Source of the DNA: Desulfobulbaceae bacterium
GTDB lineage: Bacteria; Desulfobacterota; Desulfobulbia; Desulfobulbales; SURF-16
Reading direction: 5' to 3'
Length of the DNA stretch: 64,000 nt
Assembly: GCA_024637145.1 (NCBI GenBank)
Contig: JAGXFQ010000007.1
Coordinates: 1 to 64,000 of the forward strand
In this document: one piece after another, positions 1 to 64,000 of the stretch
How the letters are laid out: every line of letters begins with the position of its first letter
Position numbering within the stretch: the stretch's first letter is position 1
The notes under the pieces: model-generated
Databases searched by the model: none
What the model saw: the letters and a program-made list of their open reading frames with translations, nothing else
Told to the model about the DNA's origin: nothing
Translations under genes and position numbers: made by a program

Positions 1-111
1 CCATCAGGGCACGGAGGGCAAAATCCTCCAACAAGATGCCGGATATATGGCTGCAACTATTCCTTCATGCTCACAACATTTCTCTCTTGCAAACCAGGGG
101 CGGACCATATA

Positions 112-200
112 TGCGAGGAGCGGAGCGACGTGGCAGTCCAGGGGTTTGGATTTAGGGGCCACCGCTGTTTCCTGGATTGCCGCGCTTCGCTCGCAATGAC
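112..200. repeat. REP/BIME-like palindromic intergenic unit (copy 1)
   Basis: tgcgaggagcggagcgacgtggcagtccagg...cctggattgccgcgcttcgctcgcaatgac: two related arms in inverted orientation around a ggggccaccgc core. The same unit is at 12337-12430, with partial copies at 1135-1183 and 3254-3315. Confidence 0.8.
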
Positions 201-225
201 GTGCTTTTATCAGGTGCAAGATGCA

Positions 226-270
226 AGGCCCAAGGTTCAAGGGAAAGGCGGGGCAGATTGCGGGGCTGTA
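226..270. repeat. Dispersed 45-bp repeat (copy 1 of 2)
   Basis: aaggcccaaggttcaagggaaaggcggggcagattgcggggctgt recurs at about 3013-3057. Confidence 0.8.
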
Positions 271-449
271 GTATCTACCGTGCCGGCGCATCATTTCGCA
301 ACGCCGCCCACCCCGCATTTCGACACGAGCAAGGCATCACAGGACCACCCCTTGAACCTTACATCTTGCCCCTTGAGCCTCCGCCGTCACAGCAAGGAGC
401 GGGGCGATGCGGTAGTCCAGATGTGCGCCCCCCATTCACCCTTTTTGTG

Positions 450-743
450 CTATTGTTGGTTAGATCTTTTCTGTGCCTTTTTATACACTTCGTTCTTGTT
501 TCTTTTGCCAATGGCTATGACGAGAATACAAATTTCCTCATCTATTACTTCATATACTAAGCGATAGCCACTTGACCTCAATTTGATTTTATAATGGTTT
601 TCAAAGCCCCGGAGTTGGCTGCTGGGTGCGTGGGGGCTTTGAAGTCGTTCTTTTAATTTTTTTTTGAGCTGAGTTTGAATGATGTTATCAAGCTTTTTCC
701 ATTCCTTAAGGGCAGTTGGTAGAAATTTTAGTTTATAATGCAT
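450..743 (-). CDS. RelE/StbE-family type II toxin (mRNA interferase-like)
   Basis: 97-aa basic protein, MHYKLKFLPTALKEWKKLD...KKLKERL...YKIKLRSSGYRLVYEVIDEEICILVIAIGKR, a typical RelE/ParE-fold pattern; overlaps the upstream antitoxin gene. Confidence 0.85.
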   Translation of the reverse strand: MHYKLKFLPTALKEWKKLDNIIQTQLKKKLKERLQSPHAPSSQLRGFENHYKIKLRSSGYRLVYEVIDEEICILVIAIGKRNKNEVYKKAQKRSNQQ

Positions 744-996
744 CGATGTCCACTTCGACGGCTGAAATTTTCTCGTTTTGCCTTTCTCTTACAATAATTC
801 CAAGCTGATAGTCTTCTATGCTCTCCAGTAAAGCTTCATAGGTTTCAGCCGGGATAAGGTAGGCAGTTGGTTTGTTGTGGTTGAGGATGGCTACAGGCTC
901 TCCTTCTGCTTGTTCGATGAGGGCGCTCGGATTACGTTTTAATTCGGATATGCTCGCGGAGCAGTTTGCTAATACAGCTTTCATTTTGGTTACCAT
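733..996 (-). CDS. Phd/YefM (StbD)-family antitoxin
   Basis: 87 aa, MKAVLANCSASISELKRNPSALIEQAEGEPVAILNHNKPTAYLIPAETYEALLE; Phd/YefM N-terminal pattern; 11-nt overlap with the toxin ORF. True start may be at 984 (second Met). Confidence 0.85.
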   Translation of the reverse strand: MVTKMKAVLANCSASISELKRNPSALIEQAEGEPVAILNHNKPTAYLIPAETYEALLESIEDYQLGIIVRERQNEKISAVEVDIDAL

Positions 997-1134
997 ATAT
1001 AGATTTTAAATAAGTGCTAAAGTGAGACTATAATTTAGCGCCAAATATCGATCTGGTCAATGGACTTTTTCAGGTCATGATTTAGGTCCATGATTTAGGT
1101 CATAGTAAAAATAAAATTGCCTAGGTGGTAGAAT

Positions 1135-1254
1135 TCAGGGGCCACCGCTCTTTCCTGGATTGCCGCACTTCGTTCGCAATGACGGCACATTATAATAACG
1201 GCACATTATACAGACCCCATTTGGAACATTGCGAGCAGCGCGAAGCAATCCAGG
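1135..1254. repeat. Partial REP-like units in inverted orientation plus tandem cggcacattataat
   Basis: ttcaggggccaccgctctttcctggattgccgcacttcgttcgcaatgacggcacattataataacggcacattata, followed by an inverted cattgcgagcagcgcgaagcaatccagg. Confidence 0.7.
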
Positions 1255-1284
1255 GGGTGTTGGGGCTGCTTTCGTCACCTTTGT

Positions 1285-2826
1285 TTATTCCTGGAAAATA
1301 TCGGCGTATATTTTTTCGAAATAGTCGGCTTCCTTGTCGGTCAGGGCCGCGAACTCCCGTTGCCGGGCTCGTCCGGACAACCGCCCGTTGTCTTGCCGCA
1401 GAAAGCGCAGAAGCAATTCAACGGTGCGGTCCGGCATGTCAATCAGGGCCTGGACGGATTCCCTGAACTGATCATGTCGGCGCAAGAATTGAGTCTCCTG
1501 CGGCAAGTCTTCCTCGATAGTCTTCCGGACACAATCGTAAAGAAATTCCGCGTGCGGGGTGGCATCGAAGAAGCGGTAAAAGTCGCCGGTATCGTTTAAG
1601 ACCTGCACATTGTAGCGTGGGGTCGGAGCCCATTCGATCAGCGGCAGCAGGCGCCGCGCATACTCTTCCAAAACCTGGCGGTAATCATCAAGTCGTTCCA
1701 GGATCGCCGAGGATATCGGAAACACCACCCCCGGCGGATTAAAACCGCGCTGGGCCAGAACGTGGTGGATCAGGTAACGATGAATTCTGCCGTTGCCGTC
1801 CTCAAAGGGATGGCTATAGACGAAACCAAAAGCCAATATCGCGGCGGCGATGACCGGGTCGAGCTGTTTGGCCGCCCCCTGATCAAAGGCGATCATGCCG
1901 TCGAGCAGCGAGGGCAGATCTTCCGGTCGGGCGCAGATGTGATCCGGCAGCGGCTGGTGGTTCTGCCGGTCATGTTCACCAATAAAACCGCCCTCCAAGC
2001 GGATTCCCAGTCTGACAAATCTGGCATCACCGATAACCAGCCGCTGCAGCCTGAGCATCTCCGCCAGGTCAAAGGGGCGGCGGCCGGCTTCGCCGATCGC
2101 TCTGCCCCAACGCTGAATACGGTCCTGGGGCGGGCGTTCACCTTCAATGGCATAACTGGATTTGGAGTCCTTGAGCAACAGGAAGGCGGCCGTTCTGGCC
2201 AGGAGATCACGCGGCACATCGGCTATGAAGGCGCGGGCGAGTTGCCGCAGGGAGAGGGCCATAGAGTGGTCCAGCGCTTCCGTGCGAAACACCAGCGGGC
2301 AGAATCCGGGGGTGCCGGGAAGATTGTTTTTCACCCGATGCCGCCGGGAATTTTCGCCGGCCACTGTGTATTGTTTTTTGGGATCGATAACAGGTACATA
2401 GCGTCCGCCCGTTGCGTCCGCCAGATCCAGGGTAAGGCCGGTGAGCCATTCGTAAAGAAACCAGGTGCGACGGCTGTAGATGCCGGTTGGAGCCGCCTGG
2501 ACCAGGGCCAGGATCGGATCGGGGCCGGTGGCCAGGAAGAGCCGTTTCAGGACGGCGAGGTCCACCCCCTCATACTTCAAGGCAAAGCCGAGATGGCCGG
2601 CAAGGCTCGGTTCGGGCGCGTGGCGCGGGGTCAGAATACGCCAACCGTCTTGTTCCACGATCCGATGGCGCTCGCCGGTGGCGTAAAGTGTCCGGGGCAA
2701 GGGCACCGCCAGTCCATAAGCATCGATTAAGGCACTGTATCCGGCGGTGGTGGCTTGCACTGGCAGACGATTTTCCCGATAAAGGGTACTTGGTCCTGAA
2801 AATGGTATCTTGGGCGGCTTATTCAT
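1285..2826 (-). CDS. Fic-domain protein (Fido superfamily, predicted AMPylase/NMPylase)
   Basis: Catalytic motif HPFEDGNGRIHR; N-terminal SYAIEG matches the class II inhibitory [S/T]xxxE[G/N] motif. Start moved to MNKPPKIPFSGPSTLYRENRLPVQ at 2826. Confidence 0.88.
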   Translation of the reverse strand: MNKPPKIPFSGPSTLYRENRLPVQATTAGYSALIDAYGLAVPLPRTLYATGERHRIVEQDGWRILTPRHAPEPSLAGHLGFALKYEGVDLAVLKRLFLATGPDPILALVQAAPTGIYSRRTWFLYEWLTGLTLDLADATGGRYVPVIDPKKQYTVAGENSRRHRVKNNLPGTPGFCPLVFRTEALDHSMALSLRQLARAFIADVPRDLLARTAAFLLLKDSKSSYAIEGERPPQDRIQRWGRAIGEAGRRPFDLAEMLRLQRLVIGDARFVRLGIRLEGGFIGEHDRQNHQPLPDHICARPEDLPSLLDGMIAFDQGAAKQLDPVIAAAILAFGFVYSHPFEDGNGRIHRYLIHHVLAQRGFNPPGVVFPISSAILERLDDYRQVLEEYARRLLPLIEWAPTPRYNVQVLNDTGDFYRFFDATPHAEFLYDCVRKTIEEDLPQETQFLRRHDQFRESVQALIDMPDRTVELLLRFLRQDNGRLSGRARQREFAALTDKEADYFEKIYADIFQE

Positions 2827-3012
2827 GAAAAACTTTTCCGTGGTGTGAAAACTGGCATTAAAAGCCTTTTTTTTGTGAATTTTGATTTTCAGTATAGCCG
2901 TGAACCGTACGGGGGGCAATCGATAACTCTGGTGACGCCGTTGTTTTCGCGATCAGGCGATATTGCCATGGACTATGGCAGTAATAAAACAAGGGTGAAA
3001 GGCCAAGGGACA

Positions 3013-3057
3013 AGGCCCAAGGTTCAAGGGAAAGGCGGGGCAGATTGCGGGGCTGTG
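3013..3057. repeat. Dispersed 45-bp repeat (copy 2 of 2)
   Basis: Same sequence as 226-270. Confidence 0.75.
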
Positions 3058-3062
3058 GCCTC

Positions 3063-3315
3063 TAGCGACGCGGTAGTCCAGAGGCGAAAAGTATCCAGCC
3101 ACAGGGGGAGATCCTTTTTTTCAACACAAAGACACAGAGACACAAAGGGGAAAAAACCTCTGTGCCTTTGTGTCTTTGTGGTGAACAGGAACCATGCATT
3201 ACATAGGACATCTTATTTTGTGCAGCTGAAGGGTGAAACGCAAAAGAGTGACCCAGAGGTTTTGACTCAGGGGCCACCGCAATTTCCTGGATTGCCGCGC
3301 TTCGTTCGCAATGAC
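3063..3315 (+). repeat. Composite intergenic repeat element (short form)
   Basis: Ordered modules agcgacgcggtagtccag / ccacagggggagatccttttt / (acacaaag)-type hairpin / ttacataggacatcttattttgtgca..gaagggtgaaacgcaaaagagtgac / gaggttttgactcaggggccaccgc..cctggattgccgcgcttcgttcgcaatgac. The same modules occur in the same order, reverse-complemented, at 12337-12751. Confidence 0.8.
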
Positions 3316-3418
3316 GGCACATTACACGGCACATTATAATGACGGCACGTTATGGCGAGGCCATAGTATGGTTGTCTGGTTCTATGAAAAAAAAGAGAGG
3401 GGGTAAAAAAAGAGAAGT

Positions 3419-3492
3419 TGGCTGGGAGACAGGGATTCGAACCCCGATAGGCAGAGTCAGAGTCTGCAGTCCTACCATTAGACGATCTCCCA
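3419..3492 (-). tRNA. tRNA-Gln (anticodon CTG)
   Basis: Reverse complement TGGGAGATCGTCTAATGGTAGGACTGCAGACTCTGACTCTGCCTATCGGGGTTCGAATCCCTGTCTCCCAGCCA; acceptor TGGGAGA/TCTCCCA, anticodon loop CTCTGAC, encoded CCA. Confidence 0.95.
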
Positions 3493-3573
3493 GCGCGATG
3501 TGGAGCCGTTTATTTAGCAAGCCGGGCCTGCTTTGTCAAGGGGAATTGGCTTTTTCAGAAAGGGCGGCTTTAT

Positions 3574-5034
3574 CTATATCTTGACCTGCCAGGTGGTGCC
3601 GCTGGCAGAGTCTTTGATTTCTATCTGTTTGACCAGCAGTTCAGCGCGGATCTGGTCGGCCCGGTCCCAATTTTTTTCGTCCCGGGCCCTGTTGCGCTGG
3701 GCAATCAGGTTGTCGATCTCTGCCGGGCTGATCTCCAGGGAGGCCAGCACCTTCTGCTGTTTGGCCTGCAGATAGGCCACCGGCTCCTGCTGGAGGATGC
3801 CCAGTATCTCACCGACTCTTTTCAGGGTGTTGCTGCTCTTTGTCAAGAGATCCAAATCTTCCTGGCCGGGGTTCTCCGGCAGGTGGTGGGTGATTTTGTT
3901 GATGGTCTTCACGACGTCGAAGATGTGCCCCAGGGCCTGGGCCGTATTGAAGTCATTGTCCAGGGCCTGGCAGAAGCGTTCTTCCAGCTTTTCCAGCTTC
4001 TGGCGGTCCTTTTTGCCGATGGCGGAGGCGCCGCTGCCGCTCTGGGGCAGTCCGGCCACCGCGGCCAGGCAGGAGTACATGCGGTCCAGGCCCGTCTCGG
4101 CATCGTGCATGGCCTGGTCGGTGAAGTCCAGGGGCGTGCGATAGTGGGCGGAAAAGACAAAGAGGCGCAGGATCTCGGCCGGATATCTTTCCAGCATCTC
4201 GCGGATGGTGAGGAAGTTGCCCAACGACTTGGACATCTTCTCATCCTTGATGGTGACAAAGCCGTGGTGGATCCAGGTGTTGACAAAGGGCTTGCCGCTG
4301 GCCCCTTCGCTCTGGGCGATCTCGTTTTCATGGTGGGGGAAGATGAGGTCCTTGCCGCCGCCATGGATGTCAAAGGTGTCGCCCAGGTATTTTTTTGACA
4401 TGGCCGAGCATTCGATATGCCAGCCGGGCCGGCCCGGGCCCCAGGGGCTCTCCCAGGTTGGTTCGCCGGGTTTGCTGCTCTTCCAGAGGGCAAAATCCAT
4501 GGGATTCTCCTTCTTGGCGCTCACCGCGATGCGGGCCCCGGCCATCATGTCGTCCAGATTACGGCCGGAAAGGGCGCCGTAATGGGGGAATCTCTCCACC
4601 CGGTAATAGACATCGCCTTCCGTCTCATAGGCCAGCTCCTTGGCCATCAGGGTCTCGATCAGCTCGATGATCTCCGGGATATGCTCCGTGGCCTTGGGCT
4701 CCAGGTCCGGGGTGAGATTACCCAGGCTTATCATGTCTTCGTGGAAGGCCTGGATAAAACGGTTGGAAAGTTCTTCTGTTGTGGTATTTTGCTCAGCAGC
4801 CCGCTTGATGATCTTGTCGTCGATATCCGTAAAATTTCTGATAAAGGTCACCGTCTTGCCCCGGTAGCGCAGGTAGCGGACGATCATATCAAAAACCAGG
4901 GTGGAGCGGGCATGGCCAAGGTGGCAGTAGTCATACACTGTGATGCCGCACACATAGAGGTTGACGTGGTTTTCTTTGATGGTGGCAAGGGGCTCTTTCT
5001 TGCCGGTCCTGGTGTTGTATGTCGAGATAGTCAT
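3574..5034 (-). CDS. cysS: Cysteinyl-tRNA synthetase
   Basis: VNLYVCGITVYDYCHLGHAR, WHIECSAMS, KMSKSLGNF motifs. Likely start MTISTYNTRTGKKEPL at 5034 rather than the ORF start 5142. Confidence 0.97.
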   Translation of the reverse strand: MTISTYNTRTGKKEPLATIKENHVNLYVCGITVYDYCHLGHARSTLVFDMIVRYLRYRGKTVTFIRNFTDIDDKIIKRAAEQNTTTEELSNRFIQAFHEDMISLGNLTPDLEPKATEHIPEIIELIETLMAKELAYETEGDVYYRVERFPHYGALSGRNLDDMMAGARIAVSAKKENPMDFALWKSSKPGEPTWESPWGPGRPGWHIECSAMSKKYLGDTFDIHGGGKDLIFPHHENEIAQSEGASGKPFVNTWIHHGFVTIKDEKMSKSLGNFLTIREMLERYPAEILRLFVFSAHYRTPLDFTDQAMHDAETGLDRMYSCLAAVAGLPQSGSGASAIGKKDRQKLEKLEERFCQALDNDFNTAQALGHIFDVVKTINKITHHLPENPGQEDLDLLTKSSNTLKRVGEILGILQQEPVAYLQAKQQKVLASLEISPAEIDNLIAQRNRARDEKNWDRADQIRAELLVKQIEIKDSASGTTWQVKI

Positions 5035-5150
5035 GGCGTAGCTGCTATGTAGATAAGTATTTTTTTGCTGGATAAGGCGTGGTCTGGGGTAGGTCCCGGG
5101 GCGCCTGCGATCATAACCCCTTCCGAAAATTGAGGCAACCATAGCATAGA

Positions 5151-5621
5151 ATGATGAAAGATTTTAAGGAAAAACTGATTGAAACAAAGACCCTGGCCAA
5201 CGGGGTCAAGATATCCCTCTTTGATTTTTGCCGGCCCGTTGCCGGTGACCGCTGGTATATCAAGATCCTCTGCCGGCTTGAATTGCCGGTGCCTGTGGCG
5301 GAAATGGCCGGCTCCGGCCTTGACGCGGCCGGCCAGGCGGCCTTTCGCGATCATTATAAAGATCTTCTTGTCCATGAATTTGCCCGGGAACGCCATTTTG
5401 TGGATGAAAAGGCCAAAGAGGAGGCAGTGGACTTTCTGATCTCCCAGATCAACGACAACTCCCTGGGCTATATCGCTAATCCGCTCTTTGCCGAGAAGCT
5501 TTTCCTGCAGAAGGTGGAGGAGTTTGCCAAGGAGCTTGACAGGCGCCGGCAGATGGAGGAGGCGGCTGACGAGAAAGAGGCAGATGAACCTGCGGATTTT
5601 TCCGCCTGTTTTCAAGACTAA
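5151..5621 (+). CDS. Hypothetical protein, 156 aa
   Basis: Clean ORF in an otherwise non-coding gap, divergent from cysS; no family recognised. Confidence 0.7.
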   Translation: MMKDFKEKLIETKTLANGVKISLFDFCRPVAGDRWYIKILCRLELPVPVAEMAGSGLDAAGQAAFRDHYKDLLVHEFARERHFVDEKAKEEAVDFLISQINDNSLGYIANPLFAEKLFLQKVEEFAKELDRRRQMEEAADEKEADEPADFSACFQD

Positions 5622-5801
5622 GGCGGGATAGGGAGGCGGGGTTTGCCCCCCTGGAATGCCGGAAATATGCTTGACAAATCACGGTGTGCACAGCATATTG
5701 CGCGTTTCTGTGCCTCAGATATGGCTTTCACTGTGCCGGCCATGGAGAATTTTAGACCGCACCTGGTCTATGGAATATATCGTTATCGTTAAGGAGATAT
5801 C

Positions 5802-7391
5802 ATGAAGGTTTTGATCAGCGACAATCTTGAGCCCATCGGGGAAAAGATTCTTAAGGACGCCGGACTCGAAGTGGATGTAATCACCGGCCTGGCCCCTGAA
5901 GAGCTCAAAAAAATCATCGGCGGTTATGATGGCCTGGTTATCCGCAGCGCCACCAAGGTAACCGATGAAATCATCGAGGCCGCTGATCACCTGAAGGTTG
6001 TGGGCCGGGCCGGCATCGGCCTGGATAATGTCAATATTCCTGCCGCCTCCAAGCGCGGCATCGTGGTGATGAACGCCCCGGATGGCAATGCCACCACCGC
6101 TGCCGAACACGCCATTGCCATGATGATGTCTCTGACCAGAAATATCCCCCAGGCCACCGCCCGCCTCAAAGAGGGGGGCTGGGACAAGAAGAAGTTCCAG
6201 GGCCGCGAGGTGACCAACAAGACCGTGGGTATCATCGGTATCGGCCGCATCGGTGCTATTTTTGCCGACCGGGCCAAGGGCCTGAAGATGAAGGTCATTG
6301 CCTATGATCCCCATATGCCCAAGGAAATCGCCGAAAAGATCGGCGTGGAGCTGGTCAGCCTGCAAGAGCTGTGTCAACGCGCTGATTATTTCTCCGTCCA
6401 TGTGCCCCTTACCAAAGAGACGGCCAAACTGATCTCCACCAAGGAGTTCAAGGCCATGAAGCAGGAGGCCATGTTCATTGACTGTGCCCGCGGCGGTGTT
6501 GTTGATGAAGAGGCCCTGTACGAGGCCCTGAAAAACGGCGAGATCAGAGGCGCTGCCCTGGATGTCTTCGAAAAGGAGCCCACCTCTGTAGAGACCACGC
6601 CCCTGCTTGCTCTGCCCAATTTCATCTGCACCCCCCATCTCGGTGCCTCCACCTCCGAGGCCCAGGTCAATGTGGCCATTGCCATTTGTGAGCAAATGGC
6701 CGATTTTCTCCTTAACGGCACGGTGACCAATGCCATCAATGTGCCTTCCGTCAGCGCCGATGTCCTGGCCAAGATTGGCCCCTATGCCAAACTGGCCGAG
6801 ATGATGGGTTCCATGCACATGCAGATTGCCAAGGGCGGTGTTAAAGAGGTCACCCTGGAGTTTGCCGGGGAACTGGCCGAGATGAAGACCGATCCCATTA
6901 CGGTTTCCTTCCTGAAGGGGCTTTTTAGCCCCATTCTCAAGGATGCGGTTAATTTTGTGAATGCCCCCATGATTGCCAAGGACCGGGGGATCAAAGTGAT
7001 TGAGGCCAAGACCGGCGATTCCGATGCCTTCACCAGTCAGCTCACCGTCACCGTCACCACCAGCGAGGGTGAAAATACCCTGGCCGGTACGGTTTTCGGT
7101 AAGCATGAGCCCCGTCTGGTTCGCCTCAACTCTTTCCGGCTGGAGGCCCTGCTTGACGGCCCCATGCTCTTTGTGGCCAATGACGATGTGCCGGGAGTTA
7201 TCGGCTCCCTGGGTACCACCCTTGGTGGTCTGGGGGTGAATATCTCCCGGATGACCGTGGGCCAGCAGGTGGAGGCCGACTCCACCAGGAACGTCATCCT
7301 GCTCAACACCACCATGCTGCTGAGCAAAGAGCAGCTGGCCGTGGTCAAGGATCTTGATCATATCACCGATGCCATGGTTCTTGATATGTAG
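5802..7391 (+). CDS. serA: D-3-phosphoglycerate dehydrogenase (long form with ASB and ACT domains)
   Basis: MKVLISDNLEPIGEKIL, GRAGIGLDNVN, VGIIGIGRIG, NCARGG-type DCARGGVVDEEAL, CTPHLGAST, C-terminal ACT domain; AAGGAG upstream. Confidence 0.97.
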   Translation: MKVLISDNLEPIGEKILKDAGLEVDVITGLAPEELKKIIGGYDGLVIRSATKVTDEIIEAADHLKVVGRAGIGLDNVNIPAASKRGIVVMNAPDGNATTAAEHAIAMMMSLTRNIPQATARLKEGGWDKKKFQGREVTNKTVGIIGIGRIGAIFADRAKGLKMKVIAYDPHMPKEIAEKIGVELVSLQELCQRADYFSVHVPLTKETAKLISTKEFKAMKQEAMFIDCARGGVVDEEALYEALKNGEIRGAALDVFEKEPTSVETTPLLALPNFICTPHLGASTSEAQVNVAIAICEQMADFLLNGTVTNAINVPSVSADVLAKIGPYAKLAEMMGSMHMQIAKGGVKEVTLEFAGELAEMKTDPITVSFLKGLFSPILKDAVNFVNAPMIAKDRGIKVIEAKTGDSDAFTSQLTVTVTTSEGENTLAGTVFGKHEPRLVRLNSFRLEALLDGPMLFVANDDVPGVIGSLGTTLGGLGVNISRMTVGQQVEADSTRNVILLNTTMLLSKEQLAVVKDLDHITDAMVLDM

Positions 7392-7481
7392 CAAGGGCTG
7401 AGAGTTTTTCGCTCCACTGAGGCTGCCTGTTTCTGGGCAGCAGCGGTGGCCGGTTGCCAGGAAAAAGGAAGAGGTGCTCTG

Positions 7482-7784
7482 ATGGATGAAAAAAAATGCC
7501 GGGATGCCGGCGGGGTTGTCAAGGACGGCAAATGTCAGATGCCGGAGGTGAGTTTTACCGCTTTTATCATGTCCTTGAATACCTCGGCCCTCTTTTATCT
7601 GGGTGAGATTCCTGACCCGGCTACGGGGCAGACCACCCAGGATCTTACCCTGGCCAAGCATACCATTGACACCCTTGACCTTCTGGAGAAAAAGACCAAG
7701 GGCAACCTCAGCGAGGATGAAAAAAATATTCTGGAAAAATTCGTCTATGACCTGAAGATGCGCTATGTGCAGGTTTCCAAGTAG
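7482..7784 (+). CDS. DUF1844-family protein
   Basis: VSFTAFIMSLNTSALFYLGEIPDPATGQTTQDLTLAKHTIDTLDLLEKKTKGNLSEDEKNILE matches the DUF1844 pattern. Start at 7482 (MDEKKCRD). Confidence 0.85.
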   Translation: MDEKKCRDAGGVVKDGKCQMPEVSFTAFIMSLNTSALFYLGEIPDPATGQTTQDLTLAKHTIDTLDLLEKKTKGNLSEDEKNILEKFVYDLKMRYVQVSK

Positions 7785-7934
7785 GGCAGGGTGACTCGGC
7801 GTGCACCTGCTGTGACTTCCGGAAGGTTCAATCTCCCCCCACAAGTTGTGACTGCCATAAAGTGCACAGGCGCCAGGTGTGCCTGCCCCTGGTCTCTTCT
7901 ACAGGTTCACCAGGCAGAGAGGAGCTGTTAGATC

Positions 7935-8870
7935 ATGTCCACCTCCCTTGAGCTCAAGGCCCCGGCCAAGGTCAATCTCTGCCTTGAGGTTCTGGCCCGG
8001 CGGCCCAATGGCTACCATGAGCTCGACTCGTGGATGCATAAAATATCCCTCTTCGATTATCTCACCTTTCAAGCCGCCACCGAGCCGGGTATTCATCTCC
8101 GTTGTTCTGACCCCTCTCTGCCCTGTGACGACACGAATCTTGTCCACCAAGCCGCCTCTCTTTTTTATGAGCGGATCGGGGCGGATCCCCGGATACGCAT
8201 AGCCCTGGAGAAGAATATCCCTGTTGCCGCTGGTCTTGGGGGGGGCTCCAGTGATTGCGCCGCCACCTTGGCCGGGCTTAATCGTCTGGCTGGTCATCCC
8301 CTGGATCACGAGCAGCTGCTGGCGCTTGGTAAAACCCTGGGCGCCGATGTGCCTTTCTTTCTCTACCCCTCCTGTTCGGCTCGGGCGCGCGGTATTGGCG
8401 ACCTGCTTTCGCCTTTGCCGCCTCTTGCCCATTGGTTTCTGGTTCTGGTTAATCCCGGCATCGCTGTTTCCACCAAATGGGTCTTTGAAAATTTACAGAA
8501 AAATTTCAACGGGTCATCTCTGCCTGCGCAGGGGGGAAATTCGCCCAAAACAGCCAATTATGCGTTGACAACAGCGGCCAAAACCTATAATTTAGGCCGC
8601 GCATCAGCACCGTGCCTTGACTTCAAGCTCATTAATGACCTTGAACAGGTCACCATCGCCAAATATCCTGAAGTATTGGTCATTAAAGAATTTCTTTTGG
8701 CCCATAAATCCTCCGGCGCCCTTATGAGTGGCAGTGGCTCAACGGTTTTTGGCCTCTTCTCGGATAAAAAAATGGCCCAGGCCTCTGTTGAGGCGATGAG
8801 GGCCGCCTACCCCCATTGGCGCACTTTTGTAACAACCCCTCTTGGTGATTCCAAGGAGTGCCTGCCCTAG
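7935..8870 (+). CDS. ispE: 4-diphosphocytidyl-2-C-methyl-D-erythritol kinase
   Basis: APAKVNLCLEVLARRPNGYHELDSWM, IPVAAGLGGGSSDCAATLAGLN, GALMSGSGSTVFGLF. Confidence 0.96.
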   Translation: MSTSLELKAPAKVNLCLEVLARRPNGYHELDSWMHKISLFDYLTFQAATEPGIHLRCSDPSLPCDDTNLVHQAASLFYERIGADPRIRIALEKNIPVAAGLGGGSSDCAATLAGLNRLAGHPLDHEQLLALGKTLGADVPFFLYPSCSARARGIGDLLSPLPPLAHWFLVLVNPGIAVSTKWVFENLQKNFNGSSLPAQGGNSPKTANYALTTAAKTYNLGRASAPCLDFKLINDLEQVTIAKYPEVLVIKEFLLAHKSSGALMSGSGSTVFGLFSDKKMAQASVEAMRAAYPHWRTFVTTPLGDSKECLP

Positions 8871-8908
8871 CAGCAGAGACGTTGTAACTTACTTGACTTA
8901 TATATTAA

Positions 8909-8983
8909 TGGGGCGTCGTCAAGCGGTAAGACACAGGCCTTTGACGCCTGCATTCGTAGGTTCGAATCCTACCGCCCCAGCCA
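8909..8983 (+). tRNA. tRNA-Gln (anticodon TTG)
   Basis: TGGGGCGTCGTCAAGCGGTAAGACACAGGCCTTTGACGCCTGCATTCGTAGGTTCGAATCCTACCGCCCCAGCCA; anticodon loop CTTTGAC; encoded CCA. Confidence 0.96.
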
Positions 8984-9082
8984 ATTTTCTTATTATACCA
9001 CAAGGGCATAAGTTTCGTTTGAGTAGACAAGCTGCTCAACTCAGCTTTATTTTCAGATGATCACAGGGTAGTAAACGAGGCA

Positions 9083-10036
9083 ATGATGAAAGACAAGAAA
9101 GACATAATGCTTATCTCCGGCAACGCCAATATTGAACTTGCCCAAGATATCTCTTCAATCCTCGGCATTCCCCTTGTGGAAAGAGAAGTGAGGACCTTCA
9201 GCGATGGTGAGACCTACGTTGAAATAAAGGAAAATGTCCGCGGGCGTGATGTCTTTATTGTTCAACCCACCTCTACCCCGGTCAACGATCACCTGATGGA
9301 GCTGATGCTCATTGCCGATGCCCTGCGCCGGGCTTCCGCCCGCAGGATTACTGCGGTTATGCCTTATTACGGCTATGCCCGTCAGGACCGCAAGGTGGCG
9401 CCCAGAGTGCCCATTTCCGCCAAGGTGGTGGCCGAGATGATCATGGCGGTGGGCATCCGCCGCGTTCTGACCATGGACCTCCATTCCGGCCAGATCCAGG
9501 GATTTTTCAGTATTCCTGTTGATAATATGTATTGCGCACCCGTCATTCTTAATGATATACGTTCCTGCTTTAGTAACGGCGACGTGATAATGGTCTCGCC
9601 TGACGCCGGTGGTGTTGAGCGGACCAGGGCCTTTGCCAAAAGGCTGGACGCTGACCTGGCGATTATTGATAAGCGTCGGGAGCGGGCCAATGTTGCTGAG
9701 GCCATGAATGTTATCGGCGATGTCCGCGGCAAGGTAGCCATTCTTCTCGATGATATGGTTGATACGGCAGGCACCTTATGCGGCGCTGCCTCTATGCTTA
9801 TGAAGGCAGGGGCAAAAGAGGTTCATGCCTATTGTTCCCATGCTGTTTTGTCAGGGCCTGCCATTGAGCGGCTTAATGACTCTGAAATAACCACTATGGT
9901 GGTCACAAATACCATTCCTTTGCGGGATAATGCCAAGAACTGTTCAAAAATAAAGGTTCTTTCCGTTTCCAATCTTCTCGCTGAGGCCATACATTGCATT
10001 CACTCAGAGGACTCGGTGAGTTCTTTGTTTGTTTAA
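9083..10036 (+). CDS. prs: Ribose-phosphate pyrophosphokinase
   Basis: [81 protein letters not shown]. Confidence 0.97.
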
Positions 10037-10064
10037 TTGTTTTTAATTGAGGAGGTCCTCCCCC

Positions 10065-10619
10065 ATGATCCAGATTGATGTTACAGCCCAGGTAAGAGAC
10101 AGTTCCGGCAAAGGCGCCGCCCGCACCCTTCGTCGTGACGGCCGCATTCCTGCTGTTTTATACGGCCCCAAGACCAAGCCGGTTTCCCTGACGGTTGATA
10201 CCCATTCCTTCACCAAGTCCCTTTTGGGTCTGCAGCGGCGTAACGCCATTGTTGCCCTGACCATTGAAGGTGATGGACTGAAGAATGTCATGGTCAAGGA
10301 TATTCAGGTCGATCCCGTTACCAACGCTCTCAAGCATGCGGATTTCTATGAGCTTGATCTCAATAATGAGTACACCTACACCGTGCCTGTTCTCTATTCA
10401 GGAAAGGCCAAGGGTGTTGATTCAGGTGGCGAATTGGAGATATATGTCCATACTGTTCGCCTCAAAGGAAAACCCCTGAGTGTTCCTGACGCCATTGAGG
10501 TTGATGTTACTCGCCTGCAGCTTGAAGAGGAAATCACCATGGCCCAGCTTGCTGTCCCTGAAGGGGCCACTCTGCTTGGTGAACCTGACAGTGTCTGTGT
10601 TGCGGTGGTGCCTGCTTAA
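10065..10619 (+). CDS. rplY: 50S ribosomal protein L25 (Ctc/TL5 family)
   Basis: GKGAARTLRRDGRIPAVLYGPK...VMVKDIQVDPVTNALKHADFYEL; start at 10065 after gaggaggtcctccccc. Confidence 0.94.
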   Translation: MIQIDVTAQVRDSSGKGAARTLRRDGRIPAVLYGPKTKPVSLTVDTHSFTKSLLGLQRRNAIVALTIEGDGLKNVMVKDIQVDPVTNALKHADFYELDLNNEYTYTVPVLYSGKAKGVDSGGELEIYVHTVRLKGKPLSVPDAIEVDVTRLQLEEEITMAQLAVPEGATLLGEPDSVCVAVVPA

Positions 10620-10831
10620 CACACCGTTGACAAGACACGGCCCCTTGGGCACTATTTCGTTGGAAATGGTCTCAGGTGGGCAGCGAGTCTGCGAGACTCA
10701 GAAATGTTCATTAGTTAAAATAAAAGGGCTGCCCCCGCCGGAAATTGAGGTGCTTTTTGGCTCCATTTTCACCCCTTCGCGACGTTTTTCCAGGGGCTGT
10801 TACATTTGATCTGCTATTTTGTTCTGTTTTG

Positions 10832-10871
10832 AAATCGGCTGGGAAAGGGTACGCCTTTTCCCAGCCGATTT
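10832..10871 (+). terminator. Rho-independent terminator between rplY and pth
   Basis: Perfect 15-bp inverted repeat AAATCGGCTGGGAAA..TTTCCCAGCCGATTT, 10-nt loop, followed by tgtttt. Confidence 0.8.
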
Positions 10872-10889
10872 TGTTTTGACTGGAGAATC

Positions 10890-11453
10890 ATGTATCTGAT
10901 CGTCGGCCTGGGTAATCCGGGTGAGAAATACAGGGGAACCAGGCACAATGTCGGCTTTTTGGCGGTGGAGCGACTGGCTGAGGAGGCCGGCGCCTGCTTT
11001 GGTCAGTCAAAATGGTCGGCCCTCTCTTGCAAGGTAGCCCTTGCCGGCCACAGTGCAGTGCTGGTGAAACCACAGACCTTTATGAATCTCAGCGGTGAGG
11101 CAGTGGAGCCCATTGCCTCCTATTACAAGATAGAACCTGAGAACATTGTCGTCATCCACGATGACCTCGACCTGGAGTGCGGCAGGATAAAACTGGGCGT
11201 AAACAGAGGGGCAGGGGGCCATAACGGTATCAAGTCCATCATTCAGCGTCTGGGCAGCAGATCCTTTAACCGGATCAGAATAGGCATTGGTCATCCAGGC
11301 CAGGCCATGCCTGTTGAGCGTTATGTCTTGGGTCATTTTGCAGGTGCGGAGATCCCCCTTATTTCCCCGGCCATAGAAAGGGCAACAGAGGCCGCCAGGC
11401 TCATTGTGGAGCAGGGTATGGCCGCGGCCACCCAGACCATGCACAGCAAATAG
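10890..11453 (+). CDS. pth: Peptidyl-tRNA hydrolase
   Basis: MYLIVGLGNPGEKYRGTRHNVGF, KPQTFMNLSGEAV, DDLDLECGRIKLGVNRGAGGHNGIKSI. Confidence 0.97.
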   Translation: MYLIVGLGNPGEKYRGTRHNVGFLAVERLAEEAGACFGQSKWSALSCKVALAGHSAVLVKPQTFMNLSGEAVEPIASYYKIEPENIVVIHDDLDLECGRIKLGVNRGAGGHNGIKSIIQRLGSRSFNRIRIGIGHPGQAMPVERYVLGHFAGAEIPLISPAIERATEAARLIVEQGMAAATQTMHSK

Positions 11454-11674
11454 CAGCTCCCTTCTTTCACCTCCTGCTGCTTTGGCAGAGGTTCCTCCCA
11501 GATCCCGCCTTGCAATTTCTGCATATTGTGGTATCATAAAAAATTATTGTAATCATTTAGTTATTATTCCTGCCCCCTTATTTCTTAACTTACGTGTCAA
11601 GATGGTTTCTGGTTTTCCTATCAGATGTGCCAGCTTGGCACTGACAGGATTCGCTCGTTTAAAGGAGAGTTAAC

Positions 11675-12157
11675 GTGTTTAAAAAAGGCGATATGGCTGT
11701 CTATCCGGCCCACGGAGTCGGTGAAATTCAAGCGGTTGAAATGAAAAAAATGGCAGGCTTGGAGCAATCCTTTTACGTCATGAAGATCATGGATACCGCC
11801 ATGGTAGTGATGATTCCCTGTGGTTCCAGTGAAAAAGTGGGTCTGCGGGCCATTGTCAGTTCCGCTGAAGCGGATAAGGTTTTTGATATTCTTAAAATGG
11901 AAGATGTCGAAATCGTTCAGCAGCCCTGGAATCAGCGTTATCGGGAATATATGGAGAAGATCAAATCAGGCTCCATTTTTGAGATTGCCGGTGTTCTTCG
12001 CGATCTCTTTCTGCTGCAGCACTCCAAAGAACTCTCCTTTGGCGAGCGGAAGATGGTTGATACTGCCAAGTCCCTGCTGGTGACGGAAATCTCCCTTGCT
12101 TACCAGGTCAAGGAAGAACAAATTACCGAGCAGATTGATAATATTTTTGTCGCTTAA
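11675..12157 (+). CDS. CarD/CdnL-family transcriptional regulator
   Basis: MFKKGDMAVYPAHGVGEIQAVEMKKMAGLEQSFYVMKI...LLVTEISLAY; GTG start after aaaggagagttaac. Confidence 0.93.
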   Translation: MFKKGDMAVYPAHGVGEIQAVEMKKMAGLEQSFYVMKIMDTAMVVMIPCGSSEKVGLRAIVSSAEADKVFDILKMEDVEIVQQPWNQRYREYMEKIKSGSIFEIAGVLRDLFLLQHSKELSFGERKMVDTAKSLLVTEISLAYQVKEEQITEQIDNIFVA

Positions 12158-12185
12158 TTTTTTCGTTTTTAGAGTGCCTGCCTAC

Positions 12186-12226
12186 AAAAAGGGGTCCGCC
12201 TGTATCAGGTTGGGCTCCTTTTTTTG
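12186..12226 (+). terminator. Probable terminator after carD-like gene
   Basis: aaaaaggggtcc...gggctcctttttttg, imperfect stem ending in a T-run, immediately after the carD stop. Confidence 0.5.
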
Positions 12227-12336
12227 TTTCTGATGACCAGGCCAAATACAGTCACCCCGCGCCACCGTTTCTGTAACGCAATCCGGACCTCTTTGGGTGA
12301 GGGCGGCGATCTAACGTGTCGTCATTATAACGTGTA

Positions 12337-12751
12337 GTCATTGCGAGCGAAGCGCGGCAATCCAGGAAATAGCGGTGGCCCCTGAGCCAAAACCTCTGGA
12401 CTGCCGCGTCGCTTCGCTCCTCGCAGTGACGGGGGGCGAGGGGCAAGGTGTCAGGGGAATCAAAAAAAAAATGCAGATTGTCACTCTTTTGCGTTTCACC
12501 CTTCACCTGCACAAAATAAGATGTCCTATGTAAGGCATGGTTCCTGTTCAACACAAAGACACAAAGACACAAAGGTTTCGGGCCTTTATATTCTTTGCAC
12601 CCTTCAAGGGGGTATTGTAAAGAATGTCTCTGTGTCTCTGTGTCTCTGTGTCTCTGTGTCTTTGTGTCTCTGTGGTAAAAAAAGGATCTCCCCCTGTGGC
12701 AGGATAAATGTCGTCTCTGGACTGCCACGTCGCTCCGCTCCTTGCAGTGAC
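12337..12751 (-). repeat. Composite intergenic repeat element (long form)
   Basis: Reverse-complement counterpart of 3063-3315 with extra internal sequence. Bounded by gtcattgcgagcgaagcgcggcaatccagg and ctggactgccacgtcgctccgctccttgcagtgac. Confidence 0.85.
12627..12674. repeat. 8-bp tandem repeat, 6 units (tctctgtg, one variant tctttgtg)
   Basis: Counted directly in the sequence; forms one arm of a large imperfect hairpin with acacaaagacacaaagacacaaag at about 12550-12574. Confidence 0.9.
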
Positions 12752-12828
12752 GGCGGTGAGCAGAAAACGATAATGGAAAAGATTTCGTTATTCATTTGTA
12801 ATTCATTCGTTCTTCAGAAGATCACTTT

Positions 12829-13782
12829 ATGACACAGCCAGCCGCATCCTTTGCCAACAGGTATGATATTGATGTCCAGGCTTTTGAGCAGGGTCATCGG
12901 CTGGACAAGATTCTGCACAATAATTCCCGTCTTGCCGAACTGTCCAGGTCCCGCATCCAGAAACTGATCAAGGAAGGGTATGTGCAGGTCAATGGCCAGG
13001 CTGTCAAGCTGAGCTACAAGGTGCAGCACCGAGATCATATCCTGGTGGCCATTCCTGCGCCCAAAGAGCTTTTTCTCACCCCCCAGGAACTCCCCCTGGA
13101 CATCCTTTTTGAGGATGAACACCTCATTGTTGTTAACAAGGATCCGGGGGTAGTGGTTCATCCGGCGGCCGGCAATATGGAGGGCACTCTGGTGCAGGGC
13201 CTTTTGTATCATTGCCATGATCTTGCCGGTATCGGGGGTGTTATGCGGCCGGGAATCGTCCATCGCCTGGACAAGGATACCTCCGGGGTTTTGGTGGTTG
13301 CCAAAACAGATCTGGCCCATCAAAACCTGGTGGCCCAGTTTGAAAAGAGGCAGGTCCGTAAAATTTATCTTGCCATTGTGGTGGGGTGTCCGGCCCCGCC
13401 TGTGGGTACCATTGATACTTTCATCGGCCGGCATCCGGTTCATCGTAAAAAGATGGCAGTGCTTGCCAGGGGCGGCCGCACCGCTCTTACCGAATATAAG
13501 GTCCTTGAGGCCTTTGCCCAGGCCTCTTTGGTACAGGTGGTCATCAAGACAGGGCGGACCCACCAGATCCGGGTCCACATGAGTCATATCGGCTCTCCTG
13601 TCATGGGCGATACGGTCTATGGTGGCAAACGGGCCCAGATGGTGGGAGTGGGCCGCCAGTGCCTGCACGCCTCCCAGCTCATCATCTCCCATCCTTTGAC
13701 TGCTGAAATCCTGCAATTTGATGCCCCTCTGCCCGAAGATATGAGTTTGCTTTTGGCGGCGCTTGGTGGGGATAATGGCTAG
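12829..13782 (+). CDS. rluD: Ribosomal large subunit pseudouridine synthase, RluA/RluD family
   Basis: S4-like N-terminus (SRSRIQKLIKEGYVQVNG), GIVHRLDKDTSGVLVVAKT, TGRTHQIRVHMSHIGSPVMGDTVYGG. Confidence 0.92.
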   Translation: MTQPAASFANRYDIDVQAFEQGHRLDKILHNNSRLAELSRSRIQKLIKEGYVQVNGQAVKLSYKVQHRDHILVAIPAPKELFLTPQELPLDILFEDEHLIVVNKDPGVVVHPAAGNMEGTLVQGLLYHCHDLAGIGGVMRPGIVHRLDKDTSGVLVVAKTDLAHQNLVAQFEKRQVRKIYLAIVVGCPAPPVGTIDTFIGRHPVHRKKMAVLARGGRTALTEYKVLEAFAQASLVQVVIKTGRTHQIRVHMSHIGSPVMGDTVYGGKRAQMVGVGRQCLHASQLIISHPLTAEILQFDAPLPEDMSLLLAALGGDNG

Positions 13783-14404
13783 GGGAGGGGGAATGACAGG
13801 GCAGGGGGGGAATAAAGAGGGGGTGGTGGGTGTCACCGGCTTTATCGGTTCCGGCAAGAGCCGGGTGAGCCGTTTTCTGGCCAGCCGCCTGGCCTGGCCC
13901 TGTCTGGAGGCGGACAGGATTGCCCGCGATCTCATGCGGCCGGGCGAGCCTGGTTGGCTGGCTGTCAAGGAGTATGATCATAAATATATCAGGCCTGACG
14001 GCCGGCTGGATCGCCCTTTGCTGCGCCAGGATATATTTTCTGACCCGCAGGTGAAGTGCGCGGTTGATGGCCGTATCCACCCCCTGGTCAAGGCAAAACT
14101 CCAGGAGCTTTTAGGGCCGGGAGAGCGGGCCCTTGTCGAAGTCCCCCTCCTTTTTGAGGCCGGCTGGGACACCTTCTTTGGCAGGATCATCCTGGTCTAT
14201 GCCGACCAGGATACCTGTCTGCAAAGGGTTATGGCCAGAGACCGGGTCACTGCCCAGCAGGCCCAGCAGGCCTATCAGTGCCAGATGCCGGCCATGGAAA
14301 AGATCAAGCGGGCCCACCATGTCATTGATAACAGCGGGGCCTGGTGGAATACCCAGCTCCAGCTTTTGCATCTCCTTGATATTTTAATGGGGCGCCGGGT
14401 TTGA
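13763..14404 (+). CDS. coaE: Dephospho-CoA kinase
   Basis: VGVTGFIGSGKSRVSRFLA, LEADRIARDLMRPGEPGW, EVPLLFEAGWD. Overlaps the 3' end of rluD; start could be internal. Confidence 0.9.
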   Translation: MVGIMARGGGMTGQGGNKEGVVGVTGFIGSGKSRVSRFLASRLAWPCLEADRIARDLMRPGEPGWLAVKEYDHKYIRPDGRLDRPLLRQDIFSDPQVKCAVDGRIHPLVKAKLQELLGPGERALVEVPLLFEAGWDTFFGRIILVYADQDTCLQRVMARDRVTAQQAQQAYQCQMPAMEKIKRAHHVIDNSGAWWNTQLQLLHLLDILMGRRV

Positions 14405-14663
14405 TCTGTGGAAAAAGCTTGACAGTGAAATTGTGGCCAGCTATAAATACACAGCATCATTAATTCCTGTTCGTCTCCGCGTCACCTTCCTTTGTTCGTA
14501 TCTTTTAGTTAAACCGTCAAGCACCTGCTTTTGGGCGCCCATACCTGCATTTTTTAAAGGCCTTCTTTACATACCTTTCAATAGGATTTTCATCCTTTCT
14601 TATCTTGATCCTCATTACAACCCTTTTGCCTCAAACCTCTTTTTGCCTCAAACAAGATGTTGA

Positions 14664-16079
14664 ATGATCATAGCTGATCTGGCGAGAGCACCAATCAATT
14701 TCACTGCCCCACCGGCGGTGGGCACACAAAAAGACATAACTATTTTGAAAGAAGAAACCACCCCCCCAGAGGCCAAAAAGCCCAGAAAATCCCCGGTCAA
14801 GGAGCAATTAGTCTCCTCCATTCATTTAAGTGAATTAAAGGCCAAAAAGATCCAGGACCTCACTGATCTGGCTAAGGATCTTGGTATCGAAGATTTCAGC
14901 TCCTTGCGCAAGCAAGAGTTGATCTTTGCCATCATTCACACCCAGGCCGGCAAGAAGAACAGCCGAAATATCAGCGTACGGGCGGATGGTGTTCTGGAAA
15001 TTCTGCCGGATGGTTTCGGTTTTCTCCGCGCCCCTGATTATAATTATCTGCCCGGTCCGGATGACATCTATGTCTCTCCGGCCCAGATCCGCAAACTGAG
15101 CCTGCGCACCGGTGATACCGTGGAAGGACAGGTGCGCCCTCCCAAAGAGGGGGAGCGCTATTTCGCCCTTCTCAAGGTTGACAGTGTCAATTTTGAAAAT
15201 CCGGCCAACAACCGGAAAAAGACCCTTTTTTCAAACCTGACCCCTCTGCATCCCAACGAACGCATAAAGCTGGAATACCAGCCAGACAGCTATTCCATGC
15301 GGGTTATGGACCTGATGTGTCCCATCGGCAAGGGGCAGAGGGGGCTGATTGTTGCTCCCCCCCGCACCGGCAAGACCGTGCTGATCAGGGAAATTGCCAA
15401 TGCCATCACCAAGAACCATAAAGAGGTCAAACTCATTGTTCTCCTTATTGACGAGCGCCCCGAAGAGGTCACGGATATGGCCCGCAATGTCAATGCCGAG
15501 GTGGTCAGCTCAACCTTTGATGAGCCTCCCCAGCGCCATATTCAGGTGGCGGAGATGGTTATTGAGAAGGCCAGGCGTCTCGTGGAGCATAAATATGATG
15601 TGGTGATCCTGCTGGACAGCCTCACCAGGCTGGCCCGGGCCTATAACACCGTGATCCCTCCCAGTGGCAAGATCCTTTCCGGTGGTGTGGACGCCAATGC
15701 CCTGCACCGCCCCAAAAGGTTTTTCGGTGCGGCCCGAAATATCGAAGAGGGCGGCAGCCTCACCATCATTGCCTCTGCCCTTGTTGACACCGGCAGCCGG
15801 ATGGATGAGGTTATTTTTGAGGAGTTTAAGGGCACGGGTAACATGGAAGTTATCCTTGACCGGAAGATGGCCAATCGCCGTATTTTCCCCTCCATTGATA
15901 TGAATAAGTCGGGAACCAGGAAGGAAGATCTCCTTCTGGAGCCGGATGTCTTGAATCGTTCCTGGATCCTGCGGAAACTTCTTTCCTCCATGAATCCGGC
16001 TGATGCCATGGAGTTCATGGTGGACAAGATGAAGGGCACCCGGAATAATGAGGAATTTCTGGAATCCATGACACGCTGA
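14664..16079 (+). CDS. rho: Transcription termination factor Rho
   Basis: [101 protein letters not shown]. Confidence 0.97.
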
Positions 16080-16272
16080 GCAGCGCCAAAGTCTCTGGAC
16101 ATAGCCTTTCTTAAGTGTTGCAAATAAAAAATTTGCGGGTATAATATTGTCCTTTCGTCATGAGACGCTGTTTTTGTTTAACTTACCAGAATAGCGACTT
16201 TTCTGGTTTTTTGTATCAGGAAATGTTCAGAAAACGGCTAGAATGCGCCCATAACCATAATAGGATTTAGCA

Positions 16273-16482
16273 ATGAAAAACGATATCCATCCCGAATATC
16301 ATGTAATTAAGGCCAGCTGTGCATGTGGCAACGAAGTCGAAGTCGGTTCCGTCAATACCGCCATGAGTGTGGAAATCTGTTCAGCCTGCCATCCCTTTTT
16401 TACCGGCAAGCAGAAGCTTATTGATACTGCCGGCCGGGTTGAAAAATTCCTGAAGAAATACGGCCGCACCATGGAGAAATAA
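16273..16482 (+). CDS. rpmE: 50S ribosomal protein L31
   Basis: [27 protein letters not shown]...[27 protein letters not shown]. Confidence 0.97.
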
Positions 16483-16522
16483 GAAGGAAAAGAGCCCGCT
16501 GTCTTTTTTTTTTCATCACTAT

Positions 16523-17599
16523 ATGGATATTTTCAGTAGATTTGCCCACCTGGATGAAAAGCTTCTGGAGCTTGAAGGGAAACTTTCAGATCCGGCCATA
16601 CTCGCGGATCAATCTCAGTACGGCAAGGTTGCCAAAGAACATTCACAGGTAACCTTCCTTAATAACCTGTACACCCGGTATAAAAAAACGCTGCAGGAGA
16701 TTAAGGAGAACCAGGACTTACTCCATGATGATGAGGCGGATGACGAGCTCTGTGCCATGGCCCGAGCCGAAATAGTCGAGCTCACCGAGGTCTCCGAGCG
16801 CCTTCAGAATGAACTGCGGGCGGCACTTCTGCCCCGCAATCCCAACGATGAAAAGAATACCCTGCTGGAGATCCGAGCCGGTACAGGCGGCGACGAGGCA
16901 GCTCTTTTTGTCAGCAATCTCTATCGCATGTATAGCCGTTATGCTGAATCGCAGGGCTGGCGGGTGGAAATTCTCTCCAGTAACCCCATAGGTATTGGCG
17001 GTTTTAAGGAGATCATCTGTCTGATCAGCGGCAATCAGGTCTATTCCAAGCTCAAACATGAGTCCGGTGTCCACCGGGTGCAGCGGGTTCCGGAAACAGA
17101 AACCCAGGGCAGAATCCACACCTCGGCAGTGACCGTGGCCGTCTTGCCCGAGGCGGAAGAAGTTGAGGTGGATATTGCGCCCGCTGATCTCCGCTTTGAT
17201 GTTTTCCGGGCCTCAGGACCTGGTGGTCAGTCTGTTAATACCACGGACTCGGCAGTACGCATCACCCATCTGCCCACCGGTCTTGTGGTCAGCTGTCAGG
17301 ATGAAAAGTCGCAACACAAGAACAAAGAAAAAGGTCTCCGGGTTCTGCGGGCCCGGCTCCTCAACAAGATGCAGCAGGATCAGCATGACCGGATCTCTCT
17401 AGACCGCAAAAGTCAGATCGGCAGCGGTGACCGCAGTGAACGGATCCGGACCTATAATTACCCCCAGGGACGTATCACCGATCACCGCATCAATTTGACG
17501 ATCTATAAGTTGGAGGATGTCCTTATCGGCAAACTTGAGCATATAATCGACCCGCTTATTGCCACCTTTCAGGCCGAGTCCTTGAAGACCTTGCAATAA
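16523..17599 (+). CDS. prfA: Peptide chain release factor 1
   Basis: [54 protein letters not shown] motif. Confidence 0.97.
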
Positions 17600-17622
17600 T
17601 CCTTTCTCATGGGAACGGATCC

Positions 17623-18501
17623 ATGACCACCACTGCCGCCCTCTACGCCCAGGGCACCGCCTTGCTGCAGGCTGCCGGCATTGATGATCCCCAGCTCGAA
17701 AGCGCCTTTTTTCTCTGCGATATTCTCGCCCTGTCCCGTGCCGCCTTATATCTGGAGGATAGAGAGGTGGGGCCTGCAGAGGAAGCCCTCTTTTTCACCT
17801 ACCTTAAGCGCCGCGCCCATCGTGAACCCTTTGCCTATATTGTCGGCCACCAGGATTTTCGAGGCCATGATTTTCTCGTTTCGCCGGCCGTTCTTATTCC
17901 CAGGCCGGAAACAGAGATGGTGGTGGCAGAGCTCCTCTCTCTTATCCCTGATCCCCTGACCTTTTCCGGCACCATACTTGATCTCGGCACAGGCAGCGGC
18001 ATCCTGCCGGTGAGCCTGGGCCTGGAACTGCCGCAGGCGACCTTTGTGGCCGTGGATATATCTATGGCCGCCCTGGCAGTGGCCCGCCAAAATAGCCAGC
18101 GCCATGGCTGCGCCCAGAGAATATCCCTGGTCAACGCCGATTTCCTTGCCGCCTTCGGCCGGGAGGCCCTGTTTGACTTTATCGTGGCCAATCCCCCTTA
18201 TGTGAAGAGATCCACCTTTGCCAACCTGCAACCTGATGTGGTGGATTATGAGCCTCATCTCGCCCTGGATGGTGGCGGGGAGGATGGTTTAGCGCGTATC
18301 ACCTCTTTTGCCGCTGCTGTGGGAAAATATCTGCGCCCCCATGGCTGGTTTCTCATGGAAATCGGTCATGACCAGAAGCAGGAGGTGCTGGAGCTCTTTG
18401 GAAGTTTTTCTTCCTTTGACCACCTCACTGTGCTAGATGACTATGCAGGCCTGCCTCGCCTTTTAAAGGCCAGGCGCAGCCGCTCTGAAAGCATTTTTTG
18501 A
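17623..18501 (+). CDS. prmC: Release factor glutamine methyltransferase (HemK/PrmC)
   Basis: RREPF-like [33 protein letters not shown]; adjacent to prfA. Confidence 0.95.
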
Positions 18502-18607
18502 TCATCCTCCGTCCAAGGTGCTTTTTCGCCCCTTTTGGCCTTGTCTTGTCACCGCTGACAACATTTTTCATCGGGCTGATAATTGCCCACAACAACAAAA
18601 AAAGAAT

Positions 18608-19867
18608 ATGGATAAAATAATTATTGAAGGCGGCCGGCCCCTGCATGGGGAGATTTTTGTCAGTGGCGCCAAGAATGCCGCCCTGCCACTTATTGCCGCT
18701 ACCCTGCTCTGTCCTGGTGAACATACCCTCTATAATGTGCCCGATCTCAAGGATATCAGAACTATCCTGGTGCTTCTGGAGACATTAGGAATTACCTATC
18801 ATTACCCAGAGCCCCATACCCTGGTTATCAATTCCGATCATGTGGAGGGCTATGAGGCCTCCTATGATCTGGTCAAGACCATGCGGGCCTCTGTCCTGGT
18901 TCTGGGTCCGCTCCTGGCCCGTCTGGGCCGGGCCAGGGTCTCTCTGCCTGGTGGCTGTGCCATAGGCGCCAGGCCCATCAATTTTCATATGCAAGGGCTG
19001 CAGAAGCTGGGGGCGCAACTTGAATTGGAGGCCGGTTATGTGGATGCCTCTGTAAAGGGCCGGCTGCAGGGAAATACCATCTATTTTGATTTCCCCTCAG
19101 TGACCGGCACCGAGAATATGCTGATGGCGGCCTCTCTTGCCCAGGGCAAGACCATTATCAAAAATGCCGCCAAAGAACCTGAGATCGGCAATCTCATTGA
19201 TATGCTCACCGCCATGGGTGCCAAGATCGACGGCCGGGGGGGCGATATCCTGGTCATAGAGGGGGTGGCTGAGCTTAAACCCGCTGCCACCACCATTATT
19301 GCCGATCGCATTGAGACAGGGACCTACATCGCTGCCGTGGGCGCAGCCGGTGGTGAGCTTACCCTGCGCAATTGCAATCCTGCCCATCTGCCCTCCTTTC
19401 TGGAGAAGATGAGGGCGGTGGGCATCTTTATTGAGGAGAAGGATACCGTTCTTGTCGCCGGCCGCTCCGGCCCTATTAAGAGCGTTGATATCAAGACCAT
19501 GCCTTATCCTGGTTTCCCCACTGATCTGCAGGCCCAGATAATGGCCCTGATGACCTGTACCAACGGCTTGAGCGTCATTGATGAAACTATCTTTGAGAAC
19601 CGTTTCATGCATGTGGCTGAGCTGCAAAGGATGGGGGCGGATATCCGGGTGGAGGGGGGGAGGGCCATTGTGGCCGGCACCGGCATGCTCACCGGCGCCC
19701 AGGTCATGGCCACCGATCTCAGGGCCAGTGCCTCCCTGGTGGTGGCCGGGGTGGCAGCCCAGGGCGTCACCACCATTTCCAGGGTCTACCACCTGGATCG
19801 TGGCTATGAGAGGCTAGATGAGAAATTGCGGCAGGTGGGAGCGAAAATCTGGCGGGAAAAGGAGTAA
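18608..19867 (+). CDS. murA: UDP-N-acetylglucosamine 1-carboxyvinyltransferase
   Basis: [60 protein letters not shown]. Start set to 18608. Confidence 0.97.
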
Positions 19868-19923
19868 GAAGACTATTGCAGTATATCACTTAAAGTTTCG
19901 TATAGTTATGCAACTCTGCCTTT

Positions 19924-20024
19924 AACCACAAAGGCATTCTTTTTAATACCCCCTTGAGGGGTACAAAAACGCGAAGAGCTTCTTGCCTTTATGTTTTTCT
20001 TTGTGCCTTCGTGTCTTTGTGGTT
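19924..20024. repeat. Inverted-repeat intergenic element sharing modules with the 12.3-12.75 kb composite repeat
   Basis: aaccacaaaggcat...ttaatacccccttgaggggtacaaa...tttgtgccttcgtgtctttgtggtt; the aatacccccttgaagggt module also occurs (reverse complement) at 12600-12616. Confidence 0.65.
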
Positions 20025-20072
20025 CGAATGCAATAACGAAATTCTACACGTACATTTAAGTTTTACGGAGTA

Positions 20073-20723
20073 CTACGTTGTTTCCGGCAGGGCCGTTTCC
20101 AGGGCCTTGGTGTGGACATGGCCGGCAAAATGGAGAGGGCTGTGACCGCTGATGGGATCAAAAGCGGCCGGGTCGGCCTGGCAGTGAAACTGGACCTCTC
20201 TGGCTACTTTTTCCAAGGCCTCTGCCGGGCTGCATCCTTGCAGCCTGGCGGCGGCCAGCCAGGTGGCGCCGCAGGAAGCGCCGCGGAGCACCTGGATGGT
20301 ACTGATCCTGCCGTCTGTCATGGTTATCTGATATTCCGGCAGGCCGAATTGCCGGCCATAGCCGCCCAGACCCTCTTTGGGGGCCAGGCCGCAACAGGTG
20401 AGCGGGCAATGTGCCCCTGCTATCTTGCGGGGGCCGCTTGCTATCATGGCGAGCCCTTGCCGGCGACAAAAGTGGGCCGCATAGTCGGCCAGGTCCGGGT
20501 GCTTGAGAAAGCTGAGCACCAGGCTGCCCTTTATCTGGGCGGGGAAATAGTCCTGAGGCTCGTCGATGAAATCAGGAAGGGTGGTGGGGAAATCGATAAC
20601 CTCAACAATTTTGAGCCCCTCTCCGTAGAGGGCGATACCCTGAATTTTCTTTTCTCCTGTGCCGTTTTGCTGAAACACAGTTAGCAAATCATCGGGGCGG
20701 CAGGGGGCAGCTGGTTTTTTCAT
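20073..20723 (-). CDS. Probable DUF166-family protein
   Basis: 216 aa with HCPLTCCGL, VLRGASCGATW and C-terminal cysteines/histidines; DUF166 recalled by motif only. Confidence 0.55.
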   Translation of the reverse strand: MKKPAAPCRPDDLLTVFQQNGTGEKKIQGIALYGEGLKIVEVIDFPTTLPDFIDEPQDYFPAQIKGSLVLSFLKHPDLADYAAHFCRRQGLAMIASGPRKIAGAHCPLTCCGLAPKEGLGGYGRQFGLPEYQITMTDGRISTIQVLRGASCGATWLAAARLQGCSPAEALEKVAREVQFHCQADPAAFDPISGHSPLHFAGHVHTKALETALPETT

Positions 20724-20794
20724 GAGGAGACAAAGGGAAACAGGGGCAACGGTTGGGGCTCTTGGTCTGCCAGGGCAGGCGGTGACCCAGGAAC

Positions 20795-21178
20795 TTAATG
20801 AGTCATTTCACTGACCTCGGGGTGCAAGGCCTGATCCTCATCCTCGTCGTCCTCGTCGACTTCGTTATATAAATACAGTTCTTCAACAATCTTGTCGCGG
20901 CACGTTTCCATCTTCTCATAGGGCAGGTCGAGAATAAGGGCGAGATCGTCGAGTCCGCGGCCTTTGTTGAAATGTTGATCAACGATGAGGTTTTTCAGAA
21001 AATCATCAATAATGATGGAACGAAGGGCCTGGTTGATGGCGGTGAGAGCCAGGGTCGCCTCATTAAAGGTCTTGCCACTGGCTATTTCTTGGCGGATGGT
21101 TTTGACGGCAATATCATAAATCTTACTTGTTGCCTTGTTGGTGTAGTCATTAAGATCGAAGTTGTTTGATCCGGGCAT
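20795..21178 (-). CDS. Hypothetical protein, 127 aa, acidic C-terminus
   Basis: Single clean ORF; C-terminal NEVDEDDEDEDQ; no family recognised. Confidence 0.65.
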   Translation of the reverse strand: MPGSNNFDLNDYTNKATSKIYDIAVKTIRQEIASGKTFNEATLALTAINQALRSIIIDDFLKNLIVDQHFNKGRGLDDLALILDLPYEKMETCRDKIVEELYLYNEVDEDDEDEDQALHPEVSEMTH

Positions 21179-21395
21179 GAATTACCTCAAATAGAGTGGA
21201 CCGCCCTTTTGAAAGTACTAATACTCTGGCCAGGTCGGGAAATGCTGGGGTTAAAAACTTATAGTTACACTAAGGAAAGAACCGTTTGCTTTCATACTTT
21301 TTCAGCTCTTTCCCACTGTACAAACGCGGTCAGTCTAGCAGAAATTGATTGGCGGGCCAAGCTTTTTTAAGCAAAAAAAGGTCCCTCAAAAGTGC

Positions 21396-22559
21396 CTAAG
21401 CGCAACCCCTTAAAATGGTTTCTATTTTTTCTTTATTATATTCCTTGAGACGCCAGAGGGCAGCCAGGGGCAGGCTTTGTTCAGCCAGAAAAGGGATCTC
21501 AGCAGGATCTATCTGCAGCTCTGTCAGGCTGGTGGGGCTGCCTGTTTTCGCAAACCACTTCTGCAGACGGCGGATGCCCTCTTGGGCGGCTCTGGGCGGA
21601 TCAGTATCCTCCACCTGGAAAACTCTCCTGGCAAACTGGCTGTATTTGTGGGGGCTGGTTTGGGCCTGCAGGTTGAGCCAGGCCGGCATCACCACGCTGA
21701 GTCCGGCCCCGTGGGGAACGTTATGGAGGGCGCCCAAGGTATGGGCAATCATATGCATGGGAAACCCCACCAGGCCCAGGCCGGCGGCGGTCCAGCCATT
21801 CAGGGCCAGGGTTGCGCACCACATCAGGTCGGCCCGGCCCTGGTAATCTTCCGGCTGAGCAAGGACCTTGTCGCAGCTTTCCATGATATTGATGACCAGG
21901 CCTTCCATGAAACGGTCCTGCACCGGTGTCGCGGCATCAGAGGTGGTGCAATAGAACTCCAGGATATGGGCGATGGCATCCACGGCACCGTAGGCCGTGT
22001 AGGCAGGGGAGACGGAATAGGTGGCAGTGGGGTCGAGGATGGAAACAGCGGGGTGGAGCCTCTTGTTGCCGGTGCCGAATTTGAGTTTTTTCTCGTCATG
22101 GCTGAGCACCATGCCGCCATTCATCTCTGAGCCGGCCGCCGCCAGGGTAAGGACCGTGGTGAGGGGCAGACATTTTTTGATCGATTTTTTGCCGGTAAAG
22201 AATTTCCAGACATCATGGGTGACCAGGGCGCCGGCGCTGATCGCCTTGGCGCTGTCAATGACCGAGCCGCCGCCCACCGCGATGATCACCTCGCTGTGCT
22301 CTTCTTTTGCCTTGGCAATACCTGCCCGGACATGGCTGAGCAGGGGATTGGACTGGACCCCGCCGTGCAGGACAATCTCCATACCCTGCTGTTCCAGACT
22401 GCTGGTGACCATCTCAAAGATGCCGTTTTCCTTGATACTCTCTTTGCCGTACACCAAAAGGGCCCGGCGGCCAAAGGCCCGGCTTTCCGGGCCTATTTCC
22501 GGGATTCTGCCGGCGCCGAAGATTATTTTGGTGGGGTTGTGGAGGACAAAATTCTGCAT
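21396..22559 (-). CDS. Iron-containing alcohol dehydrogenase (YqhD/BDH-like)
   Basis: MQNFVLHNPTKIIFGAGRIPEIG, IIAVGGGSVIDSAKAISAGA, AAGSEMNGGMVL, DAIAHILEFY, HMIAHTLGALHNVPHGAGLSVVMPAWL. Confidence 0.93.
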   Translation of the reverse strand: MQNFVLHNPTKIIFGAGRIPEIGPESRAFGRRALLVYGKESIKENGIFEMVTSSLEQQGMEIVLHGGVQSNPLLSHVRAGIAKAKEEHSEVIIAVGGGSVIDSAKAISAGALVTHDVWKFFTGKKSIKKCLPLTTVLTLAAAGSEMNGGMVLSHDEKKLKFGTGNKRLHPAVSILDPTATYSVSPAYTAYGAVDAIAHILEFYCTTSDAATPVQDRFMEGLVINIMESCDKVLAQPEDYQGRADLMWCATLALNGWTAAGLGLVGFPMHMIAHTLGALHNVPHGAGLSVVMPAWLNLQAQTSPHKYSQFARRVFQVEDTDPPRAAQEGIRRLQKWFAKTGSPTSLTELQIDPAEIPFLAEQSLPLAALWRLKEYNKEKIETILRGCA

Positions 22560-22587
22560 CTATTTCCTGCCAGGGTAAGGGCCTAAC

Positions 22588-22705
22588 AGCCCGTTGAAAA
22601 ACTACTGCGCTCGAAGGTCTCTCTTCGTTCGCTATCTGCTGATGCGGCGTCAAAATTCGGCTCAGGTAAGCGAACCTGCGAGACTCCGAAATGCTCATTT
22701 ACCAC
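22588..22705. repeat. Putative dispersed intergenic repeat
   Basis: cagcccgttgaaaaa...gcggcgtcaaaattcggctcaggtaagcgaacctgcgagactccgaaatgctcattta; a partial relative (gcgagtctgcgagactcagaaatgttcatta) is at about 10682-10713. Confidence 0.5.
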
Positions 22706-22800
22706 AGCTGTTTTGTCTGTTATGTGAGGGCGGACGAGGAGCGGATCTGGGTCTGGGGCCGCCTGCGGCGCTGTTTTTTTTGAGCTTTGAAGAGGAGTCC

Positions 22801-23226
22801 ATGGAATTTTTCGAGTTTGCCGATGTTGTCACAAGTCAGGAGGAGATCAGGGCGAAAGTCTCCGTCGAGACGCTGCCTGATTATTGCGCGGAGGTCGAGG
22901 CGGTGGACGCGCTGGAGGAGTTGGGGCGGGTTATTTATTTTCGCCAATGGGGCCGGTTCCATATTCGGCAGGAGACGGTGATGGGCGGGGTACGTTTTTC
23001 CGTGCCTGACTGCCCTAATGCCCTGGCCTGGACCGTCACCACCGGCTATCCCCCCTGCTTTGAGAAGATCGTCCTCCACGCCACCATTAACCGGACCGAG
23101 CATAGTCCCGAATTCATCGGGGCGACACAGGCGCTGCTCGCCGCCTTCAAAACAGGTCTGGAAGGGAATTTCTCTGGTGAGTCCGCCAGGGACGCCTCCA
23201 TACGCTTTCGCATCCCTTGCCTCTGA
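22801..23226 (+). CDS. Hypothetical protein, 141 aa
   Basis: MEFFEFADVVTSQEEIRAKVSVETLPDYCAEVEAV...; start set to 22801; no family recognised. Confidence 0.6.
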   Translation: MEFFEFADVVTSQEEIRAKVSVETLPDYCAEVEAVDALEELGRVIYFRQWGRFHIRQETVMGGVRFSVPDCPNALAWTVTTGYPPCFEKIVLHATINRTEHSPEFIGATQALLAAFKTGLEGNFSGESARDASIRFRIPCL

Positions 23227-23365
23227 GGCCAGCTGAGACAAGGATAAGCGGCTGAGGTATGTAGAAGTATATAGAGGTATATCTTGTTATATCGGGCCCG
23301 GTCTGGCCCTGGCCAGCCGGCCTCACTTCGTGGACCTAAATATGGCGGCCTTTTTTCAGGGCGGA

Positions 23366-23608
23366 TCAGGCACTAATTTCTGCCTGGGCCCCAGGGCAGT
23401 GCGGTTGCCAGGCCTCAGGGGGAGTGGCCTGGTCGCTCTCCGGCAGGGTGTCTATCACAATCTGGGCGGCGATCTCTCCTCCGCAACGGCCTCCCATGCC
23501 ATCGGCAATTGCCAGTAAGGCAGTGTTGGCTGAGAGGTTTCTGATCAGAAAACGATCTTCATTGTGCTCTCTCAGCAAGCCGGTATGACTCAGCCCCTAG
23601 GTCTCCAT
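23366..23608 (-). pseudogene. Remnant of PP2C-family Ser/Thr phosphatase (N-terminal fragment)
   Basis: Minus strand reads ATG GAG ACC TAG GGG CTG AGT CAT ACC GGC TTG CTG AGA GAG CAC AAT GAA GAT CGT... = MET*GLSHTGLLREHNEDRFLIRNLSANTALLAIADGMGGRCGGEIAAQIVIDTL; PP2C motifs HNEDRF and ADGMGG, early TAG, and no C-terminal half. Confidence 0.75.
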
Positions 23609-23647
23609 GGCCCTCCCTGCTGGCAACTATGGGAATTTCTCTTGCGG

Positions 23648-24889
23648 TCAGCGCTTTTTGCTTTGGCCGCTGGCGTAGGGCTGCAGTTCGAAATTCTTTT
23701 TATGGGGGTCTATCTGCAGATGATAATAGCGGTTTTGCGGCATATAGACGTAAGGGACCTCCTCTTTTTGCCGGAAAAGGAAATCAGAGAGGATCATGCG
23801 GTTGACGGCCCGGTGGCCGACAATCATGATGTTGTCGTCATAGTTGTTTAAGTAAAAGACCTTTTGCAGCCCGCGGTGGATGCGCTGTTCCATGGTTGCA
23901 TAGCCCTCGCCCTCCGGATAGGTGTAGCCGTATTTATCCTGTTTTCTGGCATCAGCCACCTCCGGCATGCGCGCCAGGATTTCCTGGTAGGTCATGCCAT
24001 CACAGATGCCGGCGTGGATCTCGTTGAATTCGGGCAGGGCGATAATGGAGCTGTGCTCCTGTTTCTCGGCAATGGGGGCGGCTGTCTGCAGGGTCCGCAG
24101 GTAGTTGCTGGTAAAGATAATGGGAATAGGGATGGTGCTGAAATGCTCGGCCAGGGCCCGGGCCTGGGCCAGACCTTTGGCCGTTAAGACCGAATCCCCG
24201 CCGATGCGGTCTTCCAGGTTGAAATAGGTTTCTCCGTGGCGCACCAGAAAGAGATTTTTGACGATGCGGGTGGTTATCAGGTCACGAATTCGGTCGTAAT
24301 AGGGTACCACGTCCGCTAATTTCTCCTGCAGGATGGAGCCGGTAAAGGAATCCACCACAATGCAGTTGCGCTCAGAGTGCAGCGGTTCATACATGGTTTC
24401 ATAAAAGGAAATGCGCTTGGCAAAGCTGTCGATGGCCTTTTGGGGGGAGAGATGGGCAAATTCTCTGAGGGAGGATTTGCGGACCAGATTGGCTTCCAGG
24501 GCCTCTTCGTCCGCGTTGCGGCACTCCAGGAAAAGAATGGGACGACCTGCCATGGTTTCCTCAATCATTTCACGGCGCTGCCTGGAGACATTACTGGCGT
24601 CGATGATGGCTATGTCCCCCTCCTCCTGCAGGAAAGATTGGGCCAGATCGAGGTTTATCCGGGCGCATTTTTCCCTGAAGGCGACCCCTTCCGGATTCTG
24701 GGGCGAGAAGAACTCCGGCGCGGAGCTGTTGCCCTGGGCAAGTTTGCGCCGCAGTTCGCCATTGTTGAAAACCCGCACCTTGAGCTCATCACGCTCCAGG
24801 GTGCGGGCTATCTTGCGGGCCATGGTGGATTTGCCGCGGGCAGGCAGCCCCACCAAGACGATCACTAATTTTGAATCCATAGGCCACAT
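23648..24889 (-). CDS. PFK-2/FBPase-2 (PFKFB)-like bifunctional protein
   Basis: N-terminal kinase: VGLPARGKSTMARKIARTL, FNNGELRR, FFSPQNPEG, IAIIDASNVSRQRREMI, KRISFYETMYEPL. C-terminal phosphatase: LFLVRHGETYFNLEDRIGGDSVLTAKG, LPEFNEIHAGICDGMTYQEI, RKQDKYGYTYPEGEGY. Confidence 0.9.
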   Translation of the reverse strand: MWPMDSKLVIVLVGLPARGKSTMARKIARTLERDELKVRVFNNGELRRKLAQGNSSAPEFFSPQNPEGVAFREKCARINLDLAQSFLQEEGDIAIIDASNVSRQRREMIEETMAGRPILFLECRNADEEALEANLVRKSSLREFAHLSPQKAIDSFAKRISFYETMYEPLHSERNCIVVDSFTGSILQEKLADVVPYYDRIRDLITTRIVKNLFLVRHGETYFNLEDRIGGDSVLTAKGLAQARALAEHFSTIPIPIIFTSNYLRTLQTAAPIAEKQEHSSIIALPEFNEIHAGICDGMTYQEILARMPEVADARKQDKYGYTYPEGEGYATMEQRIHRGLQKVFYLNNYDDNIMIVGHRAVNRMILSDFLFRQKEEVPYVYMPQNRYYHLQIDPHKKNFELQPYASGQSKKR

Positions 24890-25050
24890 CCTGCATTGAT
24901 TGCCTGAAATAAGGGGTGCCGATCTCTTTTAGTATTATAAAAGGGGAGGTGATTTGCCAGCTTTTGCTGAAAAATTATTTGGCAAGGCAGGTGATGCTGC
25001 TGATATGTCGAAGGCGCACGGCCTCGGCGATCAGGGCAGGGAAAAGATCT

Positions 25051-26682
25051 TTAATGATCGCCCAGCTGGGCGGATTTCTGCAGGTAATAATCGTAATTGC
25101 CGCCATAGAGGTGCATGGCGCCGTGGTCTATCTCCATGACGTGGTCCACCAGGGAGCGCAGGAAGTGGCGGTCATGGCTGACCAGTACCACGGTGCCGCT
25201 GAATTTCTGCAGAGCCGCAAGCAGCACCTCGCGGGAGAGGAGGTCCAGGTGGTTGGTGGGCTCATCCAGGATCAAGAGATTCAAGGGTTGGGCCAGAAGG
25301 GTGGCCAGTACCACCCGGCTTTTCTCGCCGCCGGAGAGGTTGCTGATCCGTTTGTCGATGTCGTCGCCCTGGAAGAGAAAGGCGGCGCACAGGTTGCGGA
25401 TCGTGCCAATATGGGCCTGGGGCATGGCATTCTGCACCGTGTTGAACACGGTCTGGCCGCCATCAAGGATATCCATGGAGTGCTGGCTGAAATAGCCCAC
25501 TGCCACATTGGCGCCCAGGCTGACCCTGCCCCGGCTGGGCTCGGTCCGGCCGGCCAGCACCTTCAGGAAGGTGGATTTGCCGGCGCCGTTCACCCCCACC
25601 ACGGCGATCTTGTCGCCGCGCCGGATCATGCCGGAGATGCCGCTGAACACCTTTTTCTCGCTGTGGTCCGCCAGCGGCCAGCTCTTGGCCAGATTATCCA
25701 TGGCCACCACATCGTCGCCGCTGCGGGGCGGTTCGGCAAAGGCAAAGCGAATCACCTTCTGCTCGGCCGGCAGCTCGATGCGCTGGATCTTGTCGATCTT
25801 CTTGATCCGTGACTGGACCTGGGAGGCGTGGGAGGCCCGGGCCGCAAAACGGGCGATGAACTCCTCTTCCTTGGCCAGCATCTCCTGCTGGCGGCGGTAA
25901 CTGGCCACCAGTTGGTCGCGGCGGATGTCGCGCTCGCGCAGGTAGAAATCGTAGTTGCCGCTGTAGGTGGTGATGGTTTTGTCGGCCACCTCTATGATGC
26001 GGCTGACCAGGGAGTTCATGAAGGTGCGGTCATGACTGGTCATCAAAAGCGCGCCCTTAAACTCTTTTTTCAGCCATTCCTCAAGCCAGAGAATCGACTC
26101 GATGTCCAGATGGTTGGTGGGCTCGTCCAGCAGCAGGACATCGGGATTGATGGTGAGGATCTTGGCCAGGGCGATGCGCATCTTCCAGCCGCCGCTGAAG
26201 GATTTTACCGGCCGCAGGTAGTCGTCAGGGCCGATGCCCAGGCCGGTGAGCACGGTCTGGGCCCGGGTTTCCAGGTCATAGCCGCCCCGGTGTTCAAACT
26301 CCTGCTGGGCATCACCGTAGCGCTCCAGGAGGGCGGCTAGGGCGTCATCGCCCATGGGCGTGGCCATGGCAGCCTCCATCTCCTCGATCTCGCGGCCCAG
26401 GGCCATGACCTGGGCCACGGCGGACATGGTCTCCTCCAGCGCGGAGCGGCCGGCCATCTCGCCTGTTTCCTGGGAGAAATAGCCGATTACGGTGTGCTTG
26501 GCGCAGGAGATCTCGCCGCCATCCGCCACTTCTTCGCCGGTGATGAGGCGGAAGAGGGTGCTCTTGCCGGCGCCGTTTGGGCCCACCAGGCCGGAGCGCA
26601 CCCCGGCCAGGATCTGAAAGCTGGCCGCGCTCAAGAGGATCTGGCTGCCGTGCTGTTTGCTGATATTGGTGAGATGGATCAT
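25051..26682 (-). CDS. ABC-F family ATP-binding protein (duplicated ATPase)
   Basis: Two ATPase domains: VGPNGAGKSTLFRLI / FSGGWKMRIALAKIL / LLLDEPTNHLD and VGVNGAGKSTFLKVL / LSGGEKSRVVLATLL / LILDEPTNHLD. Start MIHLTNISKQHG at 26682. Confidence 0.95.
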   Translation of the reverse strand: MIHLTNISKQHGSQILLSAASFQILAGVRSGLVGPNGAGKSTLFRLITGEEVADGGEISCAKHTVIGYFSQETGEMAGRSALEETMSAVAQVMALGREIEEMEAAMATPMGDDALAALLERYGDAQQEFEHRGGYDLETRAQTVLTGLGIGPDDYLRPVKSFSGGWKMRIALAKILTINPDVLLLDEPTNHLDIESILWLEEWLKKEFKGALLMTSHDRTFMNSLVSRIIEVADKTITTYSGNYDFYLRERDIRRDQLVASYRRQQEMLAKEEEFIARFAARASHASQVQSRIKKIDKIQRIELPAEQKVIRFAFAEPPRSGDDVVAMDNLAKSWPLADHSEKKVFSGISGMIRRGDKIAVVGVNGAGKSTFLKVLAGRTEPSRGRVSLGANVAVGYFSQHSMDILDGGQTVFNTVQNAMPQAHIGTIRNLCAAFLFQGDDIDKRISNLSGGEKSRVVLATLLAQPLNLLILDEPTNHLDLLSREVLLAALQKFSGTVVLVSHDRHFLRSLVDHVMEIDHGAMHLYGGNYDYYLQKSAQLGDH

Positions 26683-27109
26683 GGGGAGTCCTTGGGGGCC
26701 GTTAACAAAGAAGCGGCATTTGAGAGGAGCCATGTGGTTATGGCCCTGCAGGCGTAGACGGCCTGGCAATGGTACGGATGTTTTTGCACAAAAAGGCCCT
26801 GGCAAAAAGAAGAAATTTTTAGCATGCCCACCTCCCGGCTGCAAGGTAATTCTGGGTACCGCCAGGGGCGGCTACCGTGCCTTGTGGCGGGAAACCAACT
26901 AACAGGGCGTAAAAAAAGATGATCCTTTTTTGCTTCCCCTTGTTTTCCCAACAGGGGGCATGATATGCAATAGAAAGGACTTGTGTCCCGTCACTGCGGG
27001 CTACAAAGGGGCATTTCGGGGGAAATCAGGCCCTTTTCCCTGACATTTTAATGGGTTAATCCGGCAAACCTATAACACGAAGCCTGGTGAGAGGAGGTCG
27101 CGGCTCAAT

Positions 27110-28243
27110 ATGTCATCCATCATCAAAAACAAAGCAGAGCAGACAATTTCGGAAGTTCTTGCCCTGGCTGATATCAGCATCAACGGCCCCCGGCCCTGGG
27201 ACATCCAGGTCCACAGTCCCGAATTCTATAATCACCTTCTCTGTAATGGTTCGCTGGGCCTGGGGGAGTCCTACATGGCTGGCTGGTGGGACGCTGTCGC
27301 CCTTGATCAGTTCTTCTTTCGGATCCTCAGAGGCGGCCTGGAGCAAAAACTCAGAAAGTCCAGGGCCGCTATTCTCTGTGGCATCAAGGCCACCCTCTCC
27401 AACTGTCAGAACAAAAAAAAGGCTCTGGAGGTGGGGAAAAAGCATTACGATGTCGGCAACGACCTGTTCGAGTCGATGCTGGACAAGCACATGACCTACA
27501 GTTGTGCCTACTGGCAAAACGGCGCCCATGATCTCACTGCGGCCCAGGAGGCCAAGCTGGATCTCATCTGTCGGAAGGTAGAGCTGGAACCTGGCATGCG
27601 TGTTCTGGACATCGGTTGCGGCTGGGGAAGTTTTGTGCGCTATGCGGCCCAGAACTATGGCGTGGAAGCCGTGGGGGTGACCATCTCCACGGAACAGGCC
27701 AAACTGGCCCGCACGCGTTGCGCCGGCTTGCCCATCGACATCCGCCTCCAGGATTATCGAGATCTCTCAGAGCAGTTCGACGCCATTGTTTCGGTGGGCA
27801 TGTTCGAGCATGTGGGCTATAAAAATTACCGCCAGTTCATGCAGGTGGTGAACCGCTGCCTGAAGCCGGAGGCTCTCTTTCTGCTGCATACCATCGCCTC
27901 CAACAAGTCGAGTTATCACGGCGATCCCTGGTTGGACAAGTACATTTTCCCCAACGGCATGCTCCCCTCCATCGAGCAGGTGGGCAAGGCCAGTGAACAG
28001 CTGCTGGTCATGGAAGACTGGCATAACATGGGCGTTCATTACGACAAAACTCTGACCAGCTGGTTTGCCAATTTTGATCGGAGCTGGCCCAAACTGAAAG
28101 ACAGATACAACGACACCTTCTATCGGATGTGGAAATATTATCTCCTCTCCGTGGCCGGGGCATTCCGAGCCCGGAAAATACAGGTGTGGCAGGTCGTCCT
28201 TTCCCAGAACGGCAGATTGGGCAGCTATCAGAGCCATCGTTGA
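27110..28243 (+). CDS. cfa: Cyclopropane-fatty-acyl-phospholipid synthase
   Basis: VGKKHYDVGNDLFESMLDKHMTYSCAYW, RVLDIGCGWGSFVRYAAQNYGVEAVGVTIS, VSVGMFEHVGYKNYRQFM. Confidence 0.95.
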   Translation: MSSIIKNKAEQTISEVLALADISINGPRPWDIQVHSPEFYNHLLCNGSLGLGESYMAGWWDAVALDQFFFRILRGGLEQKLRKSRAAILCGIKATLSNCQNKKKALEVGKKHYDVGNDLFESMLDKHMTYSCAYWQNGAHDLTAAQEAKLDLICRKVELEPGMRVLDIGCGWGSFVRYAAQNYGVEAVGVTISTEQAKLARTRCAGLPIDIRLQDYRDLSEQFDAIVSVGMFEHVGYKNYRQFMQVVNRCLKPEALFLLHTIASNKSSYHGDPWLDKYIFPNGMLPSIEQVGKASEQLLVMEDWHNMGVHYDKTLTSWFANFDRSWPKLKDRYNDTFYRMWKYYLLSVAGAFRARKIQVWQVVLSQNGRLGSYQSHR

Positions 28244-28692
28244 AAGAGCGGAAATCAAGGGGATCGGTCTGGCCCCTGGACCCGGGCGCCGGGTCAAAGA
28301 GATGGAAACCAGGGGCGCCACTTGCCGTCAAGACAGAGGCGCGCGCTCCTCTGTCGTTGCTCCTCTCAGCGCCAAAACATCTCCCGGCTCTGCCGCCATT
28401 TCCCTTAGAAGTTGTTTTCTGTCCCCACCTCCCCAGCCCGCGCAGGGCCATAGAGTTGCCCATCTCACTTTATGGTGGGTGGCGGCAGGCAATGAGATGG
28501 CCCTTGGTGGGTGGTTGGGGCGCCTCCCTTGGCAGGGATTGCAGGTTGACACTGCCGGTCGCGTACCATAAAAATAAGGGAGAGTTGTTTTTTTTTGGTC
28601 AATACCGTCTCCTGTTTCCCTGGTAGCTGACACCCTTGTCGGCAGGCGATGATCGTCTCCTCAACCTTTACGGCAACCAAGGAGGACGCAGA

Positions 28693-30708
28693 ATGAAGCA
28701 GAACCCTCATCCCACCCTGGCCCCCCCCGGTGCTGATCTCGGCCGTCGGGTCTGGATTAAAAATATCAGACCTGCGGTGGATAATGGCCGCTACCCCATC
28801 AAGCGGACACCGGGTGAGGAGGTGCGGGTGAGCGCCGATGTCTTTGCCGATGGCCACGACGTCCTGGCTGTCATGCTCCGTTACCGGCCCACTGCGGCCG
28901 AGAAATGGCGGGAGGTGCCCATGGCTTTTCTCGGCAATGACCGGTGGCGCGCCTCCTTCGCCATCACCAGCCTGGAACCTTACTGCTATTCGGTGATCGG
29001 CTGGGTGGATTTCTTTGCCACCTGGCAGCACGACTTACGGAAAAAAGCCGGCCTGGGCCAGGAGGTGGGCAGCGAACTGCTGGAAGGGGCGGCCATGGTG
29101 GCGCAGATTGCTGATCGTGCCGCTGACCAGGATCGGACCCTGCTTGTTGATCACGCCGCCCTTCTTGCTGATCAGCAGCAACCTGTTGCCCTCCGTATTG
29201 AAGCAGGTCTGGCCCCTGACCTGCAGAGCGTCATGGATCGCTATGCTGATCGTCAAGGGGCCACGGAGCATCCCGCCCTGGCCGTGGATGTGGACCCGAT
29301 ACATGCCCGGTTCAGCGCCTGGTACGAGCTCTTTCCCCGCTCCGCCACCACGGAACCCGGCAGGTCCGGCACCTTCCGGGATGCGGAGGGGCTTCTCCCT
29401 CATGTTGCCCGGATGGGATTTGACATCCTCTATCTGCCGCCCATCCATCCCATCGGCCGCACCCATCGCAAGGGCCAGAATAACAGCAGGGCAGCTGGTC
29501 CGGATGATCCGGGCAGTCCCTGGGCCATCGGCGCTGCAGAAGGGGGGCATGACTCCATTCATCCGGATCTGGGCACCCTGGAGGATTTCCATCATTTCGT
29601 GGAAGCGGCCCACACCCAGGGCCTGATGGTGGCCCTGGACATCGCCTTCCAGTGTTCCCCGGACCACCCCTGGGTGAAGGAGCATCCTGAATGGTTCCGG
29701 CATCGACCCGACGGCACCATCAAATACGCGGAAAATCCGCCCAAGAAATATGAGGATATCTATCCCCTTGATTTCGACTGCCAGGAGTGGCGGGAGCTCT
29801 GGCAGGCCCTGGCGGCTATCGTGCTTTTCTGGATGGATCAGGGCATCACCATCTTCCGGGTGGACAATCCCCATACCAAGCCCCTCCGCTTCTGGGCCTG
29901 GCTCATCGGCCGGATCAGGGCAGCCCGGCCCGAGGTGATTTTCCTGGCCGAGGCCTTTACCCGGCCCACGGTGATGTATACCCTGGCCAAGGTGGGCTTC
30001 AACCAGTCCTACACCTACTTCACCTGGCGCAATACCGGCCTCGAGATAAGCCAATACCTCTCCGAGCTTACCCGCAGCGAGGTGCGGGAGTTCTTCCGGC
30101 CCAACTTCTTTGTCAATACCCCGGACATTCTGCCCGAGTATCTCCAGTTCGGGGGGCGTCCCGCCTTTATTGTCCGGCTGGTCCTTGCCGCCACCTTGAG
30201 TTCCTGCTACGGGGTGTACAGCGGCTTTGAGCTTTGCGAGGCCGAGGCCTTGCCCGGCACCGAGGAGTACCGGGACTCGGAGAAATTCCAGATCCGCCGG
30301 CGGGAGTGGGATCGGCCCGGCAACCTCACCGAGCACATCAGGCTGGTGAACCGTATCCGGCGGGAGAACCCGGCCCTGGCCCATAATTTCCATCTGCGCT
30401 TCTATCCCGTGGACAATGAGCAGATCCTCTGCTACGGCAAGACCACCCCGGACAACAGCAATATCATCCTGGTGGCGGTGAACCTCGACCCCCACCATGC
30501 CCACCAGGGCTGGCTTGAGCTGCCGGTGGGGGAGTTCGGCATTGCTGAAAACGAAGTCTATCAGGTGCATGATCTGCTGGGCGCGGGGCGCTACCTCTGG
30601 CAGGGGCCCCGCAACTATCTGCGCCTCGACCCGGCCTCGTCGCCGGCCCAGATCTTCCTGGTGCGACGGCGGATACGCACGGAACAGGATTTTGATTATT
30701 TCATGTAA
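28693..30708 (+). CDS. glgE: Alpha-1,4-glucan:maltose-1-phosphate maltosyltransferase
   Basis: YPIKRTPGEEVRVSADVFADGHD, FSAWYELFPRSATTEPGRSGTFRDAEGLLPHVARMGFDILYLPPIHPIGRTHRKG, DNPHTKPLRFWAWLI, AEAFTRPTVMYTLAKVGFNQSYTYFTWR. Confidence 0.95.
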   Translation: MKQNPHPTLAPPGADLGRRVWIKNIRPAVDNGRYPIKRTPGEEVRVSADVFADGHDVLAVMLRYRPTAAEKWREVPMAFLGNDRWRASFAITSLEPYCYSVIGWVDFFATWQHDLRKKAGLGQEVGSELLEGAAMVAQIADRAADQDRTLLVDHAALLADQQQPVALRIEAGLAPDLQSVMDRYADRQGATEHPALAVDVDPIHARFSAWYELFPRSATTEPGRSGTFRDAEGLLPHVARMGFDILYLPPIHPIGRTHRKGQNNSRAAGPDDPGSPWAIGAAEGGHDSIHPDLGTLEDFHHFVEAAHTQGLMVALDIAFQCSPDHPWVKEHPEWFRHRPDGTIKYAENPPKKYEDIYPLDFDCQEWRELWQALAAIVLFWMDQGITIFRVDNPHTKPLRFWAWLIGRIRAARPEVIFLAEAFTRPTVMYTLAKVGFNQSYTYFTWRNTGLEISQYLSELTRSEVREFFRPNFFVNTPDILPEYLQFGGRPAFIVRLVLAATLSSCYGVYSGFELCEAEALPGTEEYRDSEKFQIRRREWDRPGNLTEHIRLVNRIRRENPALAHNFHLRFYPVDNEQILCYGKTTPDNSNIILVAVNLDPHHAHQGWLELPVGEFGIAENEVYQVHDLLGAGRYLWQGPRNYLRLDPASSPAQIFLVRRRIRTEQDFDYFM

Positions 30709-30783
30709 AATGCCGGGCCCAACCTGCCGGCCGATAGGCGGCGACAGCCTGAATAAGCCATTTCTGAGGGCACCAAAAAAAAT

Positions 30784-33700
30784 ATGGACGCGAAAAAACA
30801 GGCCCCACCTCTCTGGTACAAGGATGCCATTATCTATGAATTGCACGTCAAGGCCTTCTTCGACCAGAACGGCGACGGGCAGGGTGATTTCCGGGGGCTG
30901 ATCAGCAAGCTCGACTACATCCAGGCCCTGGGCGTCAATACCCTCTGGCTGCTGCCTTTTTATCCTTCACCAGGCCGGGACGACGGCTACGACATCTCCG
31001 ACTACCGGGGGGTGCACCCCGATTACGGTACCCTCCGTGATTTCCGCCACTTTGTGAAGGAGGCCCATGACCGGGGGTTGCGGATCATCACCGAGTTGGT
31101 GATCAACCACACCTCGGATCAGCATCCCTGGTTCCAGGCGGCCCGCCGGGCCAAGCCGGGCTCAGCCCGGCACCGCTACTATGTATGGAGCGCCACAGAT
31201 AACAAATTTCCGGAAACACGGATCATCTTCACCGATACCGAGACCTCCAACTGGGCATGGGACCCGGTGGCCGGGTCCTATTACTGGCACCGCTTCTTCT
31301 CCCATCAGCCGGACTTGAACCACAACAATCCCCAGGTGGTGAAGGCGGTCACCCGGGTGCTCAATTTCTGGTTTGACCTGGGGGTGGATGGTCTCAGGCT
31401 CGATGCCGTGCCTTACCTCTGTGTCCGGGAGGGCACCACCAACGAAAATCTGCCGGAGACCCACGCGGTGATCAAGGAGATACGGCGGCAGATGGACCGC
31501 AATTATAAGGACCGCATGCTGCTGGCCGAGGCCAACCAGTGGCCGCAGGATACAGCAGCCTATTTCGGGGAAGGGGACGAGTGCCACATGGCCTTTCATT
31601 TCCCGCTTATGCCCAGGATATACATGGCCGTGCGCAAAGAGGATCGCCGGCCCATCACTGAGATCCTGGAGTCTACCCCGGCTATTCCCGCCAACTGCCA
31701 GTGGGCCATTTTCCTGCGCAACCACGACGAGCTCACCCTGGAGATGGTCACGGATGAGGAGCGGGACTATATGTACCGCGAATACGCCCAGGATCCCCGT
31801 ATGCGTATGAACGTCGGCATCCGCCGCCGGCTGGCCCCTCTTCTCAACAACTCCCGGCGGCGCATGGAATTACTCAACAGCCTGCTCTTTTCCCTGCCCG
31901 GAACGCCGATCATCTATTACGGCGATGAGATCGGCATGGGGGACAACATCTTTCTCGGCGACCGCAACGGCGTGCGCACCCCCATGCAGTGGTGCGCCGA
32001 CCGCAATGCCGGCTTTTCCCAGGCCGACGCCGCCTGCCTCTATATGCCGGTCATCGTGGATCCGGTCTACGGCTATACGGCCATTAACGTGGAGGGCCAG
32101 GAGCGGGACCCCTCGTCGCTGCTCCATTTCATGAAACGGATGATAGCGCTGCGCCGCCAGCACAAGGCCTTTGGCCGGGGCAGCCTCGAATTCCTGCGGC
32201 CCGAGAACCGCAAGGTGCTGGTCTATCTGCGGCGCTATAAAACAGAGGTGATCATGGCCGTGGCCAATCTCTCCCGCTTTGTCCAGCCCCTTGAGCTCGA
32301 TCTCTCTGAATTCCGGGAATGGGTGCCGGTGGAGATGATCGGCCGCACCGAGTTTCCCACCATCGGCGATCTGCCCTATTTTCTCACCATCGGCCCCCAT
32401 TCCTTCTACTGGTTCCGGCTGGAACCGCCGGCCGAGGCCATTCATCTGGCTGCCACCCCGGCTGGTGTTGCCCCCCCTATTCCGGCCCTGGCCATTGAGG
32501 AGAACTGGAGCGGTGAGCTGGAAGGGGCCTTCCGCTATGCCCTGGAAAACGAGATCCTGGCTCCCTGGCTCCCTGGCCAGCGCTGGTTCCGGAGCAAATC
32601 CCGGACCATCACCGGGGTTGCGGTCCCTGACTGGAGCAAGATGGGGGGCGGCTTCTTCATCCTCTTTTTGAGGGTAAGTTTCAGCGAAGGTGACAAGGAG
32701 ACATATTGCCTGCCCCTCAAGGTGGTGACCGGCCCGGCTGCGGAGCGGCTGGCTGCCGAGGCCCCGGAAAGTGTCCTTGCCCTGTTCAAGACCCCCAAGG
32801 CGGACGGGCTCTTCCTGGATGGACTGACGGACCGGATTGCCTGTTGCGAACTCTTTGAGGCTATGGCGGACAGCCGTACCTTTTCTACCGTTGCCGGGGG
32901 CACCATCCAGGCCTTTGCCACCCATGCCTTTGAGCAGGCCCTGCCCGTGGAAAGCCCCTGCGGTCAGGTGCGCCGCCTGGGGGTTGAACAGAGCAACAGT
33001 TCCGTGGTCCTGGATGAGCGGGCCATTCTCAAGCTGTACCGGCGCCTTGAAGAGGGCACCAATCCCGATTTTGCCATCAGCCTGCAGCTCACCGATCATA
33101 CCGACTTCAGGGCCCTGGCGCCTGTGGCCGGCGGCATTCTCCTCAACTTCCAGGGTCAGACCTCGGCCCTGGCCATGCTCCAGCCGTACCTGGCCAGCGA
33201 CGGCGACGGCTGGGGCTATGCCCTGCAGTCGGTTCAGGACTTTCTGGAGCGCAGCCGGGATCTGCCCGCAGAAGAGCTCCGGCCCTTTGCCGGTCTGTCC
33301 CTTCTGGCGGCGGCAGCCGCCTATGGCGAAAGCAGCGGCTGTGCAGTCTTTGGCGAAGGGCTCACCACCTTTGAAAACCTGGGCAGGCGGACCGCCGAGT
33401 TTCATGTGGCCCTGGCCGGCTCCACCCGGCAAGCCGACTTCAGGCCGGAACCGCTGGCTGAGGCCTATCTGCAGGGCCTGGCTGATGTTTTCTCCCGGCA
33501 TGCCCGGCAGGCCCTGGAGCATCTCAACGCCAGGCTGCAGGAACTGCCCCCCGATATCCAGGTCCGGGCCAATCTGGCCCTTGCCCAGGGCGACCGGCTC
33601 ATCAATCGTTTTTATGACCTGGCCGCCATCAAAAGTCGGGCCACCCGCATCCGCTGCCATGGCGACTACCACCTGGGTCAGGTGCTGCGGCAGGGCACGG

Positions 33701-34119
33701 ACTGGATATTGCTCGATTTTGAAGGGGAACCTATGAGGAGCCTGGCTGCCCGCCAGGAGAAACAATCCCCCCTCAAAGACGTGGCCGGCATGCTCCGCTC
33801 CTTTGCCTATGCCGCCACCAGCACCCTTTTTTCCCGCCAGGAAATAGCCGCCCCGGAAGCGGCCTTGTTGGGGGAGAGGCTGCATGGCTGGGAGGAATGG
33901 GTCCGGGCCGCCTTCCTGCACGGCTACCTTGAGGGCGCCGAAGGGGCCTCCTTTATGCCTGGCAGGGAAAAGCACCTGGAACTGCTGCTTCACTCTTTTC
34001 TTCTGGATAAGGCCTTCTACGAAACCGAATATGAACTGAACAACCGGCCCGACTGGCTGCGCATCCCCCTGGAGGGGATCCTGGCCTTTCTGCCGGGCAG
34101 TAAGGAGATATCGTTATGA
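30784..34119 (+). CDS. treS: Trehalose synthase - maltokinase fusion (TreS-Mak)
   Basis: N-terminal GH13: [66 protein letters not shown]-terminal maltokinase: [26 protein letters not shown] and [27 protein letters not shown]. Confidence 0.95.
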
Positions 34120-36020
34120 CCAAGACCTCTTTTCTCTCCGAATATGACCTGCACCTGCTGGGGGAGGGGGTGCACTACCGGGCCTGGGAAAAGCTTGGCG
34201 CCCATTCCGGTGAAGAGCAGGGCAAGCAGGGCTGCTGGTTTGCGGTGTGGGCGCCGGGCGCAGCCGCGGTATCCGTGGTGGGGGATTTCAATGAGTGGCA
34301 GGAAGGGGCGGCCATGCTGGAAAATTATCTCAGCAGCGGCTTCTGGGTGGGATTTGTGCCAGGGGCCGGTCATGGCCAGCTCTACAAATACGCCATTGAC
34401 TCCCGCTACGGCGAGTACCGGGTCCAGAAGGCCGATCCCTTCGGTTTTGCCGCTGAAATCACCCCCCAGACCGCTTCCCGGATCTGGAATCTGGAGGGCT
34501 ATGAGTGGGGAGATGGCGTCTGGATGGCGGAGCGTAAGGAGAAAAACGGTCTGGCTGCCCCCATCTCCATCTACGAGGTCCATCTGGGCTCCTGGATGCG
34601 GGGGGAGGGCAATTGCTGGCTCACCTACCGGCAACTGGCTGAAAAGCTGGCCGCCTATGTGGCGGAGATGGGGTTCACCCACGTGGAGTTCCTGCCCGTC
34701 ACCGAACACCCCTTTGACGGCTCCTGGGGCTATCAGCCGGTGGGTTATTTTGCCCCCACCAGCCGCTTCGGCACCCCCCACGACTTCATGTATCTGGTGG
34801 ATTCTCTGCACAGGCACGGTATCGGCGTTATCCTCGACTGGGTGCCTGCCCATTTTCCCCGGGACGAGCATGGCCTGGGCTATTTCGACGGCACCCATCT
34901 TTACGAGCACGCCGATCCCCGCCAGGGACTGCACCAGGACTGGGATACCGCCATCTTCAATTTCGGCCGGCGGGAGGTGGCCAATTTCCTCCTGGCCAAT
35001 GCCCTCTTCTGGCTGGAGGTCTACCATATCGATGGTCTCCGGATGGACGCGGTGGCCAGTATGCTCTACCTTGATTATTCCCGGCAGGAAGGCGAGTGGA
35101 TCCCCAATATCTACGGCGGCCGGGAGAATCTGGAGGCCATCGCCTTTGTTCGGCGCTGCAATGAGCTGGTCTATCAGGAACACCCGGATGTGCTCATGGC
35201 TGCCGAGGAATCCACGGACTGGCCCATGGTTTCCCGGCCCACCTATGTGGGAGGGCTCGGTTTCGGGCTCAAATGGAATATGGGCTGGATGCACGACATT
35301 CTCCTCTACATGAGCAAGGATCCCGTCCACCGCAAGTACCACCACAACCAGCTCACCTTCAGCCTGGTCTACGCCTTCCAGGAAAATTTTCTGCTGCCTC
35401 TTTCCCATGACGAGGTGGTGCACGGTAAGGGCTCGCTGCTGGATAAGATGCCGGGGGACCGCTGGCAGCGCTTTGCCAACCTCAGATTGCTGCTGGGATT
35501 CATGTTCACCCATCCCGGCAAGAAGCTCCTTTTCATGGGGGATGAATTCGGGCAATGGGCGGAGTGGAACCACGATGTCAGCCTGGACTGGCATCTCCTT
35601 ACGAATGCCGACCACCGCGGTCTGCAGCGCTGGGTGCGGGATCTCAATACCACCCTGCGGGGGGAACCTGCCCTGTATGAACTGGACTTCGAAGGTGCCG
35701 GCTTCTCCTGGCTGGATGCCAATGATTCCGAGGAGAGCGTCATCTCTTTTAGCCGCCATGGCCGCAACCAGAAAGACGTGGTGGTCTGTGCCTGCAACTT
35801 TACCCCTACTCCCCGCCACAACCACCGGCTGGGCGTACCCACCGGTGGTTTCTGGGCAGAGATCCTCAACAGTGATGCCCCCCTCTACGGCGGCTCCGGC
35901 CAGGGCAACCTCGGCGGGGTGGAGGCCACCCCGGTGGCGGCCTTTGGCCATTACCACTCCCTCATGGTGACCCTGCCGCCCATGGCCATGGTGGTTTTCC
36001 GGAGAAAGGCCGATGGTTGA
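34116..36020 (+). CDS. glgB: 1,4-alpha-glucan branching enzyme
   Basis: [77 protein letters not shown] overlap with the upstream gene. Confidence 0.96.
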
Positions 36021-37989
36021 ACCCGAAGAGGCGGCGGGCGGCCAGGCCCCGGAGGGCGATGACCCCAATCGCAGCGGCAAGCCGCCCGCCGCCATCCAGG
36101 AGGCCCTGCATCTCCTTGGTATCCGCCACCTCCTGCTGGGCATTCAGGATGCGGCCTTTCCCTGCTGGCCGGAGGAGGATATCGGCCGGGGCTCCCCCTA
36201 TAGTCAAGGATCCCGGGATTTTCTCGCCTTTATCCGTGGTCTGGGCTTTACCGGTGTGCAACTGGGTCCCCAGGGCATGACCTCGCCCAGCAACTCTTCG
36301 CCTTACGACGGCACCCTCTTTTCGCGCAACCGCCTTTCCCTGGCGCCCCTGCCCCTCACCACCGCGGCCTGGGGCACACTGCTGCGCCGGCAGACCCTGG
36401 CGGAGCTGGTGGCGGAGCGGCCCCAGGCCGCTCGGTTCCGGACGGTGCACGAGTATGCCTGCTATGCCCGGGGCCGGATTCTGGAGGAGGTATGGCCCGC
36501 GTTCCAGGCCGGTCAAGGGATGGGGGTGCTTGCTGATCTGGCCGGGGAATTTGCCCTTTTCCGCCGGGAAAATAATGGCTGGCTCAGGCGGGACGGTCTT
36601 TACGAGGCCCTGCGCCATCATTATGGCAACCGTAACTGGCAGGCCTGGGAGGGCAGCCCCCAGGCCGGGCTCGACCGCCATCTCTGGCAGGGGGGAAAGC
36701 AATGTGCCGCCAGACGGCGCACCTTGTTGAACCAATACAGTGAAGCCATTGCCGCCTATGCCTTTGCCCAGTTTCTGCTGGCTCGCCAGCACCGGCAGTT
36801 GCGGGGCTATGCCCACCGGTTGGGCCTCCAGCTCTTTGGTGATCTGCAGATAGGGTTTTCCGATCGTGATGGCTGGTTCGTGGAGTCCTTTCTGCTCACC
36901 GGCTATGTTATGGGCGCCCCCCCTAGCCGTACCAACCCGGCGGGTCAACCCTGGAACTATCCGGTGCTGGATCCAGATCGTTATTTCGTAGGCAGCAGTG
37001 ACCGCCCCGGTGCGGCCCTTTGTTTTCTGCGCCAACGACTGACAAAAATGCTCCGGGAGTTCGACGGCCTGCGCATTGATCATCCCCACGGTCTGATCTG
37101 CCCCTGGGTTTACCGGGCGGATCAGGAGGACTCCCTGGCCGCGGTGCAAGCCGGTGCGCGGCTCTTTGCCTCGCCGGACCTCCCTGACCACCCGGAACTT
37201 GCCGCCTTCGCCATCCCCCGTCCCGAGCAGATCAATCACCACCGGCCCCGCTATGCCGATGACTGGGTGCGGGATCTGGAGCCGGCCCAGGTGGAGCGCT
37301 ATGGCCTGCTCTTTGCCGTCATCATGCAGGCCACCCACGGCCAGGGCCAGGAATCTCAGGGCATTGCCTGTGAAATTCTTTCCACCCAGCCCTATCCGAT
37401 CCGGCGGGTCATGGAGCGCTATGGACTGGGCCGTTTCCGGGTCACCCAGAAGGCGGATCTGGATAATCCGGATGATGTCTACCGGAGCGAGAACGCCCGC
37501 CCTGAGGATTGGATCATGCTGGGCAACCATGACACCCCCTCCATCTGGTTCCTGGCCGAGCAATGGCGGGCCTCGGGTGCTGCCCGCCGCCAGGTCGACT
37601 ATCTGGCCTGGCGTCTGCGGCCTGAGGGTGCGGAAGGGGAGGGCTGGAGCGCCAAAGTGGCCGCCGACGTGGGTGAGCTGGTCCAGGCCAAGGCTGCTGA
37701 TCTCTTTGTCGGACCCGCCGGCAACGTCATGATCTTCTTCACCGACCTGCTGGGGATTCGGGATATCTACAACCGGCCGGGCTCGGTGAGTGACGACAAC
37801 TGGTCGCTGCGGATAACAGCTGATTTTGAGCGTGATTACCAGGAAAGGCTGGCCCGCAACCGGGCCATCAACATCCCCAGGGCCCTGGCCCGGGCCATCC
37901 GGGCCCGGGGCCTGGCCTTTTGCCAGGGGCACGGCCGCCTGCTTAGGGAACTGGATCTCCTGGCCGCCCAGAGCGCGTCGCCGGCCTGA
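36013..37989 (+). CDS. malQ: 4-alpha-glucanotransferase (MalQ-like)
   Basis: GH77-type patterns [102 protein letters not shown]; 8-nt overlap with glgB. Confidence 0.85.
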
Positions 37990-38102
37990 GGCAAGAACAT
38001 ATCGGCCCCCCCTGTTGAAACAGTGGCGGGCCTGCCTTTTCCGCATGGTTTGCGCCCCGGCTGCGCACTCTTTTCCTCCTCTGCAGGCCGATATGTTGTA
38101 AT

Positions 38103-39524
38103 ATGTCGTATTTTACGAGGGCGATCATGGGTTTTTCCTTCTTTAGATCCTTTACCAGACTGACGCCGGCCCCCCGCGCCTTTTTGTTTTTTTCCATTGT
38201 CAACCTGGCATCCTGGCAATGCATTGTCGGTCAGGTGCTGGTCCTTTTTGCCCGCTCTCTGGGCATGCCTCCCGGCCTGGTGGGGCTGCTTCTTGCCTTT
38301 ATTCCCGTTTCCATGCTCCTGGTGGTGCTCAGTATCCCTGCCGTGGAACTCCTTGGTCCCCGAAAATTGATGATCACCAGCTGGCTGCTGCGCAATCTCC
38401 TGATCTCCAGTGTTTTTTTTATTCCGCTGCTCACCGCCCGGTACGGCCAGCAGGCCGGCTGGCTGATGCTGCTCCTGGCTGTGCTCGGCTTTTCCCTGGT
38501 CAGGGCCTTTGGGGTCGGCGCCTGGTATCCTTGGCTCCATGAGATTGTGCCCACGGAGAACCTCGCCGATTATTTCAATACCGAGACGATCCTGGTGCAG
38601 GTCACCAATATTATGCTGGCCGTGGTGATTGCCCAGGTGCTGGTCCGCTTCAGCGGCCTTGCTTCTTTTTATTATATCTATGGGGCCGGCGTGCTGATCG
38701 GTCTCATCAGTGTCGGCATGCTTTTTTTTATGCCGGGGGGGCGGCGGGGTCCGCAACTGGCCGGTGATGGCAGGCGCTATGCCGCCTTTTACAAGGCCTT
38801 TGCCGATAAGCCCTACCGCCATTTTGTCATAGTGATCTCACTGGCCTTCTCCTCGCTGATGTGGGTGGGCAGTTCCGCGGTTATGTATCTGCGGGATATC
38901 ATGCACTTTGCTGACGGCAGGATCATGTTCATCACGGCCGTGGGCGCCATGGGCGTGGCCCTGACGGTGAGCTTCTGGTCAAAGCGGGCCGAAAGGAAGG
39001 GCAGCAACCGGGTCATGGCCAGGATGCTCTACCTGCATGCGGCCGCCACCCTCTGCTGGTTTTTCCTGCTGCCCGGCAGCAGGTTCGGCTTTGCCCTGGC
39101 CATGCTGGCCATGGTGGGTAGCATGGTCTTTAGTATCACCCTCTTTACCGTGGCCTCCCGCGCCATGCTCGGCCAGGTGAAAAACGAGGGGCGCATTGGC
39201 TACACCTCTCTGTGGATCATCGGGGTTTCCCTGGCCAACGCCATTCCGCCCATCCTGGCGGGACAGCTCATTGAGCATTTTGGTATCCTGGGTTTTCGGC
39301 TCTGCTTTGCGATTGCCATTTTTTTGGGGATTGCCGTCTCCTTCCTGCTGAAAAATCTGCCCGAAGAAGGGGTCCTGCCTGATCTGGCCTATCTGGATGT
39401 GCTGGTTCTGCCCCTGCAGCCGGTGCGCTGGATGGGGCGCCTGGTCTGGGTATCTCTCGGTTTTGGCCAGCGACCAGAAGCAAGGCCCGAAGAATCCCCA
39501 GACCAGGAAGAGGAGCAGGGATAA
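38103..39524 (+). CDS. Major facilitator superfamily transporter
   Basis: About 12 hydrophobic segments; MFS-like layout; 4 loops with GPRK/SKRAERKG. Confidence 0.8.
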   Translation: MSYFTRAIMGFSFFRSFTRLTPAPRAFLFFSIVNLASWQCIVGQVLVLFARSLGMPPGLVGLLLAFIPVSMLLVVLSIPAVELLGPRKLMITSWLLRNLLISSVFFIPLLTARYGQQAGWLMLLLAVLGFSLVRAFGVGAWYPWLHEIVPTENLADYFNTETILVQVTNIMLAVVIAQVLVRFSGLASFYYIYGAGVLIGLISVGMLFFMPGGRRGPQLAGDGRRYAAFYKAFADKPYRHFVIVISLAFSSLMWVGSSAVMYLRDIMHFADGRIMFITAVGAMGVALTVSFWSKRAERKGSNRVMARMLYLHAAATLCWFFLLPGSRFGFALAMLAMVGSMVFSITLFTVASRAMLGQVKNEGRIGYTSLWIIGVSLANAIPPILAGQLIEHFGILGFRLCFAIAIFLGIAVSFLLKNLPEEGVLPDLAYLDVLVLPLQPVRWMGRLVWVSLGFGQRPEARPEESPDQEEEQG

Positions 39525-39669
39525 TTTTTCCCTCTCTGGCCCAAGAGCAGCCCCTCTGGCGCTGGCCGGGTGCTCATGGCTGCCGGTAAGGACTGAAAAT
39601 TCCCTCTCTGCCCCGCACGAGAGGGGCAATGATGAAGATGGTTTGAGCAAAGTATAAGGATGAGCTGGT

Positions 39670-40929
39670 ATGGAAGCGGCAATACACGATATCGTCAGCA
39701 GCCTGAGGCGGCTTGAGCCGCCTCAGCGCGCCGAAGCGTTGCTTAATTTTCCGCCCTGGGAGGCGCTGGCCATCTTTGAGCAGCTGGAAGCGCCATTGCA
39801 GGAGGAGCTTCTGCACTGGCTGCCCCCGGAAAAGGTGGATCAGCTGCTCATGGATCTGGACCCCGATGATCGGGTCCGCCTTCTTGATACCCTGACAATC
39901 CCGGTGGCAGAGGCGCTGCTGGCAAGCCTGAGTGCACGGGAGCGGTGGCTGACCCAGCAACTCCTCTCTTATCCGCAAGAGAGTGCCGGTCATATCATGA
40001 CCCCGGAGTATCTTGCCCTCTCGCCAGCGCTTACCGCTGCGGAGGCGCTGGCCCGTATCCGCAGCCAAGGTCATCATGCCGGCCCGCTGCAAGTGCTGCC
40101 GGTGTTGGATGACGCCGGGCGGCTCCTTGGCCTGTTGACCTTGAGCCAACTGGTGCTGGCTGATCCCGAGCAGAAAATATCCGGGTTGATGGTGGCTAAT
40201 GTGCCCAGGACAACACCCGAGACCGATCAGGAGGAAGTGGCGCGTCTGATACAGGCCGCTGATCTGCTGGCCCTGCCGGTAGTGGATGGGTCCGGAAGGC
40301 TCCTTGGCCTGGTTACCGTGGATGATGCCCTGGATGTCATCCATTATGAAAGGGAAGAAGACTTCGCCCGCGCTGCCGCCACCCAACCCTTGCGGCGCCC
40401 CTATTTTTCCATCAGCGTCTTTGAATTGACCCGCTCTCGCCTGGTGTGGTTAACACTGCTGGCCCTTGCCGGGACGCTTACGGTCCAGGTGCTCACTGTT
40501 TTTGAAGGTCTCCTGGAACAGGTTGTGACCCTTTCACTCTTTATCCCGCTCTTGATCGGGGTGGGGGGAAACAGCGGCGCGCAGGCCGCCACCACCGTCA
40601 CAAGGGCCATTGCCACGGATGATGTGGCCGGGGTGGCGGCGGTGATACTCCGAGAAACCCGGGTGGGGCTTTTGCTGGGAGGGGCCCTGGGCCTGCTGAC
40701 CTATCTTCCTATTCTTTTGATCTTTAATGGCTTAATGGCTGCCGTTGTCTCCCTTACCCTGGTGGTCATCTGCACCTTGGCCACCCTGGTGGGTTCCGGC
40801 ATGCCTCTGTTGGCAAGGCGCCTTGACATTGATCCGGCTGTGGTCAGTGCCCCGGTGGTCACCACTGTTGTCGATGCCAGTGGCCTGGTGGTTTATTTTT
40901 TAATCGCCAAAGCCGTTATGGATATTTAG
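39670..40929 (+). CDS. mgtE: Magnesium transporter MgtE-like
   Basis: N-terminal MgtE_N helices (LDPDDRVRLLDTL), paired CBS domains (GHIMTPEYLAL, LGLVTVDDALDVI), TM region with GVGGNSGAQAATTVTRAIA. Confidence 0.93.
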   Translation: MEAAIHDIVSSLRRLEPPQRAEALLNFPPWEALAIFEQLEAPLQEELLHWLPPEKVDQLLMDLDPDDRVRLLDTLTIPVAEALLASLSARERWLTQQLLSYPQESAGHIMTPEYLALSPALTAAEALARIRSQGHHAGPLQVLPVLDDAGRLLGLLTLSQLVLADPEQKISGLMVANVPRTTPETDQEEVARLIQAADLLALPVVDGSGRLLGLVTVDDALDVIHYEREEDFARAAATQPLRRPYFSISVFELTRSRLVWLTLLALAGTLTVQVLTVFEGLLEQVVTLSLFIPLLIGVGGNSGAQAATTVTRAIATDDVAGVAAVILRETRVGLLLGGALGLLTYLPILLIFNGLMAAVVSLTLVVICTLATLVGSGMPLLARRLDIDPAVVSAPVVTTVVDASGLVVYFLIAKAVMDI

Positions 40930-40978
40930 GGAAGATCATTATGGAGGCGGCAGAAGGGGAGGTGGCGGGCATTTCAGA

Positions 40979-41542
40979 TTACTTCTTTGCAGATTGCTCT
41001 TTCTTGTATTCCCTGCGCTGCTTACGGCGGGCAAGAAAATATTCTAACAATCTGGAGAGGACCACATAGGTCAGGGTGGCGCATAAGGTCCCCACAATAA
41101 TGCTGCCCACCACCAGAGGATAAATAACATCCATACCCAATCTGGAAACAGCCCCCAATTGATCTTTTATCTCCCAGATATCCAGATGGGAGATGGTCGC
41201 GGCCAGATCAAACAGATAGCGGGATACCGTGGCCACGGAAGGGCCGGGCAAGATAAGACTGCCCACCCAGTAATTGAAAGTAAAAATCACCGGTATGGTC
41301 ACCGGGTTGGTCACCCAGACCGCTAAGATTGCGGCAGGCCGATTCACATTCAGCATGGTGGCCACAATGATGGCTAATATTACCTGCAGGCCAATGGTAG
41401 GGGTAAAGGCGATAAAAACGCCTACGGAAAAACCGCCAGCTATGGCCCGCGGGGAGCTGCGCAACCGGATAAACCAGCGGAAAACAGGCCGCATCTTGAA
41501 AAGAAACGACGTAAATGAGCGGCTGACAATCTGTTTTGCCAT
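40979..41542 (-). CDS. DUF2062-family membrane protein
   Basis: SSPRAIAGGFSVGVFIAFTPTIGLQVILAIIVATMLNVNRPAAILAVWVTNPVTIPVIF is characteristic of DUF2062. Confidence 0.88.
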   Translation of the reverse strand: MAKQIVSRSFTSFLFKMRPVFRWFIRLRSSPRAIAGGFSVGVFIAFTPTIGLQVILAIIVATMLNVNRPAAILAVWVTNPVTIPVIFTFNYWVGSLILPGPSVATVSRYLFDLAATISHLDIWEIKDQLGAVSRLGMDVIYPLVVGSIIVGTLCATLTYVVLSRLLEYFLARRKQRREYKKEQSAKK

Positions 41543-41935
41543 TTTTCACAGAGGTGGGAAGAGGATAAAATAAGGAGTTAAGCCTGTGCTGAAATCCCTT
41601 GTGCTCAATTTAAAGTAATCAAACAGGTATGGCAAGACCACCTAAAACAGAAGGGCCGCTGGCTGACTGCTCTGAGGCGGCAAGGGTCTTCTTTTTGGGG
41701 CGCCTGCCCTGCAGCATTATAACCCACCTCTCAAAATAGGCTTGTTTTTAGCAAGGATGTCCCTTTATTTCCGGTGACCTGCCGCTCCACATACCTTGAA
41801 AAAAAATTTTAAGGATCCGTCCAGCAAGGGTTCGGGGTGATTGGCCGGCAATTTGCCCCCAAATATTTTTCTGGTGATGGCCTTGTGGTTATGCTTTGAT
41901 GAAGAGAAAGCGTTAACAATCTAAAGGAGGCGAAA

Positions 41936-42382
41936 GTGAAAACGCACAGATGGACAATCTCTTTTTTGGTTCTGGTGCTGCTCTCTTTACACCCCCTGCT
42001 CGCCACCAGGGCCGCGGCAGCAGAAGAGGTTGCAGAGGGTAAAGGAAAACGGGTAGTGGCCAAGGTCGGGGAGGATGGGGTGCAGCGGCTGGAGGTCCTT
42101 AGCGGGGAATATTATTTTGAGCCGAACCATATCGTGGTGCAGGTGGATACGCCTGTGGAGCTTCTGGTGCGCAAGGTTGACGGCTTTGTGCCCCATAATG
42201 TCATCGTGCAGGCCCCGGCAGCAGGCATTGATTTTAAGGTGGATGTGGATGATGAAGTCCGGCCAATCCGCTTCACTCCCACTAAAACGGGCAGGTATGA
42301 AATGTACTGTGACAAGTCCTTTTTATGGTTTGAAAGCCACCGGGCAAAGGGCATGGAAGGGATAATCGAGGTAGTGGAATAA
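41936..42382 (+). CDS. Exported cupredoxin-like protein
   Basis: Signal peptide; SGEYYFEPNHIVVQVDTPVELLVRKVDGFVPHNVIV...PTKTGRYEMYCDKSFLWFESHRAKGMEGIIEVVE; Cu-site-like HN..C..H..M arrangement. Confidence 0.8.
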   Translation: MKTHRWTISFLVLVLLSLHPLLATRAAAAEEVAEGKGKRVVAKVGEDGVQRLEVLSGEYYFEPNHIVVQVDTPVELLVRKVDGFVPHNVIVQAPAAGIDFKVDVDDEVRPIRFTPTKTGRYEMYCDKSFLWFESHRAKGMEGIIEVVE

Positions 42383-42395
42383 AAGAGGAGAGGGC

Positions 42396-42842
42396 ATGGA
42401 ATATCCGTTGATAAGTAAAGAACTCCTGCCCTGGCTGCGGCTGGGGCACGGCCTTTTTAACCTGGTGGTGGCGGGGTTGTTTTTCTACACAGCCCGCTTC
42501 GGCCTGCAGATCAGGCGGAGCCGGCAGCAGGGCACCGCGCGGCCTGCCACGGCCGTCAGACGCCACCACAAACTGGGACCGATTCTGGCCATCCTGGGGG
42601 CGCTGGGCTATGGGGTCGGCCTTACCCTGGTTTTCCTTCATTCCGGCGATATCCTCCACCATCCTCTGCATCTGCTGGTGGGAACTCTTATTGTGTTCTT
42701 GCTGCTCACCACCTTTCTGGTTTCCCGGAAGATCGTTGGTGCGGAGGCTACTTCCTTTCGCCAGGCCCATTTCCTGCTGGGAATCACCATTCTGTCGCTC
42801 TATGTGGTGCAGGTTTTTCTCGGCCTGGGGATCTTACTCTGA
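42396..42842 (+). CDS. DUF4079-like / cytochrome b561-like small membrane protein
   Basis: Four TM segments with conserved His (RHHKLG, HSGDILHHPLHLLVG, RQAHFLLG); adjacent to the cupredoxin gene. Confidence 0.6.
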   Translation: MEYPLISKELLPWLRLGHGLFNLVVAGLFFYTARFGLQIRRSRQQGTARPATAVRRHHKLGPILAILGALGYGVGLTLVFLHSGDILHHPLHLLVGTLIVFLLLTTFLVSRKIVGAEATSFRQAHFLLGITILSLYVVQVFLGLGILL

Positions 42843-42941
42843 ACAGGCGGTATCCCCGCCGATAGGGGAAAGGCAGATGCCTAGTGCCAAGATGAGGGGA
42901 ACAGGCAGGGAGGTGAGCCCGGGCTCTTTCTCCGCTCAAGA

Positions 42942-42990
42942 CCCAAAACGGCCAAGCAAAGGAAACCTGTTTTTGCTTGGCCGTTTTGGG
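42942..42990. terminator. Strong hairpin (bidirectional terminator candidate)
   Basis: Perfect 19-bp stem CCCAAAACGGCCAAGCAAA / TTTGCTTGGCCGTTTTGGG with an 11-nt loop, between convergent genes. Confidence 0.7.
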
Positions 42991-43054
42991 GTGCTAAAAG
43001 AGAAGGGTAACGCTTTGCAAACCCGCTCTATCCTTGCGAAGGGGGCGGGTGAGG

Positions 43055-43240
43055 TCAACTCAGAGAAATAGCTCCGGAAGGGCACCCTTCTGCGGCTGTT
43101 TTCACCAGGTCTTCCTGCTCTTTGGGCACCTGCCCCATTTTGACGTGGGATTTGCCCTCTTTGACCTCAAAAACAGCCGGGGCAGTGGCTTCACAATTTC
43201 CAGAGCCCACGCATAGATCTTGATCTACCGATACTTTCAT
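43055..43240 (-). CDS. Small 4Fe-4S/3Fe-4S ferredoxin
   Basis: MKVSVDQDLCVGSGNCEATAPAVFEVKEGKSHVKMG...AAEGCPSGAISLS; single-cluster ferredoxin pattern. Confidence 0.9.
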   Translation of the reverse strand: MKVSVDQDLCVGSGNCEATAPAVFEVKEGKSHVKMGQVPKEQEDLVKTAAEGCPSGAISLS

Positions 43241-43427
43241 TGTTTTTCCTCCATGGTTAGTATTATAAGACTCTCCAGGTCATGGTCTTTTGCTCTGTTT
43301 ACAGGCAGAGAGGACAGGCCTTACCCGAGGAGTACGTCTGGTGATAGATGTATTGTCATAAAAGATAAAGATTCGAGCTCTTGCCTGACCCGGCAGCGTC
43401 TGTTTGCCACGCTCAGGTCAAAGAGGG

Positions 43428-44339
43428 TCAGAACGCCAAGCGCAGCCCCCCCAGGACCAAAAACTGTTCGGTGTCCGCGCCGGCCTTCTCGGCGATATTT
43501 TCGGTTTCTCCCACCAGGAATTGGTAGCGGATGCCGATATAGGGCGCGAATTCCCGTTTGATCTCATAGCGCAGGCGCAGGTCGAGATTGACATCGGTGA
43601 GCCCGGTTCCGAGATGGCGCTCGGCAATGTCCTGGGCGGCAAAGCCCATTGCCACCAGGGGCTGCACTACCACTCTCTGGGTTATTCTGAGGTCATATTC
43701 GGCTTCCAGGGCAAGGGTCACATCCCCCTCTTCGGAGATATAGAGGGAGGTGTCGAGTTCGAACATGTAGGGTGCCATGCCCTGTATTGCCGCGACCGCT
43801 GACCAGCGGTCGTGGTAATCGCCGCTCTGCCATTCGTTGGCATACTGGGCGCCGGCCTGGAGGTTCCAGAACGGCGTGATGAGTCGGCTGTAGAGCAGAT
43901 CGGTTTCGGTCTCTCCTTGGTCAGAACCCTCAAACACGGCCTCACCCTCGTGTTTCCACCAGAATTTATTGAAGTCCCCGCCGATCCAGCCCTGGGCCTC
44001 CCACCCCAGATGGTCCGGGGTGTCATCAGTGGCGACCCGGTACTCGAGCTGCTCGAAGAAGGTGAAGGCGTAGAGCCGGTCATCCGGCACCGGGGCAGGG
44101 AAATGGGCAGGGGCCGGGCTCGCTGCGTAGTCGAGCACCTCAGCCAGGCTCATCCCTGCGGGCAGGGGGGGCGGGGTCATCTCCGGAGGAGCTCCGCCCT
44201 GGTGCTGGGCGGCGGATTCCTGGTGGCTGGGTCGATCTGCCGTGGTGGCCATATCTGCCTGGGCTCGGGCCAAGAGGGGGGCAATGAGCACCACTGCCAG
44301 GGCAGATATGGTGGGCCAGCAGCGGTTAAGAGCGGACAT
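43428..44339 (-). CDS. copB: Copper resistance protein B (outer membrane CopB/PcoB-like)
   Basis: FTFFEQLEYRVATDDTPDHLGWEAQGWIGGDFNKFWWKHEGE...LLYSRLITPFWNLQAGAQY...LRLRYEIKREFAPYIG. Start MSALNRCWPT at 44339, overlapping the copA 3' end. Confidence 0.92.
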   Translation of the reverse strand: MSALNRCWPTISALAVVLIAPLLARAQADMATTADRPSHQESAAQHQGGAPPEMTPPPLPAGMSLAEVLDYAASPAPAHFPAPVPDDRLYAFTFFEQLEYRVATDDTPDHLGWEAQGWIGGDFNKFWWKHEGEAVFEGSDQGETETDLLYSRLITPFWNLQAGAQYANEWQSGDYHDRWSAVAAIQGMAPYMFELDTSLYISEEGDVTLALEAEYDLRITQRVVVQPLVAMGFAAQDIAERHLGTGLTDVNLDLRLRYEIKREFAPYIGIRYQFLVGETENIAEKAGADTEQFLVLGGLRLAF

Positions 44340-46185
44340 GGATGGGGCCTCCTTCCAGGGAGCGGACCACGGCCACGGTGCGGAACATGCCCGCCTCCAT
44401 ATGGTAGAGCAGGTGGCAGTGGAAGGCCCATTGCCCCGGGGCATCGACAGTGATGTCCACGCTGAGCAGTTCAGCCGGCTGCACAGTGACCGTATGTTTG
44501 CGCGGGTTGTCATGGAGATTGCCGCCGGCATACAAATCCATCCACATGCCATGCAGGTGGATGGGGTGGCTCATCATGGTGTCATTGATCATGTTGATCC
44601 GGAGGCGCTCCCCGTACTGGAAGCGGAGCAGATCCGACTCCGACCATTTCTTGCCGTCAAAACCCCAGATATATTTATGCATATTACCGGTGAGGTGCAG
44701 GTCGAACTGCCGGGTGGGCGGCCGACGTCCAGGGGGGCGCTCCAGGGCCCGCAGCTGGCTGTAGGTCAGGACGCGCCAGCCGTCGCTGCCCAGTCCGGCA
44801 CCGGGATAATCGAGACGGCGGGAAGCGGTCCGGGCCATGGTGATGCTGGCCGGGCCATGCTCAGCCGGTCCGTGCTGGAGGCGATGGGGCAGGTTCTCGG
44901 TGGGGAGTTCTCCCCCTGCCTGGTGGGGCCTCGCCTTTGTCTGGTCTTGATGCCCCATGGCCATCTCTTGGTGCATATCGTCCTGGCCGTTGCTGTCCAT
45001 GCCCTCCATGCCGCCGTGCATCATGCCCATGTCGGCCATGGTGAGCATGGGCCGCTGCCGCGGCTCAGGCAGGGCAGCGGCCATCCCCAGGCAAGGGGCC
45101 AGGGTGCCCCGGGCATAGCCGCTGCGGTCCATGGTCTCGGCAAAAAGGGTGTACGCCCGGTCATCGGGCAGGGTGACCACAACGTCATAGGTCTCGGCCA
45201 CGGCGATACGCAGCTCATCGGTTTCTACCGGTTTGATGTTCTGGCCGTCGGCCTGCACCACCATCATGGGCAGGCCCGGAATGCGGATGTCATAGAAGGT
45301 CATGGTTGAGGCATTGACGATACGCAGCCGCACCCGCTGGCCGGCACTGGCCAGAAAAGTCGGATTTTCGTGCGCGGCCTTGCCGTTCAGCAAAAAGGTG
45401 TAGGTGGCGCCGGTGATATCGGCGATATCCGTGGGATCCATGCGCATCCGATTCCAGGCCAGCCGCTTGCCCATCACCTCGCCAAAGGACATTCCCGTGG
45501 CCTGCATCTGCTCGTCGATATTAGCCAGAGTGGGCCGCTGGAAATTGTAGTAGCCCTCCATGGTCTTGAGTTTCCACAGGACGCGGTGGGGCTCTTCGAA
45601 GGTCCAGTCTGACAAGATGATGGAATGCTCCACGTCATACTCCACCGGGTCGGGCAGGGCCGGCTCGATGATGAGCTGGCCGTAGTGGCCGAGTTGTTCC
45701 TGCAGGCCGGTGTGGCTGTGATACCAGTAGGTGCCGTTTTGCCGCACCGGAAAGCGATAGGTGAAGGTGTCGCCGGCAGGGATACCGGGGAAGCTGATCC
45801 CCGGCACACCGTCCATGGTAAAGGGCAGGAGAATGCCGTGCCAGTGAATGGAGGTCGATTCGGAGAGGCGGTTATGGACGCGGATCAGCGCCTCAGCGCC
45901 TTCCTGCATGCGGATGACAGGTCCGGGGATGGAGCCGTTGATGGTAATAGCGCTGCCGGGTCTGCCCCCCACCAGCAACGTACGTCTTTCCAGGTAGAGG
46001 TCAATGCCGCCGGGGGCAGTGGCGTCCAGTTCGCCGAACTCCCCTGCCAGTGCCGGGCCCGGACCGGTGGCTCCCACCGGACGAGTCAAGGCCAGATAAG
46101 TGGCCAGGGCCGCTGAGCCCGTGGTGGCCAGAAAATGGCGACGGGTCATGGCCGCCGGTGGTCGGGGCCTTAAGTTATCAGCCAT
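44326..46185 (-). CDS. copA: Multicopper oxidase, copper-resistance CopA family
   Basis: Tat-like MTRRHFLATTGSAALATYLA; Cu motifs HWHGI, YWYHSHTGLQ, HPIHLHGMWMDL, WAFHCHLLYHMEAGMFR; Met/His-rich MGMMHGGMEGMDSNGQDDMHQEMAMGHQ. Confidence 0.95.
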   Translation of the reverse strand: MADNLRPRPPAAMTRRHFLATTGSAALATYLALTRPVGATGPGPALAGEFGELDATAPGGIDLYLERRTLLVGGRPGSAITINGSIPGPVIRMQEGAEALIRVHNRLSESTSIHWHGILLPFTMDGVPGISFPGIPAGDTFTYRFPVRQNGTYWYHSHTGLQEQLGHYGQLIIEPALPDPVEYDVEHSIILSDWTFEEPHRVLWKLKTMEGYYNFQRPTLANIDEQMQATGMSFGEVMGKRLAWNRMRMDPTDIADITGATYTFLLNGKAAHENPTFLASAGQRVRLRIVNASTMTFYDIRIPGLPMMVVQADGQNIKPVETDELRIAVAETYDVVVTLPDDRAYTLFAETMDRSGYARGTLAPCLGMAAALPEPRQRPMLTMADMGMMHGGMEGMDSNGQDDMHQEMAMGHQDQTKARPHQAGGELPTENLPHRLQHGPAEHGPASITMARTASRRLDYPGAGLGSDGWRVLTYSQLRALERPPGRRPPTRQFDLHLTGNMHKYIWGFDGKKWSESDLLRFQYGERLRINMINDTMMSHPIHLHGMWMDLYAGGNLHDNPRKHTVTVQPAELLSVDITVDAPGQWAFHCHLLYHMEAGMFRTVAVVRSLEGGPIHVRS

Positions 46186-46477
46186 GGAATTCTCCTTGGG
46201 GCTTTCATTTCTTTACAAGGCGGCGCTCTTTTTTTATCGTGTTTCATAATAGTATGGCTGAACGGCAATCTCAAAGGCAAGGCCTTTCCTTTTTCGCCGC
46301 TGCTATTTTTCCGGCTTTAGTGCGGCCCGGCAGGGGTGTTGCAAGGGTTTTTGCAGTCATGAAAAAGGCAAAACCCCAAAAAACAATCCGCAGCAATTTG
46401 CTGCTTCCTTGTCTCTTGTCCGCTAAGGAGTGGCGGGGCCAAAGAGCGAGAAGCGGGTAGAGGGGAGAGTAAGAGCA

Positions 46478-47245
46478 ATGATAGGAGCGATCGCCGGCGA
46501 CATAATCGGCTCGGTATACGAGCATCACCGGGTCAAGACCAAAGAGTTCCCTCTTTTTCAGGCGCGCTCGACCTTCACGGATGACACGGTGCTCACGGTG
46601 GCGGTGGCCCATGCCATCCTCTCGGGTGGCTCGTATGTCGCTGCCATCAGGAGGCTGGGGCGCGGTTATCCCGGTGCCGGCTACGGTGGGGCCTTCAGCC
46701 GCTGGCTGCAGGCCGACGCCCCCCAACCCTACAACAGCTGGGGCAACGGCGCTGCTATGCGGGTGAGTCCTGTCGGTTTTGCCTTCGCCACCGAGGAGGA
46801 GGTGCTGCACCAGGCGCGGCTGACGGCAGAAATAACCCACAACCACCCTGAGGGGATCAAGGGGGCCCAGGCCATGGCCCTTGCCATCTACCTCGCCCGG
46901 ACCGGCCACCACAAAGAAGCCCTCCGGACCCGCATAAACGAGATGTTTGGTTACAACCTCCACCGCAGCGTGGATGAGATCCGGCCCTTGTATGCCTTTG
47001 CTGTCTCCTGCCAAGGGAGTGTGCCGGAGGCGATTATTGCCTTTCTCGACTCGGATTCCTACGAAGACGCCGTCCGCAATGCGGTTTCTTTGGGAGGTGA
47101 TAGCGATACCCTGGCCTGTATGAGTGGCGGCATAGCCGAGGCCTTTTACGGAAGTGTTCCCCCGGCGATCAGGGAGAAGGTGGAGCACCTGTTGACGCCC
47201 GATCTCTGGGCGGTGACAAAGACCTTTTGTGACAGATACCGGTAG
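46478..47245 (+). CDS. ADP-ribosylglycohydrolase-family protein
   Basis: MIGAIAGDIIGSVYE, FTDDTVLTVAVAHAIL, SWGNGAAMRVSPVGFAF, AVSLGGDSDTLACMSGGIAEAFYG. Confidence 0.93.
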   Translation: MIGAIAGDIIGSVYEHHRVKTKEFPLFQARSTFTDDTVLTVAVAHAILSGGSYVAAIRRLGRGYPGAGYGGAFSRWLQADAPQPYNSWGNGAAMRVSPVGFAFATEEEVLHQARLTAEITHNHPEGIKGAQAMALAIYLARTGHHKEALRTRINEMFGYNLHRSVDEIRPLYAFAVSCQGSVPEAIIAFLDSDSYEDAVRNAVSLGGDSDTLACMSGGIAEAFYGSVPPAIREKVEHLLTPDLWAVTKTFCDRYR

Positions 47246-47521
47246 CAAGGCGCGCCAGCCGGCTGGCCGCCACCTCTTGCCGCCAGCGGCGATCCCTGGG
47301 CTGCAGCTGGGCGGTAAGGTGCCGCCCAGGGGAAACAGCTTCCTCAAAAAAGGGAAAAACAATCACGTTGTTTTTATTGGATGCAGGCCGTAGGATGCGG
47401 TGAACGGCTGCGCCGCATCCTGCGGGCTCCATGGCTGATTATGGCCTGGGGAAAAAATCTCCGCTGCGGCGAGTGGCTGCAAAAAAAAACAAGACCTCCA
47501 AAATATGGACAGGGAGTGAAG

Positions 47522-47797
47522 ATGGTCACCTCAATAATTCTCATAAATACGGAAAGGACAAAGATTAACGAAGTGGCTGAGCAGGTGGCCGAGATGGAGG
47601 GGGTATCGGAAGTCTATTCTGTGAGCGGCAATTATGATCTTATTGCCATTGTACATGTCCCTTCCAATGATGCCCTTGCCGATCTTGTTACCAAAAAAAT
47701 GCTCAGCATCCAGGCAATCTTAAAATCAGAGACCATGCTGGCCTTTAAGGCATTTTCGCGCCATGACCTTGAGGCAATGTTTGGCGTCGGCATGTAG
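47522..47797 (+). CDS. Stand-alone Lrp/AsnC C-terminal (RAM) ligand-binding domain protein
   Basis: MVTSIILINTERTKINEVAEQVAEMEGVSEVYSVSGNYDLIAIVHVPSNDALADLVTKKMLSIQAILKSETMLAF; no HTH. Confidence 0.88.
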   Translation: MVTSIILINTERTKINEVAEQVAEMEGVSEVYSVSGNYDLIAIVHVPSNDALADLVTKKMLSIQAILKSETMLAFKAFSRHDLEAMFGVGM

Positions 47798-47879
47798 GGG
47801 GGGCAGGCCCCTTTTGTCACCCCTGCCAGCTCTTTGCCTGCTTCAGGGAGATTCTGCGCCATGGAGCTGTCGCTGCTGC

Positions 47880-49763
47880 TTATTCTTCCGTCATCTCCAG
47901 CAGCTGCCTGATCTCCTCGATGGAGAGGGTTTCGTGCTGCCACAGCTCTTTGCGTAACCGGTCCAGTTTGTCCCGGTTGCTGCTCAAGGTTTCCAGGGCT
48001 TCCTGTTTCATGCGGCGGAGGAGTTCCTGGATTTCCTTGTCGATGAGCCAGGCGGTTTGTTCACTGTAATCCTTCTCCTCGGCCAGTTGCCGCCCCAGGA
48101 AGGGATGGGGGGCGCCGTGCTGGTACGCCACGGGACCCAGTTCCTCGCTCATGCCCCATTCGGAAACCATTCTTCTGGCCAGTTCCGTGGCCCTCTTCAG
48201 GTCATCGCCGGCACCGGTGGAAATATCATCGAAGATTAAAATTTCAGCGGCCTGGCCACCCAAAAGAATTTTCAGGCGATTGATCAGGGTCTTGCGGCCG
48301 AAATTGTGTTGGTCTTCCTTGGGTATCTGTTCGGTTGCCCCCAGGGAGCGGCCATGGGGAATGATGGTCACCTTCTTGATGGGATCGGCGCCCGGGGTCA
48401 GGAGGGCCATCAGGGTGTGGCCCGCCTCGTGACAGGCAATCACCTCTTTTTCATTCTCGGCGACCAGGTCTTCGCGGGCAATGCCCAGGATGATCTTGTC
48501 GCGGCCTTCCTCGAAATCTTCTTGTGTCACCTTGTGCCCGTTCCGGCGGGCGGTCATCAGGATCGCCTCGTTGACCAGGTTCTTCAGGTCAGCGCCGCTG
48601 AAACCCACGGTGCGGGCGGCGAGACTGTCGAGATCAATGCCCTCCTCAAGGGGCTTGTTGTGGGTATGCAGTTCCAGGATCTGGCGGCGCGCCTCCTTGT
48701 AAGGGTAGTCCAGGGTAATCTGCCGATCAAAGCGGCCCGGCCTGATCAGGGCGGGATCCAGGACATCGGGCCGGTTGGTGGCCGCTATCACCACCACGGA
48801 TTCCTGGGCGGAGAAGCCGTCCATCTCGGAAAGAATCTGGTTCAGGGTCTGCTCCCGTTCGTCATGGCCGCCCCCGACGCCGGTGCCGCGGACCCGGCCG
48901 ATGGAATCAAGCTCGTCGATAAAGATGATGGAAGGCGCTTCCTTTTTGGCGTTGTTAAACATGTCCCGGACCCGGGAAGCGCCCACGCCCACGAACATTT
49001 CGATGAATTCACTGCCGCTGATACTGTAAAAGGTCACGCCCGCCTCTCCGGCCGTGGCCCGCACCAGGAGGGTTTTGCCCACCCCGGGCGGCCCCATCAG
49101 GAGGACCCCCTTGGGTAGTTCCGCACCCAGGGCATGATATTTTTCAGGGGAGCGGAGAAAGTCAACAACCTCCCGCAGCTCCTGTTTGGCGTTATCGAGG
49201 CCGGCCACATCCTTGAAGGTGGTCTCCACTTTTGCTTTGGTATAGAGCTTTGCCTTTGATTTGCTGAAACCAAAGGGGCCGTCGACCCCCTTGAAGCCCT
49301 GGCTCATCTTTCTGCTGGTGTATATGAAAAAACCGATGATCAGCAGCCACGGCAGCATGGAGATAAGGAGCGTCCAGAACAGAGGTTGTTCCTGCTCCTC
49401 GGCCTGGATGGTCACTCCATATTCCTCCAGAAACTCCAGAAGCGACTTGTCTTCTACAGAAGGTATGACCGTCTCAAATCCCGACTGGGCCGGCGCCTTT
49501 TCCTCTCCGCCATTTCTGAAGTCGCTCTCGGTAAAGATGCCGGTAAGCTGGTTGCCCTTGATGGTAACGGCCTGGACTTGGCCAGCCTCGACTTTTTCTT
49601 TGAAGGCGGTATAGGAAAGCTCCTTGGTCTGGAGATCAGAGGTGTAGAAATTGAGCAGGGAAATAATAGCCAGCCACAGGAGGACGGAGATCATGATCCA
49701 GGAAAAGGTCGGCGGACTTGTCGGCGGTTGTTGCGGAGGGGGCTGGGGAGTATTTTCCATCAA
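47880..49763 (-). CDS. ftsH: ATP-dependent zinc metalloprotease FtsH
   Basis: Two N-terminal TMs, [45 protein letters not shown]. Confidence 0.96.
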
Positions 49764-49770
49764 GGGATCT

Positions 49771-50193
49771 TTAGGTTAAATAGCGGAGGAGTATCATGAC
49801 AACCAGCAGGGCGATCAAGACCCAGAAGAAAAGATTCAGGGAAATATAGGCCAGGGTGGCGATTTCTTTTTCTTGTTCAATCTCGTTCAGTATGTCCAGG
49901 GTTTTGTGGCGGTCCAGCTGGGCCGTGCGGTTGATTTTGGGGAAGCGGGGGGCCAGGCTGCTCAACAGCAGGGCCATGAGAACCCCGGCCCCTAAAAAAG
50001 GCAGCCAGTTGCTGGTGGTTAAGGGGGCGGTTGCCGGCTTGCCCCAGATCCCGGCCGCAAAGACAGCTAAGAATATGGGCAGAAAAAACCAGAGAAAACC
50101 CTGGCGGGGGCCTTGGCGCCGCAGAATCCAGGTGAAAAGGAGCGTGATGGCCAGGGCGAGGATGATGGAAAAGGTTAGATCAGGGATCACCAT
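49771..50193 (-). CDS. Small multi-TM membrane protein encoded directly upstream of ftsH
   Basis: 140 aa, about 4 hydrophobic segments; stop codon lies 7 nt before the ftsH ORF. Start MVIPDLTFSIILALAITLLF assigned at 50193. Confidence 0.65.
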   Translation of the reverse strand: MVIPDLTFSIILALAITLLFTWILRRQGPRQGFLWFFLPIFLAVFAAGIWGKPATAPLTTSNWLPFLGAGVLMALLLSSLAPRFPKINRTAQLDRHKTLDILNEIEQEKEIATLAYISLNLFFWVLIALLVVMILLRYLT

Positions 50194-50538
50194 AGTAGGC
50201 AGCTCTCCTGGGCGCCAGGGGGATGGACACATGCAGGCGGTCATTGTCAGCCGCAGCGGCCTGCTCTGTTTGGGTTTTGGTTTCCGGCCGCCTGCCCAAA
50301 GTTTCTGGCAGGCACTGAAAAAGCCCTTCTGCATATATTCTCAGGTAGCGCCACTTCTTGTCAAGAAAGATGGCGCCTTTCTCGGGCTGGCCAGGTTTTA
50401 AAAAGCACCTCTTGCCGATTGCGCCCGGCCAACAGAAATTGCCGTATCTCTTCTGCACTCAAAAAAAAACGGGGATTAGCGTAAAAAATGGTCAGGGCAC
50501 GGTGGCGCCCGGCACAAGGGGGGCCGACCTTGTGAAAA

Positions 50539-52632
50539 TCAGCCTTTGGGGGCAGAACGCCCTTTTTTCTGCTCTTTTTGCTGGCGGTGGGCTGCGGGCA
50601 GGCGCAGAGCAATGGGCATGCCCTGGGTGGAAAGGATGAGCATGCGCAGTTCCTCATCAATGCGCACCGGCTGGGGCAGCAGGCGCTGCTGGAGCAGGAC
50701 CTGGATCTGCCGGGGGGCTAAGGTTATGCCTTTGTACTCCGGTTCAAGGACAAAGGGGCAGCCCTCTTTCCAGCCCGAGCAGCCGTAGGCCCTTTTGCCC
50801 TGGATAACCTCTTGGCCGCAGAGGGGGCAGCTGCCCCAGCGCCCGCTCTCCAGCCGCCCGGTGGCGTTGTCCTGGATCAGGGCGCGAATGTAGTCGCTGA
50901 TGCCGGCCATGAAAACATCCGGGTCAAGCTGGCGGCGCTCGATCTGTTTAAGCTTTGCCTCCCACTCCCCGGTCATTTCCGGTGATTTGAGCAGGGGGTC
51001 GTGGATAAGGGCAATCAGGCAGCGGCCCATGTCGGTGCAGCGCAGCTGTTTTTTGTCGCGGCGGATATAGTTGCGCCGGAGCAGGGTTTCGATGATCGCC
51101 GCCCGGGTGGCCGGGGTGCCGATGCCGCGCTCTTTGAGGGCCTCGCGCAGGCTGTCATCCTCGACAAATTTGCCGGCCGCCTCCATGGCGCCCAACAGCG
51201 AGTTTTCACTGAAATGGCCGGGCGGTTTGGTTTTGCCTTCGTGCAGGTAAGGGGCATGGGGCCCGCTTTCGCCTTCTGTAAAAAGCGGCAGGGCCTGATC
51301 GCCGGCCGCCTCGGCGCCCTCGTTCTTTTTGGGGAAAAGGATGGTCCAGCCCGGCTCCACGGTCTGCGTGCCCTTGGCCTGGAACTTTACCTGATTGCTG
51401 ACGCCGTCTACGGTGGTGATATTTTTGAGGCAGACCGGGTAGAAGGCGGCGATGAACTGGATGGTGATGGCGCTGTAGACCAGCTCTTCGTGGGCGCCGA
51501 TAGTGCCCGGGTTGACGCCGGTGGGGATGATGGCGTGGTGATCGGTGACCTTGGTGTCGTCGATGATCCGCTTGCTAAACGGCAGCTTCGCCAGGTTGAG
51601 GGGCGCGATCTGGTCCGGCCAGCGGCCCTTGAGCTGGGCCATGATCTTGGCAAGGCGCGGTTTCATGTCTTGGCTGAGATAGCGGGAATCGGTCCGGGGA
51701 TAGGTGACCAGTTTTTTTTCGTAGAGATTTTGGGTGGCGGCCAGGGTGTCGGCTGCCGAGAGGCCGTGCAGCTTGTTGACCTGGCGCTGCAGGGTGGTGA
51801 GGTCGAAGAGTTGGGGCGGCTGCTCTTTTTTCTCTTTGCCCCTGCTGCCGGTAATGGCAAAGGGCTGGTCAACTACTTTGGCGAGCAGGGCCTGGGCCTT
51901 CTCCGGTGTGTCAAAGCGCTTGCCCTGGTATTTGAACACCACCTCCCGGTAGCGGCTGGCCAGTTCCCAGAAGGGCTGGGGCCGGAACTCGAGGATGGTG
52001 TCGTCCCGTTCGACGATCATGGCCAGCACCGGGGTCTGCACCCGGCCGATACTCCAGAGCACCCGATCGCTGCCGCCGCCGATCCGGCCATGTTTTACCG
52101 TGTAGTAGCGGGTGGAGTTGAGGCCGACGATCCAGTCCGCCTCGCTGCGGCAGCGGGCCGCGGCATAAAGGGCGTCGTAGTCGTGGCCATCCTTGAGGTT
52201 CTTGAAGGCCTCTGTGATGGCATCCGGGGTGAGGGAGTTGAGCCAGAGGCGGCGGATCGGCTTCTCCTCACAGCGGGCCTGGGCCAGGATGTAGCGGAAG
52301 ATGAGCTCCCCTTCGCGGCCGGCATCCGTGGCGCAGATAATCTCCTCGGCCTGCCTGCATAACGACTCGATAACCTGGAACTGCTCGGCCACCCCCCGGT
52401 TTTTGATCAGGGTGAGCTTGAACTCACTGGGGACAAAGGGGAGGGTCTCCAGGGACCAGCGCTTGAGGGCCGGATCATATTCCCCCGGCTCCTGCAGCGT
52501 CACCAGATGGCCGAAGGCCCAGGTGACGGCGCACCCCCGCCCTTCGATATACCCCTGCTTTTTGGCCGTGATATCAAGGACAGCCGCGATGTCGCGGGCC
52601 ACGGAGGGCTTTTCAGCAATAATTACCTTCAT
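50539..52632 (-). CDS. topB: DNA topoisomerase III (TopB-like)
   Basis: MKVIIAEKPSVARDIAAVL, ICATDAGREGELIFRYI, IGRVQTPVLAMIV, LVTYPRTDSRYLSQDM; C-terminal CPLCG..GCSGW zinc finger. Confidence 0.94.
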   Translation of the reverse strand: MKVIIAEKPSVARDIAAVLDITAKKQGYIEGRGCAVTWAFGHLVTLQEPGEYDPALKRWSLETLPFVPSEFKLTLIKNRGVAEQFQVIESLCRQAEEIICATDAGREGELIFRYILAQARCEEKPIRRLWLNSLTPDAITEAFKNLKDGHDYDALYAAARCRSEADWIVGLNSTRYYTVKHGRIGGGSDRVLWSIGRVQTPVLAMIVERDDTILEFRPQPFWELASRYREVVFKYQGKRFDTPEKAQALLAKVVDQPFAITGSRGKEKKEQPPQLFDLTTLQRQVNKLHGLSAADTLAATQNLYEKKLVTYPRTDSRYLSQDMKPRLAKIMAQLKGRWPDQIAPLNLAKLPFSKRIIDDTKVTDHHAIIPTGVNPGTIGAHEELVYSAITIQFIAAFYPVCLKNITTVDGVSNQVKFQAKGTQTVEPGWTILFPKKNEGAEAAGDQALPLFTEGESGPHAPYLHEGKTKPPGHFSENSLLGAMEAAGKFVEDDSLREALKERGIGTPATRAAIIETLLRRNYIRRDKKQLRCTDMGRCLIALIHDPLLKSPEMTGEWEAKLKQIERRQLDPDVFMAGISDYIRALIQDNATGRLESGRWGSCPLCGQEVIQGKRAYGCSGWKEGCPFVLEPEYKGITLAPRQIQVLLQQRLLPQPVRIDEELRMLILSTQGMPIALRLPAAHRQQKEQKKGRSAPKG

Positions 52633-52928
52633 GGGACTGTTTTCTCAGGGGCTTGACGTTGGGCTCTTAAAAAAAAGACAGGGGGGCATGGTGCCGGCGG
52701 CACTCCCCTTGTCCAGGCGGCGCTCTATCCTAAACTTAATGAGGGGCTGATGCAAGCCGGCCGGGGGGAAGAGGGGAGATACCTCTTGGTAGTCCAGGCG
52801 CTATCTGCTATAAACCCCTGTTCGGGAACATTTTCAGATGACAACTTTCTTTTTTCCATCAAGACCTGTTTCATGACATAATCAGGGTAAAGAGCCACCC
52901 TCTCCATCTCCTTTTTTCAGCAGAGAAT

Positions 52929-54278
52929 ATGAGCGATAACAAAATCATAGAATTAACCCCCTTCCGCGCCGATCTGACCCGGGCCCTGGCCCGCCGGGGC
53001 GAGCGGTTGCTGGCCGCCCCGGATCTGGCCGACGAGGTGGCAGCCCTTGAACCCCTGGAGGCATATTATATTGTCAGAGAGATCGGCCTGGATCAATCCC
53101 TGGCCATTCTCCTGCAGCTCAGCCCGGAGCAGCTGGAGGCCTGCGTTGATCTGGATTGCTGGAGCCGCTACGATTTTGCCGCCGATAGTCTTGATGAGTG
53201 GCTGTCGGCCTTTGCTCTGGCCGGGCCTGAGGCCCTGGCCCAGGGTTTTTTCGCCCTGGACTATGTGGTGCAGCTCCTTTTTCTGGCTCAGACCGTCACG
53301 GTCTATGATCCGGATATGGATGAGGTGCCTCCCCAGGACGAGGAGGATGAAAATGCCCCGGTCCGGGCCATGACCCCCGACGGCTTCTATCTTCTGGAGT
53401 TGAAGTCGCAGCTGGCCTTCAGGACCCATCCTTTCACGGTGTTGGATGCCCTCTATCAATATGATCTCACCGCCACCCACCAGCTGCTGAGTGAGGTGCG
53501 CGTTGATCTGCCCAGCCAGATCGAGGAAGAGGCCCTGCGCTTCCGCAACGGCCGTATGCAGGATATCGGCTTTGTCACCCCGGAGGAGGCGGATATCCTT
53601 TTTTCTCGGCCCGGCCCCCAGCCGCCCCTGGCCCGGCCGCAGCAGCCACAGGAGAGTCCGGTTACCCGGGTGCCCTCCGTCTATGCCGTGCCCTTCACCG
53701 ACTCCACCCTGCTGCAGCAGGCCCTGGCCCTGATCAGTGATCAGGCAGGGCTGGCCCGTCTGGAGCAGGAGCTGGTTTGGGTCATCAACAGCGCCATCAT
53801 CGCCTATGGCGAAAAAACCCAGGATACCAAACAGATAACCGACATTGCCGAGCGGGTACGGGACACCATTTGCCTTGGCCTGGAAAGCCTGATCGCCCGG
53901 CAGGAGCCGCAAGTGCCGCCGGCTGGGCCAGAGGCTGTTACCCGGGCCGCTGATCTGTTGGCGGCCCGTTACATGAGCGATTTATTCCGGCACGGCTTTG
54001 CCGCCACCCAGGGCCTGCAGCGGGAGGTTCGCCAGGCCCTGCAGGAGCCGGCCTTCCGGGCCTGGTATCACCTGGCTGATACCGAGCAGTCGGAGGAATC
54101 AGGTGATCGCCTGCAACGCGCCTTTGTGGCCGGCCTGCTGGGCCGTCACCCCCTGCGCAGCGGCTTTGATCTTGCCCACCCCGAGGCGGTCAAGGCCTTT
54201 GCCTGCCTGGCTGATATCGATGTTGCCCATCTCCGCCTCAAGCAGCTGGTCCGCCAGATATTATGCCCCACGTCTTGA
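52929..54278 (+). CDS. Probable DUF6178-family protein
   Basis: 449 aa; LEAYYIVREIGLDQSLAILLQLSPEQLEACVDLDCWSRYDF pattern; family recalled from memory. Confidence 0.6.
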   Translation: MSDNKIIELTPFRADLTRALARRGERLLAAPDLADEVAALEPLEAYYIVREIGLDQSLAILLQLSPEQLEACVDLDCWSRYDFAADSLDEWLSAFALAGPEALAQGFFALDYVVQLLFLAQTVTVYDPDMDEVPPQDEEDENAPVRAMTPDGFYLLELKSQLAFRTHPFTVLDALYQYDLTATHQLLSEVRVDLPSQIEEEALRFRNGRMQDIGFVTPEEADILFSRPGPQPPLARPQQPQESPVTRVPSVYAVPFTDSTLLQQALALISDQAGLARLEQELVWVINSAIIAYGEKTQDTKQITDIAERVRDTICLGLESLIARQEPQVPPAGPEAVTRAADLLAARYMSDLFRHGFAATQGLQREVRQALQEPAFRAWYHLADTEQSEESGDRLQRAFVAGLLGRHPLRSGFDLAHPEAVKAFACLADIDVAHLRLKQLVRQILCPTS

Positions 54279-54321
54279 GCTGATTGCCGGCCAGGGGGCG
54301 CGTGGCGGCAAAGAACGTCCT

Positions 54322-54576
54322 TTAGAATTTTTTCATTTTTTCGGCGGTGATGACGGCCTTGTCGCAGCTGGCCCCTGCTTTTGGGTTGCAGTCGAGGAGG
54401 ATGCCCATCACCTTGTCGGCGGTTTTGTTACAGCCGGCGTCTTCCAGGCGGCTCAACAGTTCAGACATCAGCTTGTTGAATTCCTGGCATTTCTGGTGAT
54501 CGGCAGAGGCGCGTTGATGCAGGAAGATTGCCTTTTTCAGGTCTTTCTTGATATCTGGAGGGATTATTTCAGCCAT
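54322..54576 (-). CDS. Hypothetical small protein, 84 aa
   Basis: MAEIIPPDIKKDLKKAIFLHQRASADHQKCQEFNKLMSELLSRLEDAGCNKTADKVMG; upstream aaggagcaaatccc ribosome-binding site. Confidence 0.6.
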   Translation of the reverse strand: MAEIIPPDIKKDLKKAIFLHQRASADHQKCQEFNKLMSELLSRLEDAGCNKTADKVMGILLDCNPKAGASCDKAVITAEKMKKF

Positions 54577-54728
54577 GGGATTTGCTCCTTATAACTCTGT
54601 GGCGAAAACGCCGGGAATCGCCTAAGGTACCCATTTTTTCGCCAACCGCTCTATTTTTTTGCGGCCACTCCGCCCCAAAGGGAGAGGGGCAGACCTCGAT
54701 CAGCCATGGCTCATTACCTGGATAATTT

Positions 54729-55205
54729 ATGAAAATACGCAAACTTACCCCAGAAATGTATGCCAAGGCCTCTGCCTTGCTGGTCCAGGCCTTCCCGGGC
54801 AGCAATGCAGAGGTGCGCTTAGTTGAAAATTTCCACAAGAATGGTACGCCCGTGCATGAGTGGGTCTGTATCCATATTAACCGGGTCATTGCCTATATCG
54901 CTTTTTCAAAGGCCTATAATGGCTCTGAGGTGTGTGGCCTGCATCTGGCGCCCATGGCAGTGAAACCGGAGTATCAAAGGCAAGGGATCGGCTCTGAGCT
55001 GCTGCGCTTTGCCTTGCGGCAGGAGGTGATTAAGGCAAACACCATCTTTGTCCTGGGGGATCCAGCCTTTTATCAGAAGTTTGGCTTTGCACCCTGTGTC
55101 AGGCCTCTGTGTCCCTTTGCTGCCCAAAAAGGCCACTTCCTGAGCCTCCGCAACAAGATAACCACCCCCTTCACCGTGGGCTATGAGACGGAGTTCGGGG
55201 TATAG
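54729..55205 (+). CDS. GNAT-family N-acetyltransferase
   Basis: LAPMAVKPEYQRQGIGSELLRFAL, VLGDPAFYQKFGFAPC. Confidence 0.88.
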   Translation: MKIRKLTPEMYAKASALLVQAFPGSNAEVRLVENFHKNGTPVHEWVCIHINRVIAYIAFSKAYNGSEVCGLHLAPMAVKPEYQRQGIGSELLRFALRQEVIKANTIFVLGDPAFYQKFGFAPCVRPLCPFAAQKGHFLSLRNKITTPFTVGYETEFGV

Positions 55206-55260
55206 AGTCGGCCCTGGCGGGCAACAGCACTGAGCACAGGTATCATACAGAGGGAAGCAA

Positions 55261-56097
55261 ATGGTCCAGATCGGCAGGATAAATAGACTTGTCATAAAAA
55301 GAACGCGGGAGTACGGCCTCCACCTGGAGGGCGGCACCTTCGGGGACATTCTCCTGCGGGGCAAATATGATCCGGAAAAGTGCCGGCCTGGTGAGGAGAT
55401 CGAGGTCTTTGTCTATCCGGATCGGCAGGATCATCTGTGCGCCACCACCCTGAAACCCTATGCCATGGTGGGGCAGTTTGCCCGCCTGCGGGTGGTGGCA
55501 AACTCGGCGTCCGGAGCCTATCTCTACTGGGGGCTGGAAAAGGACCTCTTTGTGCCCAAGAGTGAACAGCAGGAGCCGATGGCGGAAGGCAAATCCTATC
55601 TGGTCTTTATCTTTCTTAATGAGAAAAACAACCGCATTGCCGCCTCTGCAAAGCTGGCTAAATTTTTTGATCCCCAGCCTCCGGACTATGAAGAGGGCCA
55701 AGAGGTGGACCTGATTATTTATGAGAAAAACGAGCTGGGCTATGGCGCCCTTATCAATCAGGCTCACGGGGGCATGCTCTATGAAAACGAGGTGTTTCAG
55801 CGGCTTGTCGTGGGTCAGGAGCTCAAGGGCTACATAAAAAAAATACGCGATGATAGCAAGATCGACTTGAGCCTGCAAAAACCAGGTCTGCAGGGGGTTG
55901 ATGAGGTGGCCCAGGCCATTCTGGCGACCATCAAGGAGCATGGCGGCTCCATTGCCGTTACCGATAAAAGCCGGCCCCAAGATATCTACTCCTTGTTCGG
56001 GGTAAGCAAAAAAACCTTTAAAAAGGCCATAGGCAGTCTCTATAAAAAAAGGCTCATCACCATCGACGCCGCGGGTATCAGGCTGGACAACGGCTGA
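55261..56097 (+). CDS. CvfB/YitL-like S1 RNA-binding domain protein
   Basis: GRINRLVIKRTREYGLHLEGGTFGDILLRGKY, AFINDQ-like ALINQAHGGMLYENEVF, C-terminal winged-helix DIYSLFGVSKKTFKKAIGSLYKKRLI. Confidence 0.85.
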   Translation: MVQIGRINRLVIKRTREYGLHLEGGTFGDILLRGKYDPEKCRPGEEIEVFVYPDRQDHLCATTLKPYAMVGQFARLRVVANSASGAYLYWGLEKDLFVPKSEQQEPMAEGKSYLVFIFLNEKNNRIAASAKLAKFFDPQPPDYEEGQEVDLIIYEKNELGYGALINQAHGGMLYENEVFQRLVVGQELKGYIKKIRDDSKIDLSLQKPGLQGVDEVAQAILATIKEHGGSIAVTDKSRPQDIYSLFGVSKKTFKKAIGSLYKKRLITIDAAGIRLDNG

Positions 56098-56313
56098 GGA
56101 TTGGTCTCATTAATGCTGTAAATCTTTGTCTGGCGGCGGGCCTGGCACCATAATTGGTTCGGGATGAAGGAAAAACCCGGGAAAAATCGGGAAACCGGAA
56201 AACCGGAAAAGGCCGGTCCCCTTGGGCAAAGGGTGCTGATACCCCCATGGCCACAAAAAAAGCAGGTGAAAATTCACCTGCTTTTTTTGTTGATCAAACC
56301 AAGGGCGATATTA
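55932..56313 (+). repeat. Direct repeat B, copy B1 (contains the 3' end of the CvfB-like gene)
   Basis: caaggagcatggcggctccattgccg...agcaggtgaaaattcacctgctttttttgttgatcaaaccaagggcgatatta; diverged copy at 57435-57814. Confidence 0.9.
56253..56289. terminator. Bidirectional terminator hairpin (copy in B1)
   Basis: cacaaaaaaagcaggtgaaaattcacctgctttttttg; perfect AGCAGGTGAA/TTCACCTGCT stem with A/T tails. Confidence 0.85.
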
Positions 56314-57096
56314 GACTTTCTGCCGCTTTCTGAGTCTTTTTCCGGCAAAGGCGGCTAAGCCGCTGCCAAAGAGAAGCATCGTGGCAGGTTCTGGAACCGG
56401 AGAGCAGCCACGGGCATTAAGGGTTGATGAGTCCAGATAGAAGTTCCCTCGCCAAGAGTCGATTGAAATGGACAATAAGCCGCTGGAATTGAGTTGTGCC
56501 AACCCGGTAAGAGACCAGCCAAAGTCGTTGTTGGTATAGTCGAAATCGTAAACCCCATCAGCTAACAGCCCTGGTTGGTCGATGAAGGCTATTTTAAAGC
56601 CATGATGACCGCCGCCATCCTCACCGCCACCATCCTCACCACCGCCATCAGCATGGCCGCCATTCTCGCCACCGCCACCTTTACCACCTTTACCACCGCC
56701 ACCGCCACCGCCACCATCAGCATGGCCGCTATCCTCGCCACCGCCATCATCATGGCCGCCATCCTCGCCACCGCCATCAGCATGGCCGCCATCTTCACCA
56801 CCGCCATCCTTACCACCGCCATTCTCATGGAGCGTTATGTTGAGAGAATAATTGGCGAGAAAGTCGGTGGCGATATTGAAGCCATCATCACTGATATCAT
56901 GGGTGTAATTCACAGAGCTCCGGGGATTTATTTTTTCAGCTGGATCCCAGGTCAGTATGTCGCTCCAGCTCGCAGCCATGTAGCCGTCAGGGCAGCTGTC
57001 GCCCTCACACGTTGGTATCATGGTTGCGCTGGCAGCACCGGCGAAAAATAATGTTGCCACAAAAGTTGATAGGTTGATACGTAGTTTTTTTTTCAT
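56311..57096 (-). CDS. PEP-CTERM domain exported protein with Gly/Asp/His-rich repeat region
   Basis: Signal peptide MKKKLRINLSTFVATLFFAGAASA; repeats GGGEDGGHADGGGEDGGHDDGGGEDSGHADGG; C-terminal VPEPATMLLFGSGLAAFAGKRLRKRQKV. Confidence 0.93.
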   Translation of the reverse strand: MKKKLRINLSTFVATLFFAGAASATMIPTCEGDSCPDGYMAASWSDILTWDPAEKINPRSSVNYTHDISDDGFNIATDFLANYSLNITLHENGGGKDGGGEDGGHADGGGEDGGHDDGGGEDSGHADGGGGGGGGKGGKGGGGENGGHADGGGEDGGGEDGGGHHGFKIAFIDQPGLLADGVYDFDYTNNDFGWSLTGLAQLNSSGLLSISIDSWRGNFYLDSSTLNARGCSPVPEPATMLLFGSGLAAFAGKRLRKRQKV

Positions 57097-57367
57097 TTTT
57101 AAGACCTTTTTTTGTTACTTGATGATAATCTGCTGGCCATATGGTCGCTTCCCTTTAAAATTCTCTCCATTTTTCTAATGAACCTCCTTTGTTAGTGGGT
57201 ATTGACAGAGATATTCTCGTACCTGCCTAACAAAGCAAATTATGTTCCTTCTTTCAGTTTTTATTTTTTATTTATGGTTTCGGATGGTTATAGGGAAAGC
57301 CATGGTGGAAGAGGGGGCGCGGCGTGTCTTGCCAGGAGCGAATTCCTTTTTTCCGGAAATCAGATAG

Positions 57368-57430
57368 ATGGGCAAGGGGCTCAGCTCTTGCTTGCCCTGC
57401 AGCAATTTCTGGCCGGGCCTTGCCGGTGAC
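57368..57430 (+). repeat. Direct repeat A, copy A1
   Basis: atgggcaaggggctcagctcttgcttgccctgcagcaatttctggccgggccttgccggtgac; diverged copy at 57817-57876. Confidence 0.85.
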
Positions 57431-57434
57431 CATA

Positions 57435-57814
57435 CAAGGAGCATGGTGGCTCCATTGCCGAGACGGATAAAAGCCGCCTGCAAGATATCTACTTCCTGTT
57501 CGGGGTAAGTGAAAAACCTTTAAAAAAGCCATAGGCAGCCTCTATAAAAAAGGTTCATCATCCGAGGCCGCTGGTATCAAGCTGGGTAACGGCTGAGAAT
57601 TGGCTTCATCAATGCTGTAAATCTTTGTCTGGCAGCCCATGACACCATAATTGGTTCGGAATGAAGGAAAAAACCTGGAAAAACCGGGAAACCGGAAAAC
57701 CGGAAAAGGCCAAGCCTTTTGGGAAAGGGGTGCTGATACCCTCATGGCCACAACAAAAAAAGCAGGTGAAAATCCACCTGCTTTTTTTGTTGATAAACCC
57801 CAAGGGCGATTATA
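57435..57814 (+). repeat. Direct repeat B, copy B2 (degenerate CvfB-like 3' end plus terminator)
   Basis: caaggagcatggtggctccattgccgagacggataaaagccgcctgcaagatatctacttcctgttcggggtaag...agcaggtgaaaatccacctgctttttttgttgat; reading frame disrupted relative to B1. Confidence 0.9.
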
Positions 57815-57816
57815 AA

Positions 57817-57876
57817 TGGGCAAGGGGCTCAGGTCTTGCTTGCCCCTGCAGCAGTTCTGGCCAGCCTTGCCGGTGA
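57817..57876 (+). repeat. Direct repeat A, copy A2
   Basis: atgggcaaggggctcaggtcttgcttgcccctgcagcagttctggccagccttgccggtga. Confidence 0.85.
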
Positions 57877-57992
57877 AGCTTATGGTATGGTATTGTCGTT
57901 GTCTCCGACGCCGCCTTGTCGAATAATGCAGGGCAGCCGTTGTCCGTAGCATCATGTACCCTTGTTACCCCTGCCAACCTGGAGAGTAGACC

Positions 57993-58826
57993 ATGCAGAC
58001 CACCCCTTCCGTGGCGCCAAACCGCCAGCGTTATCGCCTCAACCTGGAATACGCTGGTACCGGTTACAGCGGCTGGCAGAAGCAGACCGACGCCCGGACC
58101 ATCCAGGGCACCCTGCTCAGTGCCGCTGCTGCCATCTTTAAAGACCCGGGGCTGGAGATCCAGGGCCATGGTCGCACCGATGCCGGCGTGCACGCCCTCA
58201 ACTATACGGCCCATCTGGAAACCAGTGGTGGCGGTCGCCTGTCCGCTTCTGAAATCCGCGATGGATTCAACGAGCTTTTGCCCTCCTCCATCGTGGTGCT
58301 GGCGGTGGCCCCGTGCGGACCCCGTTTCCACGCCCGGCACAACTGCCTCGGCCGCAGCTATCTCTATCAGATCTCCCGGCGCAAGACCGCTTTCCACAAG
58401 AAATATGTGTGGTGGCCCAAGGAGGAGCTGAACAGCGGCGCCATGGCCCAGGCGGCAAAGATCTTTGCCGGCCTGCACGACTTTGCCTCCTTTGCCGAGC
58501 AGCAGGAGCTGAAGAAATCAACCAAGGTGCTGGTCAATGGGGTGTTTGTCTATGAGGACAAGAATAACGAGATGGTGCGGCTGCGGGTGGTGGGTTCCCA
58601 TTTCCTCTGGAAGATGGTGCGCCGCATGGTGGGTGTGTTGGTGGAGGTGGGCAAGGGCAACCTGACGGCCCACCAGGTGGCGGGCTTTCTGGAGGGGCCT
58701 TCTGATATCCCCTGCCGCTTTACTGCCCCGCCCTCTGGACTCTTCTTTGAACAGGCTTTCTACGATCAGGAGGAGTTTGACCTGTTTCTGGCCGGAGCCG
58801 CCCCGGAACCAGGCCGGCAGGGGTAA
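57993..58826 (+). CDS. truA: tRNA pseudouridine(38-40) synthase
   Basis: YRLNLEYAGTGYSGWQKQTDARTIQGTL, GHGRTDAGVHALNYTAHL, RMVGVLVEVGKG. Confidence 0.95.
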   Translation: MQTTPSVAPNRQRYRLNLEYAGTGYSGWQKQTDARTIQGTLLSAAAAIFKDPGLEIQGHGRTDAGVHALNYTAHLETSGGGRLSASEIRDGFNELLPSSIVVLAVAPCGPRFHARHNCLGRSYLYQISRRKTAFHKKYVWWPKEELNSGAMAQAAKIFAGLHDFASFAEQQELKKSTKVLVNGVFVYEDKNNEMVRLRVVGSHFLWKMVRRMVGVLVEVGKGNLTAHQVAGFLEGPSDIPCRFTAPPSGLFFEQAFYDQEEFDLFLAGAAPEPGRQG

Positions 58827-58997
58827 ACCTTGCAGCGTTGCTGCTGTTTAGGGCGAGGAAGGGCCGGGACGTCTGGGCCTGTTCTCGCTGGAGCGCGACC
58901 TGTTTGCCAACAGGTCTCTGCCTTCTGCCGACCACTCTTATCCAGGGAGATGTGCCGATGATAGTCATTTAGAAGTTGCTCAGCAGGATTCGGTGGG

Positions 58998-59207
58998 ATG
59001 AAGATTTTGGCAAGGGGGATTGTCGTAGGTTATTATGACCGGGTTGCCGATGAGATAAGAGCCGTGCCTTTTCAGGAGATCCTGTGGGACCAAGACCACC
59101 ATTTGTCCATGCAGATCAAGGGGATGGACGGTGAAATCTGTGCCATCCCCTGGCACAGGGTGAGGAGAGTCTGGAAAGATGGGCAGTTAATCTGGCAGCG
59201 TCCTTAG
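58998..59207 (+). CDS. DUF504 / MJ1316-domain-like small protein
   Basis: 69 aa ending IPWHRVRRVWKDGQLIWQRP, resembling the IPxHRI..I...G..IW.R signature. Confidence 0.55.
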   Translation: MKILARGIVVGYYDRVADEIRAVPFQEILWDQDHHLSMQIKGMDGEICAIPWHRVRRVWKDGQLIWQRP

Positions 59208-59258
59208 GAATAAATCAGCGGCGGCTACCCTCTTGCAGGCCGGTCTGGCCCCAATCTT

Positions 59259-60239
59259 TTATGGTTCCTCTTTCTCTGCGCCTTCCTGCACCTGCTGCCA
59301 GGTCTCGTCCGGGTCAAAGGCGGTTATGGCCGCAGCTGCCCGGGGGGTCTCCTCGCCCAGGTCTTTTTCATAGAGCACGCCTTCCTGGTTGACCATGAAG
59401 GTCATGATGCCCGAGGCCCCGTATTTGGCGGGATAGGCGAGCAGGGCAAAGCCCAGGACCATCTTGCCATCCACCACATAATCAAAGGCGCCGCCCCTGG
59501 CATGTTCGCCTTGGGCCGTGAGGATCTGGAAATAATAGCCATGAAAGGGTTCAGCGCCATCCCCCTCCGGGCCAGGGGCATAGCCCTCTTTGCTCGCCCT
59601 GGCGATGAGGGGGCCGAAAGGACTTTCCTGCTCACCCTCCTCTGTTGGCCAGTAGAGGCCATCCTCCTTACCCTCACTGCTGGTAAATTTCCGGGCGAAC
59701 TCCTGGCCGCCGCTGTGGCGTTTCAGGAAGGCATACGCACGCTGAGCATCGGTATAGGCCTGCATTACCGCCATGGTATGGAGCTCGTTTCTGCCGATGC
59801 GCCGGTTGAGGATTTCCTCTCCACCTGCTTGGCTGTCGAAGAGCCAGCCCTTGCCCTGGCGCACCAGAGGGAAGGGGAAAGGATATTCCCTGCTGCCCAC
59901 CAAGAGAAGGGCGCTCCCTTCCTTTGGCTCTTTCAGACTGTTTTTTTCTCTATAGGCCTTGAGAAAACGGGCCCTGCCCTTCTGGTCCGCGACCTGATCG
60001 CCGGAGGAGATGAGCTCCTCTGAACCTGGGCCCAGGATGGCCTGGAGCTCGGCATGGTTGTGCTGCTCAACCGCCTTGATCAGCGCGGTCACCGCCTGCT
60101 GCGGGGAGGTGAAACTCCTCTGGGCAGAAGGTTCCCCGGCCAGGGCCGGGGAGGCCATCAGGGCGATGAGCAGTACCGTTGCCGCGGGCCACCAGCGCCA
60201 CATCTTCTCTTTATAGGCCTTTGCTACCATCATCTGCAT
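59259..60239 (-). CDS. DUF2950-family exported protein
   Basis: Signal peptide, FTSPQQAVTALIKAVEQHNHAELQAILGPGSEELISSGD, GYYFQILTAQGEHARGGAFDYVVDGKMVLGFALLAYPAKYGASGIMTFMVNQEGVLYEKDLG. True start taken near 60239, not the ORF start 61217. Confidence 0.88.
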   Translation of the reverse strand: MQMMVAKAYKEKMWRWWPAATVLLIALMASPALAGEPSAQRSFTSPQQAVTALIKAVEQHNHAELQAILGPGSEELISSGDQVADQKGRARFLKAYREKNSLKEPKEGSALLLVGSREYPFPFPLVRQGKGWLFDSQAGGEEILNRRIGRNELHTMAVMQAYTDAQRAYAFLKRHSGGQEFARKFTSSEGKEDGLYWPTEEGEQESPFGPLIARASKEGYAPGPEGDGAEPFHGYYFQILTAQGEHARGGAFDYVVDGKMVLGFALLAYPAKYGASGIMTFMVNQEGVLYEKDLGEETPRAAAAITAFDPDETWQQVQEGAEKEEP

Positions 60240-60279
60240 TCCTCTCTTTATGGCTGGAGTAAGGGGTGGGCGCCTGACC

Positions 60280-61581
60280 TCACCACCTCTTGTTGCCCCG
60301 GCTCTCCCGGTCGCTCTTGGTGCCCCGGCCTTGCCGGCTGCTTCGGCCCCGTTCGCTTGAATTCCGCTCCATCCTGCCGTTGTCGCTCCGGTTGAAGATA
60401 TTTTCCCGGCGCAAGGCCGGTGCTCTTGTTCCTTGCCGGGCCTGACTGTGTTCAAGCCGGGTTTGTTCCTGCCGGCTATTTTCGAGGCGCTGGCGCTCCT
60501 TGGAGTAGGGGGCGGTATCTTGGCCCATCTGGCGCTGACGGCTGAACTCGTGCTGCTTTTGTCTGTCACGTTCGGCCCGTTCGCGGGCCTGCCTTTTAAA
60601 ATCAAGAGGTTGCCGTTGCTGGCCAGGGCGCTGCCTTGTTGGGCGGTCCCGGTCCCGAAGTTCAGGGAAACCACGGGTGTCACGGCGATACACCCGGGAG
60701 GGGGGGACGGAGTGGCCATATTTTCTGGCCGTGCTCTTGTTGCGGAAGGCGACACCCCGCCGGTGCCTCGGGTCGTGGACCCAGGGGCCAGGCCTGGCCA
60801 GCCACTGGTCGGGCCGGACAAATCTTGGCCGCCTCTGGGCATGGAGGTAAATGGTATGGCGGTGCCAATCAAAAGAGCTCCAGGTACCGAAGATAAATCC
60901 GAAAGAGAGGGTGGGCCAGTAGGAGATGCCGACCCTGATGGTTCCCCCGGGGGGGCCCCAGTAAGAGGGAGGGTAGGCCGGATACCACCACGGCCCATAG
61001 ATGTATAAGGGGTTATAATACGGCACGTAGATGACCCTGGGGTCGGCCGTTTCGATAAGGATCGTCTCCTGTTCGACAATGACCTGCTGTTTGGCGGAGG
61101 TGGTGAGGTTGCCTTGGGCATAGGCCCTGGCCCGCAGTTCCTGGACCGTGTCCATAACCTGGGTCTCCTGGGCCAGAAAGGCGTTGCCGAGGTGGGTGGT
61201 CTCGCTGATCCGCTCACTCATGAGGGCCAGGACGGCAGGGACGTGACAGATTGCCTTGACGCTGGGGTCCCAGTTTTTGTCCAGAAGCGCTCTGTCTAAG
61301 GCCTCGCCCTGCAGGTTGGGGTGCTTCCTGAGCCAGCGGTCAGCCTCAATGATTTCCAGGGGATAGGTTGATGCCATCAAGACCTGGGCCAGGAGGGCAT
61401 CAGGATAGAGGGCAACGGGCGCCAGCATCTGGGCGAGTTCCTCCTGGCTGTAGTTGTCAGCCAGCTCCAGCGTGTCCATCTCCCGGGCCTGGGCCCAAGG
61501 TGGCCCCCCTGGGCCGGCCAGAGAGAAGAGCGGGATGATGAACAGGGCGATGGTCAGAGGGAAGAGTGTGGCTGCCTTCAT
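60280..61581 (-). CDS. DUF3300-family exported protein
   Basis: LAQMLAPVALYPDALLAQVLMASTYPLEIIEADRWLRKHPNLQGEALDRAL...WDPSVKAICHVPAVLALMSE...; Arg/Gln-rich C-terminus. Confidence 0.9.
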   Translation of the reverse strand: MKAATLFPLTIALFIIPLFSLAGPGGPPWAQAREMDTLELADNYSQEELAQMLAPVALYPDALLAQVLMASTYPLEIIEADRWLRKHPNLQGEALDRALLDKNWDPSVKAICHVPAVLALMSERISETTHLGNAFLAQETQVMDTVQELRARAYAQGNLTTSAKQQVIVEQETILIETADPRVIYVPYYNPLYIYGPWWYPAYPPSYWGPPGGTIRVGISYWPTLSFGFIFGTWSSFDWHRHTIYLHAQRRPRFVRPDQWLARPGPWVHDPRHRRGVAFRNKSTARKYGHSVPPSRVYRRDTRGFPELRDRDRPTRQRPGQQRQPLDFKRQARERAERDRQKQHEFSRQRQMGQDTAPYSKERQRLENSRQEQTRLEHSQARQGTRAPALRRENIFNRSDNGRMERNSSERGRSSRQGRGTKSDRESRGNKRW

Positions 61582-61797
61582 GATGTCTCCTCATGGGCCG
61601 GGGCAATGGGGCCTGCCTCGGGCTGGGCCAGGGCAATCCCTTTGCGGGAGTGGGCCGGGAAATGTGGACAAACTACGTTCCACTCTTCATCTTTAAAAGA
61701 TATACTTTATAAGAAGATATGCGCAAAAAAATGTTCCGGAACCACGGCAAAGAATCCCGGGATCACAGAGCCTGGAGTACCAAATTTCAACAGGTAC

Positions 61798-62082
61798 TCA
61801 GCTCTCTTCCTGGGGCGGCACTTTTTCAACCCTCTGTTTGGGGGCGCTGTCCGGAAAGACTTTGTGAAACCGGGTGCGCAGATAGAGGGTCTCCACTTTC
61901 TTTCTGGCCCACTCGGTGCGGCGCAGGAGCTTGAGGCTGGAGGTCATGGTGGGCTCCTTGGTGAAGCAGTTGATGGGCAGCTTCTTGGCCAGTCTTTTCC
62001 AGCCGTAATGGTCAACCAGGCGGGTGAGAATCATCTCCAGGGTGATGCCGTGCAGGGGGTCCTTGGGCTTGACGCTCTTCAT
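61798..62082 (-). CDS. VF530-family (DUF2132) small DNA-binding-like protein
   Basis: KDPLHGITLEMILTRLVDHYGWKRLAKKLPINCFTKEPTMTSSLKLLRRTEWARKKVETLYL. Confidence 0.88.
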   Translation of the reverse strand: MKSVKPKDPLHGITLEMILTRLVDHYGWKRLAKKLPINCFTKEPTMTSSLKLLRRTEWARKKVETLYLRTRFHKVFPDSAPKQRVEKVPPQEES

Positions 62083-62684
62083 GCTCTCTCCTTGGTCAGG
62101 GCCAGGTAGAGTTTACGGCCTACCCAGGCATCGGTGGCCGCGTACTGGAGCTGGTGAGGGGCCAGCACATCCTTGGCCCAGTTGGAGGTCTGGGCCCCCT
62201 TGGAGATGCGGAAGCCCAGGAGCACGGCAGCCAGGCCACGCAGGCCGTGGTTCTTGATGCCCGCCTTTTTGGCCAGATCGGCCAGGTCCACAAAACCGGC
62301 AGCCTTGAAGGGGGCCATCCTGGCAAGCTCCCGGAAGTCGTAGTCCAGGCCTACCCCGGTCTTGATAATGGCTGGGTCGGCTAAGAGCTCAAGCAGGGGT
62401 GGGGCCAGGCCCAGGTGTTTGAACTGGAAGATGAAAACCTCTGTCTCGCTGGCCAGCTGCAGAAGCGAAGGCAGATAGCTTTCTCCCTTGGTGTATGCCG
62501 GTCTGGTTTCCGTATCAAAGCCGAGCAGGCGGTGGCCGGCAAGCCGGGCCATGGCCGCCGTCAGTTCCGTCTCGGTGCGCACCACCGTCACTGGCCCTGT
62601 CCATTGCGCCATGGGGCAGCCGTTTATCTCATCTTTGCTCATCCGGCGGCTGAAGCCGGGCTGACCTGTTTTGCTCTCACTCAT
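62079..62684 (-). CDS. RNase D-like 3'-5' exonuclease domain protein
   Basis: LLGFDTETRPAYTKGESYLPSLLQLASE...KTGVGLDYDFRELARM...LQYAATDAWVGRKLYLAL; DEDDy exonuclease motifs; ATGA-type overlap with the VF530 gene. Confidence 0.9.
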   Translation of the reverse strand: MSESKTGQPGFSRRMSKDEINGCPMAQWTGPVTVVRTETELTAAMARLAGHRLLGFDTETRPAYTKGESYLPSLLQLASETEVFIFQFKHLGLAPPLLELLADPAIIKTGVGLDYDFRELARMAPFKAAGFVDLADLAKKAGIKNHGLRGLAAVLLGFRISKGAQTSNWAKDVLAPHQLQYAATDAWVGRKLYLALTKERA

Positions 62685-63124
62685 CTCTGTTGGGGTCCGT
62701 TTTTTTTAGTTCAGGGTGTGGAAAATGACCTCCTATGATAAGCGGCTTTACATTTTTTTGCCACCTCCGGGTGGCAAGCGGTGCAAAAGGCACGGCTGCC
62801 TCTGCTCTCCTTGAGCAGAACCAGGCGGCCTCAGCCACCCTTGCCCCCTAAATTTCGTCCTGCCTTGACATTTCCCTGTTGCCTGTCAAAATGTGTAACT
62901 GGGGTCTTAAAATGAAAGGGGGAGGAGCTCATGACCAGGGGCAGCACAGAAAAAACAGAGATGTTGCCAGACAGCAGGCCGGAGGCGGATCAGTTTCGGC
63001 GCCGGCAGCCAGAGCTCCACACCGGCCCCTGTGGCCAAAGGCTGCAGGCGGCTTGTGCCATAAAGGAAGCCCCTTCCCTCGATGTTGGAGATACGCTTCT
63101 TCTCCCCTAAGCTCAGGCCGGCCT

Positions 63125-64000
63125 ATGCTGAAACCAGATTATAGCAACAGTATTGTCAATCTGGTCTCTTCTTTGACCCAGGGCCTGGGTCAAAGAGGGA
63201 ATGACTATGCACCCCTTGTGGAGCTGGGTGCCCTGGCCCTGGGTGATCAGCCCCTGGTTCTGCTCATTCTTGATGGGCTGGGGGACACTTTTTTACAGGG
63301 TTTCCCTGAGAGTTTCCTCTGCCGCCACCGGCAAGGGCGGCTCACCTCGGTCTTTCCGCCCACCACGGCAGCGGCAGTGACCAGCTTTTTTACCGGTGTT
63401 GCTCCCCAGCAGCACGCCGTCACCGGCTGGCACACCTATTTCAAGGAGTTGGGGGTGGTGGCCACGGTTCTGCCCTTTCAGCCCCGCTATGGCGGCAGCT
63501 CTTTTGCAGAGAGGGGTATTTCCCCGGGCCAGCTCATCGGCCAGGACTCCCTGCTCAGCAGCCTGCCCCTTCCCTGTCATGCCCTCTTGCCGCACCACCT
63601 TGTCGATTCCGCGTATAGCCGGGCCCTCTCCGGCAGGGCCAGTCGCCATGGCTTTGCCACCCTTACCGAAATGTTCAGCACTCTTATTGCCCTGGTAGAG
63701 CCCCAGAGGCCTGGTTTGATCATTGCCTATTGGCCGGAGCTGGACAGTCTGGCCCATCTCCATGGCATGGGCAGTGAGGAAGCGGCTCACCATTTCCTGG
63801 AGCTGGATCAGGGCTGCCGGGAGACCTTCTCTCTTCTGGAGGCGCGCGGCGCCAAGGTGGTGGTCACTGCCGACCATGGCCTGATTGACACCTGTCCCGA
63901 GCACATTATTTATCTCAAAGAGCATCCGCAGCTTGCCGCCACCCTGACCCTGCCTCTGTGCGGCGAGCCTCGCTGCGCCTATTGCTATGTGCACGCCCAT
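63125..64000 (+). CDS. Type I phosphodiesterase/nucleotide pyrophosphatase (alkaline phosphatase superfamily), 3' truncated by window edge
   Basis: Translated by hand from 63125: MLKPDYSNSIVNLVSSLTQGLGQRGNDYAPLVELGALALGDQPLVLLILDGLGDTF...VFPPTTAAAVTSFFTGVAPQQHAVTGWHTYFKE...TADHGLIDTCPEH; open to the window end, so absent from the supplied ORF track. Confidence 0.85.
   Translation, partial: MLKPDYSNSIVNLVSSLTQGLGQRGNDYAPLVELGALALGDQPLVLLILDGLGDTFLQGFPESFLCRHRQGRLTSVFPPTTAAAVTSFFTGVAPQQHAVTGWHTYFKELGVVATVLPFQPRYGGSSFAERGISPGQLIGQDSLLSSLPLPCHALLPHHLVDSAYSRALSGRASRHGFATLTEMFSTLIALVEPQRPGLIIAYWPELDSLAHLHGMGSEEAAHHFLELDQGCRETFSLLEARGAKVVVTADHGLIDTCPEHIIYLKEHPQLAATLTLPLCGEPRCAYCYVHAH

Follow-up and report, generated by a model that had tools for sequence, protein, structure and literature searches.

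A bacterial PFK-2/FBPase-2 homologue from Desulfobacterota and its probable role in fructose-2,6-bisphosphate turnover

Could a bacterium make and remove fructose-2,6-bisphosphate (F2,6BP) with an enzyme of the kind that animals use? F2,6BP is usually presented as a regulator found in eukaryotes. In animals, a two-headed enzyme both makes and destroys this sugar signal, which controls the burning of glucose, and bacterial homologues of the enzyme, PFK-2/FBPase-2, have been listed before. The question is raised here by a gene on the minus strand of the window, by which we mean the whole stretch of 64,000 nucleotides of Desulfobulbaceae DNA, from a bacterium of the sulfate-reducer type, that was analysed. 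A paper from 2022 (PMC9721465) states, with reference to Rider et al. 2004, that bacteria lack F2,6BP, Desulfovibrio desulfuricans being the exception. Our literature search found no paper characterising a bacterial PFK-2/FBPase-2 enzyme. Judging from the sequence, we consider it probable, at about 0.72, that the encoded enzyme makes and removes F2,6BP.

The original prediction placed the gene at 23648-24889. An uninterrupted open reading frame of 413 codons lies there on the minus strand (24889..23648); the plus strand of the same segment is interrupted by stops. Translation most probably begins at the second ATG (24880, Met4 of that frame), which gives a protein of 410 amino acids: this ATG is aligned across relatives and AGGA lies about 8 nt upstream of it. 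The start first proposed at 24889 would thus be three codons too long. An A(A)GGA just 5' of the ATG is kept in most of the aligned relatives. The features are as follows.

23648..24880, minus strand: PFK-2/FBPase-2 homologue, likely true open reading frame, 410 amino acids, stop included in the coordinates, starting at Met4 of the original frame
24889..24892, minus strand: AGGA, read from the sequence and a putative ribosome-binding site for the ATG at 24880
24365..24877, minus strand: 6PF2K kinase domain, residues 5-175 of the 413-residue frame (PF01591, 148 bits)
23687..24253, minus strand: histidine-phosphatase (FBPase-2) domain, residues 213-401 (PF00300, 136 bits)

Compared with the nearest relative, the whole frame has a dN/dS ratio of about 0.14 (dN 0.094, dS 0.658), and the GC3 of the gene, 0.71, is similar to that of the neighbouring genes, which together indicate a native gene under constraint, neither a chance frame nor recent foreign DNA. 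A chance or frameshifted reading frame is ruled out by the uninterrupted frame, the Pfam domains and this ratio. Recent eukaryotic contamination or transfer is ruled out by the native GC3, the bacterial coding neighbours and the deep Desulfobacterota clade of homologues, which takes in the single-contig genomes G031, G112 and G310. Carriage by plasmids or phages was also rejected: no copy was found on plasmids, and the only phage resemblance is a partial match of 28.6% to the phosphatase only, in two Listeria phage records.

Both domains score far above their Pfam cut-offs (27 bits for 6PF2K and 21.7 bits for His_Phos_1), and they are joined in a single chain with the kinase N-terminal to the histidine phosphatase, which is the architecture of PFKFB. 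A phmmer search of the PDB aligned residues 8-387 to residues 39-418 of the rat PFKFB4 chain (3bif) with an E-value of 9.4e-59, followed by human PFKFB2/3 and liver PFKFB1 as the next-best matches. The kinase motifs GLPARGKS (Walker A), FNNGELRR, DASN and KRISFYE are present. The protein had been described as a full-length, motif-complete homologue, and the two Pfam domains, the end-to-end alignment to PFKFB4 and the recovery of every motif quoted bear this out; as far as sequence can tell, it is a PFK-2/FBPase-2 by architecture and active sites. Mammalian PFKFB1-4 (3bif, 2axn, 1k6m) share with it the domain order, the end-to-end alignment and the catalytic and F6P/F2,6BP-contacting residues. 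They differ in their long N- and C-terminal regulatory tails, which the window protein lacks, whereas the latter has several indels, a serine in place of T130 and an arginine in place of Q391, and is 34% (kinase) and 40% (phosphatase) identical to rat PFKFB4. The best NCBIfam match was CobC, at 92.6 bits well below the cut-off of 162.9, and an alpha-ribazole phosphatase equivalog was rejected on this score. The CobC/PhoE branch of histidine phosphatases has the same fold and catalytic core but no kinase domain, and FBPase-2 structures are nearer to the window protein by fold.

The proposed chemistry depends on whether the substrate-binding residues have been kept. We compared 65 bacterial homologues (51 of the Desulfobacterota type and 14 from Myxococcota), using the numbering of rat testis PFKFB4 (RT2K) taken from the phmmer alignment, and considered the residues that contact F6P or F2,6BP in the rat and human structures. 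In the kinase, K51, R78, R79, R102, D128, R136, K172, R193 and Y197 are kept in the window protein and invariant in all 65 homologues; so are R255, H256, N262, G268, R305, E325, Y336, R350, K354, Y365, H390 and R395 in the phosphatase. The phosphatase therefore retains the R350/K354/Y365/R395 pocket besides the catalytic core of His256, Glu325 and His390. We take Arg350, Lys354, Tyr365 and Arg395 to form the 6-phosphate pocket of FBPase-2, Arg78, Arg102, Arg136, Arg193 and Tyr197 to bind F6P in the kinase, and Asp128 and Lys172 to be the catalytic residues of the latter. Only two of the substrate-contacting positions vary among the 65 homologues. T130, a catalytic-site threonine in mammals, is serine in the window protein and serine, threonine, glycine or alanine across the Desulfobacterota type; Q391 is arginine in the window protein and mostly arginine across the same type. 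The original prediction had proposed to check whether the F6P-binding residues are lost, and because the substrate residues are invariant save T130 and Q391, the pocket is found to be retained across the 65 homologues. With these sites, the N-terminal kinase would use ATP to phosphorylate fructose-6-phosphate at C2, giving F2,6BP, and the C-terminal histidine phosphatase would remove this phosphate via a phospho-histidine on the histidine of LVRHGE. The enzyme would thereby adjust the amount of the F2,6BP signal to the availability of F6P and other metabolites.

We built an AlphaFold2 model of the window protein (24889-23651, minus strand) with 23 bacterial sequences (pLDDT 89.9, pTM 0.86; the five models range from 79 to 90 in confidence). 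All the best Foldseek matches of the whole chain in the PDB were PFKFB structures (lowest E-value 8.5e-35). Taken by itself, the phosphatase half has its closest fold in rat liver FBPase-2 (1tip, TMt 0.89; 1fbt, TMt 0.91, r.m.s.d. 1.9 Å). The whole predicted chain superposes poorly on PFKFB3, with a TM of 0.48 and an r.m.s.d. of 16-17 Å. Since the phosphatase domain fits and the alignment is full-length, yet the whole chain superposes poorly, the simplest reading of the model is that the two domains would pack differently from those of mammalian PFKFB. A control from Myxococcota (L022), modelled with the same 23 sequences, reached a whole-length TM of about 0.95 to PFKFB3 with an r.m.s.d. of 1.2-2.9 Å, although the mammalian structures were presumably in the AlphaFold2 training data and L022 is nearer to the mammalian enzymes.

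The same divergent features could be read as signs of another substrate. A bifunctional kinase/phosphatase of the same mechanism might have a different sugar phosphate as its main substrate and accept F6P/F2,6BP on the side, in which case the fusion would control a different bisphosphate signal. The changes of T130 to serine, glycine or alanine and of Q391 to arginine in the clade of the window protein, its distinct indels and predicted domain packing, and its long branch apart from the mammalian clade all lean this way. However, all charged residues that hold the 6-phosphate and the C2 side in the mammalian enzymes are invariant at both sites in the 65 bacterial sequences, and a different substrate would hardly explain why the two domains have kept them together. 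We therefore regard a different main substrate as improbable; the retained pocket lessens, but does not remove, the earlier doubt whether F6P is the substrate. The reading that the enzyme makes and removes F2,6BP is supported by domains far above their cut-offs and collinear with PFKFB, by the invariant pockets, by the intact fusion, by the dN/dS of about 0.14 and by a genome that encodes both candidate target enzymes. It is weakened by the T130 and Q391 changes, the unlike predicted packing, a neighbourhood with no metabolic link and a patchy presence. We infer both catalytic activities and their substrate, and, most tentatively, the regulatory targets.

The window protein is not unique; by sequence comparison it belongs to a bacterial family that extends across Desulfobacterota and Myxococcota. 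A scan of GTDB contigs gave 25 loci, mostly from Desulfobulbales and other Desulfobacterota, with one from Brocadiaceae and three from Myxococcota that fall in a second clade, some of the metagenome-assembled genomes (MAGs) among them bearing older or coarse taxonomic labels. Among sampled genomes, matches were found in 47 of 297 Desulfobacterota (43 full-length and four phosphatase-only), and full-length homologues in 44 of 189 Myxococcota and 1 of 199 Planctomycetota, the last being the seed itself. The deltaproteobacterial homologues mentioned in the original prediction thus do exist. Homologues from Desulfobacterota, such as those of Desulfogranum japonicum (L009) and a Desulfocapsa MAG (L001), form an orthologous clade with the window gene at 45-84% identity and have the same pocket residues; they differ in that the neighbourhood is not common to them and T130 varies between S, T, G and A. 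The gene is patchy even among close relatives: of the 38 genomes related to the window, 12 carry it at full length and a further one, G021, carries it as two frames, while the genus-mates G001 (99% complete) and G003 (92%) have no full-length copy.

The fusion is intact in most homologues. The visible exception is the copy in G021:C124 (L011/L038/L044), which is split into frames of 108 and 317 codons by a frameshift or an assembly error. This copy in two frames, together with the loss of one activity in some protist PFK-2/FBPase-2 isoforms, would favour a degenerate or effectively monofunctional enzyme in which one domain dominates, for example a phosphatase-only one. The Walker A motif, D128, K172 and the His/Glu/His phosphatase core are nevertheless intact in the window protein and its relatives, and the dN/dS of 0.14 holds over the whole frame, which makes such degeneration very unlikely.

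The phylogenetic tree falls into two clades: one of the Desulfobacterota type, whose 51 rows include the Brocadiaceae copy, and one that unites Myxococcota with the two mammalian enzymes. Long branches join them, about two changes per site to either side of the midpoint, and the SH-aLRT support is 100%. The eukaryotes in the tree are two mammalian sequences only, taken from the PDB alignments, and because of these two sequences and the very long branches we make no statement on the direction of transfer. The Myxococcota homologues (L022-L024, L117-L128) are bifunctional bacterial fusions with the same invariant pocket residues as the window protein. Unlike the latter, they group with the mammalian enzymes. 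Their identity to PFKFB4 is 43-44% in the kinase and 46-55% in the phosphatase, against only 31-40% to the window protein. By sequence, the eukaryote-like bacterial homologues are the Myxococcota ones, at 43-55% identity to PFKFB4, and not the window protein. The label "eukaryote-like" first given to the window protein fits its domain architecture and residues, whereas its place in a separate Desulfobacterota clade does not agree with it. This two-clade picture bears on the source of the eukaryotic enzyme.

What F2,6BP might act on in this bacterium is a separate question. Phosphofructokinase (PFK) and fructose-1,6-bisphosphatase (FBPase) are the opposing pair set by F2,6BP in eukaryotes, where the class I FBPase is a known F2,6BP-sensitive fold. 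The window comes from a Desulfobulbales-like MAG (G000). This genome encodes one PFK, at G000:C29:65010-65936, whose motifs GGDGS and PKTIDND make it ATP-type under the usual Gly/Asp-104 rule, and one class I FBPase, at G000:C33:7888-8454. With an assembly completeness of 86%, further copies of either could exist. These two enzymes would be the likeliest targets. The PFKs examined are of the GGDGS/T type in carriers and non-carriers of the gene alike, and a link to PPi-PFK was rejected on this ground. Class I FBPase was found in 12 of 13 carriers and 19 of 25 non-carriers, with no significant association (Fisher p = 0.38). Because the gene is patchy within the genus and does not follow the occurrence of class I FBPase, the enzyme would provide accessory control at most. 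Action of F2,6BP on the PFK/FBPase pair of the host is plausible; since genomes lacking the gene have the same PFK type, and since FBPase does not follow its distribution, this target is inferred only.

Alternatively, F2,6BP might be made and destroyed as proposed but act on another target, such as a transcription regulator, a kinase or an enzyme of glycogen metabolism. The chemistry would be that of the preferred reading, and only the target would differ. The identical PFK type in relatives with and without the gene and the lack of correlation with FBPase would agree with it, as would a row of glycogen genes in the window about 4 kb from the enzyme gene on the opposite strand. This row (28636-37989, plus strand) contains genes for GlgE, a TreS-maltokinase fusion, a branching-enzyme-like protein and a 4-alpha-glucanotransferase, and by its gene content is a GlgE-type glycogen pathway. 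Against another target stand the absence of the GlgE genes from most PFKFB-bearing relatives, the neighbourhood that is not conserved, and the class I FBPase as a known F2,6BP-sensitive fold in eukaryotes. We consider another target unlikely, though less so than another substrate. GlgE occurs in 6 of the 38 relatives, mostly not carriers of PFKFB, and a functional link to the nearby GlgE operon was rejected for this reason.

A wider proposal can be made in which Desulfobacterota and Myxococcota would run genuine second-messenger control of glycolysis and gluconeogenesis by F2,6BP, the Desulfobacterota enzyme would be structurally distinct with another domain arrangement, the Myxococcota version would stand closest to the eukaryotic enzyme among its known bacterial relatives, and the switch would be bacterial in origin. 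Taken together, we hold this proposal to be possible but rather doubtful; if it were true, a switch thought to be eukaryotic would have a bacterial origin. The use of F2,6BP by bacteria is directly testable, because two bacterial phyla have many apparently intact copies of the gene; the carriers include at least one that is in culture, Desulfogranum japonicum DSM 18378 (L009).

No neighbour of the window gene recurs beside the homologues at the 53 other loci examined, and a function based on an operon was rejected accordingly. An ABC-F ATPase gene lies upstream in the same orientation as the enzyme gene. Between the two, an inverted repeat TTGCCA...TGGCAA with a loop of about 20 nt is followed by TATAAT (24931-24990, minus strand); the repeat is not obviously conserved in relatives, and a scan for promoters and terminators gave matches at chance level. 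Directly downstream of the enzyme gene lies a truncated PP2C-like fragment (23369-23602, minus strand) that matches PF13672 weakly (21 bits; cut-off 24) and is interrupted by two stops, one in frame close to its start and the other after about 75 codons. From its sequence it looks like a decayed gene, and no counterpart was found beside other homologues. Elsewhere in the window, an open reading frame of 544 codons (1285-2919, minus strand) carries a Fic/DOC domain (57.6 bits).
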